Both the position numbers and the translations under genes were made by a program. A model generated the notes under the pieces. It worked only from the letters and a program-made list of their open reading frames with translations, had not been told where the DNA came from and did no database searches. A stretch of DNA of 49,004 nt from a virus, in the IMG/VR virus record IMGVR_UViG_3300027498_000005, positions 1 through 49,004 of that record; one strand, written 5' to 3'. Shown piece by piece: positions 1 to 49,004 of this stretch. Position 1 is the stretch's first letter. Every line of letters starts with the position of its first letter.

Positions 1-1685
1 GCAATGGTAGAACGTTTTTTAACGGTAATAATTTTGGATGGATGTCTCCCGGGTTACAAAATGAAGGCTATCAATTTACAGGAACACCCACAGAGGTTGT
101 TGATATTGTTTTACCTACTTCTGGTACGGTCGATTTAAGTAATTTGGTAGCAGGCGGCACAGACAATTCTTTGTCAGAAGTAGACCAGACATTAATCGAG
201 AGTAGAGTTATTGATTTAGGAGGTAATTCTCTAGATATAGATGATGACGGAACAGGTCTGTTTTCTTTAAGTCCAACTAGTTTGTCTTTAGGGGTTGTGC
301 CAACCGTTCCAAACTCCAGTACTCCTTCAACGGACAATCATTTAACTCCTAAAGGTTATGTAGACAACGCTATAACAGCAAGTAACCAAACAGCAATCGA
401 AGTACCTTATACAAATAATTCACAACCAACAGTAGAGAGTGGTTTAGATGATTTATATACTAGAACCCCTAAATTAAATGAGGTTAATGACTTCAATACT
501 TTTAATAATTTTGAAGGTGGTTTATCTATTGGAAAAAATGGAGTAACTACAGGAGGTACAGCGGGTACAGGGCAATTAACTTTTTTTCCTTATGATAAAC
601 AATCGAACTCATTGACAAATCTTCATTCATTAACAGCTACTTCAACGGGGCAATTAAGGTATTTTAAATCTAATGGTTATTCAGGAAACGCCACTAATGG
701 TATTTCTTTTGATTTTACAAATTCAGCTCTTAGAATCGTTAACTTTCCTGATAAAAATGGTACGGTAGCTTATTTGGATGATATAAATGGAGGAGGCTCA
801 GGCTTATCAGGCGAAAACGTATACATGGATTTAACTTCTGGAGACATCGATGCATCAAACAACAATTTTATAAATTCTTTAGACATTTCTGCTAGAAATA
901 ATAATATAGTAAATGGAGCAACTTCTGTAACTTTTGGTTCTGGAATTACTACAACAAGAATAGCAATTTTTGAAGGAGAAGAAACTACAGTAGATTATGA
1001 GTTAATACCAGACACTAATTATAAATTTAGAGGTACTGCTTATGATGAAAATAAAGAAAGGGCATTTTTACATGATAATGAAAAATTAAAGTGTACTAAT
1101 TTTGATGATACTATAATTAATAAAAAAACAGTTGGTGGGGATATTTATTATGTAAAAAGTACTTGCGAGATAGTGGCTAATACCTTACCACACCCTAATG
1201 ATAATAGTGCTAATGCCGAATTAATTGATGGTATGGCATTTTCATTCCCTCCCGATGAAGCTAATAACGTAGCGTCTACATCTAATGTTGTTATTAGTTT
1301 AAACGGAACTGCAACAATTTCTAGTGTTGCTAATACGGACAATGGTTACGGTAAAAGTTATGTAGGCTCAACTACTTCTAATGCTACAGGGGGAGCTGAT
1401 AGAATAGGTATAACTTTTGATGTTCCGACCACTGGAACAGTTAAGATTTTACTTGACTACAGAATGACGGTGGGTACTGAAGGTAGATATAGATTAATAT
1501 CTGGAGGAACAGGCTTTACAAATCGTACTGATTTAGACAATACAACTTGGCAAGGCGATATATTAGAAGATGTGGTTACTGTGGATGGCTCTGGAACTAT
1601 CTTTTTACAAATTTACGGAGAAGGAAATACAGGCGGTAATGTAGGTGACACAATGGAATTTATAATCTCAGCAGAAGCGCAATAA
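1..1685 (+). CDS. Tail fibre/adhesin, C-terminal part (continues from 48434 across the window join)
   Basis: The frame is open from the first bases and stops at 1685. Base 49004 plus bases 1-2 make a GGC codon that links this frame to the CDS starting at 48434, giving one protein of about 751 residues if the molecule is circular; the ATG at 42 is therefore not the real start. A stretch STPSTDNHLTPKGYVDNAI is typical of phage tail-fibre repeats placed before a coiled region. Gly/Asn/Thr-rich beta sequence follows, and the last 130 residues look like a beta-sandwich carbohydrate-binding domain. It is followed after 2 bases by the tailspike gene. The role in host binding is inferred from composition and position. 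Confidence 0.8.
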   Translation, partial: NGRTFFNGNNFGWMSPGLQNEGYQFTGTPTEVVDIVLPTSGTVDLSNLVAGGTDNSLSEVDQTLIESRVIDLGGNSLDIDDDGTGLFSLSPTSLSLGVVPTVPNSSTPSTDNHLTPKGYVDNAITASNQTAIEVPYTNNSQPTVESGLDDLYTRTPKLNEVNDFNTFNNFEGGLSIGKNGVTTGGTAGTGQLTFFPYDKQSNSLTNLHSLTATSTGQLRYFKSNGYSGNATNGISFDFTNSALRIVNFPDKNGTVAYLDDINGGGSGLSGENVYMDLTSGDIDASNNNFINSLDISARNNNIVNGATSVTFGSGITTTRIAIFEGEETTVDYELIPDTNYKFRGTAYDENKERAFLHDNEKLKCTNFDDTIINKKTVGGDIYYVKSTCEIVANTLPHPNDNSANAELIDGMAFSFPPDEANNVASTSNVVISLNGTATISSVANTDNGYGKSYVGSTTSNATGGADRIGITFDVPTTGTVKILLDYRMTVGTEGRYRLISGGTGFTNRTDLDNTTWQGDILEDVVTVDGSGTIFLQIYGEGNTGGNVGDTMEFIISAEAQ

Positions 1686-1687
1686 AA

Positions 1688-4666
1688 ATGAAAAAACTAC
1701 TATATATATTATTTTTAATTACTAATGTAATTATAAGTCAAGATAGGTTTGTAAACGAAACAGCTATAGGTAGTGGTGATGGATTAAGTGATGCGACGGC
1801 TTGGACTTTGCAACAATCTACATCTGCCACAGCTGGAATGACTGTTTATATTAAATCAGGGGATTACAACATAACTTCTAAGCTTAATTATAATAATTCT
1901 GGAACAAGTTCTAGTCATATTAAGATTGTAGGTTACACAACAAATGTAAACGATATAATTAGTCAGGAATATTCAACATTTGCAGACGATGATTTAATTT
2001 CAAATAGTAATATGCCTAACATTTCAGGCAGCAGCTTAACTACCTTTAATGCTATTGAAATTAACGGAGATTATGTAGAATTTCATAATATTTTAGTAAC
2101 CAATTCAAACATAGCGTTTCAAATAGATGGTAACAATAATACAATTGATAATTGTGTAGCAAAAGAATTAGGTTCTGTAGGTGATTTAGATTATACAGGT
2201 AGAGGTTTTGTAATTTTAGGAGATAGTAACACAATTACAAATAGTCATGCAAATGATTGTACCGCAGAAGGTTTTTTCGATGAAGGATTTGGTAATACAT
2301 TTTCTAACAATTATGCTTATGCTACTACAAATCACGAGACAGATTATATGTTTGTTATGAAAGGTGATGGTACTGGCGGTTCTGTAACAAATTCTAAATC
2401 AAAAAGAGATTGGACAGGCGGACATGGTTCTAGAGTTTTTTGTATAAAATCTGGTAGTAATTATAATGTAAATGGTGTAATTGGATATAATTCTGCAATT
2501 CAAATAAATAGAACTTCTTCTTTTAATAACACAATAGAAAACTTTGAATTATTTGGAGAGCGTTCTCAAATTTCATTCAATAATGGTGCGCATGATAATA
2601 TTGTTAAAAATGGTACGGTAGAAGGTGATTTTGCTTGTGTAGTGTTCAATAATAATGCGGAAAATGACGGAGATGGAGACAAGATGCCTGATGATAATCT
2701 TGTTATGAATACCATTTTTACAGGCACAGGAAGAGTATTTCAAATAAATGATGACGTTAATTTAAACACAAGTACTTTAAGCGCTACAGGCAACAAAATT
2801 CTAAACTGTGTATTTGATGGTCAAAATTTAGGTCTTGGTCAGTATGTAAATATTACAGATTTTACTGTTAGAAATTCTATATTTATAAACCAAACAGGTA
2901 ATTTAGTTTACAATCCTAATTCACATACAGGGAGTATAACTTATGAATATTGTAATTTCTTTAATTCAAGTAATACGCCTTCTGCAGCAAATATAACTTC
3001 TTTAGACCCTTTATTTGTTTCTGCTACAGATTATCATTTACAATCTAATTCTGGTGTAATAAATATAGGAGTTGCTGATCCAGATAGAATTTTAGATTTT
3101 GAAGGAAATGTTATTGCAGGGCTTCCAGATTTAGGTGCTTATGAATATCAAACAAACACAGGAACACCAACAGTTATTTTAAACACTCTAAAAGCTTTTC
3201 CAGATGCTTGGGGAGAAAGAGCGGAAATAATTACAGGAGGTCGTGGAGGTGTTAAATTTTTTATAACAGATTTATCTGATTCAAGCATAGCTAATTTTGT
3301 ATCTGCCACAGCTTCTACAGAAGAACACTATACAGGTACTCTAAGAGGTTCTTTAAATACAGGTATAGTAGGTATGCAGATAATACCTAGAATCTCAGGA
3401 AACACAGTTGCTACTAGTTCTATGTTTACAAATACAGGTGGTAATTTTGGGTATCATGGACATTTAGCCCCCGAAGGTGGTTTTGCTTTTACAAATAGTC
3501 GTATGTGGCTGGGGGAAATGGACAATGTATCTATACGTTTTTTAAAGGCTAGAGTCGGTAAAGATGTTACAACGAATTATGATGCATTAACTATTTGGGG
3601 AGATTGGACTAAAGGTGGTATAGTTGACCATAGTTCTTTTGCTTGGGCTGCTGATGAAACGTTCTCAGTTGGTTTTGATGACGTAAGTAAGCAGACTACG
3701 GTTATCAGCCAGTATAACATTATTGGGCAATGTATTGACGGACACAACACAGGTTCAATTATAGGTAAAACTAATCCTAATGCAGGTTATGGTGGGGAGG
3801 TAAATTGGCATAAAAATGTATATGTAGGTGTTACGCATCGCACTCCAAATTTTGCAGGGGACACGGATATGTATGGTCGTATTTATAATAATGTAATTTA
3901 TGACTGGCAATACAGGCTTACTAATTTAGTTGGTGCCCCTACCGTAGATGTAGCATATAACTATTATAAGAAAGGTCCAAATTCTGGATCAATTGCAACT
4001 TATGAGCGTAATGTTTATCAAGAGTTACAGTCTACTCACCCACACCCACCTAGTATATTTACAGAAGGAAACTATATACCTGGAGATTTTACAGATTTAC
4101 AAGCAGACAATCAAATATTATGGAATTATTTTGACACAAGTCACAATCCTTTACCTAGCTCATTATTTAGAAATACAAGATTAAGTGTTTCACCAAATTT
4201 TGGTTATGAACCTATAACAGCTTTAGAAGCTTATCAAGAATTAATTATAGATAGAGAGGTCGGAGCAAATAGAAGCGTAAACAGTTCTGGTGATGTTGTT
4301 GTAAGCCATGATAGTGTAGATGAATACTATTTAGATGCTATAGAAAATGGTACAAATCCACGAACTGTTCAAGCTAATTGGAACCATCCTTCTATTCCTT
4401 CAAATTCTTTTTATACAGATACAAATTGGAATGGTATACCAGATTCTTTTGAAACAACACATGGAATTAATGATTCTGGGGATATTATTCTTAATTGGGA
4501 TTTTGGAACCTATAAAGTAATAAATAATGCGGGATACAATGCTTTTGAAATTTGGTCTGCTTATATAGCAGGCGATTTTGATAGACTAGAAAAAACAGGA
4601 ATTTCAATACCCAATTTACCAAGTTTAATACAATACCAATCAATCATTAATAGACGAAGATTTTAA
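1688..4666 (+). CDS. Tailspike: signal peptide + right-handed beta-helix + pectate-lyase-like domain
   Basis: 992 residues. It starts with a Sec-like signal peptide (MKKLLYILFLITNVIISQ). Residues ~20-485 resemble a PL6/chondroitinase-B type right-handed beta-helix, ending with the hallmark LPDLGAYEY. Residues ~500-990 resemble Bacteroidota family-1 pectate lyases: AFPDAWGERAEIITGGRGG near 501, YDALTIWGDW and VDHSSFAWAADE near 631-650, and NWNGIPDSFETTHGIN near 911. This suggests a depolymerase that cuts capsular or algal/plant-type polysaccharide during adsorption. The gene lies 2 bases after the fibre gene in the same operon. A signal peptide on a virion enzyme is unusual; the protein could instead be secreted by the infected cell. 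Catalytic residues and substrate were not established. Confidence 0.8.
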   Translation: MKKLLYILFLITNVIISQDRFVNETAIGSGDGLSDATAWTLQQSTSATAGMTVYIKSGDYNITSKLNYNNSGTSSSHIKIVGYTTNVNDIISQEYSTFADDDLISNSNMPNISGSSLTTFNAIEINGDYVEFHNILVTNSNIAFQIDGNNNTIDNCVAKELGSVGDLDYTGRGFVILGDSNTITNSHANDCTAEGFFDEGFGNTFSNNYAYATTNHETDYMFVMKGDGTGGSVTNSKSKRDWTGGHGSRVFCIKSGSNYNVNGVIGYNSAIQINRTSSFNNTIENFELFGERSQISFNNGAHDNIVKNGTVEGDFACVVFNNNAENDGDGDKMPDDNLVMNTIFTGTGRVFQINDDVNLNTSTLSATGNKILNCVFDGQNLGLGQYVNITDFTVRNSIFINQTGNLVYNPNSHTGSITYEYCNFFNSSNTPSAANITSLDPLFVSATDYHLQSNSGVINIGVADPDRILDFEGNVIAGLPDLGAYEYQTNTGTPTVILNTLKAFPDAWGERAEIITGGRGGVKFFITDLSDSSIANFVSATASTEEHYTGTLRGSLNTGIVGMQIIPRISGNTVATSSMFTNTGGNFGYHGHLAPEGGFAFTNSRMWLGEMDNVSIRFLKARVGKDVTTNYDALTIWGDWTKGGIVDHSSFAWAADETFSVGFDDVSKQTTVISQYNIIGQCIDGHNTGSIIGKTNPNAGYGGEVNWHKNVYVGVTHRTPNFAGDTDMYGRIYNNVIYDWQYRLTNLVGAPTVDVAYNYYKKGPNSGSIATYERNVYQELQSTHPHPPSIFTEGNYIPGDFTDLQADNQILWNYFDTSHNPLPSSLFRNTRLSVSPNFGYEPITALEAYQELIIDREVGANRSVNSSGDVVVSHDSVDEYYLDAIENGTNPRTVQANWNHPSIPSNSFYTDTNWNGIPDSFETTHGINDSGDIILNWDFGTYKVINNAGYNAFEIWSAYIAGDFDRLEKTGISIPNLPSLIQYQSIINRRRF

Positions 4667-4669
4667 GTT

Positions 4670-5056
4670 ATGGAAGAAACAAATTATTTTACAGGACATC
4701 ACGAGTTAGCCTTCCATTTGTGGGGATTATTATTTGCACTAATAGGTACTTTAGTTACAAAGAGAGTTTATTGGTTAATTAGAAAATCTAAATGTAAAGC
4801 TTTGGGTCATAATCATGATTTTAGCTATAAAATTTGGATTAAAGAAAATTGGATTGACACTATGGCGGCAATAGCTACTACTTATTTTATTGTAAGATTT
4901 TTAGATTTTTGGTTAGACAACATGAAAGAAAATGATATAAAACCATTTGGTTATAATATAGCAGAAGCTCACGACCAATTAGTGTTTTATTTGCTAGGTG
5001 CAATTTTAATACAAATACCTTACCATAAATGGTTAAGACCTTATACGGAACATTAA
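4670..5056 (+). CDS. Membrane protein, holin candidate
   Basis: 128 residues with three probable transmembrane stretches (about 11-30, 62-82 and 102-118) separated by charged and His-rich loops. It sits 3 bases after the tailspike and upstream of the endolysin, which is the usual place for a holin. No holin family signature was recognised, so the call rests on membrane topology and position. It could also be a superinfection-exclusion protein. Confidence 0.55.
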   Translation: MEETNYFTGHHELAFHLWGLLFALIGTLVTKRVYWLIRKSKCKALGHNHDFSYKIWIKENWIDTMAAIATTYFIVRFLDFWLDNMKENDIKPFGYNIAEAHDQLVFYLLGAILIQIPYHKWLRPYTEH

Positions 5057-5072
5057 TAGCATAAAGATTAGC

Positions 5073-5732
5073 ATGGATAAAGAAGAAGGTATTATCGAGG
5101 TTTTAAAATCTCTCGATACATGGCAAGTATTTACAGTAGTATTAATAGGTATTTTTTTATACTTTATTTTTAAAACAGAACTACTAGATAAATTTTTAAA
5201 GGCTAAAAGCAATAAAGCAGAAGAAAAACTTAAAAATGAAATTGAACGTGTAAAAGATGAATTTGCAGAAAGAGCATTTAAAAATATAGAAAGTGCCGCA
5301 CATCATTCCGTAGAATCTCTAGAGCATTGTATAGGTGCAAATTACTATGTAATACATGATTCAGGTGAAGATTTAAGAAATGTCGAAAAATGGTATTTGG
5401 CAGTATTAAGAAGCACATCATTTGCTATAGGCACGGATTATCAAGAACCTGTGTTGATTAATTCGGGATTTAGATGGTTAAATGAACAGGCTAGAGACAA
5501 GATGTTTATATATGTTCCAGATGCTGAAAATGAACCAAACTTAAAAGGAATAGATGGAGAATACATGTCTACAATGGGAATAAAAAGTTGTGCTTTGTGT
5601 TTAGTTAAAAATGAAACAAAAGTATATCATTTAGTAAGCTTGAATTTTGATGTTGTAAATCCAAAAAAAATAAATCCAAACTTAAGAAAAACAATTTTTG
5701 AGTTCAAAAGAAGTGTATTATCTAACATTTAA
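5073..5732 (+). CDS. Membrane-anchored protein with possible GAF-like domain
   Basis: 219 residues. One transmembrane helix lies near residues 17-35 (VFTVVLIGIFLYFIF), followed by a Lys/Glu-rich coiled region to about residue 75. A globular C-terminal domain has the alternating strand and helix pattern and the CALCLV...VYHLVSLNF segment seen in GAF-like sensor folds, but this is a weak resemblance. It lies in the tail/lysis operon. No function is assigned; a lysis-timing or membrane-anchoring role is only a guess. Confidence 0.6.
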   Translation: MDKEEGIIEVLKSLDTWQVFTVVLIGIFLYFIFKTELLDKFLKAKSNKAEEKLKNEIERVKDEFAERAFKNIESAAHHSVESLEHCIGANYYVIHDSGEDLRNVEKWYLAVLRSTSFAIGTDYQEPVLINSGFRWLNEQARDKMFIYVPDAENEPNLKGIDGEYMSTMGIKSCALCLVKNETKVYHLVSLNFDVVNPKKINPNLRKTIFEFKRSVLSNI

Positions 5733-5747
5733 AAACAAACAAAAATT

Positions 5748-5876
5748 ATGAAATATTTAGATAAATTTTTTGCATGGTTAAACAGAGGAAAGTCCGCACC
5801 TATAAAATGGATGGTATTTATTATTGTGGCTTTTGTGGCATCATATGAATTTTTTCTTTGGTTGTTTAAATTATAG
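5748..5876 (+). CDS. Small single-TM protein
   Basis: 42 residues starting MKYLDKFFAWLNRGKS, then one hydrophobic helix (MVFIIVAFVASYEFFLWLF). The ATG follows an A-rich leader (AACAAACAAAAATT) also found before other genes here. It lies 4 bases before the endolysin, so it is a second candidate lysis (holin or pinholin-like) protein. Recognised from topology and position only. Confidence 0.6.
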   Translation: MKYLDKFFAWLNRGKSAPIKWMVFIIVAFVASYEFFLWLFKL

Positions 5877-5880
5877 GTAG

Positions 5881-6306
5881 ATGAAACACATACTATTAGC
5901 ATTATCGCAAATTGGACAAAAAGAAATTGTTGGAAAAGGAGACAATCTACAAATTTTAGATTACTTCAATGAAATTGGTTTTGATGGTTCAAAATTAAAA
6001 GATGAAACGGCATGGTGTTCGGCATTTGTAAATTGGGTATGTAAAAAATCAGGTTTAGAATTTACTGGAAAATTAAATGCACGTAGTTGGTTAGGCGTTG
6101 GTCATAAAAGATTAGGTAAACCACAAATAGGGGATATTGCAGTTTTTTGGCGTGAAAGTCCAAAAAGTTGGAAAGGTCATGTGGGTTTTTTTATAAGGGA
6201 AAGTAAATACTATGTATATGTGTTAGGAGGTAATCAATCTAATCAGGTTAAAATATCGGCATACAGAAAATCCAGATTGCTGGAATATAGAAAATTAGAT
6301 AAATAA
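5881..6306 (+). CDS. Endolysin, NlpC/P60-CHAP-like peptidase (TIGR02594 type)
   Basis: 141 residues. The sequence around WCSAFVNWV puts the catalytic Cys at residue 46, and KGHVGFF gives the His at residue 100, the Cys-His layout of TIGR02594/NlpC-P60 cell-wall peptidases. GDIAVFW between them is also typical. Length is close to the whole domain, with no separate wall-binding domain. No signal peptide is visible, so release to the periplasm would need a holin, consistent with the membrane proteins just upstream. It would cut peptide cross-links in peptidoglycan at lysis. Confidence 0.85.
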   Translation: MKHILLALSQIGQKEIVGKGDNLQILDYFNEIGFDGSKLKDETAWCSAFVNWVCKKSGLEFTGKLNARSWLGVGHKRLGKPQIGDIAVFWRESPKSWKGHVGFFIRESKYYVYVLGGNQSNQVKISAYRKSRLLEYRKLDK

Positions 6307-6311
6307 AAATT

Positions 6312-6614
6312 ATGCGTTGGAAAGTAGTATTACAAATGATAGTATTAATAGCTGTTATGTTTTCAGGACTTGGAGTGTACACTTCTTTAGTATTAAAGCC
6401 TATTGTAATAGAAAGTATTAGGCAAGAAACGACTAAAACAGAAACGAATATTAAAAACGATGTAGAGAATAAATTTAAAAAAATAGAATCTCTACACGCT
6501 AATCTTCCTGTTACGACAGAAGCTAAAAGCACTATAGTAACTAAGAGTAAGGATTCCATTTGCCTACCAATAGAGAATTTAACCAGGAGACAAAAGAAGC
6601 GGTTGGGGTTATGA
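6312..6614 (+). CDS. Spanin-like membrane protein (Rz-like candidate)
   Basis: 100 residues with one N-terminal membrane helix (about 5-30), then a charged, probably helical periplasmic part (ESIRQETTKTETNIKNDVENKF). This layout and the position directly after the endolysin fit an inner-membrane spanin subunit. No overlapping lipoprotein partner was found in the following 80 bases, so pairing is unproven. The start follows the recurrent ATAAATAAAAATT leader. Confidence 0.6.
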   Translation: MRWKVVLQMIVLIAVMFSGLGVYTSLVLKPIVIESIRQETTKTETNIKNDVENKFKKIESLHANLPVTTEAKSTIVTKSKDSICLPIENLTRRQKKRLGL

Positions 6615-6694
6615 TTATATAGATTAAAGGTGTGTGTTGGCATAGTTACGGGTGCCGTTACAGTTGTGGTTTTAATACTATAACAATGAATTAA

Positions 6695-7300
6695 ATGTGC
6701 GTATTGCAATTAGAAATGGAAATGAAAGAATTAGAACCTTTTAAGTTAAGGGATCATTTAGTTCCTTTCCTTTTCGACGAATTTAAATCCGAACAAACGG
6801 TTATAATGCCTGGTTTAAAAACTAAGGCCATAAAACTAAATAGGCGTTCTAGTCTCTGCCGAATTATAACCATGGTGCATGCCCGTTATGATGAAAAAGT
6901 ATGTGTAGAGCCAAATTCTCCTGGTATTACCTACGATTATAAGCTTCAGTTTTCTATTAAAATGGGACTTGGGGGTATGAAATATGAGTCTTCTTTGTAT
7001 AAGAGCTACAAACATATTTATGAAAAACTATACTTTTCTAAAAGCGATAATCAGGTTGTAAACGGTTTTTTTGAAGATATTTTCAGGACCGCATTTATAT
7101 ATTATGTTTCTAGCGCCAAAGATGATGCAAAATGTGGAAACATTAGGGCTGCAATAAATAGATTTATGGATAAATACGAATTATTAGAGCTTGGTTTTGA
7201 TAACGAAGCTCTTAGGGTTTTGTATTATAGAGAAACTGGGAAAGAAAATAAGTTAAGTAGGTTTCAGCATAAAATGGCTAACAAAGTATATAACTTCTAA
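6695..7300 (+). CDS. Hypothetical phage protein, end of tail/lysis operon
   Basis: About 201 residues from the ATG at 6695; ATGs at 6716 and 6722 are equally possible starts. The protein is soluble and rich in Lys, Tyr and Phe with no motif I recognise. It lies between the lysis genes and the head module, followed by a late-type promoter element at 7306. No function proposed. Confidence 0.7.
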   Translation: MCVLQLEMEMKELEPFKLRDHLVPFLFDEFKSEQTVIMPGLKTKAIKLNRRSSLCRIITMVHARYDEKVCVEPNSPGITYDYKLQFSIKMGLGGMKYESSLYKSYKHIYEKLYFSKSDNQVVNGFFEDIFRTAFIYYVSSAKDDAKCGNIRAAINRFMDKYELLELGFDNEALRVLYYRETGKENKLSRFQHKMANKVYNF

Positions 7301-7305
7301 AATGG

Positions 7306-7341
7306 TGTTACAAGTTTAATAGTCTTTTTTGTCCACTTTCG
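7306..7341 (+). promoter_or_regulatory. Late promoter element, copy 1 (before head module)
   Basis: TGTTACA at 7306-7312, 21 bases, then CACTTTCG at 7334-7341, matching four of six fixed positions of the Bacteroidota -7 box TAnnTTTG. The spacing equals that of four other copies. The GTG start of the protease lies only 4 bases after the box, so the message would be leaderless. This copy has the weakest -7 box. Confidence 0.55.
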
Positions 7342-7345
7342 TAGT

Positions 7346-8230
7346 GTGAAAGTAAATCAGTTATTATCAGACGTTATAAGAGGAACGTGGTTATTAGAAC
7401 CAACGTACCTTTTGGGCTTTGCTCCGCAAGTAAAAAAAATTATTGAAGGCGATGTTCTGGATATAGAAAACAGTACCGATGCCCTGGTTAAAATTATAGA
7501 TAATCGTGGGAATGTTGTAAAAGCCGATGAAGATGGTTTTATAGATATTCCTGAAAATTCTGTAGCAGTAGTCTCTATGATGGGTGCTGTTATAAAATAT
7601 GGCGATTGGTGTACGTATGGTGCCGATGAAATATCTGCAGCTTTAGAACAGGCCGATAAAAATCCGAATATAAAAGGAATAATATTTACTATAGATGGTC
7701 CTGGAGGCGCTGTAAGTGCTATAGGTCCATTTTTACAGTTTGCTAAAACAAAAACAAAACCTATTGTTGGTTTAGCAGATGCTTGCATGTCTCTTCATTA
7801 TTGGACAGCCTGTGCCGTTTGCGATCACATAATGGCAGATAATGATGTGTCTGCACGCTTTGGCAGTGTAGGAGTTGTAAGTACCTTCAGGGATGCGCAA
7901 CCGTATTGGGAAAAGCAAGGAATTAAGTTCCATGAAATATATCCTCCAGAATCTGCAAATAAAAACGAAGCTTTTAGACTAGCTCTAGAAGGGGACTATT
8001 CCAAAATTATAGAAGAACATTTATCACCAATTGCAAAAAAGTTTCAGTCTGCAGTACGTACTGGTAGACCAAACCTTGTAGAAACGCCTGGCGTTTTAAA
8101 TGGCAAAACGTATGATGCCGATTTAGCTATTGGAAATGGAATGATAGATGGTATTGGTAGTTTTTCCGATGCCATGGAAATGGTAAATAAACTGGCAGCA
8201 AGCAACGAATTACAACGATTATTATTATAA
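7346..8230 (+). CDS. Head maturation protease, S49 (SppA/ClpP-fold) family
   Basis: 294 residues with a GTG start. IKGIIFTIDGPGGAVSAIG (about 109-127) is the S49 strand and oxyanion region; ACMSLHYWTA places the probable nucleophile Ser at 149, followed by RFGSVGVVSTF. Phage S49 enzymes cleave scaffold and capsid proteins during prohead maturation. The next gene encodes a capsid protein with a scaffold-like N-terminus, the likely substrate. It is the first gene of a three-gene unit behind late promoter copy 1. Confidence 0.85.
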   Translation: MKVNQLLSDVIRGTWLLEPTYLLGFAPQVKKIIEGDVLDIENSTDALVKIIDNRGNVVKADEDGFIDIPENSVAVVSMMGAVIKYGDWCTYGADEISAALEQADKNPNIKGIIFTIDGPGGAVSAIGPFLQFAKTKTKPIVGLADACMSLHYWTACAVCDHIMADNDVSARFGSVGVVSTFRDAQPYWEKQGIKFHEIYPPESANKNEAFRLALEGDYSKIIEEHLSPIAKKFQSAVRTGRPNLVETPGVLNGKTYDADLAIGNGMIDGIGSFSDAMEMVNKLAASNELQRLLL

Positions 8231-8250
8231 ACCCTTAATTATTAAAAACC

Positions 8251-10383
8251 ATGAAATGGAAATTAGCCGCAAAAATGGCAATGTTAGTACAGCAACTCTT
8301 AGGTATTGAAGAAATTCCTATAGATGGCGAAGCAAAAAAAGTTGCTTTTAGCGAAGAGCAAAAAACTCAAATGTTAGGTTTTTTGGCAACCGAAGAAGAT
8401 TACAATGAAATGATGAATCAGTTTAACAAAGATTTATCTAACATGGAATCAGAATCGCAAAGAGAAGAGCGATTAAAAAATGAACTTAGAACTGCTTTAC
8501 AAGAGAATACTAATCTTACTGAGAATGAGATTGATAATAAAGTAAAAGAAGGTGATGTGGCAACACAACTAAGTGCAATGAATGAGACTATGCGCCAGCA
8601 GAAAGCTCAGATTGAAAAATTAATTAATACCCCTGAAGGAGATTCTCCAGTTGCGGAAGGTTTACAAATTGGAGCAAAAATGAAGAATAGCAAAACGCAT
8701 TTATTTGGTGGTAACGAAGCTTATAATGCCTTTGAAGGTAGAGCTTGGAACCAAAGAGCAGCTGGTTTAACTACAGATGCTACTGATTTTACGGATTCTA
8801 CTACTGTAAATAAACTAAATGGCGATTTAGATTTATACTTTAGAGAAAATCCAGACGAAATTAAATCGTTACACAGAGATAATTTTGGGTTACCATCCTT
8901 TTGGCCAAAGCGTTTAAATGTAGATGATAAGGTTAGTGATGGCTTTATAGTATCTGCAGAAATTTCGCAAGCTCGTAAATTACCTTGGTTACCAAAAAAC
9001 AAGCAATCTATTCAGCCAGAAGAAGGTCAAATTTTCCCTGTTCAAATAGATATTGAGTTTGTAGGTCACTATTTACAAAAGATTGAAGCTTCTTGGTTAA
9101 ATTTTATGAATAAAGAAGGTTCTCAGCCTTACAAAACTTCTTTCGTAAGATTTTTAGTTGGTGAGCTGGACAAAAAAGCAAGAGTAGAAGATAGAATTTC
9201 GACCATTAAAGGGGTACATGTTGCTACTCCAGATGATGCTACTGTAGCAGGTAAGTTTATAAACAGACAAGATGGTTTATTGTACCAATTTTTTAAAGGT
9301 AGAGATGTTACTAAAAAATATAAAGCATTTAAGCTTGGTACACCAACTACAATTAATATTGTAGATTATGTAGATGCTTTTATGGAAAGTTTGCCATTAG
9401 ATGTGCGTAGAAATCCAAATTTAAAATTTTACTTATCTCCAGCTTGGTTAACTGCTTACGATAAGCGTTATGAGCAAATACATGCTACACAAACAGATTA
9501 TAAAGGAGTGCCTCCTTATCCAAAAGGATACCCTACGTGTGAGTTTGAATCTTTGGTAGATTTAGAAGGTTTAGATTTTATGTTTGTTACGTTCGATGAT
9601 AATATTGAATTATTAGAGAATGTTCCAAAAGAGAAATCTCTGTATCATTTTGAGTACTTAAAGAGAATGATTTACATCTGGGCAGATTATAAGCAAGGTG
9701 TTCGTTTAATTCATATTGGAAATAAATTAAAAGAAGGGGATCCATTAGAATTTAAAGTGCAAACAGTTTGGTCTAATGATGTGCCAATTTTCCATGATGA
9801 TTTTGCAATTCCTGTTTTTGATGATGAAACTGGAGAAATTGAAGCAAAATTTAATGTAATGCAAGTAGATGCGGGTTGGAAAACACCAGTTACTCAAATT
9901 AAAGGTGCAGCACCAGGACAATTAATTAAAATTATTGGTAATACCGGTATGGCTGCTACTAAGAATGTAAATTCTACAGGTAATATTGGTGTTAGTGCCA
10001 CTTTTGATTTAAAAAGCGGTGGTACATTAACGTTGTATGTGAAAGCAGATGGTTCTATTGTAGAATTAAGCAGAACTACTGGTCCAGCTACTGCAGCAGC
10101 AACAGATACTAATTTTGATTCAGATACTATAGATGCAAGCGAAAGCGATGTGTTCTATTTTATTGGGGAAGCCGATACTACACTAGCAGAAATATTGAAA
10201 GGTGTAGAAGGTAGTACGGTTACTATTTATGGTACTGATACGGTAGATGTTGAGTTTACAGTAACCGATGTAGAAGGTAAAATTTCCGTAACAGAAGATG
10301 CTGTTTTAGCTAGTAAAGCAAATACAATAACTTTAGTAAAAGTTGGTGGTATGTGGTACGAGTCTGAAAGAACGATAGCATAA
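8251..10383 (+). CDS. Major capsid protein with scaffold-like N-terminus and C-terminal beta domains
   Basis: 710 residues, long for a capsid protein. Residues ~1-150 are charged and coiled (EDYNEMMNQFNKDLSN, MRQQKAQIEKL), as in scaffold domains. Residues ~160-540 look like the capsid core. Residues ~550-710 hold two short beta modules of the type GQLIKIIG...LTLYVKADGSIVELSR and STVTIYG...ITLVKVGGMWYESER, related to the tail of the next protein. I infer cleavage of the N-terminal part by the upstream protease and surface display of the C-terminal modules. Assigned by position next to the protease, abundance-type gene order and architecture rather than by a sharp motif. Confidence 0.7.
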   Translation: MKWKLAAKMAMLVQQLLGIEEIPIDGEAKKVAFSEEQKTQMLGFLATEEDYNEMMNQFNKDLSNMESESQREERLKNELRTALQENTNLTENEIDNKVKEGDVATQLSAMNETMRQQKAQIEKLINTPEGDSPVAEGLQIGAKMKNSKTHLFGGNEAYNAFEGRAWNQRAAGLTTDATDFTDSTTVNKLNGDLDLYFRENPDEIKSLHRDNFGLPSFWPKRLNVDDKVSDGFIVSAEISQARKLPWLPKNKQSIQPEEGQIFPVQIDIEFVGHYLQKIEASWLNFMNKEGSQPYKTSFVRFLVGELDKKARVEDRISTIKGVHVATPDDATVAGKFINRQDGLLYQFFKGRDVTKKYKAFKLGTPTTINIVDYVDAFMESLPLDVRRNPNLKFYLSPAWLTAYDKRYEQIHATQTDYKGVPPYPKGYPTCEFESLVDLEGLDFMFVTFDDNIELLENVPKEKSLYHFEYLKRMIYIWADYKQGVRLIHIGNKLKEGDPLEFKVQTVWSNDVPIFHDDFAIPVFDDETGEIEAKFNVMQVDAGWKTPVTQIKGAAPGQLIKIIGNTGMAATKNVNSTGNIGVSATFDLKSGGTLTLYVKADGSIVELSRTTGPATAAATDTNFDSDTIDASESDVFYFIGEADTTLAEILKGVEGSTVTIYGTDTVDVEFTVTDVEGKISVTEDAVLASKANTITLVKVGGMWYESERTIA

Positions 10384-10410
10384 TTATAAATTAATCTTTA
10401 AAAAATTAAG

Positions 10411-11235
10411 ATGCCATATTTTAGAAAATCAGTAGCAAGTCCGGGGGGAATTTCCCCTGGCTCTGCTAAACCAAAAAATGCCAATGTAACTTTATTATTT
10501 GTAGATGATATTTTGTCTTGGCCAGTACGAAACGATAGTGGAATTTTATACGAAGGAAACTTTGTAATGAAAGCTGGAGCTAGTATGCTTCAGGTATACA
10601 TGACTCCAAAAAAACAAAAGCCTGGTTATGTAGGTGAAGGTGAAGTGGATGAAATGTCTATTCAGCAAAAATTTGAAGGTAGTCACCCAGGTAATAGTTT
10701 AGAGATAAAGGAATTTATCCAAAATACTATTGGTAAAGATGTTATAATAATGTCTGGAGATTGCCAAGGAAAATCTTTTGAGGTATTTGGTACGCCATGT
10801 TCTCCATTGCGTATGAAGCCTACAGGGGTTTTAGATGATACCAGGACAGGGCACGATATGGTTTTTGACCAATCGTTACCTACAGGTTTATTGCCAGGTA
10901 CCTATAATGGTTCTGTAATGTTTGCGGATCCAGTAGCAATTGCAGATGAGAATATAGATGTAACTGTTGCCAATGGTTCGCAATTAAAATTAGCAAGTTC
11001 TGATGTTGGTGTGGCATTAGATATTGCTTCTATAGACCAGGAGCAGGGTACTGTAATTAGCCTTATTGGTTCTGGTGGTGCTGATCCTGCAGTATTAACA
11101 AATGGAGCTAAAACAGCTGCTACAGTGGTTTTAATTGATGGAACAGACTGGGCGGCATTAGATAATGCGGTTTTGGATTTAAAAGTGTATAAAAGTGGTG
11201 CAGTTACTTATTTGTTAGAGCAAAATAGAGCATAA
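10411..11235 (+). CDS. Virion structural protein, probable major tail-tube protein
   Basis: 274 residues. The N-terminal ~170 residues (ANVTLLFVDDILSWPVRND, FVMKAGASMLQVYMTP, SFEVFGTPCSPLRMKP) resemble tail-tube-like proteins of Bacteroidota phages. Residues ~180-274 carry a beta module (GTVISLIG...LDLKVYKSGAVTYLLEQNR) like those at the end of the capsid protein. It is followed by a strong terminator. It could instead be a capsid decoration protein. Confidence 0.55.
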   Translation: MPYFRKSVASPGGISPGSAKPKNANVTLLFVDDILSWPVRNDSGILYEGNFVMKAGASMLQVYMTPKKQKPGYVGEGEVDEMSIQQKFEGSHPGNSLEIKEFIQNTIGKDVIIMSGDCQGKSFEVFGTPCSPLRMKPTGVLDDTRTGHDMVFDQSLPTGLLPGTYNGSVMFADPVAIADENIDVTVANGSQLKLASSDVGVALDIASIDQEQGTVISLIGSGGADPAVLTNGAKTAATVVLIDGTDWAALDNAVLDLKVYKSGAVTYLLEQNRA

Positions 11236-11267
11236 TTTTTTTTATTTTTTTTTTTGAGTTGGTTAGT

Positions 11268-11299
11268 AAAAGCCTTCGAGTAGTTCTCGAAGGCTTTTT
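11268..11299 (+). terminator. Rho-independent terminator after the head operon
   Basis: Perfect stem AAAGCCTTCGAG / CTCGAAGGCTTT with loop TAGTT, followed by a T run. It separates the capsid unit from the packaging unit, and its T run abuts late promoter copy 2. Confidence 0.9.
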
Positions 11300-11301
11300 C
11301 A

Positions 11302-11337
11302 TGTTACATCTTTTTGCAATTGCAATTGCAATATTTG
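11302..11337 (+). promoter_or_regulatory. Late promoter element, copy 2 (before packaging module)
   Basis: TGTTACA at 11302-11308, 21 bases, AATATTTG at 11330-11337 (five of six fixed positions of TAnnTTTG). The spacer holds GCAATTGCAATTGCAAT, a short self-complementary repeat also seen just after copy 3. Predicted transcripts would start near 11344, which excludes an upstream TTG start at 11314 and supports the ATG at 11371. Confidence 0.7.
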
Positions 11338-11370
11338 GTATTGCAAAGTGTAAAACAAAATAACAATACT

Positions 11371-12345
11371 ATGAAATTAGAGGTTTTAGAATTTTTAAAA
11401 GAAAAAAAGGGTACGCCTTCCGAGCAATATAATAAGGCAATGGAATTGTACCGTAAAAGTGAAGGGCATTCGGTACCATCGTTAAACTATTATAATCGTT
11501 CAGGATTTTCAGCTTCTAATTTAGAAAGTGTTTGTTACGATTTAAAAAAGATACACAATGTTTCGGATTTAGAGATAAGAGCTAAAAACGTAAAAAACAT
11601 TAAAGTTAAAGCTGCTGTTTTTGTAGGAACAAAAGAAGCGGACACTTCAGATGTTAATAAAGAATTAGGTTCTACTGGTCCAGAAAATAAAGAAAACGAT
11701 ACAGATGTAACGAAAAGTGATACAGATGTCCAGAAAAACGGGACAGATGCTGTAAAAAACGGAACTTTAGAAAATAATAGTAAAAATACTGATCCAGATA
11801 TTTTAGTTGTTCCTGTTGGGGATATTACCACCTATAATGAAATTTTTAGAGATGCGCCAGTAGCAGCTGTTGGTGGTTTAAAAATTAGAGAGGAATTTCC
11901 GTTCCTGGCAGAAAAAGAATGTCCGGACGAATTTAAAATTTTAGTTGCCGACATGTTTACGGCTTGGGGGAATTTTAAAGATGCGCATAAAGAACTTGTT
12001 GCTGATAAAACAGATGCGGAACTGTTTGTATTGGCAAAAGAAGCTATTGAGAATTTCCAGTTAAACAAAGAAATTTGGGACGAACTTAATTATTACAAGG
12101 AAAATAAAGAAGTACTTGGGAATCATCCAATATTTAAAGAGAAGGTTTTAAAAGCTGCAGTTGCAAAAATGACTCCTGTTGCGCTTATGAAGCGTAAAAC
12201 AAATCTTAAGAGTTACGTTTCTAAGGAAAAGAAAAAATTGATTGACAATACGGACGAAGCATCCATATCTAAAATCAATAAAAAAATAGAGGACTATAAC
12301 CAGGAATTAACGATTATTGAGAATAGACTTGAGCCAAAAGAATAA
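11371..12345 (+). CDS. Hypothetical phage protein with Asn/Thr/Asp-rich linker
   Basis: 324 residues from the ATG at 11371. Residues ~1-85 look globular; ~95-140 are a low-complexity linker with repeated TDV(T/Q)K and NGT units; the rest is helical, ending in a probable coiled coil (about 285-324). First gene of the packaging unit; the next gene overlaps its end by 29 bases. No function recognised; possibly a scaffold or assembly factor. Confidence 0.7.
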   Translation: MKLEVLEFLKEKKGTPSEQYNKAMELYRKSEGHSVPSLNYYNRSGFSASNLESVCYDLKKIHNVSDLEIRAKNVKNIKVKAAVFVGTKEADTSDVNKELGSTGPENKENDTDVTKSDTDVQKNGTDAVKNGTLENNSKNTDPDILVVPVGDITTYNEIFRDAPVAAVGGLKIREEFPFLAEKECPDEFKILVADMFTAWGNFKDAHKELVADKTDAELFVLAKEAIENFQLNKEIWDELNYYKENKEVLGNHPIFKEKVLKAAVAKMTPVALMKRKTNLKSYVSKEKKKLIDNTDEASISKINKKIEDYNQELTIIENRLEPKE

Positions 12346-12925
12346 ATTTTTTGATATAAAAAAACAGTCGGAGTCCTCGCAGCCCTCTTTGCCTGTAAGC
12401 CCCAATTATACGAGCAAGTATTTATTGGGGCATTATCAAAAGATTAAACATTTAGATAAAGATTTAGGTCGGTTGCCTTCTGAAGAAGAGTTCTTTTTTT
12501 TACAAACTTGTGGGGCTTTTAATGCGTTTACATTTATTCCTTTTGTTTCTAAAAACCTTAAGATAAAAGAGTTGTATGCGAGCACCTATAGTATTAGTAG
12601 ACGAACAGTTACGGCGATGGTAGAATTGCATGATGCTGGTGTGGTAGATAAAATTACGCTCCTTATTAGTGATAGTATGCAGAAAAGGAATCCGGTTACG
12701 ATGGATTTGCTCCATGGTTTAGAAAAAACTAGGCCTAATATAGATGTAAAATTCGCTTGGGTACATGCTAAAGTTTGCTTGTTAAAAACTATAGATGGCT
12801 ACTATTGTATTGAAGGTAGCGGTAATTGGAGCGAAAATGCACATTATGAGCAATATGTGTTTGCAAATAGTAAAGGCTTGTATGATTTTAGAAAGGAATT
12901 ATTTACCAATATAAATTTTAAGTGA
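12317..12925 (+). CDS. PLD-like (single HKD motif) protein
   Basis: About 202 residues if started at the TTG at 12317 (another TTG is at 12329); no ATG precedes the conserved region. VHAKVCLLKT with H150 and K152, then EGSGNWSENA (Gly167-Asn170), matches the HxK...GSxN core of phospholipase-D/Nuc-type phosphodiesterases. A single motif suggests a dimeric nuclease such as Nuc, or a degenerate member. It overlaps the gene before by 29 bases and shares TGATG with the next one, so it is translationally coupled within the packaging module. Role in packaging or DNA processing is inference. Confidence 0.65.
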   Translation: MRIDLSQKNKFFDIKKQSESSQPSLPVSPNYTSKYLLGHYQKIKHLDKDLGRLPSEEEFFFLQTCGAFNAFTFIPFVSKNLKIKELYASTYSISRRTVTAMVELHDAGVVDKITLLISDSMQKRNPVTMDLLHGLEKTRPNIDVKFAWVHAKVCLLKTIDGYYCIEGSGNWSENAHYEQYVFANSKGLYDFRKELFTNINFK

Positions 12926-13089
12926 TGAATAAAAGTACAGTAAGGTTTTTAAGAGATGTTTTTGCAATGTTGTTTGCCATTTTTGTATTGCTTTTTATTC
13001 CATATCAGTTTGGCCAAAATTGGTTGTGGATTAGTTGGATGCCAGCACTGTATGTTTATTTTTTTATGTCTATTGGTGGTAAATTATAA
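12925..13089 (+). CDS. Small two-TM membrane protein
   Basis: 54 residues, MNKSTVRFLRDVFAMLF..., with two hydrophobic stretches (about 11-27 and 33-50). The start overlaps the upstream stop (TGATG) and the stop lies 2 bases before the next start. Unknown role; its placement among packaging genes is odd for a membrane protein. Confidence 0.6.
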   Translation: MNKSTVRFLRDVFAMLFAIFVLLFIPYQFGQNWLWISWMPALYVYFFMSIGGKL

Positions 13090-13091
13090 TT

Positions 13092-13424
13092 ATGGACTTT
13101 CCTGAAGGAGAAATAGAAGATGTTGTAGAATATACGCCATGGGAGGAGATAGAGCAATTAGCAGCTGCTAATTATTCTCCGGAACAAATTGCGATATACC
13201 AAGGTAAAGACAAAAAGGAGTTTTTAAATGCCTGGAACAATTTAGAGAGTAAGGAGCGTTTGCATTACGAAAAAGGCAGACTGGTAGCGGAGTTTGAAAT
13301 TAATCAGAAGCTTTTAGACAATGCAAAATCTGGAAACATTACTGCAGCACAAATATTTGAGAAAAATAGAGAGCGAGTACATGTAGAGAATATGAAGAAG
13401 CAAATATATTTTGGTACAGAATGA
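13092..13424 (+). CDS. Probable small terminase subunit
   Basis: 110 residues. EIEQLAAANYSPEQIAIYQG (about 18-38) has the helix-turn-helix pattern found at the start of many small terminase subunits, followed by a helical, charged C-terminus suited to oligomer formation. It lies two genes before the large terminase and overlaps the next gene by 4 bases (ATGA). Small terminases recognise the packaging site. The call is by pattern and context. Confidence 0.6.
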   Translation: MDFPEGEIEDVVEYTPWEEIEQLAAANYSPEQIAIYQGKDKKEFLNAWNNLESKERLHYEKGRLVAEFEINQKLLDNAKSGNITAAQIFEKNRERVHVENMKKQIYFGTE

Positions 13425-14047
13425 AGTTAGAAGATATTTCTATAGATGTTATTTATGATTTTATTCATAATGGTGATCCAGGTAATGTGGATCCTGCTAT
13501 TATTACCTATTTAGAGGTTATGGATAAAGTTCGCGGCATGCGAATGCGTTTTGACCGCTTCCCAAGTAAAGACCATATAATTAAGCATCTAATGAAGGTA
13601 GATGGTTATTCTCGTTATATGGCCAATCAGTTTTTTAACGATGCTATAGAATATTTTTATTCGGACACTAAAATTAGTAAAGATGCCTATAGGAACATGT
13701 TGGCAGAGGATTTGCAAAAAGATATTGCTTTGGCTCGTACAATTGCTAAAGATGTCTCAGACCTTGCTAAAATTAGTAAAATGCGAGCAGATTTAGCGGT
13801 GTTATTACAGTTAGATGTGGAGGATAAAGAAGAGATACCAGATGAGTTTTACGCAAAACCTTGGAAATTGTATGCTACCGATGCCGAATTATTAGGTATG
13901 CCTACCGTAGATCGTGTAAAAATTGCTAAGGATATAGATAATTACCCAGAATTATCTGAAAAGGAGCGTGAGTTAATTAAAAGAGAGGCGGCAATATTAC
14001 CTGTAAAAATATTTTTAGATGAGTCGGAAAACGCACGTAAGTCATAA
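13421..14047 (+). CDS. Hypothetical protein coupled to terminase
   Basis: 208 residues, soluble, mostly helical, with no motif I recognise. It overlaps the gene before by 4 bases and the large terminase by 29 bases, so all three are probably translated together. Possibly an accessory terminase component. Confidence 0.7.
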   Translation: MKLEDISIDVIYDFIHNGDPGNVDPAIITYLEVMDKVRGMRMRFDRFPSKDHIIKHLMKVDGYSRYMANQFFNDAIEYFYSDTKISKDAYRNMLAEDLQKDIALARTIAKDVSDLAKISKMRADLAVLLQLDVEDKEEIPDEFYAKPWKLYATDAELLGMPTVDRVKIAKDIDNYPELSEKERELIKREAAILPVKIFLDESENARKS

Positions 14048-15728
14048 GGAATTAGATGTAGAAGGTCGTTTTGCTACTTGGATAAAAATGGCAATAGACT
14101 TAATAGCCCCAAAAGATTTGTTTTTAATTGCGGGTAGAGCTACGGCAAAAACTTCAGATATTATTGCAGAGCGCTCCATGGATATTATTTACGATATGCC
14201 TACGAGTTATCAGGTGTTTGTTAGTGATACCTATGTAAATGCATTAAAAAATGTAGTACCAACTTTGTTAGAAGGTTGGGAGCGTAAAGGATGGAAAAGA
14301 GGTGTGCATTATGTTACGGACGAACGGCCGCCAGTTTCTTTTAAATTACCATATAAGCCTGTGTCGCAATATAAACACACTATATCTTTATTTAATGGCT
14401 GTTTTTTTAACTTGGTTTCCATGGACCAACCAAGTGGTGCAGCTGGTAACTCGTACCAACATATTTATGGGGATGAAGCAAAGTATATTGATCCTGATAA
14501 ATTAAAAAAATTAACTCCAGCGCTTCGTGGAGAGTACGTAACCTTTGGCCATAGTGTATACTATAGAGGTAGAACCTTTACTACCGATATGCCTAATGTG
14601 GCGGATAAAGATTACGATTGGATTTTAGACCAGGAGAAAAATATGGATAAGGAGCAAATAAAATTAGCGCTCCAAGTTGCCTTGGTTTTAAATGAAATAA
14701 AAAAGGAGTTATATAATGCTATTAAAGACCAGGATAAAAAGAAAATAGCAGCACTGAACCGGAATGTAGTACGGTGGACTCAGAAGTGGGTTCGTGTACG
14801 TAAAGATGCTACTTTTTATTATGTGGTTTCCTCGTATGTGAATGTAGATGTGCTTACAGGAGGGTACTTTACCGACTCCCTGAAGGCTTTAGGTATAGAA
14901 GAGTTTAAAGCCTCTGTATTGTCTTTTAAAGCAGAATTAAAAAAGGGTGAAAAATTCTATATTAATTTAGGAAAGCATCATTTTTATGATGATGGTGTGG
15001 TTTCTGAATATTATAATAATTATGCCATTGGTGAAAAGATTGAAGAAACCAGTTTGGCATTGCGCTATATTAACCATGATGCGGAATTAGATGCGGGAAT
15101 GGATTTTGGAAACCAATGTAGTATGGTTTTAGGGCAAGAATTAGGAAGGTATTACTATTGTTTAAAGAACATGCACACTTTGGCGCCAGATAGCTCTAAG
15201 GAACTAGCTATACAGTTTCTTGATTTTTTTAAGCATCATAAAACCAAGGTTCTTAATTTGTATTATGACCGTAGTGGGAACCAGTATGCCAGGTTAAAAA
15301 AAGATTGGGCATCTGAAGTGCAAAATCATATTGAAAAAATGAATGGTACTCCTACTGGTTGGAAGGTGAATTTAATGAGTCAGAACCAAGCTACCATTTA
15401 CCATGATGAGGAATTTAATTATGCCAAAAAATTTATGGGAGAATATTATAATACTATTCCTAAATTAAAAATAGATAGGTACCAGTGTAGAGAATTAAAG
15501 TCTAGTTTGGAATTGGCTAAAACAAAAATGAAAAAGAATACCAGGACTGGATCTACAGAAACTTTAAAAGATAAGAGTAGCGAAGCTTTGCCATTGGCTA
15601 AACTGCCTATGTATTCTACTAATTATAGTGATGCTTTTAAATATTTAATGTGGCGTAAAAAGTGGGTTAAAATAACACAGAATAGAAAAGGAGGTGTTAT
15701 GATGACTCCTGGAAGTTTTGGAGGATAA
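14019..15728 (+). CDS. terL: Terminase large subunit
   Basis: 569 residues. ATPase part: Walker-A-like AGRATAKT at 38-45 and Walker B HIYGDEAKYI near 147-156. Nuclease part: DAGMDFGNQ near 357-365 and LYYDRSGN near 411 supply the acidic residues of an RNase-H-like fold. This is the motor that cuts and packages DNA into the prohead. The start at 14019 overlaps the gene before by 29 bases. Last gene of the packaging unit; a hairpin terminator follows. Confidence 0.9.
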   Translation: MSRKTHVSHKELDVEGRFATWIKMAIDLIAPKDLFLIAGRATAKTSDIIAERSMDIIYDMPTSYQVFVSDTYVNALKNVVPTLLEGWERKGWKRGVHYVTDERPPVSFKLPYKPVSQYKHTISLFNGCFFNLVSMDQPSGAAGNSYQHIYGDEAKYIDPDKLKKLTPALRGEYVTFGHSVYYRGRTFTTDMPNVADKDYDWILDQEKNMDKEQIKLALQVALVLNEIKKELYNAIKDQDKKKIAALNRNVVRWTQKWVRVRKDATFYYVVSSYVNVDVLTGGYFTDSLKALGIEEFKASVLSFKAELKKGEKFYINLGKHHFYDDGVVSEYYNNYAIGEKIEETSLALRYINHDAELDAGMDFGNQCSMVLGQELGRYYYCLKNMHTLAPDSSKELAIQFLDFFKHHKTKVLNLYYDRSGNQYARLKKDWASEVQNHIEKMNGTPTGWKVNLMSQNQATIYHDEEFNYAKKFMGEYYNTIPKLKIDRYQCRELKSSLELAKTKMKKNTRTGSTETLKDKSSEALPLAKLPMYSTNYSDAFKYLMWRKKWVKITQNRKGGVMMTPGSFGG

Positions 15729-15737
15729 ACCAAGCCC

Positions 15738-15758
15738 TCGCCCGCAAGGGCGAAATTT
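15738..15758 (+). terminator. Terminator after terL
   Basis: Stem TCGCCC / GGGCGA closed by a GCAA tetraloop, followed by AATTTTG. It lies 10 bases after the terL stop. The stretch from here to 15925 holds nothing I can identify; it separates converging units. Confidence 0.7.
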
Positions 15759-15925
15759 TGAAAATTCCGACCTTACAGACAATGGAAAAAATTAGTTTAA
15801 AAGTGTATCGTTTCTTTTGTCGGGTTTTTTCCTTTTCCCAATATTTTACGTTAAGCGTTTTCAGGTTTTTTTTAGAGAGGTAGTCTCAAAAGCCGTTATA
15901 CAAAATTCATCCTCTTAACTATGTT

Positions 15926-16570
15926 TTATTTACATAAAATTAATAATGTGTTATGCTTGTGAAAATTGGGGTTTATAGCATATGTTTTTTTTGGTTCGGT
16001 CATGCGTAAAGTGTCCATGCAATAAATAGTTCCTTTCATTTGGTGCATACATAGGTTAATAGCCGCCATTTTAGCGCATACAGGGTCTAAATCTTGCCCT
16101 ATATATGTCATGTCCTTTGTGTGTTGGTTTGCGCTTAGAAGGGTTCTTCCGCTTCCGCACGTTGGATCGTTTACGGTTTTGTCCCAATCGGCATTTTGTA
16201 GGGAAAATTGCGTCATTAAATCGCAAATAGGTTTAGGGGTGAAAAATTGCCCAAAACTAGATTTTTTATGGTTGCTTGCTAGTATTTCGTAATATTCGCC
16301 TAAGGGATCAATCCAATCGTTGTTTTGTTTGGCGTTGCTGTAAAGTATTAGTAGTTCTGCCATCATTTGGGCAAAAATATTTAGTTCCTCTTTTTTGTAT
16401 CTTTTAATTACATCAAAATACCAGTCCTCTTGCGTTCCTCTTGCAAAACAACATATAAAAATACTTAGGAAATCATCAAAAATATTTGAAGCGTCCCAAC
16501 TATACATAAATTTATTAAATAAGGAGTTAAAGTTTTTTAACTCCTTACTAACTAACTGTGTTTTAATCAT
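15926..16570 (-). CDS. N6-adenine DNA methylase-like protein (HsdM type, short)
   Basis: 214 residues. FGQFFTPKPICDLM (106-119) and DPTCGSGRTLL (135-145) are the entry and S-adenosylmethionine-binding motifs of type-I-like adenine methylases. After IYCMDTLRM the sequence ends without the expected (D/N)PP(Y/F) catalytic motif; NPNF near 196 is the closest. So it may be inactive in catalysis or a truncated form like other short phage and element-borne methylases. It overlaps the ArdC-like gene by 8 bases in a minus-strand operon and probably protects against host restriction. Confidence 0.7.
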   Translation of the reverse strand: MIKTQLVSKELKNFNSLFNKFMYSWDASNIFDDFLSIFICCFARGTQEDWYFDVIKRYKKEELNIFAQMMAELLILYSNAKQNNDWIDPLGEYYEILASNHKKSSFGQFFTPKPICDLMTQFSLQNADWDKTVNDPTCGSGRTLLSANQHTKDMTYIGQDLDPVCAKMAAINLCMHQMKGTIYCMDTLRMTEPKKTYAINPNFHKHNTLLILCK

Positions 16571-16946
16571 TTTTTAAGGGCTTAACTTGGTTGTTAGAGA
16601 AAACAAATGTTATTGGAAAAAACTCTAATTCTTCCGTTTTTGTTGCGCCTTGTGGGGTTGTTGTTTCTTGGTTTTTTCTTCCCCATAATAGAAAAGCTTT
16701 TTCGCCTTTGTTCACTACTTGCCCATCTTTAAGCCATGATTTAAAGGTTTTAAAAACCTGGTCTTTATCGCTTTTATAGAAAAATTCTACCAAAATTTGG
16801 TTAACTCTCATTTTGGCATATTTTTCTGCAGCTTCCGGAGTTTCTGCGCTATCGATTATTTTTTCTCTTAATTTTTTCGCTCTTTGAGAAAGTTCGTTTA
16901 ATCGTGTTCTTTTTTCTTGTATAGATTCTTTTGTAATTGTTGCCAT
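16563..16946 (-). CDS. ArdC-like N-terminal domain protein (anti-restriction candidate)
   Basis: 127 residues. FKTFKSWLKDGQVVNKGEK followed by AFLLWGRK (about 65-91) matches the conserved part of the ssDNA-binding N-terminal domain of ArdC-type proteins. The metalloprotease half of full ArdC is absent. Next to the methylase gene, it makes an anti-restriction cassette likely. Confidence 0.65.
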   Translation of the reverse strand: MATITKESIQEKRTRLNELSQRAKKLREKIIDSAETPEAAEKYAKMRVNQILVEFFYKSDKDQVFKTFKSWLKDGQVVNKGEKAFLLWGRKNQETTTPQGATKTEELEFFPITFVFSNNQVKPLKND

Positions 16947-16948
16947 AA

Positions 16949-17173
16949 TTAAAAAATGTATTCGTTAAAGTCGCTGTTTTCTGTTTGGTTTTCTTGAATA
17001 AATAAATCCGCAATTTCTTGCGCTTTATTAAATGCGCGTCTTGCCTTTTTTTTAAAATAATCGTAGTCGGAGTAATTAAAATATTTAGAAAATCCTTTGC
17101 GGTGTAATATGGCTTTTACTTGTTCGGAAAGTAGAAAAGGGTTATTTTTACCCTCATGTATTGAGTTTGTCAT
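16949..17173 (-). CDS. Small hypothetical protein
   Basis: 74 residues, Lys/Phe/Tyr-rich (YSDYDYFKKKARRAFNKA), soluble. It lies 2 bases upstream of the ArdC-like gene in the same minus-strand operon. No motif recognised. Confidence 0.6.
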   Translation of the reverse strand: MTNSIHEGKNNPFLLSEQVKAILHRKGFSKYFNYSDYDYFKKKARRAFNKAQEIADLFIQENQTENSDFNEYIF

Positions 17174-17195
17174 AACTTAATATATTTGTTATTTA

Positions 17196-17225
17196 AAAGC
17201 CCCCTCCCTGCCAGTTGGGGGCTTT
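17196..17225 (-). terminator. Hairpin terminator between minus-strand genes
   Basis: Perfect stem AAAGCCCCC / GGGGGCTTT around a 12-base loop. It lies just after the stop of the 17233-17625 gene and before the next minus-strand gene, so that gene is probably its own unit. Confidence 0.75.
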
Positions 17226-17232
17226 AATTGTT

Positions 17233-17625
17233 TTAAATAGTAAATTGTAAAATATCTGCTTCGGATTTTGTTAAAAACTTATTTAAAGTTTCTTGCATTA
17301 CTGTTAAAACTTCCTCTACTACTTGTGAGTTAGAAACCTCCAAAGAATAGCCAGCTGCATTTTTTAACTCAACTTTTTCTTTAGTGCCATCACTAGAGAT
17401 AATAAACTGATCTAGCTCCTGTTTTTTGTTTATTAAAAAATTGTGTTTTTCTGCCAAAATTTGAAAGTTGGCTAATTTTTTAATCCTACCGTCTGCGGTT
17501 GGGTTCAAAATGTCATTAACTCTAGATTGACTAATGTTAGTTTTTTCAATTTTTGCGGTTGCATTTGTTTTTGCAGTTGCTTTTTTTTCTGTTGCCTTTT
17601 CAGGGCTTTTTTTTGCTACACTCAT
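17233..17625 (-). CDS. Hypothetical protein with Ala/Lys/Thr-rich N-terminus
   Basis: 130 residues. The first ~30 are a basic Ala/Lys/Thr tail (KKSPEKATEKKATAK), like nucleoid-type or disordered DNA-binding tails; the rest is a small globular domain (about 35-130) with no motif I recognise. Single-gene minus-strand unit ending in a hairpin. A DNA-binding role is only suggested by the basic tail. Confidence 0.6.
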   Translation of the reverse strand: MSVAKKSPEKATEKKATAKTNATAKIEKTNISQSRVNDILNPTADGRIKKLANFQILAEKHNFLINKKQELDQFIISSDGTKEKVELKNAAGYSLEVSNSQVVEEVLTVMQETLNKFLTKSEADILQFTI

Positions 17626-17661
17626 AATATATGTATTTGATTATCAATACTTAAAGATAAG

Positions 17662-17688
17662 AAAAAGTAACCTAAAAGGCTACTTTTT
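17662..17688. terminator. Hairpin in the intergenic region before the portal unit
   Basis: Arms AAAAAGTAACC and GGCTACTTTTT (one mismatch) around TAAAA. It contains GTAACC/GGCTAC, close to the GTTACA box. It lies just upstream of the minus-strand gene start, so it may be a terminator for one strand or an operator. Confidence 0.45.
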
Positions 17689-17981
17689 AAGGTAAAAAAC
17701 ACACAATATAAACGAATAAAGAATCATTCTAAATAGGGTAATTTTTAATAAAATACGGTAGATTTTCCCCTTCTTTTTTGAAACCTAAAAACCTTAATCT
17801 TCTGAAAATCAAAGCGTAAACATAATACTATGTTTTTTCGCTTTGGTTTGAATGAATGAAGACACCGACCCGCTGAAAATCGTTAATGCAATTGCCTTAA
17901 TTGCTTAATCTTAGAAATATGATTGATAGGTGTTTGGCTCGACGGCTCGAACCACTTGCCACCACTTGTTGTATGGTTGTT
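17689..17981. other. Non-coding stretch before the portal operon
   Basis: No gene seen. It holds a long imperfect hairpin at 17810-17845 (arms CAAAGCG / CGCTTTG with AAACATA/TATGTTT inside), a CAATTGCC/AATTGC patch near 17888, and two GGCTCGA-like repeats near 17936-17950. Function unknown; regulatory content is likely because promoter copy 3 follows. Confidence 0.4.
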
Positions 17982-17983
17982 CA

Positions 17984-18019
17984 TGTTACAACCATAAACA
18001 ATTCCTATTAGTAATATTG
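17984..18019 (+). promoter_or_regulatory. Late promoter element, copy 3 (before portal module)
   Basis: TGTTACA at 17984-17990, 21 bases, TAATATTG at 18012-18019 (five of six fixed positions). The TGTTACA lies inside a perfect dyad, TATGGTTGT (17971) and ACAACCATA (17987-17995). The ATG at 18037 is about 11 bases after the expected transcription start. Confidence 0.7.
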
Positions 18020-18036
18020 GGTAAAATTGCAATTGC

Positions 18037-18315
18037 ATGAATAGCATCACACTGTATGAAGCATTAGAGAGAATGAGAGAGTTAACAACCATGGGAATAC
18101 CATTCACCTTTGAGTTCGTTACTTGCAATTTATCTAATAATAGTTCTAAAGGTTTTCGGGTAGTTGATAAGGCTTTGTTACGTACGGGTCTTAGTAGAGA
18201 TACATCATCTAAAAGCGAAATACTTATAGGATATACTGAAGAACCAAATGCAGAACCGAGATGGTTCTATTTACCATTGTTAAAGAAGTTTAATGGAATA
18301 CAAGTAAAACCATGA
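18037..18315 (+). CDS. Hypothetical phage protein before portal
   Basis: 92 residues starting MNSITLYEALERMRELTTMG. Small globular protein with a conserved-looking WFYLPLLKKFNG end. I recognise the type as a small protein placed before the portal gene in Bacteroidota phages but know no function. Overlaps the portal gene by 4 bases. Confidence 0.7.
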   Translation: MNSITLYEALERMRELTTMGIPFTFEFVTCNLSNNSSKGFRVVDKALLRTGLSRDTSSKSEILIGYTEEPNAEPRWFYLPLLKKFNGIQVKP

Positions 18316-19682
18316 ATATAAGCCACGAAGGACGTAATTCCGTAATACATGACGGTAAGAATGTATTTTCTTTTGAATCAACATCAAATCCAAGGGAGTT
18401 TGATTCCTACCGTACAGATAACAAAAGTTTTGATTGGACAAATTCTGGAGATAATTACCATTTGGGAGAATGGCGTGTATTTCCTTATGGTAACGATGAT
18501 CAATTACCTAATAATTTAAGAGATATAGTTCAACAAAACTATATGGCTCCTGGTCAATTAAAAAAGAAAACACAATGGTTGTGGGGAAAAGGACCTAGAC
18601 TATATAGAGAAGAGTTAAAGGATGGGGATATAGTAAGGAATTGGGAAGAGGATGAGGAAGTAACTAATTGGTTAGAATCATGGGACTACGAAAAATACTT
18701 AACTGCTGCTTGTGTAGATTTTAATTACATAGAAAGTGTAGTTACTAAATTCTATAGAGGATTAGGTGGGCGTATAGGAAAGCCTAGTATTGCTAAGTTA
18801 GAACATATATCCCCAGATAGAGCAAGGAAAGCTGCTCAATTAAGTAGTAATTCAAACAAAGCTACTCATATAGTGTTGACAGATTGGGCTTTTAATAGTA
18901 TAAATTCTATTTTAAATCCTAAGGTTTATAATATATTCGATTCTAAGAAACCATTTAAAGACAAGAACAGCGTATACTTTTCTAATATGTATAGTTTCTG
19001 TTCTGATTATTATACCGTGCCAGATATTTATGGTTCGTTTGAATGGTTAAGGCGTTCTACTGCAATACCTCAGATATTAAAGGCTTTATCAGATAATAGC
19101 ATGAATATTAAATATCATGTTATATCTCCTCAAAAATTTTGGGATGATAAAAAATCTGAAATAGAAAAGTCATGCACCGCAAAAGGAGTGGCTTACAAGG
19201 ATTCTATGTTATTAGATTTCAAAGAAAATTTTTTAAAAACTATTGCAAAAGTATTATCTGGTGCAGAAAACACAGGCAAATTTTGGCATTCAACAAAAGA
19301 GTTTACTGTAGAAGGAACTAATATTATAGAACACGGTTGGGAGATAAAAGAAATTAATCAAAACGTAAAAGATTTTATTACTTCACAGATAGATATTTCT
19401 AAGCGTTCCGATCATATTATTAGTTCTGCCATTGGTTTAGGTAGTGTGCTTGGTAATGTAACTGAAGGTGGTGGTGGTAATAGCGGTTCTGACCGTATTT
19501 ATGCTATTAAAGAATATTTACAAACAGGAATAGACATTGCAGAAATGATAGTAATGAAAGCAGTAAATTTTGCTATAGCTGCTAATTGGCCAGAAAAGAA
19601 ATTAAAATTAGGATTTCTTCACAAAGCCCCTGAAAAAGAGCAAGATGTTAATCCAAAAAAACGAATTAAAAACCAGGAGTAA
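18312..19682 (+). CDS. Portal protein
   Basis: 456 residues. The order of segments fits a portal: GEWRVFPYGNDDQLPNNLRD near the start, a long mixed core, a helical stretch near 230-330, then a Gly-rich turn (EGGGGNSGSDRIYAIKEYL) before the final helices. Portals form the ring through which DNA enters the head. It is the second gene of the unit behind promoter copy 3 and overlaps its neighbour at both ends. Assigned from architecture and position. Confidence 0.7.
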   Translation: MNISHEGRNSVIHDGKNVFSFESTSNPREFDSYRTDNKSFDWTNSGDNYHLGEWRVFPYGNDDQLPNNLRDIVQQNYMAPGQLKKKTQWLWGKGPRLYREELKDGDIVRNWEEDEEVTNWLESWDYEKYLTAACVDFNYIESVVTKFYRGLGGRIGKPSIAKLEHISPDRARKAAQLSSNSNKATHIVLTDWAFNSINSILNPKVYNIFDSKKPFKDKNSVYFSNMYSFCSDYYTVPDIYGSFEWLRRSTAIPQILKALSDNSMNIKYHVISPQKFWDDKKSEIEKSCTAKGVAYKDSMLLDFKENFLKTIAKVLSGAENTGKFWHSTKEFTVEGTNIIEHGWEIKEINQNVKDFITSQIDISKRSDHIISSAIGLGSVLGNVTEGGGGNSGSDRIYAIKEYLQTGIDIAEMIVMKAVNFAIAANWPEKKLKLGFLHKAPEKEQDVNPKKRIKNQE

Positions 19683-20629
19683 TGAAGGGTATATTTAATA
19701 AAGATAATGCCGGAAAAGAAGAAATTAAAAGAACACTTTCTTTTATAGATAAATCTGTCTCCTATGATGATTTAAAACGATTTATAAAAACAGCGGTTAG
19801 AGAACTCTATAATGTAATTGGAATAGCTACCTACGAGGTAATTGCAGATTTATACATTGCAGGAACAGATAATGCAGATGAAATTGAACTTATAGAAACA
19901 GTGCAAGATGTTATTGCTATAGATGCATATAGAAAATATACACCATCCAAAGATGTTGGCCATACGCAGAACGGAAGGCGTATGCGGGTAGATGACCATG
20001 AGAAGCAAGCGTTCGAGTGGATGATAGATCGCGACAATGCAAACATGGAGCGAATGTATTATACTTCCCTGGATCAATTAATTAATTTATTAGAAGGTTT
20101 AGCCTCTTGGAAAGAAACGGACGAATACAAATCTATCTCATCACTTTTTGTTTCTAAACCATCACATGTTCAGGAGTATTTTAACATTAATAATTCTAGA
20201 TTATTGCTTTTAAAATTACAGCCAGGTCTTAGGCAATGCGAGACAAGGGCAATACTACCAAGACTAACAAAAGAAGAATTTAATGCATTAAAAGCGTCTT
20301 CAGAAGATAAAGAGGTTTTGTTGGCAATGGTTCAAGAAGCTTGTGTCTATTGGGCTTTATCCTGGGCAATGAAAGGCAGATTAACAGTAGCATTGTTTCC
20401 TGAAGGAGTTATGCAAAGGTTTATTAGTGATAGAATTACAACACAAGGAAAAAAACCAGCAGCGTTAAATGAAGCGGCATGGGCAGCACAAGAATTTAAA
20501 AACGATGCAGAAGAAGTTTTAAAAAGAATAGAGGCGCATTTAGCACCAGAAGAGGTAAATGATAATGATACAGGAAGTGTGCTTCCTCCTATTGGCTTTG
20601 GTGAAGATGATAATTATGTAACTACTTAA
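19682..20629 (+). CDS. Head-tail connector-like protein (DUF6712-like)
   Basis: 315 residues. YRKYTPSKDVGHTQNGRR followed by MRVDDHEKQAFEWM (about 80-115) looks like the signature of a conserved Bacteroidota phage family placed after the portal. Helical first and last thirds would suit an adaptor or connector ring. Overlaps the portal stop by 1 base. Function is inferred from position. Confidence 0.6.
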   Translation: MKGIFNKDNAGKEEIKRTLSFIDKSVSYDDLKRFIKTAVRELYNVIGIATYEVIADLYIAGTDNADEIELIETVQDVIAIDAYRKYTPSKDVGHTQNGRRMRVDDHEKQAFEWMIDRDNANMERMYYTSLDQLINLLEGLASWKETDEYKSISSLFVSKPSHVQEYFNINNSRLLLLKLQPGLRQCETRAILPRLTKEEFNALKASSEDKEVLLAMVQEACVYWALSWAMKGRLTVALFPEGVMQRFISDRITTQGKKPAALNEAAWAAQEFKNDAEEVLKRIEAHLAPEEVNDNDTGSVLPPIGFGEDDNYVTT

Positions 20630-20639
20630 TAAAAATAAA

Positions 20640-20936
20640 ATGATAAACTTTTTTAAAAACTGGTACCAACGTTGGAAAGACTATTTCCGAATGAAAAAAA
20701 TAGACAATATCTCAGAAACTTTAGAAGAGAAATTGTTAGAGCAAATGAAGCGTAAAGTGGCTCTGAAACAGGAAATAGTAAACTATATAACTAACGATTG
20801 GAAAGTGGATCCCAAAAAATCTAAGTATATAAAGGCTAGTTTGCGAAGAAAAGTAGTAGAGGCAATCTATGCTAAGTACAGAGAGCAAATGAGAGAGTGC
20901 AAAATAAATGTAAATAATAATCTACAGTTTGTATAA
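20640..20936 (+). CDS. Small basic hypothetical protein
   Basis: 98 residues, strongly helical and basic (FFKNWYQRWKDYFRMKKI, ASLRRKVVEAIYAKYREQM). One base overlap with the next gene. Unknown; in the neck/connector stretch. Confidence 0.65.
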   Translation: MINFFKNWYQRWKDYFRMKKIDNISETLEEKLLEQMKRKVALKQEIVNYITNDWKVDPKKSKYIKASLRRKVVEAIYAKYREQMRECKINVNNNLQFV

Positions 20937-21811
20937 TGCACGAAATTGAAATACCAGAGATTAAGAAAAGATTGTATCTGCCTTCAGATTTATCGGAGTG
21001 CGATGCTCGGCAATATGCCGGAATATCTAATTTGCTATATAAATACCAGATAGGAGAAATAGATTATAATGTTTTGCGTGTGCGTGCAGTTTATGTTTTG
21101 TTAGATATGAAACATAAAGAGGGAAGTCTGGAAGATGAAGAATACAAAATGGGTAATATATACCAGGTGTCTTTGTTGTTAGATAGTTTTTTTGAAGATG
21201 TAGAAGGTAAAAAGGTAATAAAGCAATATTATGTTAATAATCCAATCCAAAAAGTTGGCTATTTTGGCAAAACATTTTACGGCCCTACAGATGAGTTTCA
21301 GAATGTAAAGTTTGGGGAGTATGTAGATGCACTGCATTATTTCACAGAATACAACGAAACTAAAGATACGGAGTACTTGTATCTTCTTATGGCTACTTTA
21401 TACAGAAAAGGTAATAACTATAAATTGGCAATGAAAAAGCCAGATGTTAGAGTTTTTTATGAAGAATCAGAGGTTCTACATAAAATTAAATATTTTAAAA
21501 AATTAGATTTTGGTCAGGTGTATGGTTTCTATTTGTTGTTCGCATCGTTTCAAAAATACATGTGTTCTGCTAAAATTTACTATCAGGGTCAGGAGCTAGA
21601 TTTGTCTATACTTTTTGCGCCAGATAAATCAGCTTTTAAAAGTGATATTCCTGGTCTTGGAATGAAAACTACATTGTATACTATTGCGGAAAGTGGAGTA
21701 TTTGGTAGTATTAAAGATTTAAAAAAAGAAAGCCTTTGGGAAATTCTATTAAGAATGTATGATCTAACCAAAAGAGATAAAGATTTTATAGCCCAACAAA
21801 AAACAAAATAG
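20936..21811 (+). CDS. Hypothetical protein of the neck/tail region
   Basis: 291 residues, soluble. The C-terminus (SGVFGSIKDLKKESLWEILL) is helical and recalls tail-assembly-type proteins, but no family was recognised. It follows the connector genes and precedes small neck genes. Confidence 0.65.
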   Translation: MHEIEIPEIKKRLYLPSDLSECDARQYAGISNLLYKYQIGEIDYNVLRVRAVYVLLDMKHKEGSLEDEEYKMGNIYQVSLLLDSFFEDVEGKKVIKQYYVNNPIQKVGYFGKTFYGPTDEFQNVKFGEYVDALHYFTEYNETKDTEYLYLLMATLYRKGNNYKLAMKKPDVRVFYEESEVLHKIKYFKKLDFGQVYGFYLLFASFQKYMCSAKIYYQGQELDLSILFAPDKSAFKSDIPGLGMKTTLYTIAESGVFGSIKDLKKESLWEILLRMYDLTKRDKDFIAQQKTK

Positions 21812-21812
21812 C

Positions 21813-22268
21813 ATGATTTTTTTACCATTAGATTTAAAGAACTTTTTAGAGGAATGTAAAGCAGATATAGAAGAGATTAACTATGTAAAAACCATTATAG
21901 ATGATTCTAGTATGGCAAATGCTGTGTCTGCAGTTTCCAATGACCAAAATTTATTATTATATGGTGTTCTCCCAGATTATTTAGGTAATAAAAAGGTAGA
22001 AGATGAAGCTAAAATGAATAATGTTCTTGAATTTTTGCTCGTAAAAAAAGTAAATTATAGTGATCTAGATAATGAGGATTTTATAAATGTAATGCAAGAA
22101 ACAGCTTTGGCAGCACGTAAATTTGTAGTATATATATATGGTAAAAGTCAAGAAGGCTGTGGTCCATTACGTTACTTTGAGCCGGGTTCAGAAAATATTA
22201 CACCAGTATGGGCAAAATCAGGTACCAATGGTTATTTAATAGCTATTAATTTGGATACAACGCTTTAA
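21813..22268 (+). CDS. Hypothetical neck/tail-completion candidate
   Basis: 151 residues, starting 1 base after the previous stop. Mixed helix/strand with a beta-rich end (NITPVWAKSGTNGYLIAINL). Size and place fit a head- or tail-completion protein; no motif. Confidence 0.6.
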   Translation: MIFLPLDLKNFLEECKADIEEINYVKTIIDDSSMANAVSAVSNDQNLLLYGVLPDYLGNKKVEDEAKMNNVLEFLLVKKVNYSDLDNEDFINVMQETALAARKFVVYIYGKSQEGCGPLRYFEPGSENITPVWAKSGTNGYLIAINLDTTL

Positions 22269-22287
22269 AGTAATACTTTAGGCTACC

Positions 22288-22485
22288 ATGAGCGAGAAAG
22301 AAATAGAAACAAAATTTAATGAAGTAGTTTTAGATAAAGCTGCTATGAAAAAACTTGGAGCCCCAAAACAGAAGGTTTATGATTGGAGAAATCCTGAACG
22401 AAAAAACACCAGTTTGGCGGCTAAGTTAGAAGTGTTATTTAAATTAAATTTATTGCAGTTTAAAAATGAGTCTTCTTCAGAGTAG
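22288..22485 (+). CDS. Small protein with HTH-like pattern
   Basis: 65 residues. LGAPKQKVYDWRNPERKNTS followed by LAAKLEVLFKL has the spacing of a helix-turn-helix repressor-like fold. Overlaps the next gene by 20 bases. DNA binding is a weak inference; it sits among structural genes. Confidence 0.55.
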   Translation: MSEKEIETKFNEVVLDKAAMKKLGAPKQKVYDWRNPERKNTSLAAKLEVLFKLNLLQFKNESSSE

Positions 22486-22846
22486 AAATAAAAATAATGA
22501 TAATCTAATTTTAGAACGTAGATTTATACGAACCGTTTTAAAAGAAGAAGCCGATGAAATACTCAAGGCGCAAACAAAAAAAATGAATGCCTCTAGTTTC
22601 TCTTCCAGAGAATTATTTACAGGCAGAAAAGTAGATGTTTCCGATACTATTTTAGCATATACCCATTTAGCTAGGCATCGGTTTATTGACATGAAACGCC
22701 GACGAAGTGCAAAAGGTGTTCAGAAAAAAAAGTCCTATCCTATACATAATAGAATATTATTTGGTTTTGCAAATAATATAGTTAGGCGTTTAAGTGTAGG
22801 TTTTACCGAGGAAGTAAGGTCTACAATGCGTAATATCGAAAAGTAA
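22466..22846 (+). CDS. Hypothetical phage structural/neck protein
   Basis: 126 residues, very basic in the middle (FIDMKRRRSAKGVQKKKSY), then PIHNRILFGFANNIVRRLS. The pattern recurs in Bacteroidota phages next to neck genes; function unknown. Last gene of the portal unit; a hairpin follows. Confidence 0.6.
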   Translation: MSLLQSRNKNNDNLILERRFIRTVLKEEADEILKAQTKKMNASSFSSRELFTGRKVDVSDTILAYTHLARHRFIDMKRRRSAKGVQKKKSYPIHNRILFGFANNIVRRLSVGFTEEVRSTMRNIEK

Positions 22847-22861
22847 AAATACACCACAAAT

Positions 22862-22888
22862 GAAAACCTCATAATATCAAAGGTTTTC
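22862..22888 (+). terminator. Hairpin after the portal unit
   Basis: Stem GAAAACCT / AGGTTTTC with a 11-base loop, 15 bases after the stop. No T run follows, so termination may be weak. Confidence 0.45.
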
Positions 22889-22914
22889 CTAGCATCCTAA
22901 TTAAAATCTTCTGC

Positions 22915-22922
22915 TAACTTTG
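22915..22922 (+). promoter_or_regulatory. Host-type promoter -7 box (TAACTTTG)
   Basis: Perfect match to the Bacteroidota TAnnTTTG consensus, about 90 bases before the lipoprotein gene. Unlike the late elements it has no TGTTACA 21 bases upstream, so this accessory block is probably read by host polymerase in the lysogen. Confidence 0.55.
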
Positions 22923-23014
22923 CGTGAATAACTTATTAATAAGTTTACCCAAATTATAACCTACACATGTTTAATCTAAATATTTTTAAGTCTTAACTTT
23001 TAAATATTTAGAAA

Positions 23015-23155
23015 ATGAAAAAATTATTTTTTATTCTAGTTTTTGTTGCATTTACAACATCATGTACAAAATCTAGTGTGGCAGATGACGCTTATGATGA
23101 AACTACGCAATCCGTTGATGGGGAAAAAATTAAAAGGCCTGGTTCAGGCGGATAA
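23015..23155 (+). CDS. Small lipoprotein
   Basis: 46 residues: MKKLFFILVFVAFTTSC, a signal peptide with Cys17 as lipobox cysteine, then a short acidic tail ending KIKRPGSGG. First gene after a host-type promoter; the next gene overlaps its end by 38 bases. Likely a lysogenic-conversion or superinfection-exclusion lipoprotein, by analogy only. Confidence 0.65.
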   Translation: MKKLFFILVFVAFTTSCTKSSVADDAYDETTQSVDGEKIKRPGSGG

Positions 23156-23591
23156 TTCCTATTCCATTGCATTTTCTTACACAGCTGCTATTATAGCAAA
23201 TGTGTGTGTAGCCTTGTCTGGTTGTATATTGTACGCAGACAAGGTTTTTTTGTTTTTAAACATAAGTTTTCCGGTGCAATCCAAATGGGCAGATGTAGGC
23301 ATGGATTTTGAAACCTATGTATGGTTTGTTTCGCAAACCATATCTCCAATTTTATTAATGCTAGGTGGTGTTTTGCGGGCAAAAATATTGGTTTATATAA
23401 TACCTATTTATTGTTATATACTACAATTGTATTGGATTTTTATAGATTATAAAATTACAGATAACTCTTATCTACAGGCGTATGTAATAGGCACAAGTTT
23501 TTTAGTGTTCCTAGTTATTTACGGCATACGTTACTTATTAAAAAAACGACTTGAAAATAAAATAAATAATATAAGACAAACCTTAAACTAA
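23118..23591 (+). CDS. Four-TM membrane protein
   Basis: 157 residues from the ATG at 23118 (frame stays open further upstream, but that part is the lipoprotein gene read in another frame). Four hydrophobic segments: about 15-45, 57-80, 85-110 and 118-140, ending in a basic tail (KKRLENKINNIRQ). Overlap with the lipoprotein suggests the two work together at the envelope. Confidence 0.6.
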   Translation: MGKKLKGLVQADNSYSIAFSYTAAIIANVCVALSGCILYADKVFLFLNISFPVQSKWADVGMDFETYVWFVSQTISPILLMLGGVLRAKILVYIIPIYCYILQLYWIFIDYKITDNSYLQAYVIGTSFLVFLVIYGIRYLLKKRLENKINNIRQTLN

Positions 23592-23592
23592 T

Positions 23593-23955
23593 ATGAATAG
23601 AGACCTACAGCGAATGAATTTGGTATTGGAGATAGCTCAAGAATTATATGAGAATAAAAAATTACAAAAAGAAGATTTTGTAAATCTCATTAACGCAGTA
23701 GAGCTCCAGTATAAAAATCCTAACAATTTTGTAACAGAGCTTACCAATTGGGCTGTAGATTTAATGCAGTTAGATGATGTAGTGCAACATGCCAAAAATT
23801 TTGAAACCATGGTAAGTAGTTTTTTAGATTCTCCAGATGCAGATGATAAAACTACACGTACCGAGGTTTTGCAAATGGTTTCATTATTCAGAATGCTATT
23901 TGTAAATTTGGAAGGATATAACCAATTAGATATTATAAAAAATAATTTAAAATGA
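23593..23955 (+). CDS. Small helical protein, paralogue of the 25510 gene
   Basis: 120 residues. The C-terminal half (W..DL, HA, then FLDSPDADDKTTRTEVLQM) resembles the protein at 25510 (W..DL, HA, FLRSHDADDPEVRGEIMVM). In tailed phages small paired proteins just before the tape measure are often tail-assembly chaperones, which is the working guess. Overlaps the next gene by 4 bases. Confidence 0.6.
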   Translation: MNRDLQRMNLVLEIAQELYENKKLQKEDFVNLINAVELQYKNPNNFVTELTNWAVDLMQLDDVVQHAKNFETMVSSFLDSPDADDKTTRTEVLQMVSLFRMLFVNLEGYNQLDIIKNNLK

Positions 23956-24467
23956 AAGTGAAATTAGTATTATTATTTATGTGCATAAGCGCATCAACTT
24001 TTGCTCAAGAGTCTATTGAGTATCAAAAAGTTATTTCAGTAGATAGCACCTCTAAAAATGTGTTATATTCTAATTTAAAGCAGTGGTTTGTAGATGTGTA
24101 TGAGGTTAATGAAAATCGTTTGAGTTTAGATGATAAAGAAACTGGTGTTTTAATTTTAAAAACAAAGTTTGCTTATGATAATGGAAAGGGATTGGCATAT
24201 ATGAGGTGGAATGGACCCGTTACTTATTGGTTAAAAATTGAAACAAGAGATAGCAGGTTTAGGGTTAGCTTGTTTGATTTTGAGCATCCAGAACTTGGTA
24301 GGTTAACTAATAAAGAAATTCATTCTCATAAGGGGATGAATAAAAAATATCATAATAGATTTTGGGTAGATGTTAAAGTAAAAGCAGAGGAGCATTCTGA
24401 GGTTATTTTTAATCATTTAAATGATTATATTAAAAATGTTAAAAAAAGGAATCAAGATGATTGGTAG
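23952..24467 (+). CDS. Secreted DUF4468-like protein
   Basis: 171 residues with a clear signal peptide (MKVKLVLLFMCISASTFAQ). The mature part (YQKVISVDSTSKNVLYSNLK, TGVLILKTKF, HNRFWVDVKVK) follows the pattern of DUF4468, a TBP-like-fold family common in Bacteroidota periplasm. A periplasmic host-type protein inside a phage tail region marks this block as accessory cargo. Confidence 0.7.
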   Translation: MKVKLVLLFMCISASTFAQESIEYQKVISVDSTSKNVLYSNLKQWFVDVYEVNENRLSLDDKETGVLILKTKFAYDNGKGLAYMRWNGPVTYWLKIETRDSRFRVSLFDFEHPELGRLTNKEIHSHKGMNKKYHNRFWVDVKVKAEEHSEVIFNHLNDYIKNVKKRNQDDW

Positions 24468-24491
24468 TTAAATCCACAAATATGAACATTT

Positions 24492-24526
24492 AAAAACCCT
24501 TTAAATACACTTTTAAAGGGTTTTGT
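24492..24526 (+). terminator. Terminator after the DUF4468 gene
   Basis: Arms AAAACCCTTTA and TAAAGGGTTTT around a 10-base loop. It separates the plus-strand cargo genes from the minus-strand KilA-N unit. Confidence 0.8.
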
Positions 24527-24568
24527 AATTTAATTATTTGGAGACCGTTTAGTAACTTCTATAAATAA

Positions 24569-24715
24569 TTAATTTTTAAAATTAGTAGCATCAATTAGTG
24601 TTTTTTCCACGTAGTTGCTAATGGTGCGGTGTTCTTCTTTTGATTTTTTTAAAAGAACTTCATGTAGTGCAGTACTTACCTTTATGTTTATAGATTTTCT
24701 ATTGTCTTTACTCAT
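24569..24715 (-). CDS. Ribbon-helix-helix protein (Arc/CopG-like)
   Basis: 48 residues. KSINIKVSTALHEVLLKKSK then TISNYVEKTL is the strand followed by two helices of ribbon-helix-helix regulators. The start overlaps the KilA-N stop as ATGA, so the two are co-translated. It may be the local regulator of the KilA-N unit. Confidence 0.65.
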   Translation of the reverse strand: MSKDNRKSINIKVSTALHEVLLKKSKEEHRTISNYVEKTLIDATNFKN

Positions 24716-25245
24716 TTTAATTTCATTTTTAATTGGTTATTAATGCTTTGGGCTTTAAGTTTTTTGTATTTCTTTTGGTTGTCTATACAGTCTACAAGGT
24801 CTTTGTAGTTTTCTGCAGTAGGTTCTTTGGTTACCAATAATCGTAGCGTTTTTTCATTATTTTCTTCGTTTTTAAGTGCTAAGTGTGCTTTAAAATGACG
24901 TTTATATTCTCCCATGGTTATGTCAAGAATTTTTTTGTAAATCCAAATTCTAAAATCAACATCTAACCATGCAGCAAAATCAAGGGCTAGAATATCGCAA
25001 AAATAATACCCCATATGTCCTTTGTTTTTTAAAACTTTATAATTTGAATTAACTGGAATCTCAGTTAATTCAAGTTTTAAAATAAGCTCTTTAGTTTTTT
25101 CATTGGTGAGATAATTTGTAGTTCTTTTACCAAATGCTTTTGCCATTTCGGTAGCATTTACCATTACTTGTTTTTCAGGGCCATGTACTGTAAAGTGTAT
25201 TTCAAACTCTTGGTACAGGTACTCTAATGTTTTGTTTGTTTCCAT
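24712..25245 (-). CDS. KilA-N domain protein
   Basis: 177 residues. VMVNATEMAKAFGKRTTNYL (about 27-46) and ILALDFAAWLDVDFRIWIYK (about 85-105) are the hallmark segments of the KilA-N fold, found in phage regulators and anti-repressors. The C-terminal ~60 residues are a charged helix. It is transcribed away from the tail genes from a promoter carrying the same operator type as the repressor/Cro region, which supports an anti-repressor or lysogeny-linked role. Confidence 0.8.
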   Translation of the reverse strand: METNKTLEYLYQEFEIHFTVHGPEKQVMVNATEMAKAFGKRTTNYLTNEKTKELILKLELTEIPVNSNYKVLKNKGHMGYYFCDILALDFAAWLDVDFRIWIYKKILDITMGEYKRHFKAHLALKNEENNEKTLRLLVTKEPTAENYKDLVDCIDNQKKYKKLKAQSINNQLKMKLK

Positions 25246-25261
25246 AAATAGTTGTATTAAT

Positions 25262-25309
25262 TAGACAATAAGAAATATTTTATTACACAAATATAGACAA
25301 ATTAGACTA
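25262..25309 (-). promoter_or_regulatory. Operator/promoter of the KilA-N unit
   Basis: TAGACAATAAGAAATAT at 25262-25278 and TAGACAA at 25294-25300 (spacing 32 bases), plus TAGACTA at 25303. On the minus strand TATATTTG, a perfect -7 box, occupies 25295-25288 and overlaps the second operator. The same operator sequence and 32-base spacing recur at 35940/35972. Confidence 0.65.
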
Positions 25310-25357
25310 TTTAAGCACTTTTTTTTATGCAAACGCATATTGTATTAATAAATTATT

Positions 25358-25365
25358 TATGTTTG
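25358..25365 (+). promoter_or_regulatory. Host-type -7 box (TATGTTTG) before a structured leader
   Basis: Perfect TAnnTTTG match. Transcription would start near 25372, giving a ~138-base leader to the ATG at 25510 that contains the folded element at 25419. Confidence 0.5.
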
Positions 25366-25418
25366 CTTTGTCAAATACACAAACAAAATGTTTTTAAAGG
25401 AAATTTTATTATTAATAT

Positions 25419-25491
25419 GGAAGGTCTCTGGTAGCGGTAACGCCCAGCGGTCTATCTTACTTCGTGTTTGTGTAACCGGACAAGACCTTCC
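25419..25491 (+). ncRNA. Candidate structured RNA, three-stem junction
   Basis: 73 bases closed by a perfect 9-bp stem GGAAGGTCT / AGACCTTCC. Inside are a second stem CTGG-TA-GCG-GTAA-CGC-CCAG with a GTAA (GNRA) tetraloop and a third stem CGG...TTAC / GTAA...CCG. This is much more structured and GC-rich than its surroundings. It is not a convincing tRNA (no T-loop, no anticodon arm). It may be a leader regulator of the small gene at 25510 or a free small RNA. Confidence 0.45.
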
Positions 25492-25509
25492 GCCTTTAAA
25501 CAATTTATT

Positions 25510-25779
25510 ATGTCGAATACACAACAAAATGTCAATTTCAAATTATTACCATCCGTTAAGACATGGTTAGCAGACCTAAATTTGCAAAAAGAACCCAAAG
25601 AGCATGCCAATACTGTAGATGCTTGGTTCGATGCTTTTCTACGTTCCCATGATGCCGATGACCCAGAAGTGCGTGGCGAAATTATGGTAATGCGAGACAG
25701 TTTAAAGAGTCTTTTCTTTATACTAGACACTATCCCAAAAGAAATGCGTAACGAAAAACTAAATAAATTTTTAGTATAG
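25510..25779 (+). CDS. Small protein before tape measure (tail-assembly chaperone candidate)
   Basis: 89 residues, MSNTQQNVNFKLLPSVKTWL. Its second half resembles that of the protein at 23593 (shared FL.S.DADD...R.E pattern). Preceded by a long leader with the structured RNA. The position two genes before the tape measure is where tail-assembly chaperones lie, but no frameshift site was seen. Confidence 0.6.
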   Translation: MSNTQQNVNFKLLPSVKTWLADLNLQKEPKEHANTVDAWFDAFLRSHDADDPEVRGEIMVMRDSLKSLFFILDTIPKEMRNEKLNKFLV

Positions 25780-25781
25780 TT

Positions 25782-25940
25782 ATGGCAAAGTTTTATCGCA
25801 ATAAAAAAGAGGTTTGCGCTAATGGCGTAACCGTAGACGAATGTTCCCTGTGGGAACTTAAACAAGGTAAAATGGTTTTAGTAGATGAGGACCAATTTAT
25901 AGCAGTAATACCATCTGCTAATTTTGAAGAAGCCTTGTAA
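25782..25940 (+). CDS. Very small hypothetical protein
   Basis: 52 residues, MAKFYRNKKEVCANGVTVDE and onward; two Cys, acidic. Two bases after the previous stop and followed by a strong terminator. Unknown. Confidence 0.6.
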   Translation: MAKFYRNKKEVCANGVTVDECSLWELKQGKMVLVDEDQFIAVIPSANFEEAL

Positions 25941-25963
25941 AAATAATCCAAATTTAAAGTAAT

Positions 25964-25987
25964 AAAAGGGGCAATTGCCCCTTTTTT
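25964..25987 (+). terminator. Terminator before the tape-measure unit
   Basis: Perfect palindrome with arms AAAAGGGGCAAT / ATTGCCCCTTTT plus extra T. Late promoter copy 4 starts immediately at its end, as at 11299. Confidence 0.85.
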
Positions 25988-25989
25988 CA

Positions 25990-26025
25990 TGTTACAGTAT
26001 TTAGCAATAGTAAGCCTTAATATTG
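25990..26025 (+). promoter_or_regulatory. Late promoter element, copy 4 (before tape measure)
   Basis: TGTTACA at 25990-25996, 21 bases, TAATATTG at 26018-26025, then GGGTAAA as in copy 3. The ATG at 26041 follows after 15 bases, so the leader is very short. Confidence 0.75.
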
Positions 26026-26040
26026 GGTAAAATTTAACCC

Positions 26041-29000
26041 ATGGCTAAGACTATTGTAGATGAAGTAATGAAGTTTTCTATTGTCGTAAATGGCAACGAA
26101 GCGCAAAAAGAACTTTACGATTTAGAAAAATCTACTAGGGATTTAACAGCAAGTAATAAAGAATATAGGGCTGAGAAAATTAAATTAGAAAGTCAAAATA
26201 AAAAAGATTCTTCTGAATATAAAAAACTAACTTCTTTAATTACACAAAACAATAAAAAACTTGCTCTAGGCAAAGCCCGAATGAAGGAGTTAAGGGAAGA
26301 AATAGGTGTTTCTAGTCTAACCATGAGGCAATTAAAAACTAGAGTTAAGGAGTTGAATCTTGAACTTTATAATATGGGCGCAAAATCGCCTGGTAGAAAT
26401 AGATTAATTTCAGAATTAAAAGAAGTAAACGCACAAATCGATAAGCTGAAAATTAAAAGTAAGTCTACTTCTTTATCTATAGGTGGTATTGCCAATGGTT
26501 TTAATAAATACGCGGCATTAGGGGCTTCGGCAATAGCAACCTTAACAGGCGTTGTTTTGTCAGCCCAAAAGTTAATAGATTTTAATGGTAAGTTGTCAGA
26601 TTCTATGGCAAATGTTCGTAAAACTACAGGTTTTACAAATGAAGAAGTAGAAGATTTAACCAAAAACTTCGGGTTATTTCAAACTAGAACTAGCCGAATA
26701 AATCTTTTAAAAATTGCGGAAGAAGGTGGTCGAATAGGGATTGCTAAAGATGAAATTGCCGATTTTGTTTCTGTAATGGATAAGGCAGTTGTGGCGTTAT
26801 CCGATTCTTTTCCTGGTGGTGTAGAAGAAACTGCTTCTAAACTAGGGAAACTAAAGCTGCTTTTTAAAGAAACAAAAAAACAATCGGTTGATAAAGCATA
26901 TAATGCAATTGGTTCCGCTATTAACGATTTAGGTGCCGAAGGTGTGGCTTCAGAAAAAAACATTGCCAATTTTGCTACCCGTGTAGGTTCGTTACCTGAG
27001 GCTTTAAAACCAACTATTGCAGATGCTTTAGCATTGGGTGCTGCTTTTGAGGAAAATGGCATACAAGCCGAAATTGCTGGTAGAGCGTATAGTATTTTAC
27101 TAAACCAAGCTGCGGAGGAATCAGAAAAGTTTGCAGAAGTAATGGGCCTTACCAATGCAGAAGTAAAAGTGCTTATTAATGATGATCCTTTAGAGTTCCT
27201 AATAAAATTTGCTAAAGGCCTAAAGGGTATGAATGCTATAGATACTGCCAATACGCTAAAGTATTTGGGAGTACAGGCAGATGGTGCTAATAAGGTGTTA
27301 GGTGCATTATCTAATAATACAGATAGGTTTATAGATCTAATGAATTTATCTAACAAATCTATGGCAGACGGCACTTCGTTAGTAAATGAATACAATATTA
27401 AGAATAACAATTTTGCTGCTGTATTAGATAAGATAGGAAAAAAATTAAGAGGGGCTTTTGCTAGTGGCGTTATATCAGACGGATTGAAAAGTTTGGTGAC
27501 TGGTTTTGGTAAATTGCTCGGGGTTGTTAAAGATGCAGATAAAGCTTTTAGTGACCAAACTAAACAATTGGCAAAAAATGTTCAGGAGTCCAATAAACTC
27601 GCAGCATCGGGGCAAAGGTTGTTGTCAGAGTATAATAGCTTAAGAAAAGAAGGTGTAGAGCCCACAACAGAGAGTAAACACCGTTTAGAAGAAATTACAT
27701 TACAATTAAAAGACCGATTTGGAGATTCTGTAATAGAAATAAATAAAGAAACTGGTGCTTTAGAACTAAATACTGCGGCAGTAAAAGAACAAATATTAGC
27801 GAAAAGGTTGGCAGCAGATGAAGCTTCAGCTGCTTTAGTTTCTCAGTTTGTTGGAGCAAAAGAAGAAGAAGAGCGTTTGCGTAATCAATTAAATCAAGAT
27901 AAAAATAATTTAGCTACTAGAGAGCGTTTGTCTAAAGCTGCTGGCTTTACACCTCGGAGTTCTTCCAGAAGGTCTACCAGTTCTAAGGCTAATAGGTCTC
28001 CAGAAGTGCAAGCCGAAATAGAAGCTACAAATACATTAAATAGTACCCAAGAAAGGTTAAACGCCATTTTACTACGTCAATTTGATATTAGAGCAAAGTT
28101 AAGAGAGAATAATGTAGATGTAGATGAAGCTACAAATCTATTTAATCCTATAGCAAAACCAACTTCTACAACACCTACAGGCGGTGGTGGCGGCAACTCT
28201 TTTACTCCAGTATCTGATACAGATACAGGTAAAACTAAAAACCGTAAGGTTTTGCTAGATTATACTAGAGAAACGGAGGATTTGCGACTGGCTTTAATTT
28301 CCGATTCCTTCCGTAAAGAAATTGAAATACAAAAAGCGGCTCATGCGCGAAAAATTGAAGATTTACAATCGCAAAAAACCACAGGAGAAGATAACTCGGC
28401 TGCTATAAATGCCGAAATAAATAAGCAAATAGAATTACAGCAACAAGTTCATAATAATAAACTTGGCGCCATATATGAGCAAGGTATAGCAGATAAGTAT
28501 GGTAGTGTTCAAGAAAGTTACGAAACCCAAAAAGCTTTTAGATTAGCTGCGCACGAGGCGGAATATGCTGCTTTAGGAAATAACGAAAAAGCAAAAGAAG
28601 ATTTAGATAAAAAATTCCAGACAGAAGAGTTAAAACGGGATGAAGCGCATTTAAACCAATTGCTTGATAATTTGCAAGAGTTACGAGATGCTGGCGAGTT
28701 TGGTTCTATAGATATGTCTTTGCTAACACCGGAGCAAGTTGCGTCTTTTGAGAAGATAGTAGAGGAAGTGAAGTTAAAAATAGCTGAGATAATTGCTGCA
28801 AAAGCTGGTTTGTCTGGAGGTGGGGATACTGAAAGTGAAATATCTGCACAAAAAGTTTTAGATGAAGAGGCTGGTTCTTTAGATATTTTTGGATTTAGTG
28901 CTTCAGATTGGCAACTAACTTTTGATCATTTAGATGGAACTGCAGAAAAAATTCTCGCAGTTCAAACGGCAGTGCAAGGTATGGCTAATATTTGGAAAGC

Positions 29001-29835
29001 GTATTCTAGTCAAATTCAGAAACTAAACCAAGCAGATTATAACAAATTTGCGCAATTACAAGATCGTAAAAAAGCAAAATTAGACTCTAATTTAGAAAAA
29101 GGCTTTATTAATGAACGCCAGTATAATGAGGGGGTAAGGGCAATAGAAGAAGAAACGGCAAGAAAAAAAGCAGAATTAGAGTATAAACAAGCCAAAGCAG
29201 AAAAAGAGCAGGGTATTGCATCTGCAATTATTAATACCTCCTTGGCTATAATGCAAGCTTATGCACAATTAGGACCAATTGGTGGTACCATTGCAGCGGT
29301 GCTAATAGGAACCTTAGGAGCTTTGCAAATTGCTACTATAGCAAAAACCCCATTACCCGCAAAAGGGTATGAAGAAGGGTATTATGGTACTATGCCAATA
29401 CGTAGGCAGCAAGATGGTAAGGTGTATAATGCTTCCTATGGGGGTAATCCATCTACGCAATTGGTAGATTCTCCTAAGTATTTTCTTGCGGGCGAAGGTG
29501 GTAAAGATTTTCCAGAAATGATAATAGATGGCAAGGCTTTTAAACAATTTGATCCTGGGTTTAAAGATGCCTTGTATAGAGAAATTGCTAGAGTTAAAGG
29601 GTATGAAAGTGGTTACTATTCTTCGGAAACTAAAGCACCTTCTTTTGATGCAGAAAATAGAACAGATGAAAGCTCTCAGGCTTTAATGATGGTCTTAGGT
29701 AAAACTAATGAGCTGCTTACAGATTTGCAAGAGAATGGCATTGTAGCATTATTGGCACGTACTACAAAAAATGCAAAAGCAATGCGAGATGATATTAAAG
29801 ACTATGAAAAATTAAGAAATAAAAACAAAAGATAA
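26041..29835 (+). CDS. Tail tape measure protein
   Basis: 1264 residues. A coiled N-terminus (about 20-145) precedes a TP901-like core (FNGKLSDSMANVRKTTGFT, MDKAVVALSDSFPGGVEETA, SILLNQAAEESEKFAEVMG; about 180-470). Long coiled coils and a Ser/Gly-rich linker (about 640-740) follow, with a hydrophobic stretch near 1060-1105 (IINTSLAIMQAYAQLGPIGG) that may insert in the host membrane. Its length sets tail length. First gene behind promoter copy 4; overlaps the next gene by 1 base. Confidence 0.9.
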   Translation: MAKTIVDEVMKFSIVVNGNEAQKELYDLEKSTRDLTASNKEYRAEKIKLESQNKKDSSEYKKLTSLITQNNKKLALGKARMKELREEIGVSSLTMRQLKTRVKELNLELYNMGAKSPGRNRLISELKEVNAQIDKLKIKSKSTSLSIGGIANGFNKYAALGASAIATLTGVVLSAQKLIDFNGKLSDSMANVRKTTGFTNEEVEDLTKNFGLFQTRTSRINLLKIAEEGGRIGIAKDEIADFVSVMDKAVVALSDSFPGGVEETASKLGKLKLLFKETKKQSVDKAYNAIGSAINDLGAEGVASEKNIANFATRVGSLPEALKPTIADALALGAAFEENGIQAEIAGRAYSILLNQAAEESEKFAEVMGLTNAEVKVLINDDPLEFLIKFAKGLKGMNAIDTANTLKYLGVQADGANKVLGALSNNTDRFIDLMNLSNKSMADGTSLVNEYNIKNNNFAAVLDKIGKKLRGAFASGVISDGLKSLVTGFGKLLGVVKDADKAFSDQTKQLAKNVQESNKLAASGQRLLSEYNSLRKEGVEPTTESKHRLEEITLQLKDRFGDSVIEINKETGALELNTAAVKEQILAKRLAADEASAALVSQFVGAKEEEERLRNQLNQDKNNLATRERLSKAAGFTPRSSSRRSTSSKANRSPEVQAEIEATNTLNSTQERLNAILLRQFDIRAKLRENNVDVDEATNLFNPIAKPTSTTPTGGGGGNSFTPVSDTDTGKTKNRKVLLDYTRETEDLRLALISDSFRKEIEIQKAAHARKIEDLQSQKTTGEDNSAAINAEINKQIELQQQVHNNKLGAIYEQGIADKYGSVQESYETQKAFRLAAHEAEYAALGNNEKAKEDLDKKFQTEELKRDEAHLNQLLDNLQELRDAGEFGSIDMSLLTPEQVASFEKIVEEVKLKIAEIIAAKAGLSGGGDTESEISAQKVLDEEAGSLDIFGFSASDWQLTFDHLDGTAEKILAVQTAVQGMANIWKAYSSQIQKLNQADYNKFAQLQDRKKAKLDSNLEKGFINERQYNEGVRAIEEETARKKAELEYKQAKAEKEQGIASAIINTSLAIMQAYAQLGPIGGTIAAVLIGTLGALQIATIAKTPLPAKGYEEGYYGTMPIRRQQDGKVYNASYGGNPSTQLVDSPKYFLAGEGGKDFPEMIIDGKAFKQFDPGFKDALYREIARVKGYESGYYSSETKAPSFDAENRTDESSQALMMVLGKTNELLTDLQENGIVALLARTTKNAKAMRDDIKDYEKLRNKNKR

Positions 29836-32417
29836 TGGCATACAGTGCGTTTAATACTACTATATTTTCTTCCCCGGCAATAAATACTATTTGTAATAAA
29901 ATGGTAGATTCTGTTATAGATAATTTTTCTAATGATGCTTTAAATACATTTGCTTTAACTGGTTGTGTGGCAGACTATTTTCAAGGACCTACAGTAGATA
30001 GAACGGTAAATACCGTATCTTTTATTACTTCAGATATAGATGTTTTTATCTATTTAATGGAGAATATTAGTAATTTAATTGGGGTAAAAAATGTAATTAC
30101 ATATATAGATCGCCTTCAAATTACTACCTCGGAAGATGTTTTTTTAGAAGTTTGGTTTTCTTCAGATTTTTTAACAATTGTAGATTATTCAGGAATTTCA
30201 TTATTGCATAAAGATGAAATATATGCAAATACCATGTGGTGGGACGTAGACTCTACCCCTTCTTCCGAATATTTGCCTTTAGAGTACGGTACTCCTTATT
30301 TTAATCCTGGTAGTAGAACCTTATATAACCAAGGTTGGAAGTTTGCAGAATATAAAGTTGCTGCAACCTGGTTACAAGGGACCGCTGTACCAGATAATAT
30401 TACAATTGCTACTACGATTAAAAATTATGAAACGGATCCAGAGTTTAATAGGTTTTCAGATTTTAGAGTTAGAGTAATAAGTAATCAAGGTAGTGGAGAC
30501 GGTTTAACAAATCACTTTTTTTCTGCAGCTCTAGGTGGTGTATATGATTATGATTTAGCTACAGAACCATTATTTGCAGATACAGAGGTAGAGTTTATTA
30601 ATTTTAATGTCTTAGATGCGGGTAGCTACCAAAGTACTATACAGTTTCAGGTGTCGGCTTATTATTCTAAAGTAGACCGTAGAGTTGTAGTAGAGAATAG
30701 AATTTTGCCAATAGAGCTATTGGTTCTTGGAGAACACGAAAATTATACAGAGCCAGGAGAGTTAAGTTTTTCGCATACTATAGACGAAAACTTACCAGCA
30801 CCAGTAACTTTTTATGTAAATGTTTTGGGTAGTTATACACTTAATTTTGCCAAAATATTCTCCATAACAGGAAGGGGGCTAGTAGATGAGAGTACAAAAA
30901 AAATATATGTAAAAAGGGCTAATGGTAAACAAAGTTTTACCGTATATTTAAACAATACCGTAGAATTTTTGGGGGCAGGCAGCCATACAAGCGCAATAAC
31001 TATAAAGCATAGTGATGGCCAATTAATTTTACCGGTTAATATTTTTATATCGCCAACAAATGAAATAACTGTAGAACCTAATTTTTTCTCTTTTGAATCT
31101 ATAATAGGAGTAAAAGAAGCATCTAGGCAGCATATAAGAATTGTAAGTCCTTTACCGTATACGTATGAAATACCGCCTTGGCTGTATATAGCTGGTATTG
31201 GCTCTCAAAATTTACAAGGTTTAGTAGATCCTGTAGATTCTGTTAATTTTTTCCCAGGAACTTATGAGGGGAACATAAAGTTAACTAGTGCTGCTGGTAC
31301 TGTTTCTATTCCTGTTAAGTATGTTATAAAAGCAAATTCGTATACCGATTTATTGCCAAGTAAATTAAATTTTACAAAAGACCAAATAAATATAATAGTG
31401 GCCACTAAAACCATTGGCGCATACATAGCGGCTTCAATTTTTATAAAGTACTTTGATTTTAGTGGGGAAGAATTTTCTAAAACAATAACAACAGATTTGC
31501 CAATTTTTGATGGTAAAGCAGATTTTCATCCCGGAACGCTTGTAGATTCTTTAATGCCTGGTATAAAAAATGTAACAGATTTTATACCGGTGAATATAGA
31601 TAGTAAAATAAATAAGCCGTTTCCTTATTATAAACCAGCGGTGTTAAATGTGAAACTAGATAAAATAGTGTATTCTAATGGGGTAACTTTATCTTCTAAC
31701 ACACTTAATAATATTCTTTTTGTAAAAGGGAGTTCTCCTGTTAATTATAAGGATGAAAATGGTATAGCCTTTAGCGAGCATCCAGTAAGAGTTACACCAA
31801 ATTCGTATGGAATGTTTAATTTTTTTAAACGAAGCGGACTTCATACCATAAAAATTTACTTAAATGGAAAGTTAGAGAAAAGTATTACGCATGATACGGT
31901 TTTGGATTCTGTATTTGGGATGATTTTGTCTTTTAAAGACTATAAAGAAGGGGATTTAGTGTTTGTGAATTTAGAAGGAGAGGAAGGCACAACTTTGGTG
32001 AAGCAATTTTATGTATTCCCAGAAAATATAGAATCGTATCATATTGCATGGGTTACAGAGCATGAGCAAATAGAAATGTTAGAATTTACAGGGGCTATTA
32101 CTATTGGTAGTAAATACAAGCGGGTGGAGAATACTGTTTTTAAAAATTTGGTAAATGTCAAAGAAATTTTAGATACAACCAAAGAACAATCTCTAACAGT
32201 TAATACAGGTTGGGTATTAAAAAATAATCATGTTTTAATAGATTCTTTAGTAAGAAGTAAAATTGCTTGGTTATTTCTGCCAGGAACAGATAGTACTATA
32301 CCTTTAGTTCCGAAATCTGATGCTTTAAGTAATTACAATTCAGAGCGTGCGGTATATGCGTATGATATTAATTTCACAATAAACCCAGAAAACGATGCAA
32401 AAGTTTATCCACGATAA
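29835..32417 (+). CDS. Tail/baseplate protein with tandem BACON/Ig-like domains
   Basis: 860 residues. After a ~290-residue N-terminal part come beta-sandwich repeats in the BACON style: LSFSHTIDENLPAPVTFYVN (about 314), FFSFESIIGVKEASRQHIRI (about 416) and KLNFTKDQINIIV (about 510). Position after the tape measure fits a distal tail or baseplate component with possible glycan-binding arms. Overlaps the next gene by 23 bases. Confidence 0.65.
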   Translation: MAYSAFNTTIFSSPAINTICNKMVDSVIDNFSNDALNTFALTGCVADYFQGPTVDRTVNTVSFITSDIDVFIYLMENISNLIGVKNVITYIDRLQITTSEDVFLEVWFSSDFLTIVDYSGISLLHKDEIYANTMWWDVDSTPSSEYLPLEYGTPYFNPGSRTLYNQGWKFAEYKVAATWLQGTAVPDNITIATTIKNYETDPEFNRFSDFRVRVISNQGSGDGLTNHFFSAALGGVYDYDLATEPLFADTEVEFINFNVLDAGSYQSTIQFQVSAYYSKVDRRVVVENRILPIELLVLGEHENYTEPGELSFSHTIDENLPAPVTFYVNVLGSYTLNFAKIFSITGRGLVDESTKKIYVKRANGKQSFTVYLNNTVEFLGAGSHTSAITIKHSDGQLILPVNIFISPTNEITVEPNFFSFESIIGVKEASRQHIRIVSPLPYTYEIPPWLYIAGIGSQNLQGLVDPVDSVNFFPGTYEGNIKLTSAAGTVSIPVKYVIKANSYTDLLPSKLNFTKDQINIIVATKTIGAYIAASIFIKYFDFSGEEFSKTITTDLPIFDGKADFHPGTLVDSLMPGIKNVTDFIPVNIDSKINKPFPYYKPAVLNVKLDKIVYSNGVTLSSNTLNNILFVKGSSPVNYKDENGIAFSEHPVRVTPNSYGMFNFFKRSGLHTIKIYLNGKLEKSITHDTVLDSVFGMILSFKDYKEGDLVFVNLEGEEGTTLVKQFYVFPENIESYHIAWVTEHEQIEMLEFTGAITIGSKYKRVENTVFKNLVNVKEILDTTKEQSLTVNTGWVLKNNHVLIDSLVRSKIAWLFLPGTDSTIPLVPKSDALSNYNSERAVYAYDINFTINPENDAKVYPR

Positions 32418-34284
32418 TTTTATGATAGATTTATCTGGTTATAAATTAACCAGAGTTCAGGAAAATCAATGGTTTAGCGATTCTTTATTTACAAAATATG
32501 TATACCCTTTTGAATTGAAACTAACCAAGGAATTGGCGGCCGCATTTGGTCTAATAGATAATGTTTTACTAAATAATGTAGAAACGCTTTATAATGGGTA
32601 TTTTTTTATAGAGGGTGGGCATGAAGAGGCACAGCTAGAAATTAAAGATGTAGAAGGTAAAATAGCAATTATTGAAATTAGTTCTGGATTTGAAGAATTT
32701 CCTTCTTTTGATAAAAAACTAGCAGAACTATCTTTGGAGAAACAAGAGTTAAATGAATCTCTTTTTGATCATGCTTTAACCGTTATTAATAAAACCTTTC
32801 CTGAGGTTAATTACAATTTTGTGCAGATGCATACAGATAGTTTTTCACCTGAAGAAGAGCGCTGGAATGGTTTTGAGTCTATTGTTAATAATTATAAAAA
32901 TGGTGCTTTTTTAAGAAATGAATTTTCTGATGCAGAAGATGTTACGTATAATAGGAATTTAATGATACCTATGCCGTATTGGTTGCATGTTTTAATACAA
33001 GGATTTAAAGACGGTGGTTATAATTTAGCTGGTGATATTCTTGAAGACCCCGATTTGCAGAAAATGACCTTCTACAGAGAGACAGAAGAGTATGTTAACG
33101 CACGTATTGAAGGAGACGTTATACTGCATAAAGTAGATGATTTTGTAGAAAAATTTGAAAGAACATTTACATATGGATTCTTCTCTTTAGTGTCTGTTAC
33201 AACAGTGTTGGGGCGCTATGAACACGAATATACTTTCCCTTACAGGGGAAAATACAAAATTGCGGGTAATGCCTATATTAATAGGGAGAATAGTGAAGGA
33301 GAAGTCTGGATAGAATTTAATGGAATAAGAAAATTTAGAGCTTATGAAGATTTATTGCATAGTGGTTTTAGTGGAAAAATAAGAAATGTAGATTTTTTTG
33401 TATATGTAAATGATGTTTCTGATAAATTAATACTTAAAAGTGAGCAAATACCTTATGGAATGATAAACGATGCCACTAATTTAGAGGCTTCTTTATGGGA
33501 TTTAACCGTTACACCGCTTGCTATTTATGATGATTCTGGTTCGTTAATACCACCTGTTATTACTACAGAAAAAATAGACTTGACAAAATGTGTTCCTGAT
33601 GCACTTTTTGGTGACCTAGTAAAAACGGTTAAGAATTGGAAAAATATGGACCTAAATATAGAAGGAGATACGGTATTTATGAACTATATAGAGCCTCAAA
33701 TGAAAACTGGTAATATTGTCGATTTATCCATGTATAATAAAAAAGAGCCAAGAAGAAAATTTAGTCAAGGAGAAACATTTTTATTAAAATTGAAAGATGT
33801 AGAATCTGAAGATTATATTCCAGAGCAAGTTTTTGTTGATGTTAAAGGTGTAAAAACAAACGGATTTACAACCAATGAAGAGACTAATGAAATTGTAATA
33901 GATGCTGTTGTGCCGCCTAATATCTTTAGAAACGGAGTAACAACCGGTTTAGCTGTAGATAATGGAGAAAGTAATATGGTAGCAGTTTTGTACGGAGGTT
34001 TAACTGGAGGTTTAAATATTGCTGGTGAAACCACTACCATTTTAATGCCTAAAACATATGAGAATTATTGGAGCAAGTGGATTCCTTTTAGAATTAAATC
34101 TCAAGGTTTTGTTGAGGAATTTAAAGGCACAGAGCAAAACCTTATAGATTTAAATGTAAAGAGTAGGGTGTTTATGTATAACAGCTTTTTTTTGATAAAA
34201 GTTTTAAACAAAACAAATATACCAGGAAAAGAAATTATAGAGGTAGAGGTAGAGTTAGAGCGTTTAAAAGAGGCTATCCATTAA
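32395..34284 (+). CDS. Tail protein, baseplate/hub candidate
   Basis: 629 residues; start at 32395, or possibly ATG 32422. Mixed alpha/beta sequence with no catalytic motif seen; segments such as KYKIAGNAYINRENSEGEVW and IPFRIKSQGFVEEFKGTEQN suggest a beta-rich structural protein. Last gene of the tail unit; its end overlaps the converging integrase gene by 21 bases. Confidence 0.65.
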   Translation: MQKFIHDNFMIDLSGYKLTRVQENQWFSDSLFTKYVYPFELKLTKELAAAFGLIDNVLLNNVETLYNGYFFIEGGHEEAQLEIKDVEGKIAIIEISSGFEEFPSFDKKLAELSLEKQELNESLFDHALTVINKTFPEVNYNFVQMHTDSFSPEEERWNGFESIVNNYKNGAFLRNEFSDAEDVTYNRNLMIPMPYWLHVLIQGFKDGGYNLAGDILEDPDLQKMTFYRETEEYVNARIEGDVILHKVDDFVEKFERTFTYGFFSLVSVTTVLGRYEHEYTFPYRGKYKIAGNAYINRENSEGEVWIEFNGIRKFRAYEDLLHSGFSGKIRNVDFFVYVNDVSDKLILKSEQIPYGMINDATNLEASLWDLTVTPLAIYDDSGSLIPPVITTEKIDLTKCVPDALFGDLVKTVKNWKNMDLNIEGDTVFMNYIEPQMKTGNIVDLSMYNKKEPRRKFSQGETFLLKLKDVESEDYIPEQVFVDVKGVKTNGFTTNEETNEIVIDAVVPPNIFRNGVTTGLAVDNGESNMVAVLYGGLTGGLNIAGETTTILMPKTYENYWSKWIPFRIKSQGFVEEFKGTEQNLIDLNVKSRVFMYNSFFLIKVLNKTNIPGKEIIEVEVELERLKEAIH

Positions 34285-35457
34285 GCTCATTTCTTCATTT
34301 GCTTCTTGCTCTACTATATGAACATAAATCATAGTTTCTCTTATGTTACTATGGCCTAATATCATTTGTAATTTCACTACGTTTCCACCCATTCGTAAAA
34401 AATTGGTAGCAAATGTATGCCTTGCTACGTGGAATGTAAGTTTTTTTGATGCACTTAATTGCGTTGCAATTTTTTTAATTTCTCTGTTGGCGTATATGTC
34501 TGTAATTTTTTCAACAAATAAATTAGGGCAGTGTTTTACAATTTCAAGAGCTTTTTTATTAATAGCTATAGTTTGTCTTTTTCCTGTTTTTTTTACATCA
34601 AAATTTACAAATTGGTTCGCAAGTATATAGGGTCTTTCCATGTCTATTAAATCAGACCAACGTAGTCCTGTAAATGCAGAGAATAAAAAGTAACCTAATA
34701 CAATTTTCCAGTGTTCCGGAATAAATTCAGAAAAATAATAGTTGTAAAACCGTTCCAATTCCTTGGCATTTAAATCTGTTCTATTCCCTGTAGTCTTCCC
34801 AATCTGTATGTCTTCTGGGTTTAAAGGGAATTTAATACCTTGCTTTTTAGCTGCAATTAAATATTTCTTAATCGTTGCTAAATTAGAATTTATGGTGGTT
34901 TTTCTATTACCAAGGTTTGAATAGTAAATGCGCAATTTTTTTTCAAATGTTGCGTCTATATCCGAGAATAATAGTTCAGATTTATACCTTTTTAATTTAT
35001 TTAATACGGTTCCAACTCTTTTGTAGTAACCATTACTCATCATTTTTTTTTCGTTCTCATATTGATTCTTAAAGAAAATCAAAAAATCAACTCTATTAGT
35101 TGTGTTTTTTAATTCCTCCTCTAATTTTTTAGCCGTTAACGTTCTTTCAGATAGAAGGTAAATCGTTTTTATTTTAGTGATTTTTGAAATAATAGTATCT
35201 AAAATCAGATTATTGGTTTTGTTACTTTCTGAAGTAAGTTTTAATCTTTGCTTCTTTTTGTCCCAATCTTCAGGGTGAAATTCTAAATCCAATTTTAATC
35301 GAATTCGGGATCCAGGGGAAGAAATAAAAAGATACAAAGGGCTCTTTCCTTGATTGTTTACGTAGTTTCTTAGGGTGAATTTAGTTTTTATTGTCACAAA
35401 AATTTTTCTTGTGTCAATTCTTGTGTCAAATAATGCGACTGAAGGTGATAAAATCAT
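34264..35457 (-). CDS. int: Tyrosine recombinase, phage integrase
   Basis: 397 residues. Catalytic set visible: R266 (FTGLRWSD), H343 and R346 (HVARHTFA), H369 (LGHSN) and Y378 (MIYVHI). An arm-type N-terminal domain and SAM-like core-binding domain (about 120-205) precede it. A GTG at residue 21 is another possible start, and the first 20 residues overlap the arm sites of attP. It lies next to the attP core, so it mediates integration into a tRNA gene. Converges with the tail unit. Confidence 0.9.
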   Translation of the reverse strand: MILSPSVALFDTRIDTRKIFVTIKTKFTLRNYVNNQGKSPLYLFISSPGSRIRLKLDLEFHPEDWDKKKQRLKLTSESNKTNNLILDTIISKITKIKTIYLLSERTLTAKKLEEELKNTTNRVDFLIFFKNQYENEKKMMSNGYYKRVGTVLNKLKRYKSELLFSDIDATFEKKLRIYYSNLGNRKTTINSNLATIKKYLIAAKKQGIKFPLNPEDIQIGKTTGNRTDLNAKELERFYNYYFSEFIPEHWKIVLGYFLFSAFTGLRWSDLIDMERPYILANQFVNFDVKKTGKRQTIAINKKALEIVKHCPNLFVEKITDIYANREIKKIATQLSASKKLTFHVARHTFATNFLRMGGNVVKLQMILGHSNIRETMIYVHIVEQEANEEMSLMDSLF

Positions 35458-35610
35458 AAAAATAAAGGTGTATATAGTTAGCTACTTAGCTAATACACAC
35501 ACCTTTACCTATTGTATTCTAAAATTAGTGACCTCGACAGGATTATTTTTAAAGAACTAACTGGTTAATAATCAGTATGTATTGTTAAATATTGTGTCAT
35601 ATTTGTGTCA
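35409..35610. other. attP: attP: tRNA-3'-end core flanked by paired arm repeats
   Basis: The core at 35527-35544 reads, on the minus strand, AATCCTGTCGAGGTCACT, which looks like the T-arm and acceptor end of a tRNA gene. TTGTGTCA occurs as two direct repeats on the left (35409, 35421) and two on the right (35592, 35603), the usual arrangement of integrase arm sites. A long imperfect palindrome (35464-35507, arms starting AAAGGTGT / ACACCTTT) lies between. The host tRNA identity was not resolved. Confidence 0.7.
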
Positions 35611-35920
35611 AAACACTCTTTAATTTATTCATGTTTTCCTCTATGTTTTGGATATAAGTAGTTACTTCCTTAGGTATATACGGTGTATTAGGCTCTTGAA
35701 CCAACATTATGTTGTTGTCTTCTCTTTGTTCTGTAAGTAGCCAGTTTAAATCAACATTTGGAAATACTTTTAAAACCTTACTAATAAATTCCATGTTTGG
35801 TTTTCTTCCTGTGAAAAATTTATTTGCATGGGAGTAGTCCATTTCAATTTGTAAAGCGAACTGTTTTTGGGAAAGCCCTTTAATGCTTATAAGTTCCTTC
35901 ATTTTTTCTCCGAATTCCAT
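35597..35920 (-). CDS. XRE-family repressor (CI-like)
   Basis: 107 residues. LSQKQFALQIEMDYSHANKF (about 16-35) then FTGRKPNMEFISKVLKVF is an XRE helix-turn-helix. A short helical C-terminus replaces the S24 protease domain, so induction would not be by RecA-stimulated self-cleavage. Divergent from the Cro-like gene across the paired operator. Its 3' end overlaps the right arm sites of attP. Confidence 0.8.
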   Translation of the reverse strand: MEFGEKMKELISIKGLSQKQFALQIEMDYSHANKFFTGRKPNMEFISKVLKVFPNVDLNWLLTEQREDNNIMLVQEPNTPYIPKEVTTYIQNIEENMNKLKSVLTQI

Positions 35921-35939
35921 ATTTAGAATAATTATAAAT

Positions 35940-35993
35940 TAGACAAAAAAGAATATTTCTTTTGTAAGTAATAGACAAAAAAGAATATATTTG
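35940..35993. promoter_or_regulatory. Lysogeny-switch operators and early promoter
   Basis: TAGACAAAAAAGAATAT occurs exactly twice, at 35940-35956 and 35972-35988, 32 bases apart. TATATTTG at 35986-35993 is a perfect -7 box for the rightward gene, with TTTG at 35961-35964 as -33 box (21-base gap). The second operator overlaps the -7 box, so repressor binding would block the early promoter. Confidence 0.75.
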
Positions 35994-36023
35994 ATGACAA
36001 TTAATGCTTAATAATGCTTATTA

Positions 36024-36293
36024 ATGACGAAGATAATTAAAAAAGAGACAGAAAAGAATATGCATTCGCATAATGAGGTCTTGGATTTTTTGGATAAACA
36101 TTTAGGAAAAGTGTTTTCTAAGGAAGCACAAAAGAGATTAGAAACAAAAGGGGTTAGTATCTCTAGAAGCATGATAAATAATATTAGAAGTGGGCAAACC
36201 ACTAATTGGGCTGTGTTAGAAGTCTTGGCAGAGATGGCACACGAAAATAAAGAATCTAAAGGCAGGGTTGCAGAATTAGTAAATAACAAATAA
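36024..36293 (+). CDS. Cro-like/HTH early regulator
   Basis: 89 residues (a second start at the ATG 36060 is possible). VSISRSMINNIRSGQTTNWA (about 50-69) fits a helix-turn-helix. First rightward gene opposite the repressor, overlapping nothing and followed after 11 bases by the LuxR-type gene through a TAACAAATAACAAATAGAATT leader. Confidence 0.65.
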   Translation: MTKIIKKETEKNMHSHNEVLDFLDKHLGKVFSKEAQKRLETKGVSISRSMINNIRSGQTTNWAVLEVLAEMAHENKESKGRVAELVNNK

Positions 36294-36304
36294 CAAATAG
36301 AATT

Positions 36305-36868
36305 ATGGCAAATCAAAACAGACTTTTACCAGGTATTTTAACTAATGACATTGAGTTTTTTCTTTCCGATAATAATATTAAGGCGCTTACTTCTGGAAAA
36401 ACAATAGATTTTTCTGAAGTTCCATTTAAGTATATCGAAGCGCTTAGAGAGGAGATAGACAAGGATAAAAAATTAAAGCTTCATCTTTTTGATTTGTTTC
36501 CTAATAACGAGTATAAACGTTTAGAACAATTTGTAAAGTGCCGTTTTGGAGGATTGGATTATCAGGCAGATATAACTGCAGATGGCCTTCAAGAAGGGGA
36601 GTGGTGGCCGTGTCCACTACGTGGTAAATGTGCATCAGAAGGGGTTTTGTGTAAATCGGTTGTTGTAAATGATGAAAAACTAGAAGCACAAGATATTACT
36701 CTTATTCAATTACTTACTACCAATGATACCAATGAGACTATAGCCATGGAAATGGGATTAGCACTTGGCTCTTTTCATTTATATAAAAAGAAGTTGTATA
36801 AAAAATTGGGAAACATACAAACAAAACAAGAATTAACAATACTAGCCCAAAGGCTAAACTTTATCTAG
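36305..36868 (+). CDS. LuxR-type HTH regulator with Cys cluster
   Basis: 187 residues. Four Cys (79, 103, 109, 116; WPCPLRGKC...GVLC) may bind a metal or sense redox. Residues ~127-187 (DITLIQLLTTNDTNETIAME, KKKLYKKLGNIQTKQELTIL) form a LuxR-type DNA-binding domain. Second gene of the early unit; a terminator follows. A candidate activator of the TGTTACA late promoters, by elimination only. Confidence 0.7.
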   Translation: MANQNRLLPGILTNDIEFFLSDNNIKALTSGKTIDFSEVPFKYIEALREEIDKDKKLKLHLFDLFPNNEYKRLEQFVKCRFGGLDYQADITADGLQEGEWWPCPLRGKCASEGVLCKSVVVNDEKLEAQDITLIQLLTTNDTNETIAMEMGLALGSFHLYKKKLYKKLGNIQTKQELTILAQRLNFI

Positions 36869-36880
36869 GATAATCCTAGA
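36866..36880. promoter_or_regulatory. 15-bp palindrome after the LuxR-type gene
   Basis: CTAGGATAATCCTAG overlaps the end of the gene. Near-perfect two-fold symmetry suggests a protein-binding site; no second copy was seen. Confidence 0.3.
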
Positions 36881-36916
36881 CAGCTGGAACACACACCTGG
36901 CGCCTATTTTAAATCC

Positions 36917-36942
36917 AAAACCCCGACCGTAATCGGGGTTTT
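36917..36942 (+). terminator. Terminator before primase-helicase
   Basis: Arms AAAACCCCGA / TCGGGGTTTT around CCGTAA. It may attenuate early transcription between the regulator genes and the replication genes. Confidence 0.85.
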
Positions 36943-36963
36943 AAAACCAGTTAATTAAAATTA

Positions 36964-39798
36964 ATGAGCTACGTAAAGATTGAAGATATAATGAACGCCA
37001 CAGAGGGCGGTCTAAATATAATAGCTATTTATTATCCAGATGCACCGCATGCATTGTCTAAAAAGAGTAAAAAATTTAAAGCTCGTAGAGATGAAAAAAC
37101 AGCATCTGCTAGTATTAGACAAAAAGAAAATGGGTGGTATTATGTTACGGATTATGGTGGAGATAGTAAAGAACGTAATGCAGTAGAGCTATGTATGTTT
37201 GAGGAAGGCTTGTCTTTTGGTGAAGCCTGTGCAGAGCTTGGCGCTCGTTTTAGTATTACTGGAGCTAAATCTACTTCCATATTAGCAAAACCTATTATTA
37301 CCAAAAGGGAAAGAACAGAAGAGGAAGTTCCTGGTACTTATGTTTTTGAATTTAAAGATTTCACAGAGAAAGAATTAGCGGTAATAGGTCCTAAAGTAAC
37401 GGATAAACATTGCTTCGATTTTCAATTTAAAAGCTTAAAATCATTCAGTTATATAAAAGAAACGGAAGTCATTACTTCTGAAGCTACAGAAAACTATCCT
37501 ATTTTTTCTTTTCACCACGAAACTTGGCAGAAAATTTACCAACCATTAAATATAGATAAAGGGTTTAGATTTCGCTATGCTGGCCAAAAACCAAAAAAGT
37601 TTATACACGGTTTAGATGCGTTAAGAAAAGAATACAACAGAATAAAAGAAGCGTATGAAGAAGACTACCAAGATAATGGTAAAAAAAGTAAACTTCCTAA
37701 AAAAGTAGATGCTTGTTATTTAGTATCTGGAGGTTCAGACGGATTAAATTTAAAGTCTTTTGGGTATTTCCCATTGTGGTTAAATAGTGAGAGTGAGCAC
37801 TTAGATTGGAAAGAGTTTAAGGATATATCTTCTATGGTTGCAACCATTTATTACATAGCAGATTTAGATGCTACAGGGGTGTCACAAGCTATTCAAGTGG
37901 GACTTAAGTTTTTAGACATACGATTGGTTTGGTTGCCTAAATCGTTATTAAAGTTTAGAGATAAGAGGGGGAATCCTAGAAAGGATTTAAAAGACTTGGT
38001 ACTGGCTTATTATAACGAAAAGTTTCCTGGTTCTTTTAGTAAGCTTCTAAAATCTTTAATAGAAGATGCGGTTCCTATGAAATTCTGGGGAGAAATAACT
38101 ACAGATCAAGGAACTAAGTATGTTTTTAAAAACACTAGAGCATATCATTTCCTGCAGCACCTCGGATTTGGAAGATATGAGAACCAAAACAGTAAAGAAG
38201 GTTATGTGTGGATACGTTCCCACCATGGAATAGTAAAAATTGTTCGTCCTGTAGATGTTAAAGGTTTTGTAACCAATTTTCTTATAGAACGCAGAATGAA
38301 CGAGGATTTAAAAGATGTTATCTACAAAACCTCGCAATTAAGTGAATCTAGCTTATCAAACTTACCTTATGTAGAGTTAGATTTTACAGATGCAGATAAA
38401 GATAGTCAGCATTTATTTTTTCAGAATGAGGTTTGGAAAGTTACGGCTGATGGCATTGAGAAAATAAAGTATGAAAACGTAAAGTGTTTGTCCTGGGAAG
38501 AAAAAGTGGTAGACAAAAAAGTGCGATTAGAAACACCGCATTTTGAAATTAAAAAAGACGCACACGGAGACTGGGATATAGATATACTAGAGAAAGACAA
38601 TCAATTTCTTAATTATCTAATAAATACTAGTAGGGTGCATTGGAAAAAAGATTTAGAAGATGGTTTTGGAAAGCACCAACAGTTAGCTGCAGAAAAATAT
38701 GCACAAGAACACAAATTTAATATTGCGGGCCCTAATCTTTCTCCAGATGAAGTATTAGAACAAAAATTACATCTAATAAATAAAATTTTCACCTTGGGGT
38801 ATATGCTCCATAAATATAAGAATCCGGCTAAACCCTGGGCACCTTATGCAATGGATCATAAGATTGCAGATATATCAGAAAGTCATGGGGGTAGTGGTAA
38901 ATCGGTTTTCTTAAAATCTATTCAATATATATTAAAAGATAACCATTACATAAATGGTAGGGACCGTAAAAAAACGCAAGATGATTTTATTTACCATGGC
39001 GTAACAGAAGATACCGATTATTTGTTGGTAGATGATTGCCATGCGTATATGGATTATGGCTTCTTCTTTAATGCCATTACCGGTGATTTAGATGTGAATA
39101 ATAAAAATGGTTTGCGATATATAATTCCGTTTGCTAAATCTCCTAAAGTTGCATTTGCAAGTAATTTTCCCCCAAATAATTTAGACCCTTCTTTAGAACG
39201 TAGATTGTTGTTTGTCGTATTCTCGGATTATTACCACTACAATAAAGATGGGGAGTATAACCAGACTAGGATTATATCCGATGATTTTGATGGCAAATCG
39301 TTGTTTTTAGATTTTGATGAAAAACAATGGAATAAAGTTTTGAATTTCTTAGCACAATGCCTTCAGTTTTATTTGTCGCAAACAGGAAAAATAGACCCTC
39401 CTATGGAAAACGTAGAGAAGCGAAATCTTTTAAAAGAAATGGGAGATCAATTCCATTCCTGGGCAGATGGTTTTTTTAGTTTAGTAAAAGACAACGGAGA
39501 TAAAAGAAATTTAGATGATGCGGTAAGTAAAGCTTATGCTACTGGGCATTTTGAAAAAAATACCAATATTAAAAAGTGGACTTCTAATAAATTCAAAAAA
39601 GCCTTAAAAGCATATGCAAAGTATAACGGATGGATTTTTAATCCTACAGATGTTGCACCTAATAATAGAATTATAAAAAAGGTAGATGGGGAGTCTGTAG
39701 AGCATTTTTATATCCGAACAAAAAAAGGGGAAGAAAAAACGGAGTTAAAACCAGACAACTGGACAGAAGAGGATACTAACATAGATGATAATTTTTAA
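36964..39798 (+). CDS. Primase-helicase fusion (TOPRIM-like + SF3-type helicase)
   Basis: 944 residues. N-terminus (about 15-95) resembles the DnaG-type fold around the zinc-binding domain (KFKARRDEKTASASIRQ, GWYYVTDYGG) but lacks the zinc cysteines. A TOPRIM-like part follows (YLVSGGSDGLNL near 250, YYIADLDATG near 297), in which the usual catalytic Glu of the first motif is not seen. Walker A GGSGKSVFL near 640 and Walker B DYLLVDDC near 685 define an SF3/DUF5906-like helicase. Central replication protein of the phage. Confidence 0.85.
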   Translation: MSYVKIEDIMNATEGGLNIIAIYYPDAPHALSKKSKKFKARRDEKTASASIRQKENGWYYVTDYGGDSKERNAVELCMFEEGLSFGEACAELGARFSITGAKSTSILAKPIITKRERTEEEVPGTYVFEFKDFTEKELAVIGPKVTDKHCFDFQFKSLKSFSYIKETEVITSEATENYPIFSFHHETWQKIYQPLNIDKGFRFRYAGQKPKKFIHGLDALRKEYNRIKEAYEEDYQDNGKKSKLPKKVDACYLVSGGSDGLNLKSFGYFPLWLNSESEHLDWKEFKDISSMVATIYYIADLDATGVSQAIQVGLKFLDIRLVWLPKSLLKFRDKRGNPRKDLKDLVLAYYNEKFPGSFSKLLKSLIEDAVPMKFWGEITTDQGTKYVFKNTRAYHFLQHLGFGRYENQNSKEGYVWIRSHHGIVKIVRPVDVKGFVTNFLIERRMNEDLKDVIYKTSQLSESSLSNLPYVELDFTDADKDSQHLFFQNEVWKVTADGIEKIKYENVKCLSWEEKVVDKKVRLETPHFEIKKDAHGDWDIDILEKDNQFLNYLINTSRVHWKKDLEDGFGKHQQLAAEKYAQEHKFNIAGPNLSPDEVLEQKLHLINKIFTLGYMLHKYKNPAKPWAPYAMDHKIADISESHGGSGKSVFLKSIQYILKDNHYINGRDRKKTQDDFIYHGVTEDTDYLLVDDCHAYMDYGFFFNAITGDLDVNNKNGLRYIIPFAKSPKVAFASNFPPNNLDPSLERRLLFVVFSDYYHYNKDGEYNQTRIISDDFDGKSLFLDFDEKQWNKVLNFLAQCLQFYLSQTGKIDPPMENVEKRNLLKEMGDQFHSWADGFFSLVKDNGDKRNLDDAVSKAYATGHFEKNTNIKKWTSNKFKKALKAYAKYNGWIFNPTDVAPNNRIIKKVDGESVEHFYIRTKKGEEKTELKPDNWTEEDTNIDDNF

Positions 39799-39801
39799 GA
39801 T

Positions 39802-39969
39802 ATGCTGTATACAAAATTTGAAACAGAGAAAATATTTAAGGGTTGTAAAAATATAGACGAAGTGATGCGTGTAAGTGGTTGTTTTGCTTTTTTAGTAAAA
39901 GAAGGTGTAGAGGTTCCATTATGTGTTCCCACGTTAGCGCATTTAAAAATTAGAGAAATAAGCAGATGA
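39802..39969 (+). CDS. Small hypothetical protein
   Basis: 55 residues, MLYTKFETEKIFKGCKNIDE and onward, with three Cys. It starts 3 bases after the helicase stop and ends in an ATGA overlap with the next gene, so it belongs to the replication operon. Unknown. Confidence 0.6.
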   Translation: MLYTKFETEKIFKGCKNIDEVMRVSGCFAFLVKEGVEVPLCVPTLAHLKIREISR

Positions 39970-40226
39970 AAAGGGAAGAGTATACAATAATGGCTGCCTG
40001 TAATAAAGCTGGTATTAGAATATATCCGGTGCTGCAGTATGGCTATTACTATTTAGAGGTAGAGTTTAATAGAAGTTCCGAGTTTAATAGGTACGAGCGT
40101 ATAGGGAAGCCAAAAAGAGGAGAGATAAAGCATGCTACGGATTCTTTAGGTTGGGTTCAGGCAATGCTGGATAAGTATAAGGAATTGTACGAAGAAAAGG
40201 TAAAGCCAAAGTTAAATGTCGCTTAA
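39966..40226 (+). CDS. Small hypothetical protein
   Basis: 86 residues, aromatic-rich (GIRIYPVLQYGYYYLEVEFN). Coupled to the preceding gene by ATGA. No motif. Confidence 0.65.
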   Translation: MKREEYTIMAACNKAGIRIYPVLQYGYYYLEVEFNRSSEFNRYERIGKPKRGEIKHATDSLGWVQAMLDKYKELYEEKVKPKLNVA

Positions 40227-40280
40227 GAAAGGGAACAAAACGAGGATAGTAAACTGTAACCGAAACAAAAAAAATGTAGA

Positions 40281-40910
40281 ATGAAACGTGGAAAAGGCAA
40301 TAGAGTAATTTTTGATAAAAAAGAAATAAAATTTTTAAAAGATAATTTTTTAAAAATTCCAGTTAAAACATTGGCAGCGTTTTTTAAAGTGTCACAAGGG
40401 GTTATAAGGCGAGTTCTTAAAGAGAATAATTTAATTATCCCTTCAGAGTTAGCAGAGCAAAGAAAAAGAGCAAGCATGTATAAAGTGGGTAGTGTACCAA
40501 TGAATAAAGGAAAAAAGCAAGAAGATTACCTAACAGCAACACAAATTAGAAATATTAAAAAAACACAATTCAAAAAAGGAAATATTCCTCACAATAAAAT
40601 TTATAAAGAGCATCATATATCTATAAGGAAAGATAGTAATGGAACATCTTACAAATGGCTAAAAATATCTGATAAGGAGTGGGTTGCATTGCATGTATAT
40701 AATTATAAAAAAGTACATGGTTCTATTCCTGAAGGAATGATGGTTGTTTTTAAAAATGGAGATACGTTAAACTGCAATATTGAGAATTTAGAATGTATTT
40801 CTAAAAAAGAAAACTTAATAAGGAATAGAAAAAAATACTTTGAGCTGCCTATAGCGCTTAGAGAAACAATGAAAATTATAAAATCTGTAGAAAAAGAAAT
40901 TAGTAAATAA
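40281..40910 (+). CDS. HNH (homing-type) endonuclease
   Basis: 209 residues. Two GN/SxPxNK motifs (about 70-76 and 100-106) of the kind found in homing-nuclease DNA-binding parts, then an HNH core: ALHVYNYKKVHG (136-147), VVFKNGDTLNC (155-165) and NIENL (167-171). An HTH-like N-terminus (about 27-50) precedes. Free-standing, not in an intron; probably a selfish nuclease inserted among early genes. Confidence 0.75.
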   Translation: MKRGKGNRVIFDKKEIKFLKDNFLKIPVKTLAAFFKVSQGVIRRVLKENNLIIPSELAEQRKRASMYKVGSVPMNKGKKQEDYLTATQIRNIKKTQFKKGNIPHNKIYKEHHISIRKDSNGTSYKWLKISDKEWVALHVYNYKKVHGSIPEGMMVVFKNGDTLNCNIENLECISKKENLIRNRKKYFELPIALRETMKIIKSVEKEISK

Positions 40911-40922
40911 CAAATAAATAGT

Positions 40923-41291
40923 ATGGCAAAAACACAGAGTAATGATTTAGTAGAATTAAACACCATCCTTTTTGATACTTTAAGAGGTATTAAAACTGGT
41001 GAAGTAACAACTGAGCAAGCTACCTCGGTAATAGGAGTAAGTAATGCGGTGGTTAATAATGCAAAAGTACAGTTAGCGGCAATGAAAATGTGCGGAAACA
41101 AAGTCCCTGTAAGTTTATTGGGTTTATCCGCAAACAATGGAAATAAAATACCTCCTAAGATAGAAGATAGATACGATGCAGGAATGGCGGTTGCAACTTC
41201 TAATGGCTGCACAAACATTGCGGCTGCTATGGTTAAGTTAGGAAAATCGGAATATAATATGCAAGTAGATGCTTTATTGGGTAAGGAGTAA
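40923..41291 (+). CDS. Hypothetical early phage protein
   Basis: 122 residues, helical first half (TILFDTLRGIKTGEVTTEQA). Preceded by the recurrent AACAAATAAATAGT leader. Its end overlaps the small Cys-rich gene. No function recognised. Confidence 0.65.
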   Translation: MAKTQSNDLVELNTILFDTLRGIKTGEVTTEQATSVIGVSNAVVNNAKVQLAAMKMCGNKVPVSLLGLSANNGNKIPPKIEDRYDAGMAVATSNGCTNIAAAMVKLGKSEYNMQVDALLGKE

Positions 41292-41424
41292 AATTAAAAA
41301 ATTGTTTTGCAAGCATAGCAATTTGTATTACAAAATAGAAAGTGCAGCATGTACTTGCGAACAAGTAGAACTACGTTGCCGTGATTGCGATAAGGTTTTA
41401 GAAAACAAAGGATTGGAGTGTTAA
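41269..41424 (+). CDS. Small zinc-ribbon-like protein
   Basis: 51 residues, MLYWVRSKIKKLFCKHSNLY, then CTCEQVELRCRDC; the CxC...CxxC pattern suggests a metal-binding ribbon. It overlaps the previous gene by 23 bases and precedes the next by 1 base. Confidence 0.6.
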   Translation: MLYWVRSKIKKLFCKHSNLYYKIESAACTCEQVELRCRDCDKVLENKGLEC

Positions 41425-41425
41425 T

Positions 41426-41578
41426 ATGAATGGGACAGAACAAAGAATACAACAAACAGCTACAGAGGTTCATCAAAAATTAAAAAGATACTTTTCTGTT
41501 TGGCAAGATTTAGAAAAAATGGCAAACCAAATAGGAAAAACCATTTGTACCAAAACGGCAGAATTAAAAGATAAATAA
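41426..41578 (+). CDS. Small helical hypothetical protein
   Basis: 50 residues, MNGTEQRIQQTATEVHQKLK..., predicted to be one long helix. Tightly packed between early genes. Confidence 0.55.
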   Translation: MNGTEQRIQQTATEVHQKLKRYFSVWQDLEKMANQIGKTICTKTAELKDK

Positions 41579-41590
41579 CAAATAAAAATT

Positions 41591-42106
41591 ATGACATTAG
41601 GATTTAGTACAAAATGGTCAAAAAAAATGGGAGAATTGGAAGGTAAATTCACCTTTTTTCCAGAACGCATTTGGCTTTCGTTACCGGAAGAAATAAAAGA
41701 AGAACGGATTAATTATGTGAATAAATTAATGGATTCTAAATATCCTTTTTTATCCGTAGCGGCTAAAGAAGATTTACGGCCAAAAAAACATACTATACGT
41801 AAAAACGAAAACAAAAAATGGAAAAGCGGTACCGCAATACATTTTGCTTTATTTAATAGAACCAAATGGCGTGTGCAATTTGCTCCAGTAATTCCTTGTG
41901 TTTCTATCCAAAGTATTAAAATAAAGTATAAAGATTTAGATGGTTTTACCTGGGCTGTTCCTAGAGTATATATAGATGGTGTTTGGTTAACAGACCCAAC
42001 AGAATTGGCCTTAAATGATGGTTTTGCTTCTTTAGAAGATTTTTTTCTTTGGTTTAACCAGGATTATACCGGAGATATTATTCACTGGACCAATTTAAAA
42101 TATTAA
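41591..42106 (+). CDS. ASCH/PUA-like protein
   Basis: 171 residues. KKHTIRKNENKKWKSGTAIH (about 64-83) has the H-T-I-R and W-x-x-G pattern of ASCH domains, a PUA-related RNA-binding or nucleotide-handling fold. The C-terminus is acidic. Preceded by TAACAAATAAAAATT. Early phage gene of unknown precise role. Confidence 0.6.
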   Translation: MTLGFSTKWSKKMGELEGKFTFFPERIWLSLPEEIKEERINYVNKLMDSKYPFLSVAAKEDLRPKKHTIRKNENKKWKSGTAIHFALFNRTKWRVQFAPVIPCVSIQSIKIKYKDLDGFTWAVPRVYIDGVWLTDPTELALNDGFASLEDFFLWFNQDYTGDIIHWTNLKY

Positions 42107-42108
42107 GA

Positions 42109-42270
42109 ATGATACATAGAATATTAGTAGTTCTCCTGGTGTATTTGTTTCAAATGACTGTATGTGCTTTTATACACATACAGTTAGCCAGTAGAATACC
42201 ATACAATTTTTTAGACTTTTTAAAGCTAACCAATGTGGTTTGGGTAGCAATAAACTTTAATAGTGTATAG
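42109..42270 (+). CDS. Small membrane protein
   Basis: 53 residues with an N-terminal membrane helix (RILVVLLVYLFQMTVCAFI). Starts 2 bases after the previous stop and ends directly before the Dam gene. Unknown. Confidence 0.55.
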   Translation: MIHRILVVLLVYLFQMTVCAFIHIQLASRIPYNFLDFLKLTNVVWVAINFNSV

Positions 42271-42852
42271 ATGAAAACAATGAAATCAAAAATGCGTCCT
42301 CCAACAAAATATTACGGAGGAAAAGTAAGGATGATGCCTTATATATTGCCTCTAGTTCCTGAACATAGAATATATATTGAACCTTTTGCTGGAGGTGCCA
42401 CTTTATTTTGGGCTAAAGAACCAAGTAAAATTGAAGTTCTTTCTGATATAAATGAAAATGTGACTAATTTTTATAAGGTAATGAAGCTTGATTTCAATAA
42501 TTTGATTTTACAAATACAAGCTACATTGCACTGTGAAGGTACTTTTAATAAAGCTAAATATATTTACAATAACCCACAGGGCTATACTTCTGTAGAGAGA
42601 GCTTGGGCATATTTTGTTAGTTGTAATATGAGTTACGGAGGAGAAGCTGCCGGAAGTTTTCAGTGGGTTCGTAATAAAACAGATAATTGGCATCCTGCTA
42701 TAAGCATTCATAATAGAAGAAATGAATTTAAACTATATGAAGGTCGTTTGGATAAAGTAAGTATCAGGGACCGTAAGGCTGAAATATTAATTCCAGACAT
42801 GGATTCACGAGATGCTTTTTTTTTATTGCGACCCTCCATATGTTGGAGCTAG
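42271..42852 (+). CDS. dam: Dam-type adenine methylase, N-terminal frame (broken at a T9 run)
   Basis: 193 residues before an early stop. KYYGGKVRMMPYILPLVP and EPFAGGATLF (37-46, motif I) are typical of Dam/D12-class N6-adenine methylases. Within T9 at 42816-42824 the frame changes: with 8 T (or 11) the sequence would run DAFFYCDPPYVGARQG, placing the catalytic DPPY right after the run. As given, this frame ends in an unrelated 9-residue tail and lacks catalysis. Either an assembly error, a phase-variable tract, or slippage during expression. Confidence 0.75.
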   Translation: MKTMKSKMRPPTKYYGGKVRMMPYILPLVPEHRIYIEPFAGGATLFWAKEPSKIEVLSDINENVTNFYKVMKLDFNNLILQIQATLHCEGTFNKAKYIYNNPQGYTSVERAWAYFVSCNMSYGGEAAGSFQWVRNKTDNWHPAISIHNRRNEFKLYEGRLDKVSIRDRKAEILIPDMDSRDAFFLLRPSICWS

Positions 42853-43075
42853 ACAAGGTCATTATGCAGGATATAATCAAGAGGATTTTAGTTTGTTACT
42901 TAAGGTATTGGCTAAACTACAAGGAAAGTTTTTATTGTCTTCTTATAAGAATGAAGAGCTGTTTCAGATGACATCGGATTTAGGTTGGAAAAGTAAAAAA
43001 ATAGAGCAAAGGCTTGGTGTTTCTGGAGGAATAGGACGTAAAGAAGAAATATTAACATGGAATTATAGTGTATAA
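42812..43075 (+). CDS. dam: Dam-type adenine methylase, C-terminal frame with DPPY
   Basis: 87 residues from an ATG at 42812 inside the upstream frame, continuing the methylase in another frame: MLFFYCDPPYVGARQGHY holds catalytic motif IV, and LLSSYKNEELFQMTSD and the end WNYSV complete the family. Together the two frames cover a whole enzyme of about 270 residues. The ATG is probably not used as a start; the pieces are one gene split at the T run. Confidence 0.75.
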   Translation: MLFFYCDPPYVGARQGHYAGYNQEDFSLLLKVLAKLQGKFLLSSYKNEELFQMTSDLGWKSKKIEQRLGVSGGIGRKEEILTWNYSV

Positions 43076-43077
43076 AA

Positions 43078-43422
43078 ATGATAAAAAAATATAAGTACGA
43101 GTACAATTTTGGCGATGCCAGTGCAACATTAGAAATAGATATAAATAAATTAGATAAAGAGGGATGTAATATACTACTCCAGTTTTTTAGTTGGGATTAT
43201 GATGTGGAATTATGTCCATACGATGAGCTCGGCCGTTTGTATTGTTTACAAGCAATGGAATTTGCTACATGTAATAGTCATAATATACATGGTGTTATTA
43301 ATGATTTTAAACAATCTGAAGGATTTTTAGAAGTAAATGGTTCTCATGGTGTTACTCTCGTAGATGTTCAAGGAATTGATTTCACTTATTTAGAAATTGA
43401 TAACATGTTAGTTAAGGATTGA
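43078..43422 (+). CDS. DUF2528-like protein
   Basis: 114 residues. KKYKYEYNFGDASATLEIDI at the start and LEVNGSHGVTLVDVQGIDF near the end resemble DUF2528, a small family in phages and prophages of unknown role. Starts 2 bases after the methylase; last gene of the ordinary early operon before the cassette-like array. Confidence 0.6.
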   Translation: MIKKYKYEYNFGDASATLEIDINKLDKEGCNILLQFFSWDYDVELCPYDELGRLYCLQAMEFATCNSHNIHGVINDFKQSEGFLEVNGSHGVTLVDVQGIDFTYLEIDNMLVKD

Positions 43423-43452
43423 GTATGAATACTATTATAAAATCTGGAAATA

Positions 43453-43581
43453 ATGTATAGAGTAATAAAAATAATAGGGGGTCTTTTTATAATTGTAATT
43501 ACAAGCCCTGCATGGTTGCTTTTAATTTTATACAATTTGATAAGTTATATTAAAAATGAAGCGCGCCAACGCCCCAGTTAA
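43453..43581 (+). CDS. Small single-TM protein
   Basis: 42 residues, MYRVIKIIGGLFIIVITSPA with one membrane helix and a basic end (KNEARQRPS). Its stop lies within GCCAACGCCCC-AGTTAA, the possible left end of the first attC-like site. Unknown. Confidence 0.5.
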   Translation: MYRVIKIIGGLFIIVITSPAWLLLILYNLISYIKNEARQRPS

Positions 43582-43703
43582 TGATTTGGCTATGAATAGG
43601 TGTGATTTCCGTTAGGAAATCCACCGTAACAGACACAACACAAACATTGATAAATTATTAACCTTAAAAAGCCTACCGACACTTATTTATAGGTGTTGTT
43701 AGC
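43564..43703 (+). repeat. Possible first attC-like site
   Basis: GCCAACG at 43565 and TGTTAGC at 43697-43703 would be the outer boxes of a ~140-base site. The inner boxes do not pair convincingly. A separate hairpin (GGTG-GATTTCC / GGAAATC-CACC with one bulged T, loop GTTA) lies at 43599-43625. TGTTAGC is a likely cassette junction because the next cassette begins there. Confidence 0.35.
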
Positions 43704-43713
43704 AAATGGCATT

Positions 43714-43920
43714 ATGGCAAAAAGAAAATACACTAAATCAGGAGAAGAACCAAAGGCATACGAATGCACTACCAAGAAATGTAAATGGAAAGGCACAGAT
43801 GAAGAGAAATTAAAAAAAAGAACAAGCAAGTGGGGTTCTCGATACGAGCAAGAATATGTTTGCCCTATATGTGGTAATAATACATTTTATGGTCTGTTAG
43901 AAGCACCTGCTGTTTGCTAA
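43714..43920 (+). CDS. Zinc-ribbon protein, cassette gene 1
   Basis: 68 residues from the ATG at 43714, about 11 bases after a TGTTAGC junction. Cys pairs ECTTKKC and VCPIC suggest a metal-binding ribbon; Lys-rich. The TAA stop lies inside the GCTAACG box of the next attC-like site, as is common for integron cassette genes. Confidence 0.6.
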   Translation: MAKRKYTKSGEEPKAYECTTKKCKWKGTDEEKLKKRTSKWGSRYEQEYVCPICGNNTFYGLLEAPAVC

Positions 43921-44048
43921 CGAGGTCGGGTATGTGCCGATGCGGTTCGTGTAGAAATCAAATAATTTCATTTGAATTTCGGGAACGATTAGCAGCGGAC
44001 AACAAAATAAAAGAGCCTCGCAAGAATTGGCATATACGCTGTGTTATC
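43916..44048 (+). repeat. attC-like site 1
   Basis: Left boxes GCTAACG (43916) and GTATGTGCC (43930); right boxes GGCATATAC (44029) and TGTTATC (44042). Inner boxes pair 8 of 9, outer boxes 5 of 7, with unpaired spacers of 7 and 4 bases. Length 133, in the range of known attC sites. The left outer box also pairs with the first bases of its own cassette (TTTGCTAAC with GTTAGCAAA at 43698), as expected for a cassette end. Confidence 0.6.
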
Positions 44049-44103
44049 TGGAGTAATGTCATACGGAAATTGAAACGTGAATTAATAACTTAAATATATA
44101 AAT

Positions 44104-44232
44104 ATGGACAAAGAAGCAATTGTAGAGGAATTTGAAAATTTTTTAAATGAACATGGTTCATGGATAACTTTTAAAAATTGGATAGAAGACAAGGGGTATA
44201 CTCTTGATGAATTTGGAATGGAGGATGATTAA
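44104..44232 (+). CDS. Small acidic protein, cassette region
   Basis: 42 residues, MDKEAIVEEFENFLNEHGSW, strongly acidic. First gene after attC-like site 1. Unknown. Confidence 0.55.
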   Translation: MDKEAIVEEFENFLNEHGSWITFKNWIEDKGYTLDEFGMEDD

Positions 44233-44245
44233 TAACTTAAAAATA

Positions 44246-44449
44246 ATGAAATTTAATTATAAAGTAAATTGGATTAGTTGGATGGAAAGTTCTGTAGAAA
44301 AGACTACAGATGAAGTTGATAATGTAGAAGTTTTTAAAACATATACAGAAGCGAAGAAGTCTTTGTTAAAATCTTTGACAAGTCTTCGAAGTGAGATTTC
44401 GAGTCATATATATTTAGTAAAAACTATAAAAAAAAATGAAATATTATGA
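44246..44449 (+). CDS. Small hypothetical protein, cassette region
   Basis: 67 residues from the ATG at 44246, 13 bases after the previous stop. Starts MKFNYKVNWISWMESSVEKT. Overlaps the next gene by ATGA. Unknown. Confidence 0.5.
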   Translation: MKFNYKVNWISWMESSVEKTTDEVDNVEVFKTYTEAKKSLLKSLTSLRSEISSHIYLVKTIKKNEIL

Positions 44450-44565
44450 TGAATGGAAAGTGGGATTTTAGGCTTCCCGATTATTTAGCCTTAGTTGTAA
44501 TAGTATTGGTTTTAATATCTGGAGTTATTCAAATCTGTAGATGGATAGTTGATTTAGTAACATAA
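44446..44565 (+). CDS. Small single-TM protein, cassette region
   Basis: 39 residues, MMNGKWDFRLPDYLALVVIV then a membrane helix through LVLISGVIQI. ATGA-coupled to the gene before. Three coupled genes here could act together. Confidence 0.5.
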   Translation: MMNGKWDFRLPDYLALVVIVLVLISGVIQICRWIVDLVT

Positions 44566-44570
44566 TCCGT

Positions 44571-44609
44571 GAGCTTTTTAGCGAGGGGAAAGGCTCTTTT
44601 ATTTTTTTG
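44571..44609 (+). terminator. Hairpin with T run in the cassette region
   Basis: GAGCTTT / AAAGGCTC (one bulge) followed by TTTTATTTTTTT. It ends the three-gene block, directly before the inverted copy of the 43918 repeat. Confidence 0.5.
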
Positions 44610-44639
44610 ATACCCGACCTCGTTATCAGGAATTAGAAA

Positions 44640-44834
44640 ATGGCAGAAATGGAGCTTGCGGAGTTTCAATTTTCGTATGCGAAAGGAGCTTTTTGCGACA
44701 TTGAGGTTATTCCTGATAACGCTCCCTGTGTATGGCGAGTGAGGTTTATTTACAAGTACAAGAAGACCACTTTGCAAAAAATGCAAATTGCTAACAATAA
44801 AAATAATTATGAATTAATCGCAACCTCACATTGA
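44640..44834 (+). CDS. Doubtful small ORF inside the attC-like region
   Basis: 64 codons, MAEMELAEFQFSYAKGAFCD, starting soon after the 44622 junction. Much of it lies in attC-like site 2, so the frame may be chance. A minus-strand frame (44529-44786) overlaps it. Listed because cassette ORFs do run into their attC. Confidence 0.3.
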   Translation: MAEMELAEFQFSYAKGAFCDIEVIPDNAPCVWRVRFIYKYKKTTLQKMQIANNKNNYELIATSH

Positions 44835-44872
44835 GCCATAAATAAGCCTCATTTGCTATACATCTTGTTGGT
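44715..44872 (+). repeat. attC-like site 2
   Basis: Left boxes GATAACG (44715) and TGTATGGC extended to 44752; right boxes ending GCTATACA (44839-44862), spacer TCT, then TGTTGGT (44866). The inner arm is 24 positions with only G/A-type changes (mostly G:T-tolerant). GATAACG pairs with its own cassette start (GTTATC at 44622). At 158 bases it is slightly long for attC. Confidence 0.55.
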
Positions 44873-44991
44873 GTTAGTTATCTAAAGGCAAGCCCAAAAT
44901 ATAATAAGTATAGACTTACATAGTCCAAGGCTTATTTAACAGGGAGCGTTGGTGTAAATGAGCGGTTTGGGAGTCTTAAAAAATTATTATC

Positions 44992-45168
44992 ATGAATGAA
45001 GTTGAAAAAGTAAAAGTAAAAAAATATATAGCTGAAAATAAATATAATTGGACTTACCCTCAAATAAGGAGGGAGTATATTAAGTGGAGGTCTGGTGCTT
45101 ATATTTCTTTTACGGCTAAAAAAGTAATAAACGCCTGTATAGACGAAAATTGCAAAGTATATAAATAA
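44992..45168 (+). CDS. Small hypothetical protein, cassette gene
   Basis: 58 residues, basic (MNEVEKVKVKKYIAENKYNW, YPQIRREYIKWRSGAY). Lies between junctions at 44867 and 45214. Pattern weakly HTH-like; unknown. Confidence 0.5.
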   Translation: MNEVEKVKVKKYIAENKYNWTYPQIRREYIKWRSGAYISFTAKKVINACIDENCKVYK

Positions 45169-45208
45169 TTTTTTATAGCGTAAAACTGCGTGCCTTTAGG
45201 TCATTTAC

Positions 45209-45339
45209 ACCAACGACTAGTGTATGATTTGAAAGGGCTAGAAAAAGACCAGAAAAAACAGCGTAAAACCAAAGAACCCTTATAGATACTAGCTTTAAAT
45301 AGGGCTAGAAAACCCTTTTTAATTATACATATTGTTATG
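45209..45339 (+). repeat. attC-like site 3
   Basis: Left boxes ACCAACG (45209) and TGTATGATTTGAAAGGG (45221); right boxes CCCTTTTTAATTATACA (45313), spacer TAT, TGTTATG (45333). The inner arms match at most of 17 positions. ACACCAAC pairs with its own cassette start GTTGGTGT at 44867. Length 131. No gene lies between 45169 and 45399 other than this site. Confidence 0.6.
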
Positions 45340-45399
45340 CATCTGTATTTTTAAAAAACCGCCTGACCGAAGAATGAGGGCAAAAAAACAAATAAAATT

Positions 45400-45597
45400 A
45401 TGATAGTACAAAACAAAGGATTTGAAAACGACATTAACAAACTTGATGAACTCTATGAGGGTTGTAAAGACATTATACACAATGAACTTGGTTTTAATGT
45501 TACGCCACAAGCAGGAAAGTTGATTGATAAAATACGAGAAATACGAGATTTAGCAATAGTTAATATGCAAGCGAATAACTCAATAAATACTAATTAA
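45400..45597 (+). CDS. Small acidic hypothetical protein, cassette region
   Basis: 65 residues, MIVQNKGFENDINKLDELYE. Preceded by the ACAAATAAAATT leader also used by early phage genes. First of three close genes. Unknown. Confidence 0.55.
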   Translation: MIVQNKGFENDINKLDELYEGCKDIIHNELGFNVTPQAGKLIDKIREIRDLAIVNMQANNSINTN

Positions 45598-45598
45598 A

Positions 45599-45820
45599 AT
45601 GAAAGTAAAAATAGCGAAAACCAAGTTACACGGAATTTGTGAGGAAACTGGTAAAAAGTATTTAATACACCATGAATCTAAAGACGGAAAGGATATGACT
45701 TCTTTAGCAAAAACAGCATCTAAAAGTTACTGGTTTGATGTAGATAATCCTCAATTTAAACCAAACACGATACAAAATGCTAAAATGTTAAGCAATGGTA
45801 GAATAGAAGTCTTAAAATGA
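45599..45820 (+). CDS. Small hypothetical protein, cassette region
   Basis: 73 residues, MKVKIAKTKLHGICEETGKK; starts 1 base after the preceding stop and overlaps the next gene by 4 bases. Unknown. Confidence 0.6.
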   Translation: MKVKIAKTKLHGICEETGKKYLIHHESKDGKDMTSLAKTASKSYWFDVDNPQFKPNTIQNAKMLSNGRIEVLK

Positions 45821-46020
45821 TGGTGGTAGATAACAAATTTGAGTTAAAACAGATAGTTTATTTAAAAACTGATGTTGAACAGAAAGCAAGAATAGTAACT
45901 GGCTTTGTTGTTAGAGAAACTGCAATTGTTTACGAATTAAGTTGTGGCGTAGAAGTTTGTAATAATTACGACTTTGAAATAAGCGACGAGAAAGATGTAT
46001 TAATTGCGACAACCAATTAG
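45817..46020 (+). CDS. Small phage-type hypothetical protein, cassette region
   Basis: 67 residues. FELKQIVYLKTDVEQKARIV then VYELSCGVEV and FEISDEKD form a compact beta fold seen in small early proteins of Bacteroidota phages and elements. ATGA-coupled to the gene before. Confidence 0.6.
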   Translation: MMVVDNKFELKQIVYLKTDVEQKARIVTGFVVRETAIVYELSCGVEVCNNYDFEISDEKDVLIATTN

Positions 46021-46098
46021 CCTAAATATGTTTTATATACGAGTATATGGAACGTTTTTATGGCACGCAACAGTGGGGCGGTTTTTTGAAAATATTGT

Positions 46099-46120
46099 GC
46101 ATAACGTTAAAATGTATGAC
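46099..46120 (+). repeat. attC-like half site
   Basis: GCATAACG (46099) and ATGTATGACC (46111) have the form of left boxes, and TGCATAAC pairs with the cassette start GTTATGCA at 45334. No matching right half was found before the next gene, so the site may be decayed. Confidence 0.35.
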
Positions 46121-46185
46121 CTGTGCGGTTGATAAGATTGAACTTTGGATTAAAAACTAACATTAATAATTAAAGATTTTTAGCG

Positions 46186-46659
46186 ATGGCGAAAACTAAT
46201 AATTACTCTTATAAAGTGAACGATGGAAGAAGGCACGGTGCTTTTAATATATACCAAGCAAAAACTGGTGCAATAATGCTTTTAATGGCTAATAGCTATA
46301 CACCACTTACTTTAAAACAAGTAAATGACCTAAATATAAATGTCTTTAATCTAATAGACTTTGAATACGAAGATTTTAAAAAATTCTACAACCAAAAAGC
46401 GGTGGAAGAAAAATCTTTAATTATGGCTGATAAAAACAAACCTTTGGAAAGCACCGAAACTAAAGCATTGGTTATACATAGTGTTAGCCACAGTTTTTTT
46501 AATGATAAAGAACTGAACCATATTAGACAATGGTTTAACACGACAATAGACCAAAACCAAGATAAAGATATCAAAAAAACAGAATGGGAATTAGCCTTAA
46601 AAATACACACTAAACTTAATATAAGACCTGAAAATAGGATAGTGAAAAATTGTGGCTAA
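46186..46659 (+). CDS. Hypothetical protein, last cassette gene
   Basis: 157 residues, MAKTNNYSYKVNDGRRHGAF; soluble, mixed fold, no motif recognised. Its TAA stop is inside the GGCTAACA box of attC-like site 4, the same stop-in-box arrangement as cassette gene 1. Confidence 0.65.
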   Translation: MAKTNNYSYKVNDGRRHGAFNIYQAKTGAIMLLMANSYTPLTLKQVNDLNINVFNLIDFEYEDFKKFYNQKAVEEKSLIMADKNKPLESTETKALVIHSVSHSFFNDKELNHIRQWFNTTIDQNQDKDIKKTEWELALKIHTKLNIRPENRIVKNCG

Positions 46660-46706
46660 CACCAAGATAAAAAGCGTTTTTTCATGCTTTTTTATCGACT
46701 GTTAGC
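46654..46706 (+). repeat. attC-like site 4 (compact)
   Basis: Left boxes GGCTAACA (46654) and GATAAAAAGC (46666); right boxes GCTTTTTTATC (46686), spacer GAC, TGTTAGC (46700). Outer boxes pair 7 of 7 (GCTAACA/TGTTAGC), inner boxes all but one inserted base, spacers CCAA and GAC unpaired. It is the clearest attC-like fold here, about 53 bases. It could alternatively serve as a terminator hairpin. Confidence 0.6.
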
Positions 46707-46859
46707 TGGAGTATGACGCAGCCTGTAAGAGCGAGTAATATTCCATTTCTAGAACGCTTGGGTTTACTGCAGACGAAGGATCAAACAGTTGCAGTTAGGA
46801 ATCCTTGCACTAAATAAAACTTTAGAGAACTAAGACCAAGTAAATACAAACGTTCCCCC
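46707..46859. other. Non-coding stretch after the last cassette gene
   Basis: No gene or RNA recognised. It begins CTGGAGTATGACGCAG, similar to CTGGAGTAATGTCATA that follows attC-like site 1 (TGTTA[T/G]CTGGAGTA shared), which supports the idea of a common junction. Confidence 0.4.
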
Positions 46860-46884
46860 AACCACCTTTTTAGGTGGTTTTTTT
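46860..46884 (+). terminator. Terminator ending the cassette region
   Basis: AACCACCT / AGGTGGTT with a 4-base loop, then a T run. It insulates the array from the tail-fibre promoter region. A second inverted repeat GTTGTAG / CTACAAC follows at 46889-46914. Confidence 0.85.
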
Positions 46885-47002
46885 ATGCGTTGTAGACTTT
46901 TTTAAGGCTACAACACCTTATATCTTTTACGCACACGAACCCACTGTCCTAATCGCATACATTAACCCCCTCATACTCCCCCTTCTTCTAGTAAAAAATA
47001 AC

Positions 47003-47309
47003 TGTAACTTTGTAACCATTAGCAAAAAACCTCGGTAGATACTAATATACAAGGTTACAGTTTTGTATTGAAATCTTTAACTAGGTTACAAAAAAACTGT
47101 AACCTTTAGTAAAGGTTACAGTTTCTACAAAAATCATAAAAACTTATATCCTTAAAACTGTAGTTTTTAAATACTTAATAATCAATGCGTTAAACCCTTC
47201 GGTTACAAAGTTACAGAGTTACAAAAAAAAAGCAACTAGATAGAGGCTACAGAAAAGTTATTAGAATACACAAATATTCTATATAGAATATTTATTTGTT
47301 CATGTTACA
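47003..47309. repeat. Array of GTTACA boxes
   Basis: GTTACA occurs seven times forward (47054, 47085, 47115, 47202, 47210, 47218, 47304) and three times reversed (TGTAAC at 47003, 47011, 47098). Three forward copies sit in tandem at exact 8-base steps; two reverse copies are also 8 apart. CTGTAACCTTT / AAAGGTTACAG at 47097-47121 is a perfect palindrome with 11-base arms. The last copy is the promoter element of the tail-fibre unit. Candidate activator-binding array, replication iterons or partition site. Confidence 0.75.
47272..47293. promoter_or_regulatory. Perfect 22-bp palindrome before late promoter copy 5
   Basis: Arms AAATATTCTAT / ATAGAATATTT, ending 9 bases before TGTTACA. Pure A/T apart from one C/G pair. 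Probably an operator for a dimeric regulator. Confidence 0.5.
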
Positions 47310-47338
47310 GGTTATTATACACAAAATCGACTATTTTG
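47303..47338 (+). promoter_or_regulatory. Late promoter element, copy 5 (before tail-fibre operon)
   Basis: TGTTACA at 47303-47309, 21 bases, CTATTTTG at 47331-47338 (four of six fixed positions; TATTTTG with one base fewer also fits). The ATG at 47358 follows after 19 bases. It would drive the operon through the join to about 7300. Confidence 0.65.
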
Positions 47339-47357
47339 CCGTATATTTATAGGTATT

Positions 47358-47861
47358 ATGCTAGTATCAGATCGTGTTTATAACAATCCGCATATATGTG
47401 GTATTCAGGTAGATTTATCTGCAAAGGAATTTGCTTCGGGTAATTTTGATGTGCAGCCATTTTATAATACCAATATATCTGAAGGAAATTTTAAGAAGGT
47501 ATATTATTCTATTGGTAGTGCCTCTTTTAAAGAAACTACTTCGCAAAATAGCTCTGGAATATTATTTAAGCAAAAAGTAACTATTAAGTTGCCTTCTTTA
47601 GATAAGAATAGGTCCCAAAGGATAGAGGAATTTAGAAAAATTAAGTTCCTGGCAATAAAATTATCAGACGGTAAAAAAATAATCTTAGGAAGAAATGATT
47701 TTTTTGTAAATGCAAAACCGCGTATAAGTATAAGTTCTACCGAAAAAAGTAGCCAGATTCAATTTACCACCTATTCTATTTTTCCAGTTGGTTTTTTTGA
47801 AGGAACCGCGGCCTATGGTTACGTTTATGAATTACCAATTTCATTTTTAGAAAACATATAG
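47358..47861 (+). CDS. Tail-associated structural protein
   Basis: 167 residues, beta-rich (NPHICGIQVDLSAKEFASGN, IKFLAIKLSDGKKIILGRND). First gene behind promoter copy 5 and upstream of tail-fibre genes, so a tail or baseplate attachment part is likely. No motif identified. Confidence 0.65.
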   Translation: MLVSDRVYNNPHICGIQVDLSAKEFASGNFDVQPFYNTNISEGNFKKVYYSIGSASFKETTSQNSSGILFKQKVTIKLPSLDKNRSQRIEEFRKIKFLAIKLSDGKKIILGRNDFFVNAKPRISISSTEKSSQIQFTTYSIFPVGFFEGTAAYGYVYELPISFLENI

Positions 47862-47862
47862 C

Positions 47863-48234
47863 ATGAGCGTATTTCCATTAAATATAGCAACTAAAGAAGA
47901 TACTCCAGAACGACTGTTAGCATTGTCTAGTGTTCCAGAAAAGAATAAAATTTTAGCAGAAGATACTAATGAAATAGTAGCCGCTTTAAAAGAATTACAC
48001 GCTAGGGGATTATATCTCCAGGACAATAATGGACGCAGTTGGTATGTACGTAAAGGAGACGGTAATGTAAATGTTGCTGCTTTTGAAGAGTGGGATAAAA
48101 TAGAAGGCTTTGTAGATGAAGCAAAAACGGAATGGATAGAAGGAATTATAGTTGGTGAAGGTTTTACTGGTGTAGAAAGTTTAGCTAATAAAGCAATATT
48201 CTTTAAAACAGGAGGAAAAATTAGAATAATATGA
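47863..48234 (+). CDS. Small tail-fibre-linked protein
   Basis: 123 residues, MSVFPLNIATKEDTPERLLA, acidic, with a Gly-containing beta end (GFTGVESLANKAIFFKTGGK). Overlaps the next gene by 4 bases. Possibly a fibre adaptor. Confidence 0.6.
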   Translation: MSVFPLNIATKEDTPERLLALSSVPEKNKILAEDTNEIVAALKELHARGLYLQDNNGRSWYVRKGDGNVNVAAFEEWDKIEGFVDEAKTEWIEGIIVGEGFTGVESLANKAIFFKTGGKIRII

Positions 48235-48437
48235 ATTGGCAATTAGTATTCAATATAGTTGTAGGTATAGTTGTTTTTCTACTGTTAGTAGATAAAATAA
48301 AGACCTATTTAAAAAGTAAAAAAGCAAGAAAAAATAGTTTAAATGCCGAAATATTAAAAATTGTAAAACAAGGAGATACGGCATATTTATTAGATGAAAC
48401 TGGAAATAAAATACCATTTAAAACTGTTATAAAATGA
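48231..48437 (+). CDS. Small single-TM protein
   Basis: 68 residues. Membrane helix near 5-22 (VFNIVVGIVVFLLLVDKI), basic stretch, then a small beta domain (GDTAYLLDETGNKIPFKTV). Coupled at both ends by ATGA overlaps between tail genes, an unusual place for a membrane protein. Confidence 0.6.
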   Translation: MNWQLVFNIVVGIVVFLLLVDKIKTYLKSKKARKNSLNAEILKIVKQGDTAYLLDETGNKIPFKTVIK

Positions 48438-49004
48438 AAAAAATATTTTTTGCAATAGTATTATTGTTATCTGCAGTACTTTCTGCTCAAATAGATGTTT
48501 CTGGACCTACAGATGGCACTTTGTTAAGTCCTTTGCCTTCTGCAGTCTTAAACGGATTATCTTCTCCTAGAGAAGGTTTATTGGTTGGTAATTCTACTAC
48601 AAAAACGTTATGGTATTTTAATGGTACCGAGTTTGTAGATTTAATGGAGTCTAACCAACTAACAGAAACACAAGTAGATGATTTTGTAGCCAACAACGGT
48701 TATTTAACTACAGAAGTGGACGGTAGTACAACGAATGAGTTACAAGACTTAACTTTTAGCGGCACAACTTTAGGATTAAGTAATAGCGCAACTTCTTTTG
48801 ATTTGTCGGGAATTCTAAGCACACCAACGCTCTCACAAGTTCTTAGTGAAGGTAACAGTGCGGCAGGCAGTAGTATATCTAACGTAGAAACTCTTGGGGT
48901 TACAAGTGTGTTTTTAGGTTCTTCGGACGGAACACAAGGAGGTATATTTTTTTACTATCCTAATACTTCGATAAATCCTTTTTCTAATGGAAATTTAGGC
49001 AATG
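48434..49004 (+). CDS. Tail fibre/adhesin, N-terminal part (continues at base 1)
   Basis: 190 full codons, open to the window end. Begins with a Sec-type signal peptide (MKKIFFAIVLLLSAVLSAQ), then a tail-fibre-like sequence (LPSAVLNGLSSPREGLLVGN, TTKTLWYFNGTEFVDLMESN, ELQDLTFSGTTLGLSNSATS) characteristic of flavobacterial phage and surface proteins. In a circular molecule it continues without break to 1685. Confidence 0.8.
   Translation, partial: MKKIFFAIVLLLSAVLSAQIDVSGPTDGTLLSPLPSAVLNGLSSPREGLLVGNSTTKTLWYFNGTEFVDLMESNQLTETQVDDFVANNGYLTTEVDGSTTNELQDLTFSGTTLGLSNSATSFDLSGILSTPTLSQVLSEGNSAAGSSISNVETLGVTSVFLGSSDGTQGGIFFYYPNTSINPFSNGNLGN

Follow-up and report, generated by a model that had tools for sequence, protein, structure and literature searches.

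It has been shown that the C-terminal domain of SaPI Rep and of SCCmec Cch2 binds the iterons of the origin (PMC7581432), and that a winged helix of P4 alpha binds the origin repeats (PMC4234260). Human RFX1 (hRFX1) reads DNA with the wing of its winged helix in the major groove (PMC8998557, PMC2533330), and its half-site is GTNRCC (PMC3414849). A literature search, which was of incomplete coverage, returned no described origin for the phage group studied here. In a temperate Bacteroidota phage we found an array of GTTACA boxes that is very probably the replication origin of the phage, with iterons bound by the phage's own primase-helicase.

The window, which is the whole stretch of DNA analysed here, is the 49,004-bp IMG/VR virus contig IMGVR_UViG_3300027498_000005. 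In this phage, as in Rep of SaPI5 and SaPIbov1 and in SCCmec Cch2, a predicted D5/SaPI5-type helicase is fused to a primase and carries a predicted C-terminal DNA-binding domain, and the putative origin is built of short iterons. However, the primases of SaPIs belong to the AEP type, whereas the window enzyme is of the TOPRIM type, and SaPI origins lie directly downstream of rep, whereas the candidate origin is located 7.2 kb away from the primase gene. Since it is not directly behind rep, we describe the locus as working like a SaPI or P4 origin and do not file it as a SaPI origin. A TOPRIM primase, a helicase and a C-terminal winged helix in one polypeptide are also found in P4 alpha, and multiple short iterons together with A+T-rich DNA, as in the P4-alpha/SaPI-Rep type, are present in the window. 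Unlike in P4, the repeat word is a different one and belongs to a Bacteroidota-wide family in which the words drift together with the enzyme. The origins of iteron plasmids (RepE, pi, TrfA) share direct repeats, A+T-rich DNA and IHF-like sites with the array. Their initiators, however, are winged-helix Rep proteins without a fused primase-helicase, which load the host helicase, whereas the proposed reader in the window is a primase-helicase of 944 aa.

The record probably represents a complete, circularly assembled genome, since its two ends have GCAATG in common (1-6 and 48999-49004) and a reading frame crosses the join. Using a Pfam scan of ten window proteins, we found that the phage encodes an integrase. 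The phage's terminase shares 59% identity with its counterpart in Flavobacterium phage laban6-1; for its primase and that of Polaribacter phage Leef_1 the value is 46%. Phage records showed no similarity to the window at the DNA level, a tail-gene search of IMG/VR returned no close relatives, and scanning the window for Rfam families and tRNAs gave no matches. The array is flanked by two operons (Table 1): the early one ends ahead of it, with a terminator-like hairpin at 46860, and the structural one begins behind it, at 47358. Between the last early gene and this hairpin, about 200 bp (46660-46860) are non-coding; Rfam gave no match for this segment, which is possibly a transcript leader or a small RNA. 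Further upstream (42271-43075), a gene for a D12-class adenine methyltransferase is apparently split into two overlapping frames, 42271-42852 and 42812-43075, with the DPPY motif in the second one. This appears to be a frameshift or a sequencing error.

All ten exact GTTACA boxes reported in the sequence-only reading are present at the positions given there. The count between 46980 and 47330 is far above that of shuffled sequence, the comparison proposed at the time, as 2000 dinucleotide shuffles of this segment contained 0.46 boxes on average and 5 at most. Outside the cluster, no 307-bp window of the record holds more than two boxes, and genome-wide the word is only mildly enriched (41 observed, 28 expected). 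The GTTACA signal is local, not genome-wide. Nine of the ten boxes form a compact element of 231 bp, while the tenth (47304) is part of a distinct late-promoter motif. The tandem triplet at 8-base steps is real. It is matched on the left by a reverse pair; the 16 bp at 47002-47017 are, without any mismatch, the reverse complement of 47201-47216. The four middle boxes occur in both orientations, two of them within a palindrome. This palindrome had been described as lying at 47097-47121 with 11-base arms; it exists, but its arms measure 15 nt each (47094-47108 and 47110-47124) around a 1-nt loop. GC skew, also suggested as a check for an origin, shows no reversal at the array; it is dominated by gene direction and hence speaks neither for nor against an origin.

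Table 1. Features of the window discussed in the text (strand "." where a feature has no direction).
Feature	Position	Strand	Remarks
Primase-helicase, 944 aa, proposed initiator	36964..39798	+	predicted domains: TOPRIM primase, residues ~124-372; SF3/D5-type helicase, ~387-818; C-terminal winged helix, ~845-920
Codons R902-I903-I904-K905-K906, wing strand	39667..39681	+	every second residue covaries with a box position (902 with 5, 904 with 3, 906 with 1)
Terminator-like hairpin	46860..46879	+	closes early operon, precedes proposed origin
Proposed replication origin	46993..47223	.	231 bp, 27% GC; nine iterons on both strands, at 47003 (-), 47011 (-), 47054 (+), 47085 (+), 47098 (-), 47115 (+), 47202 (+), 47210 (+), 47218 (+); comparable arrays in relatives
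Left inverted tandem box pair TGTAACTTTGTAAC, 8-bp step	47003..47016	-
Middle iteron GTTACA	47054..47059	+
Middle iteron GTTACA	47085..47090	+
Palindrome, 15-nt arms	47094..47124	.	holds iterons 47098-47103 (-) and 47115-47120 (+)
A+T-rich spacer, candidate unwinding region	47121..47201	.	81 bp, 25% GC
IHF-consensus-like site AATCAATGCGTTA (consensus WATCAANNNNTTR)	47180..47192	+
Right tandem box triplet, 8-bp steps	47202..47223	+
Late-promoter upstream element CATGTTACA	47301..47309	+	holds tenth GTTACA (47304, +); TATTTTG at 47332-47338
First structural-operon gene	47358..47861	+	homologue in Flavobacterium phages 6H and laban6-1

The C-terminal winged helix of the primase-helicase was modelled by AlphaFold2 with a pLDDT of 89, with a wing strand at residues 903-907 and a recognition helix at 874-887. 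The best match of the full-length model was the SaPI5 primase-helicase (Foldseek E 1e-11; Z 19.9 over residues 373-912), followed by poxvirus D5, and residues 124-372 matched the T7 and DnaG primases (T7 primase, Z 15.8). The predicted fold suggests a hexameric-type SF3/D5 helicase fused with a primase. Pfam assigned the window primase to no family, and DUF5906 was recognised in 26 of 50 relatives; a sequence search against solved structures with the primase gave no credible match. For the winged helix alone, Foldseek returned nothing at E<=0.001. The best solved matches of this domain were the modest ones to RFX5 (Z 7.1) and hRFX1-DNA (Z 6.7). Z values below 8 can reflect a common arrangement only. 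We read the resemblance as a possible likeness in working and claim no kinship. RFX proteins are eukaryotic transcription factors, unlike the phage enzyme; the half-site of hRFX1 on the X box is close to GTTACA. The P4 origin-binding domain was not among the structural matches, which excludes nothing. Overall, the enzyme appears to possess a C-terminal double-stranded-DNA-binding domain in the form of a predicted winged helix, the wing of which covaries with the boxes, as described below.

The window primase-helicase served as query for a training set of 160 loci that encode such an enzyme; besides the window itself, these come from IMG/VR contigs, Bacteroidota genomes and annotated phage records. 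Arrays were detected by a de novo hexamer scan that was blind to the box word, and the words were called by hexamer enrichment because EM motif fitting drifted on the near-palindromic boxes. About 139 of the 160 loci carry a downstream array with an assigned word, and the misses are mostly loci without downstream sequence (contig ends). The word is mostly GTTACA, but ATTACA, GTCACA, GTAACA, GTTTCA, GTCTCA, CTTACA, GATACA and GTTAAK also occur. Despite this drift the layout is constant, with a median of 9 boxes over a median span of 244 bp. Neighbouring boxes of the same direction are most commonly spaced by 8 bp; a left pair in reverse orientation at 8 or 9 bp was found in 61/94 loci and a right pair in forward orientation in 52/94. 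The distance between array and primase ranges from 0.1 to 9 kb in relatives. The sequence-only reading had named a lack of conserved box positions in related phages as an observation that would speak against it. We found the opposite, since the location of the box arrays is conserved in the nearest relatives; in Leef_1, an ATTACA array occupies the corresponding gap. Cellulophaga phage Ingeline has a GTTCCA array with 8-bp steps.

As a control, 9-kb stretches on both sides of the primase were compared, and strong repeats (score at least 9) were present in 9/51 upstream versus 38/51 downstream stretches. Since upstream stretches score as well, the array score alone is not unique. No array was detected at about 8 distinct training loci and nine held-out loci in spite of more than 9 kb of downstream sequence (among them L040/L100, L111, L114, L115, L122, L143, L168, L170, L206 and L292). 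Several of the array-less loci have an altered wing strand, e.g. GKHTR in L111 and GVSIR in L143. Where the C-terminus of the primase is a different, unrelated one, arrays with 8-9 bp steps and other words (GTTCCA, GTTGAG) are likewise present (L005, 22620-22840; L003, 3869-4027). The layout may therefore be more general than this enzyme family.

For 105 primases sharing less than 90% identity, we calculated, per box position, the information excess of ~890-897 alignment columns. Column 906 best explained position 1 (G or A), with an excess of 0.588 bits compared with 0.235 bits for the next best column. The top columns were 904 for position 3 alone, 902 for position 5 (C or A) and 875 for positions 8 and 9. 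Residues 902, 904 and 906 are alternate residues of one predicted wing strand. In the training set, K or R at 906 goes with G at position 1 in 74/75 cases and other residues with A in 17/18. R902 goes with C at position 5 in 100/100 cases and is missing in all five GTTAA phages.

Four further scans provided a held-out set of 75 primases, each less than 90% identical to any earlier one, and arrays were found for 65 of them. Here, K/R906 occurred with G in 33/33 cases and other 906 residues with non-G in 28/29 (Fisher 8e-17), the single exception (L172) being a mixed GTTACA/ATTACA array. R902 was accompanied by C in 60/60 cases and non-R902 by non-C in 4/4; the loss of R902 rests on two to three events. 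Columns 906 and 902 again ranked first. A new word, ATCACA, was seen in the held-out set only, and both phages carrying it have S906 and Q904, which is what the residue-base pattern predicts. Moreover, CTTACA pairs with W906 in a training case as well as in a held-out case. The link between position 3 and residue 904 was weak in the held-out set, where 904 was not the top column and Q904 also accompanied TATACA in five arrays and GTAACA in one.

Since covariation was computed on primase columns only, another phage protein might read the boxes, with primase residues changing alongside through joint inheritance. Such linkage would spread the signal across columns, whereas single wing residues stand far above the ~890 others. 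In a tree of 170 enzyme bodies from which the C-terminal domain had been excluded, the word switched at position 1 on 23 branches and K/R906 on 25, and 20 branches were shared (p 1e-24). With co-change on 20 of 23 branches, we consider a different reader highly improbable.

The sequence-only reading had assigned the GTTACA core to five late promoters and had proposed one protein for these and the array. We found four exact sites, CATGTTACA at 11300, 17982, 25988 and 47301, all of which contain TTCATGTTACA. This longer element is found as single copies, each followed after about 35 nt by TATTKGG or TATTTTG; a common reader is unsupported. Among relatives, it was found 3' of the array and ahead of the tail operon only in the closest ones, whereas the array itself is phylum-wide. 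The position of the array directly upstream of the structural operon and the presence of GTTACA in four late promoters would fit an enhancer of the tail-operon promoter, read by a late activator common to the other late promoters. However, the word and primase residues change in step at many independent switches, the promoter sites share the longer TTCATGTTACA, and in many Bacteroidales the array lies only 0.1-0.5 kb behind the primase. In laban6-1, a GTTGAG array likewise follows the phage's own primase, five genes before the tail operon. An enhancer role is therefore very unlikely.

Covariation tells which protein reads the boxes, not what binding brings about. The primase-helicase may thus read the array mainly for copy control or titration, comparable to crr of P4, with the true origin elsewhere; P4 has a second iteron region besides its origin. 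We regard this as unlikely, since de novo scans usually found one dominant array per locus and since this array carries A+T-rich spacers and IHF-like sites, as is typical of origins. Sites with the E. coli IHF consensus WATCAANNNNTTR are present in 46/166 arrays, whereas shuffles led us to expect 5.2 and random segments taken from these loci 4.1. They favour two places, one per spacer. Centromeres, too, show short boxes clustered in inverted and direct orientation, and a parS-like site for a ParB-type protein of the phage would be a further candidate. It is extremely improbable, as the phage encodes an integrase, the box specificity follows the primase wing, and no partition protein was recognised by Pfam among the ten window proteins scanned. 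Hence, among the functions offered by the sequence-only reading, a replication origin with iterons and a single reader is strongly supported, and covariation points to the primase-helicase as that reader; the part of the reading that extended it to the late promoters is unsupported.

From the array, its conservation, its association with the enzyme, the covariation and the predicted domains, we infer the following mode of action. Several copies of the primase-helicase would bind the GTTACA iterons directly via the C-terminal winged helix. The wing strand would lie in the major groove, where R902, I904 and K906 would read base pairs 5, 3 and 1; alternating strand residues that read every second base pair are what is expected of a strand in this groove. 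The 3' flank (positions 8-10) may be contacted by residue 875, with which the recognition helix starts. Because the tandem boxes at the two outer ends are oppositely directed, binding would place two helicase assemblies so that they flank the A+T-rich DNA, perhaps assisted by an IHF/HU-type bend. The helicase would then open the DNA, and the fused TOPRIM domain would prime both forks, giving a bidirectional start.

The pattern may amount to a wing code of one residue per base pair (906 for base pair 1, 904 for 3 and 902 for 5), in which single substitutions have repeatedly changed origin specificity across Bacteroidota phages and created incompatibility-like replication groups, with convergence on an RFX-like reading and a near-RFX half-site. 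We put the chances of this wider view at about even. The data provide a recognisable candidate origin and initiator for phages and prophages of Bacteroidota (Flavobacteriia, Cytophagia, Sphingobacteriia, Bacteroidia) that form a large and apparently undescribed group, together with a residue-to-base rule that can be checked with natural proteins. How initiator and origin change together without loss of function is a long-standing replicon question, for which these phages offer a natural series.

A clade with TATACA boxes (L265, L269, L274, L277, L278, L287, L288, L294), which often lie inside palindromic TGTATACA, mostly has Q904 and is without K/R906; it breaks the rule for position 3. Two loci contain, besides their ATTACA array, eight CGACCA repeats in a stretch of 90 bp at ~1.15 kb 3' of the primase (L024, 8317-8406; L035, 10046-10135).
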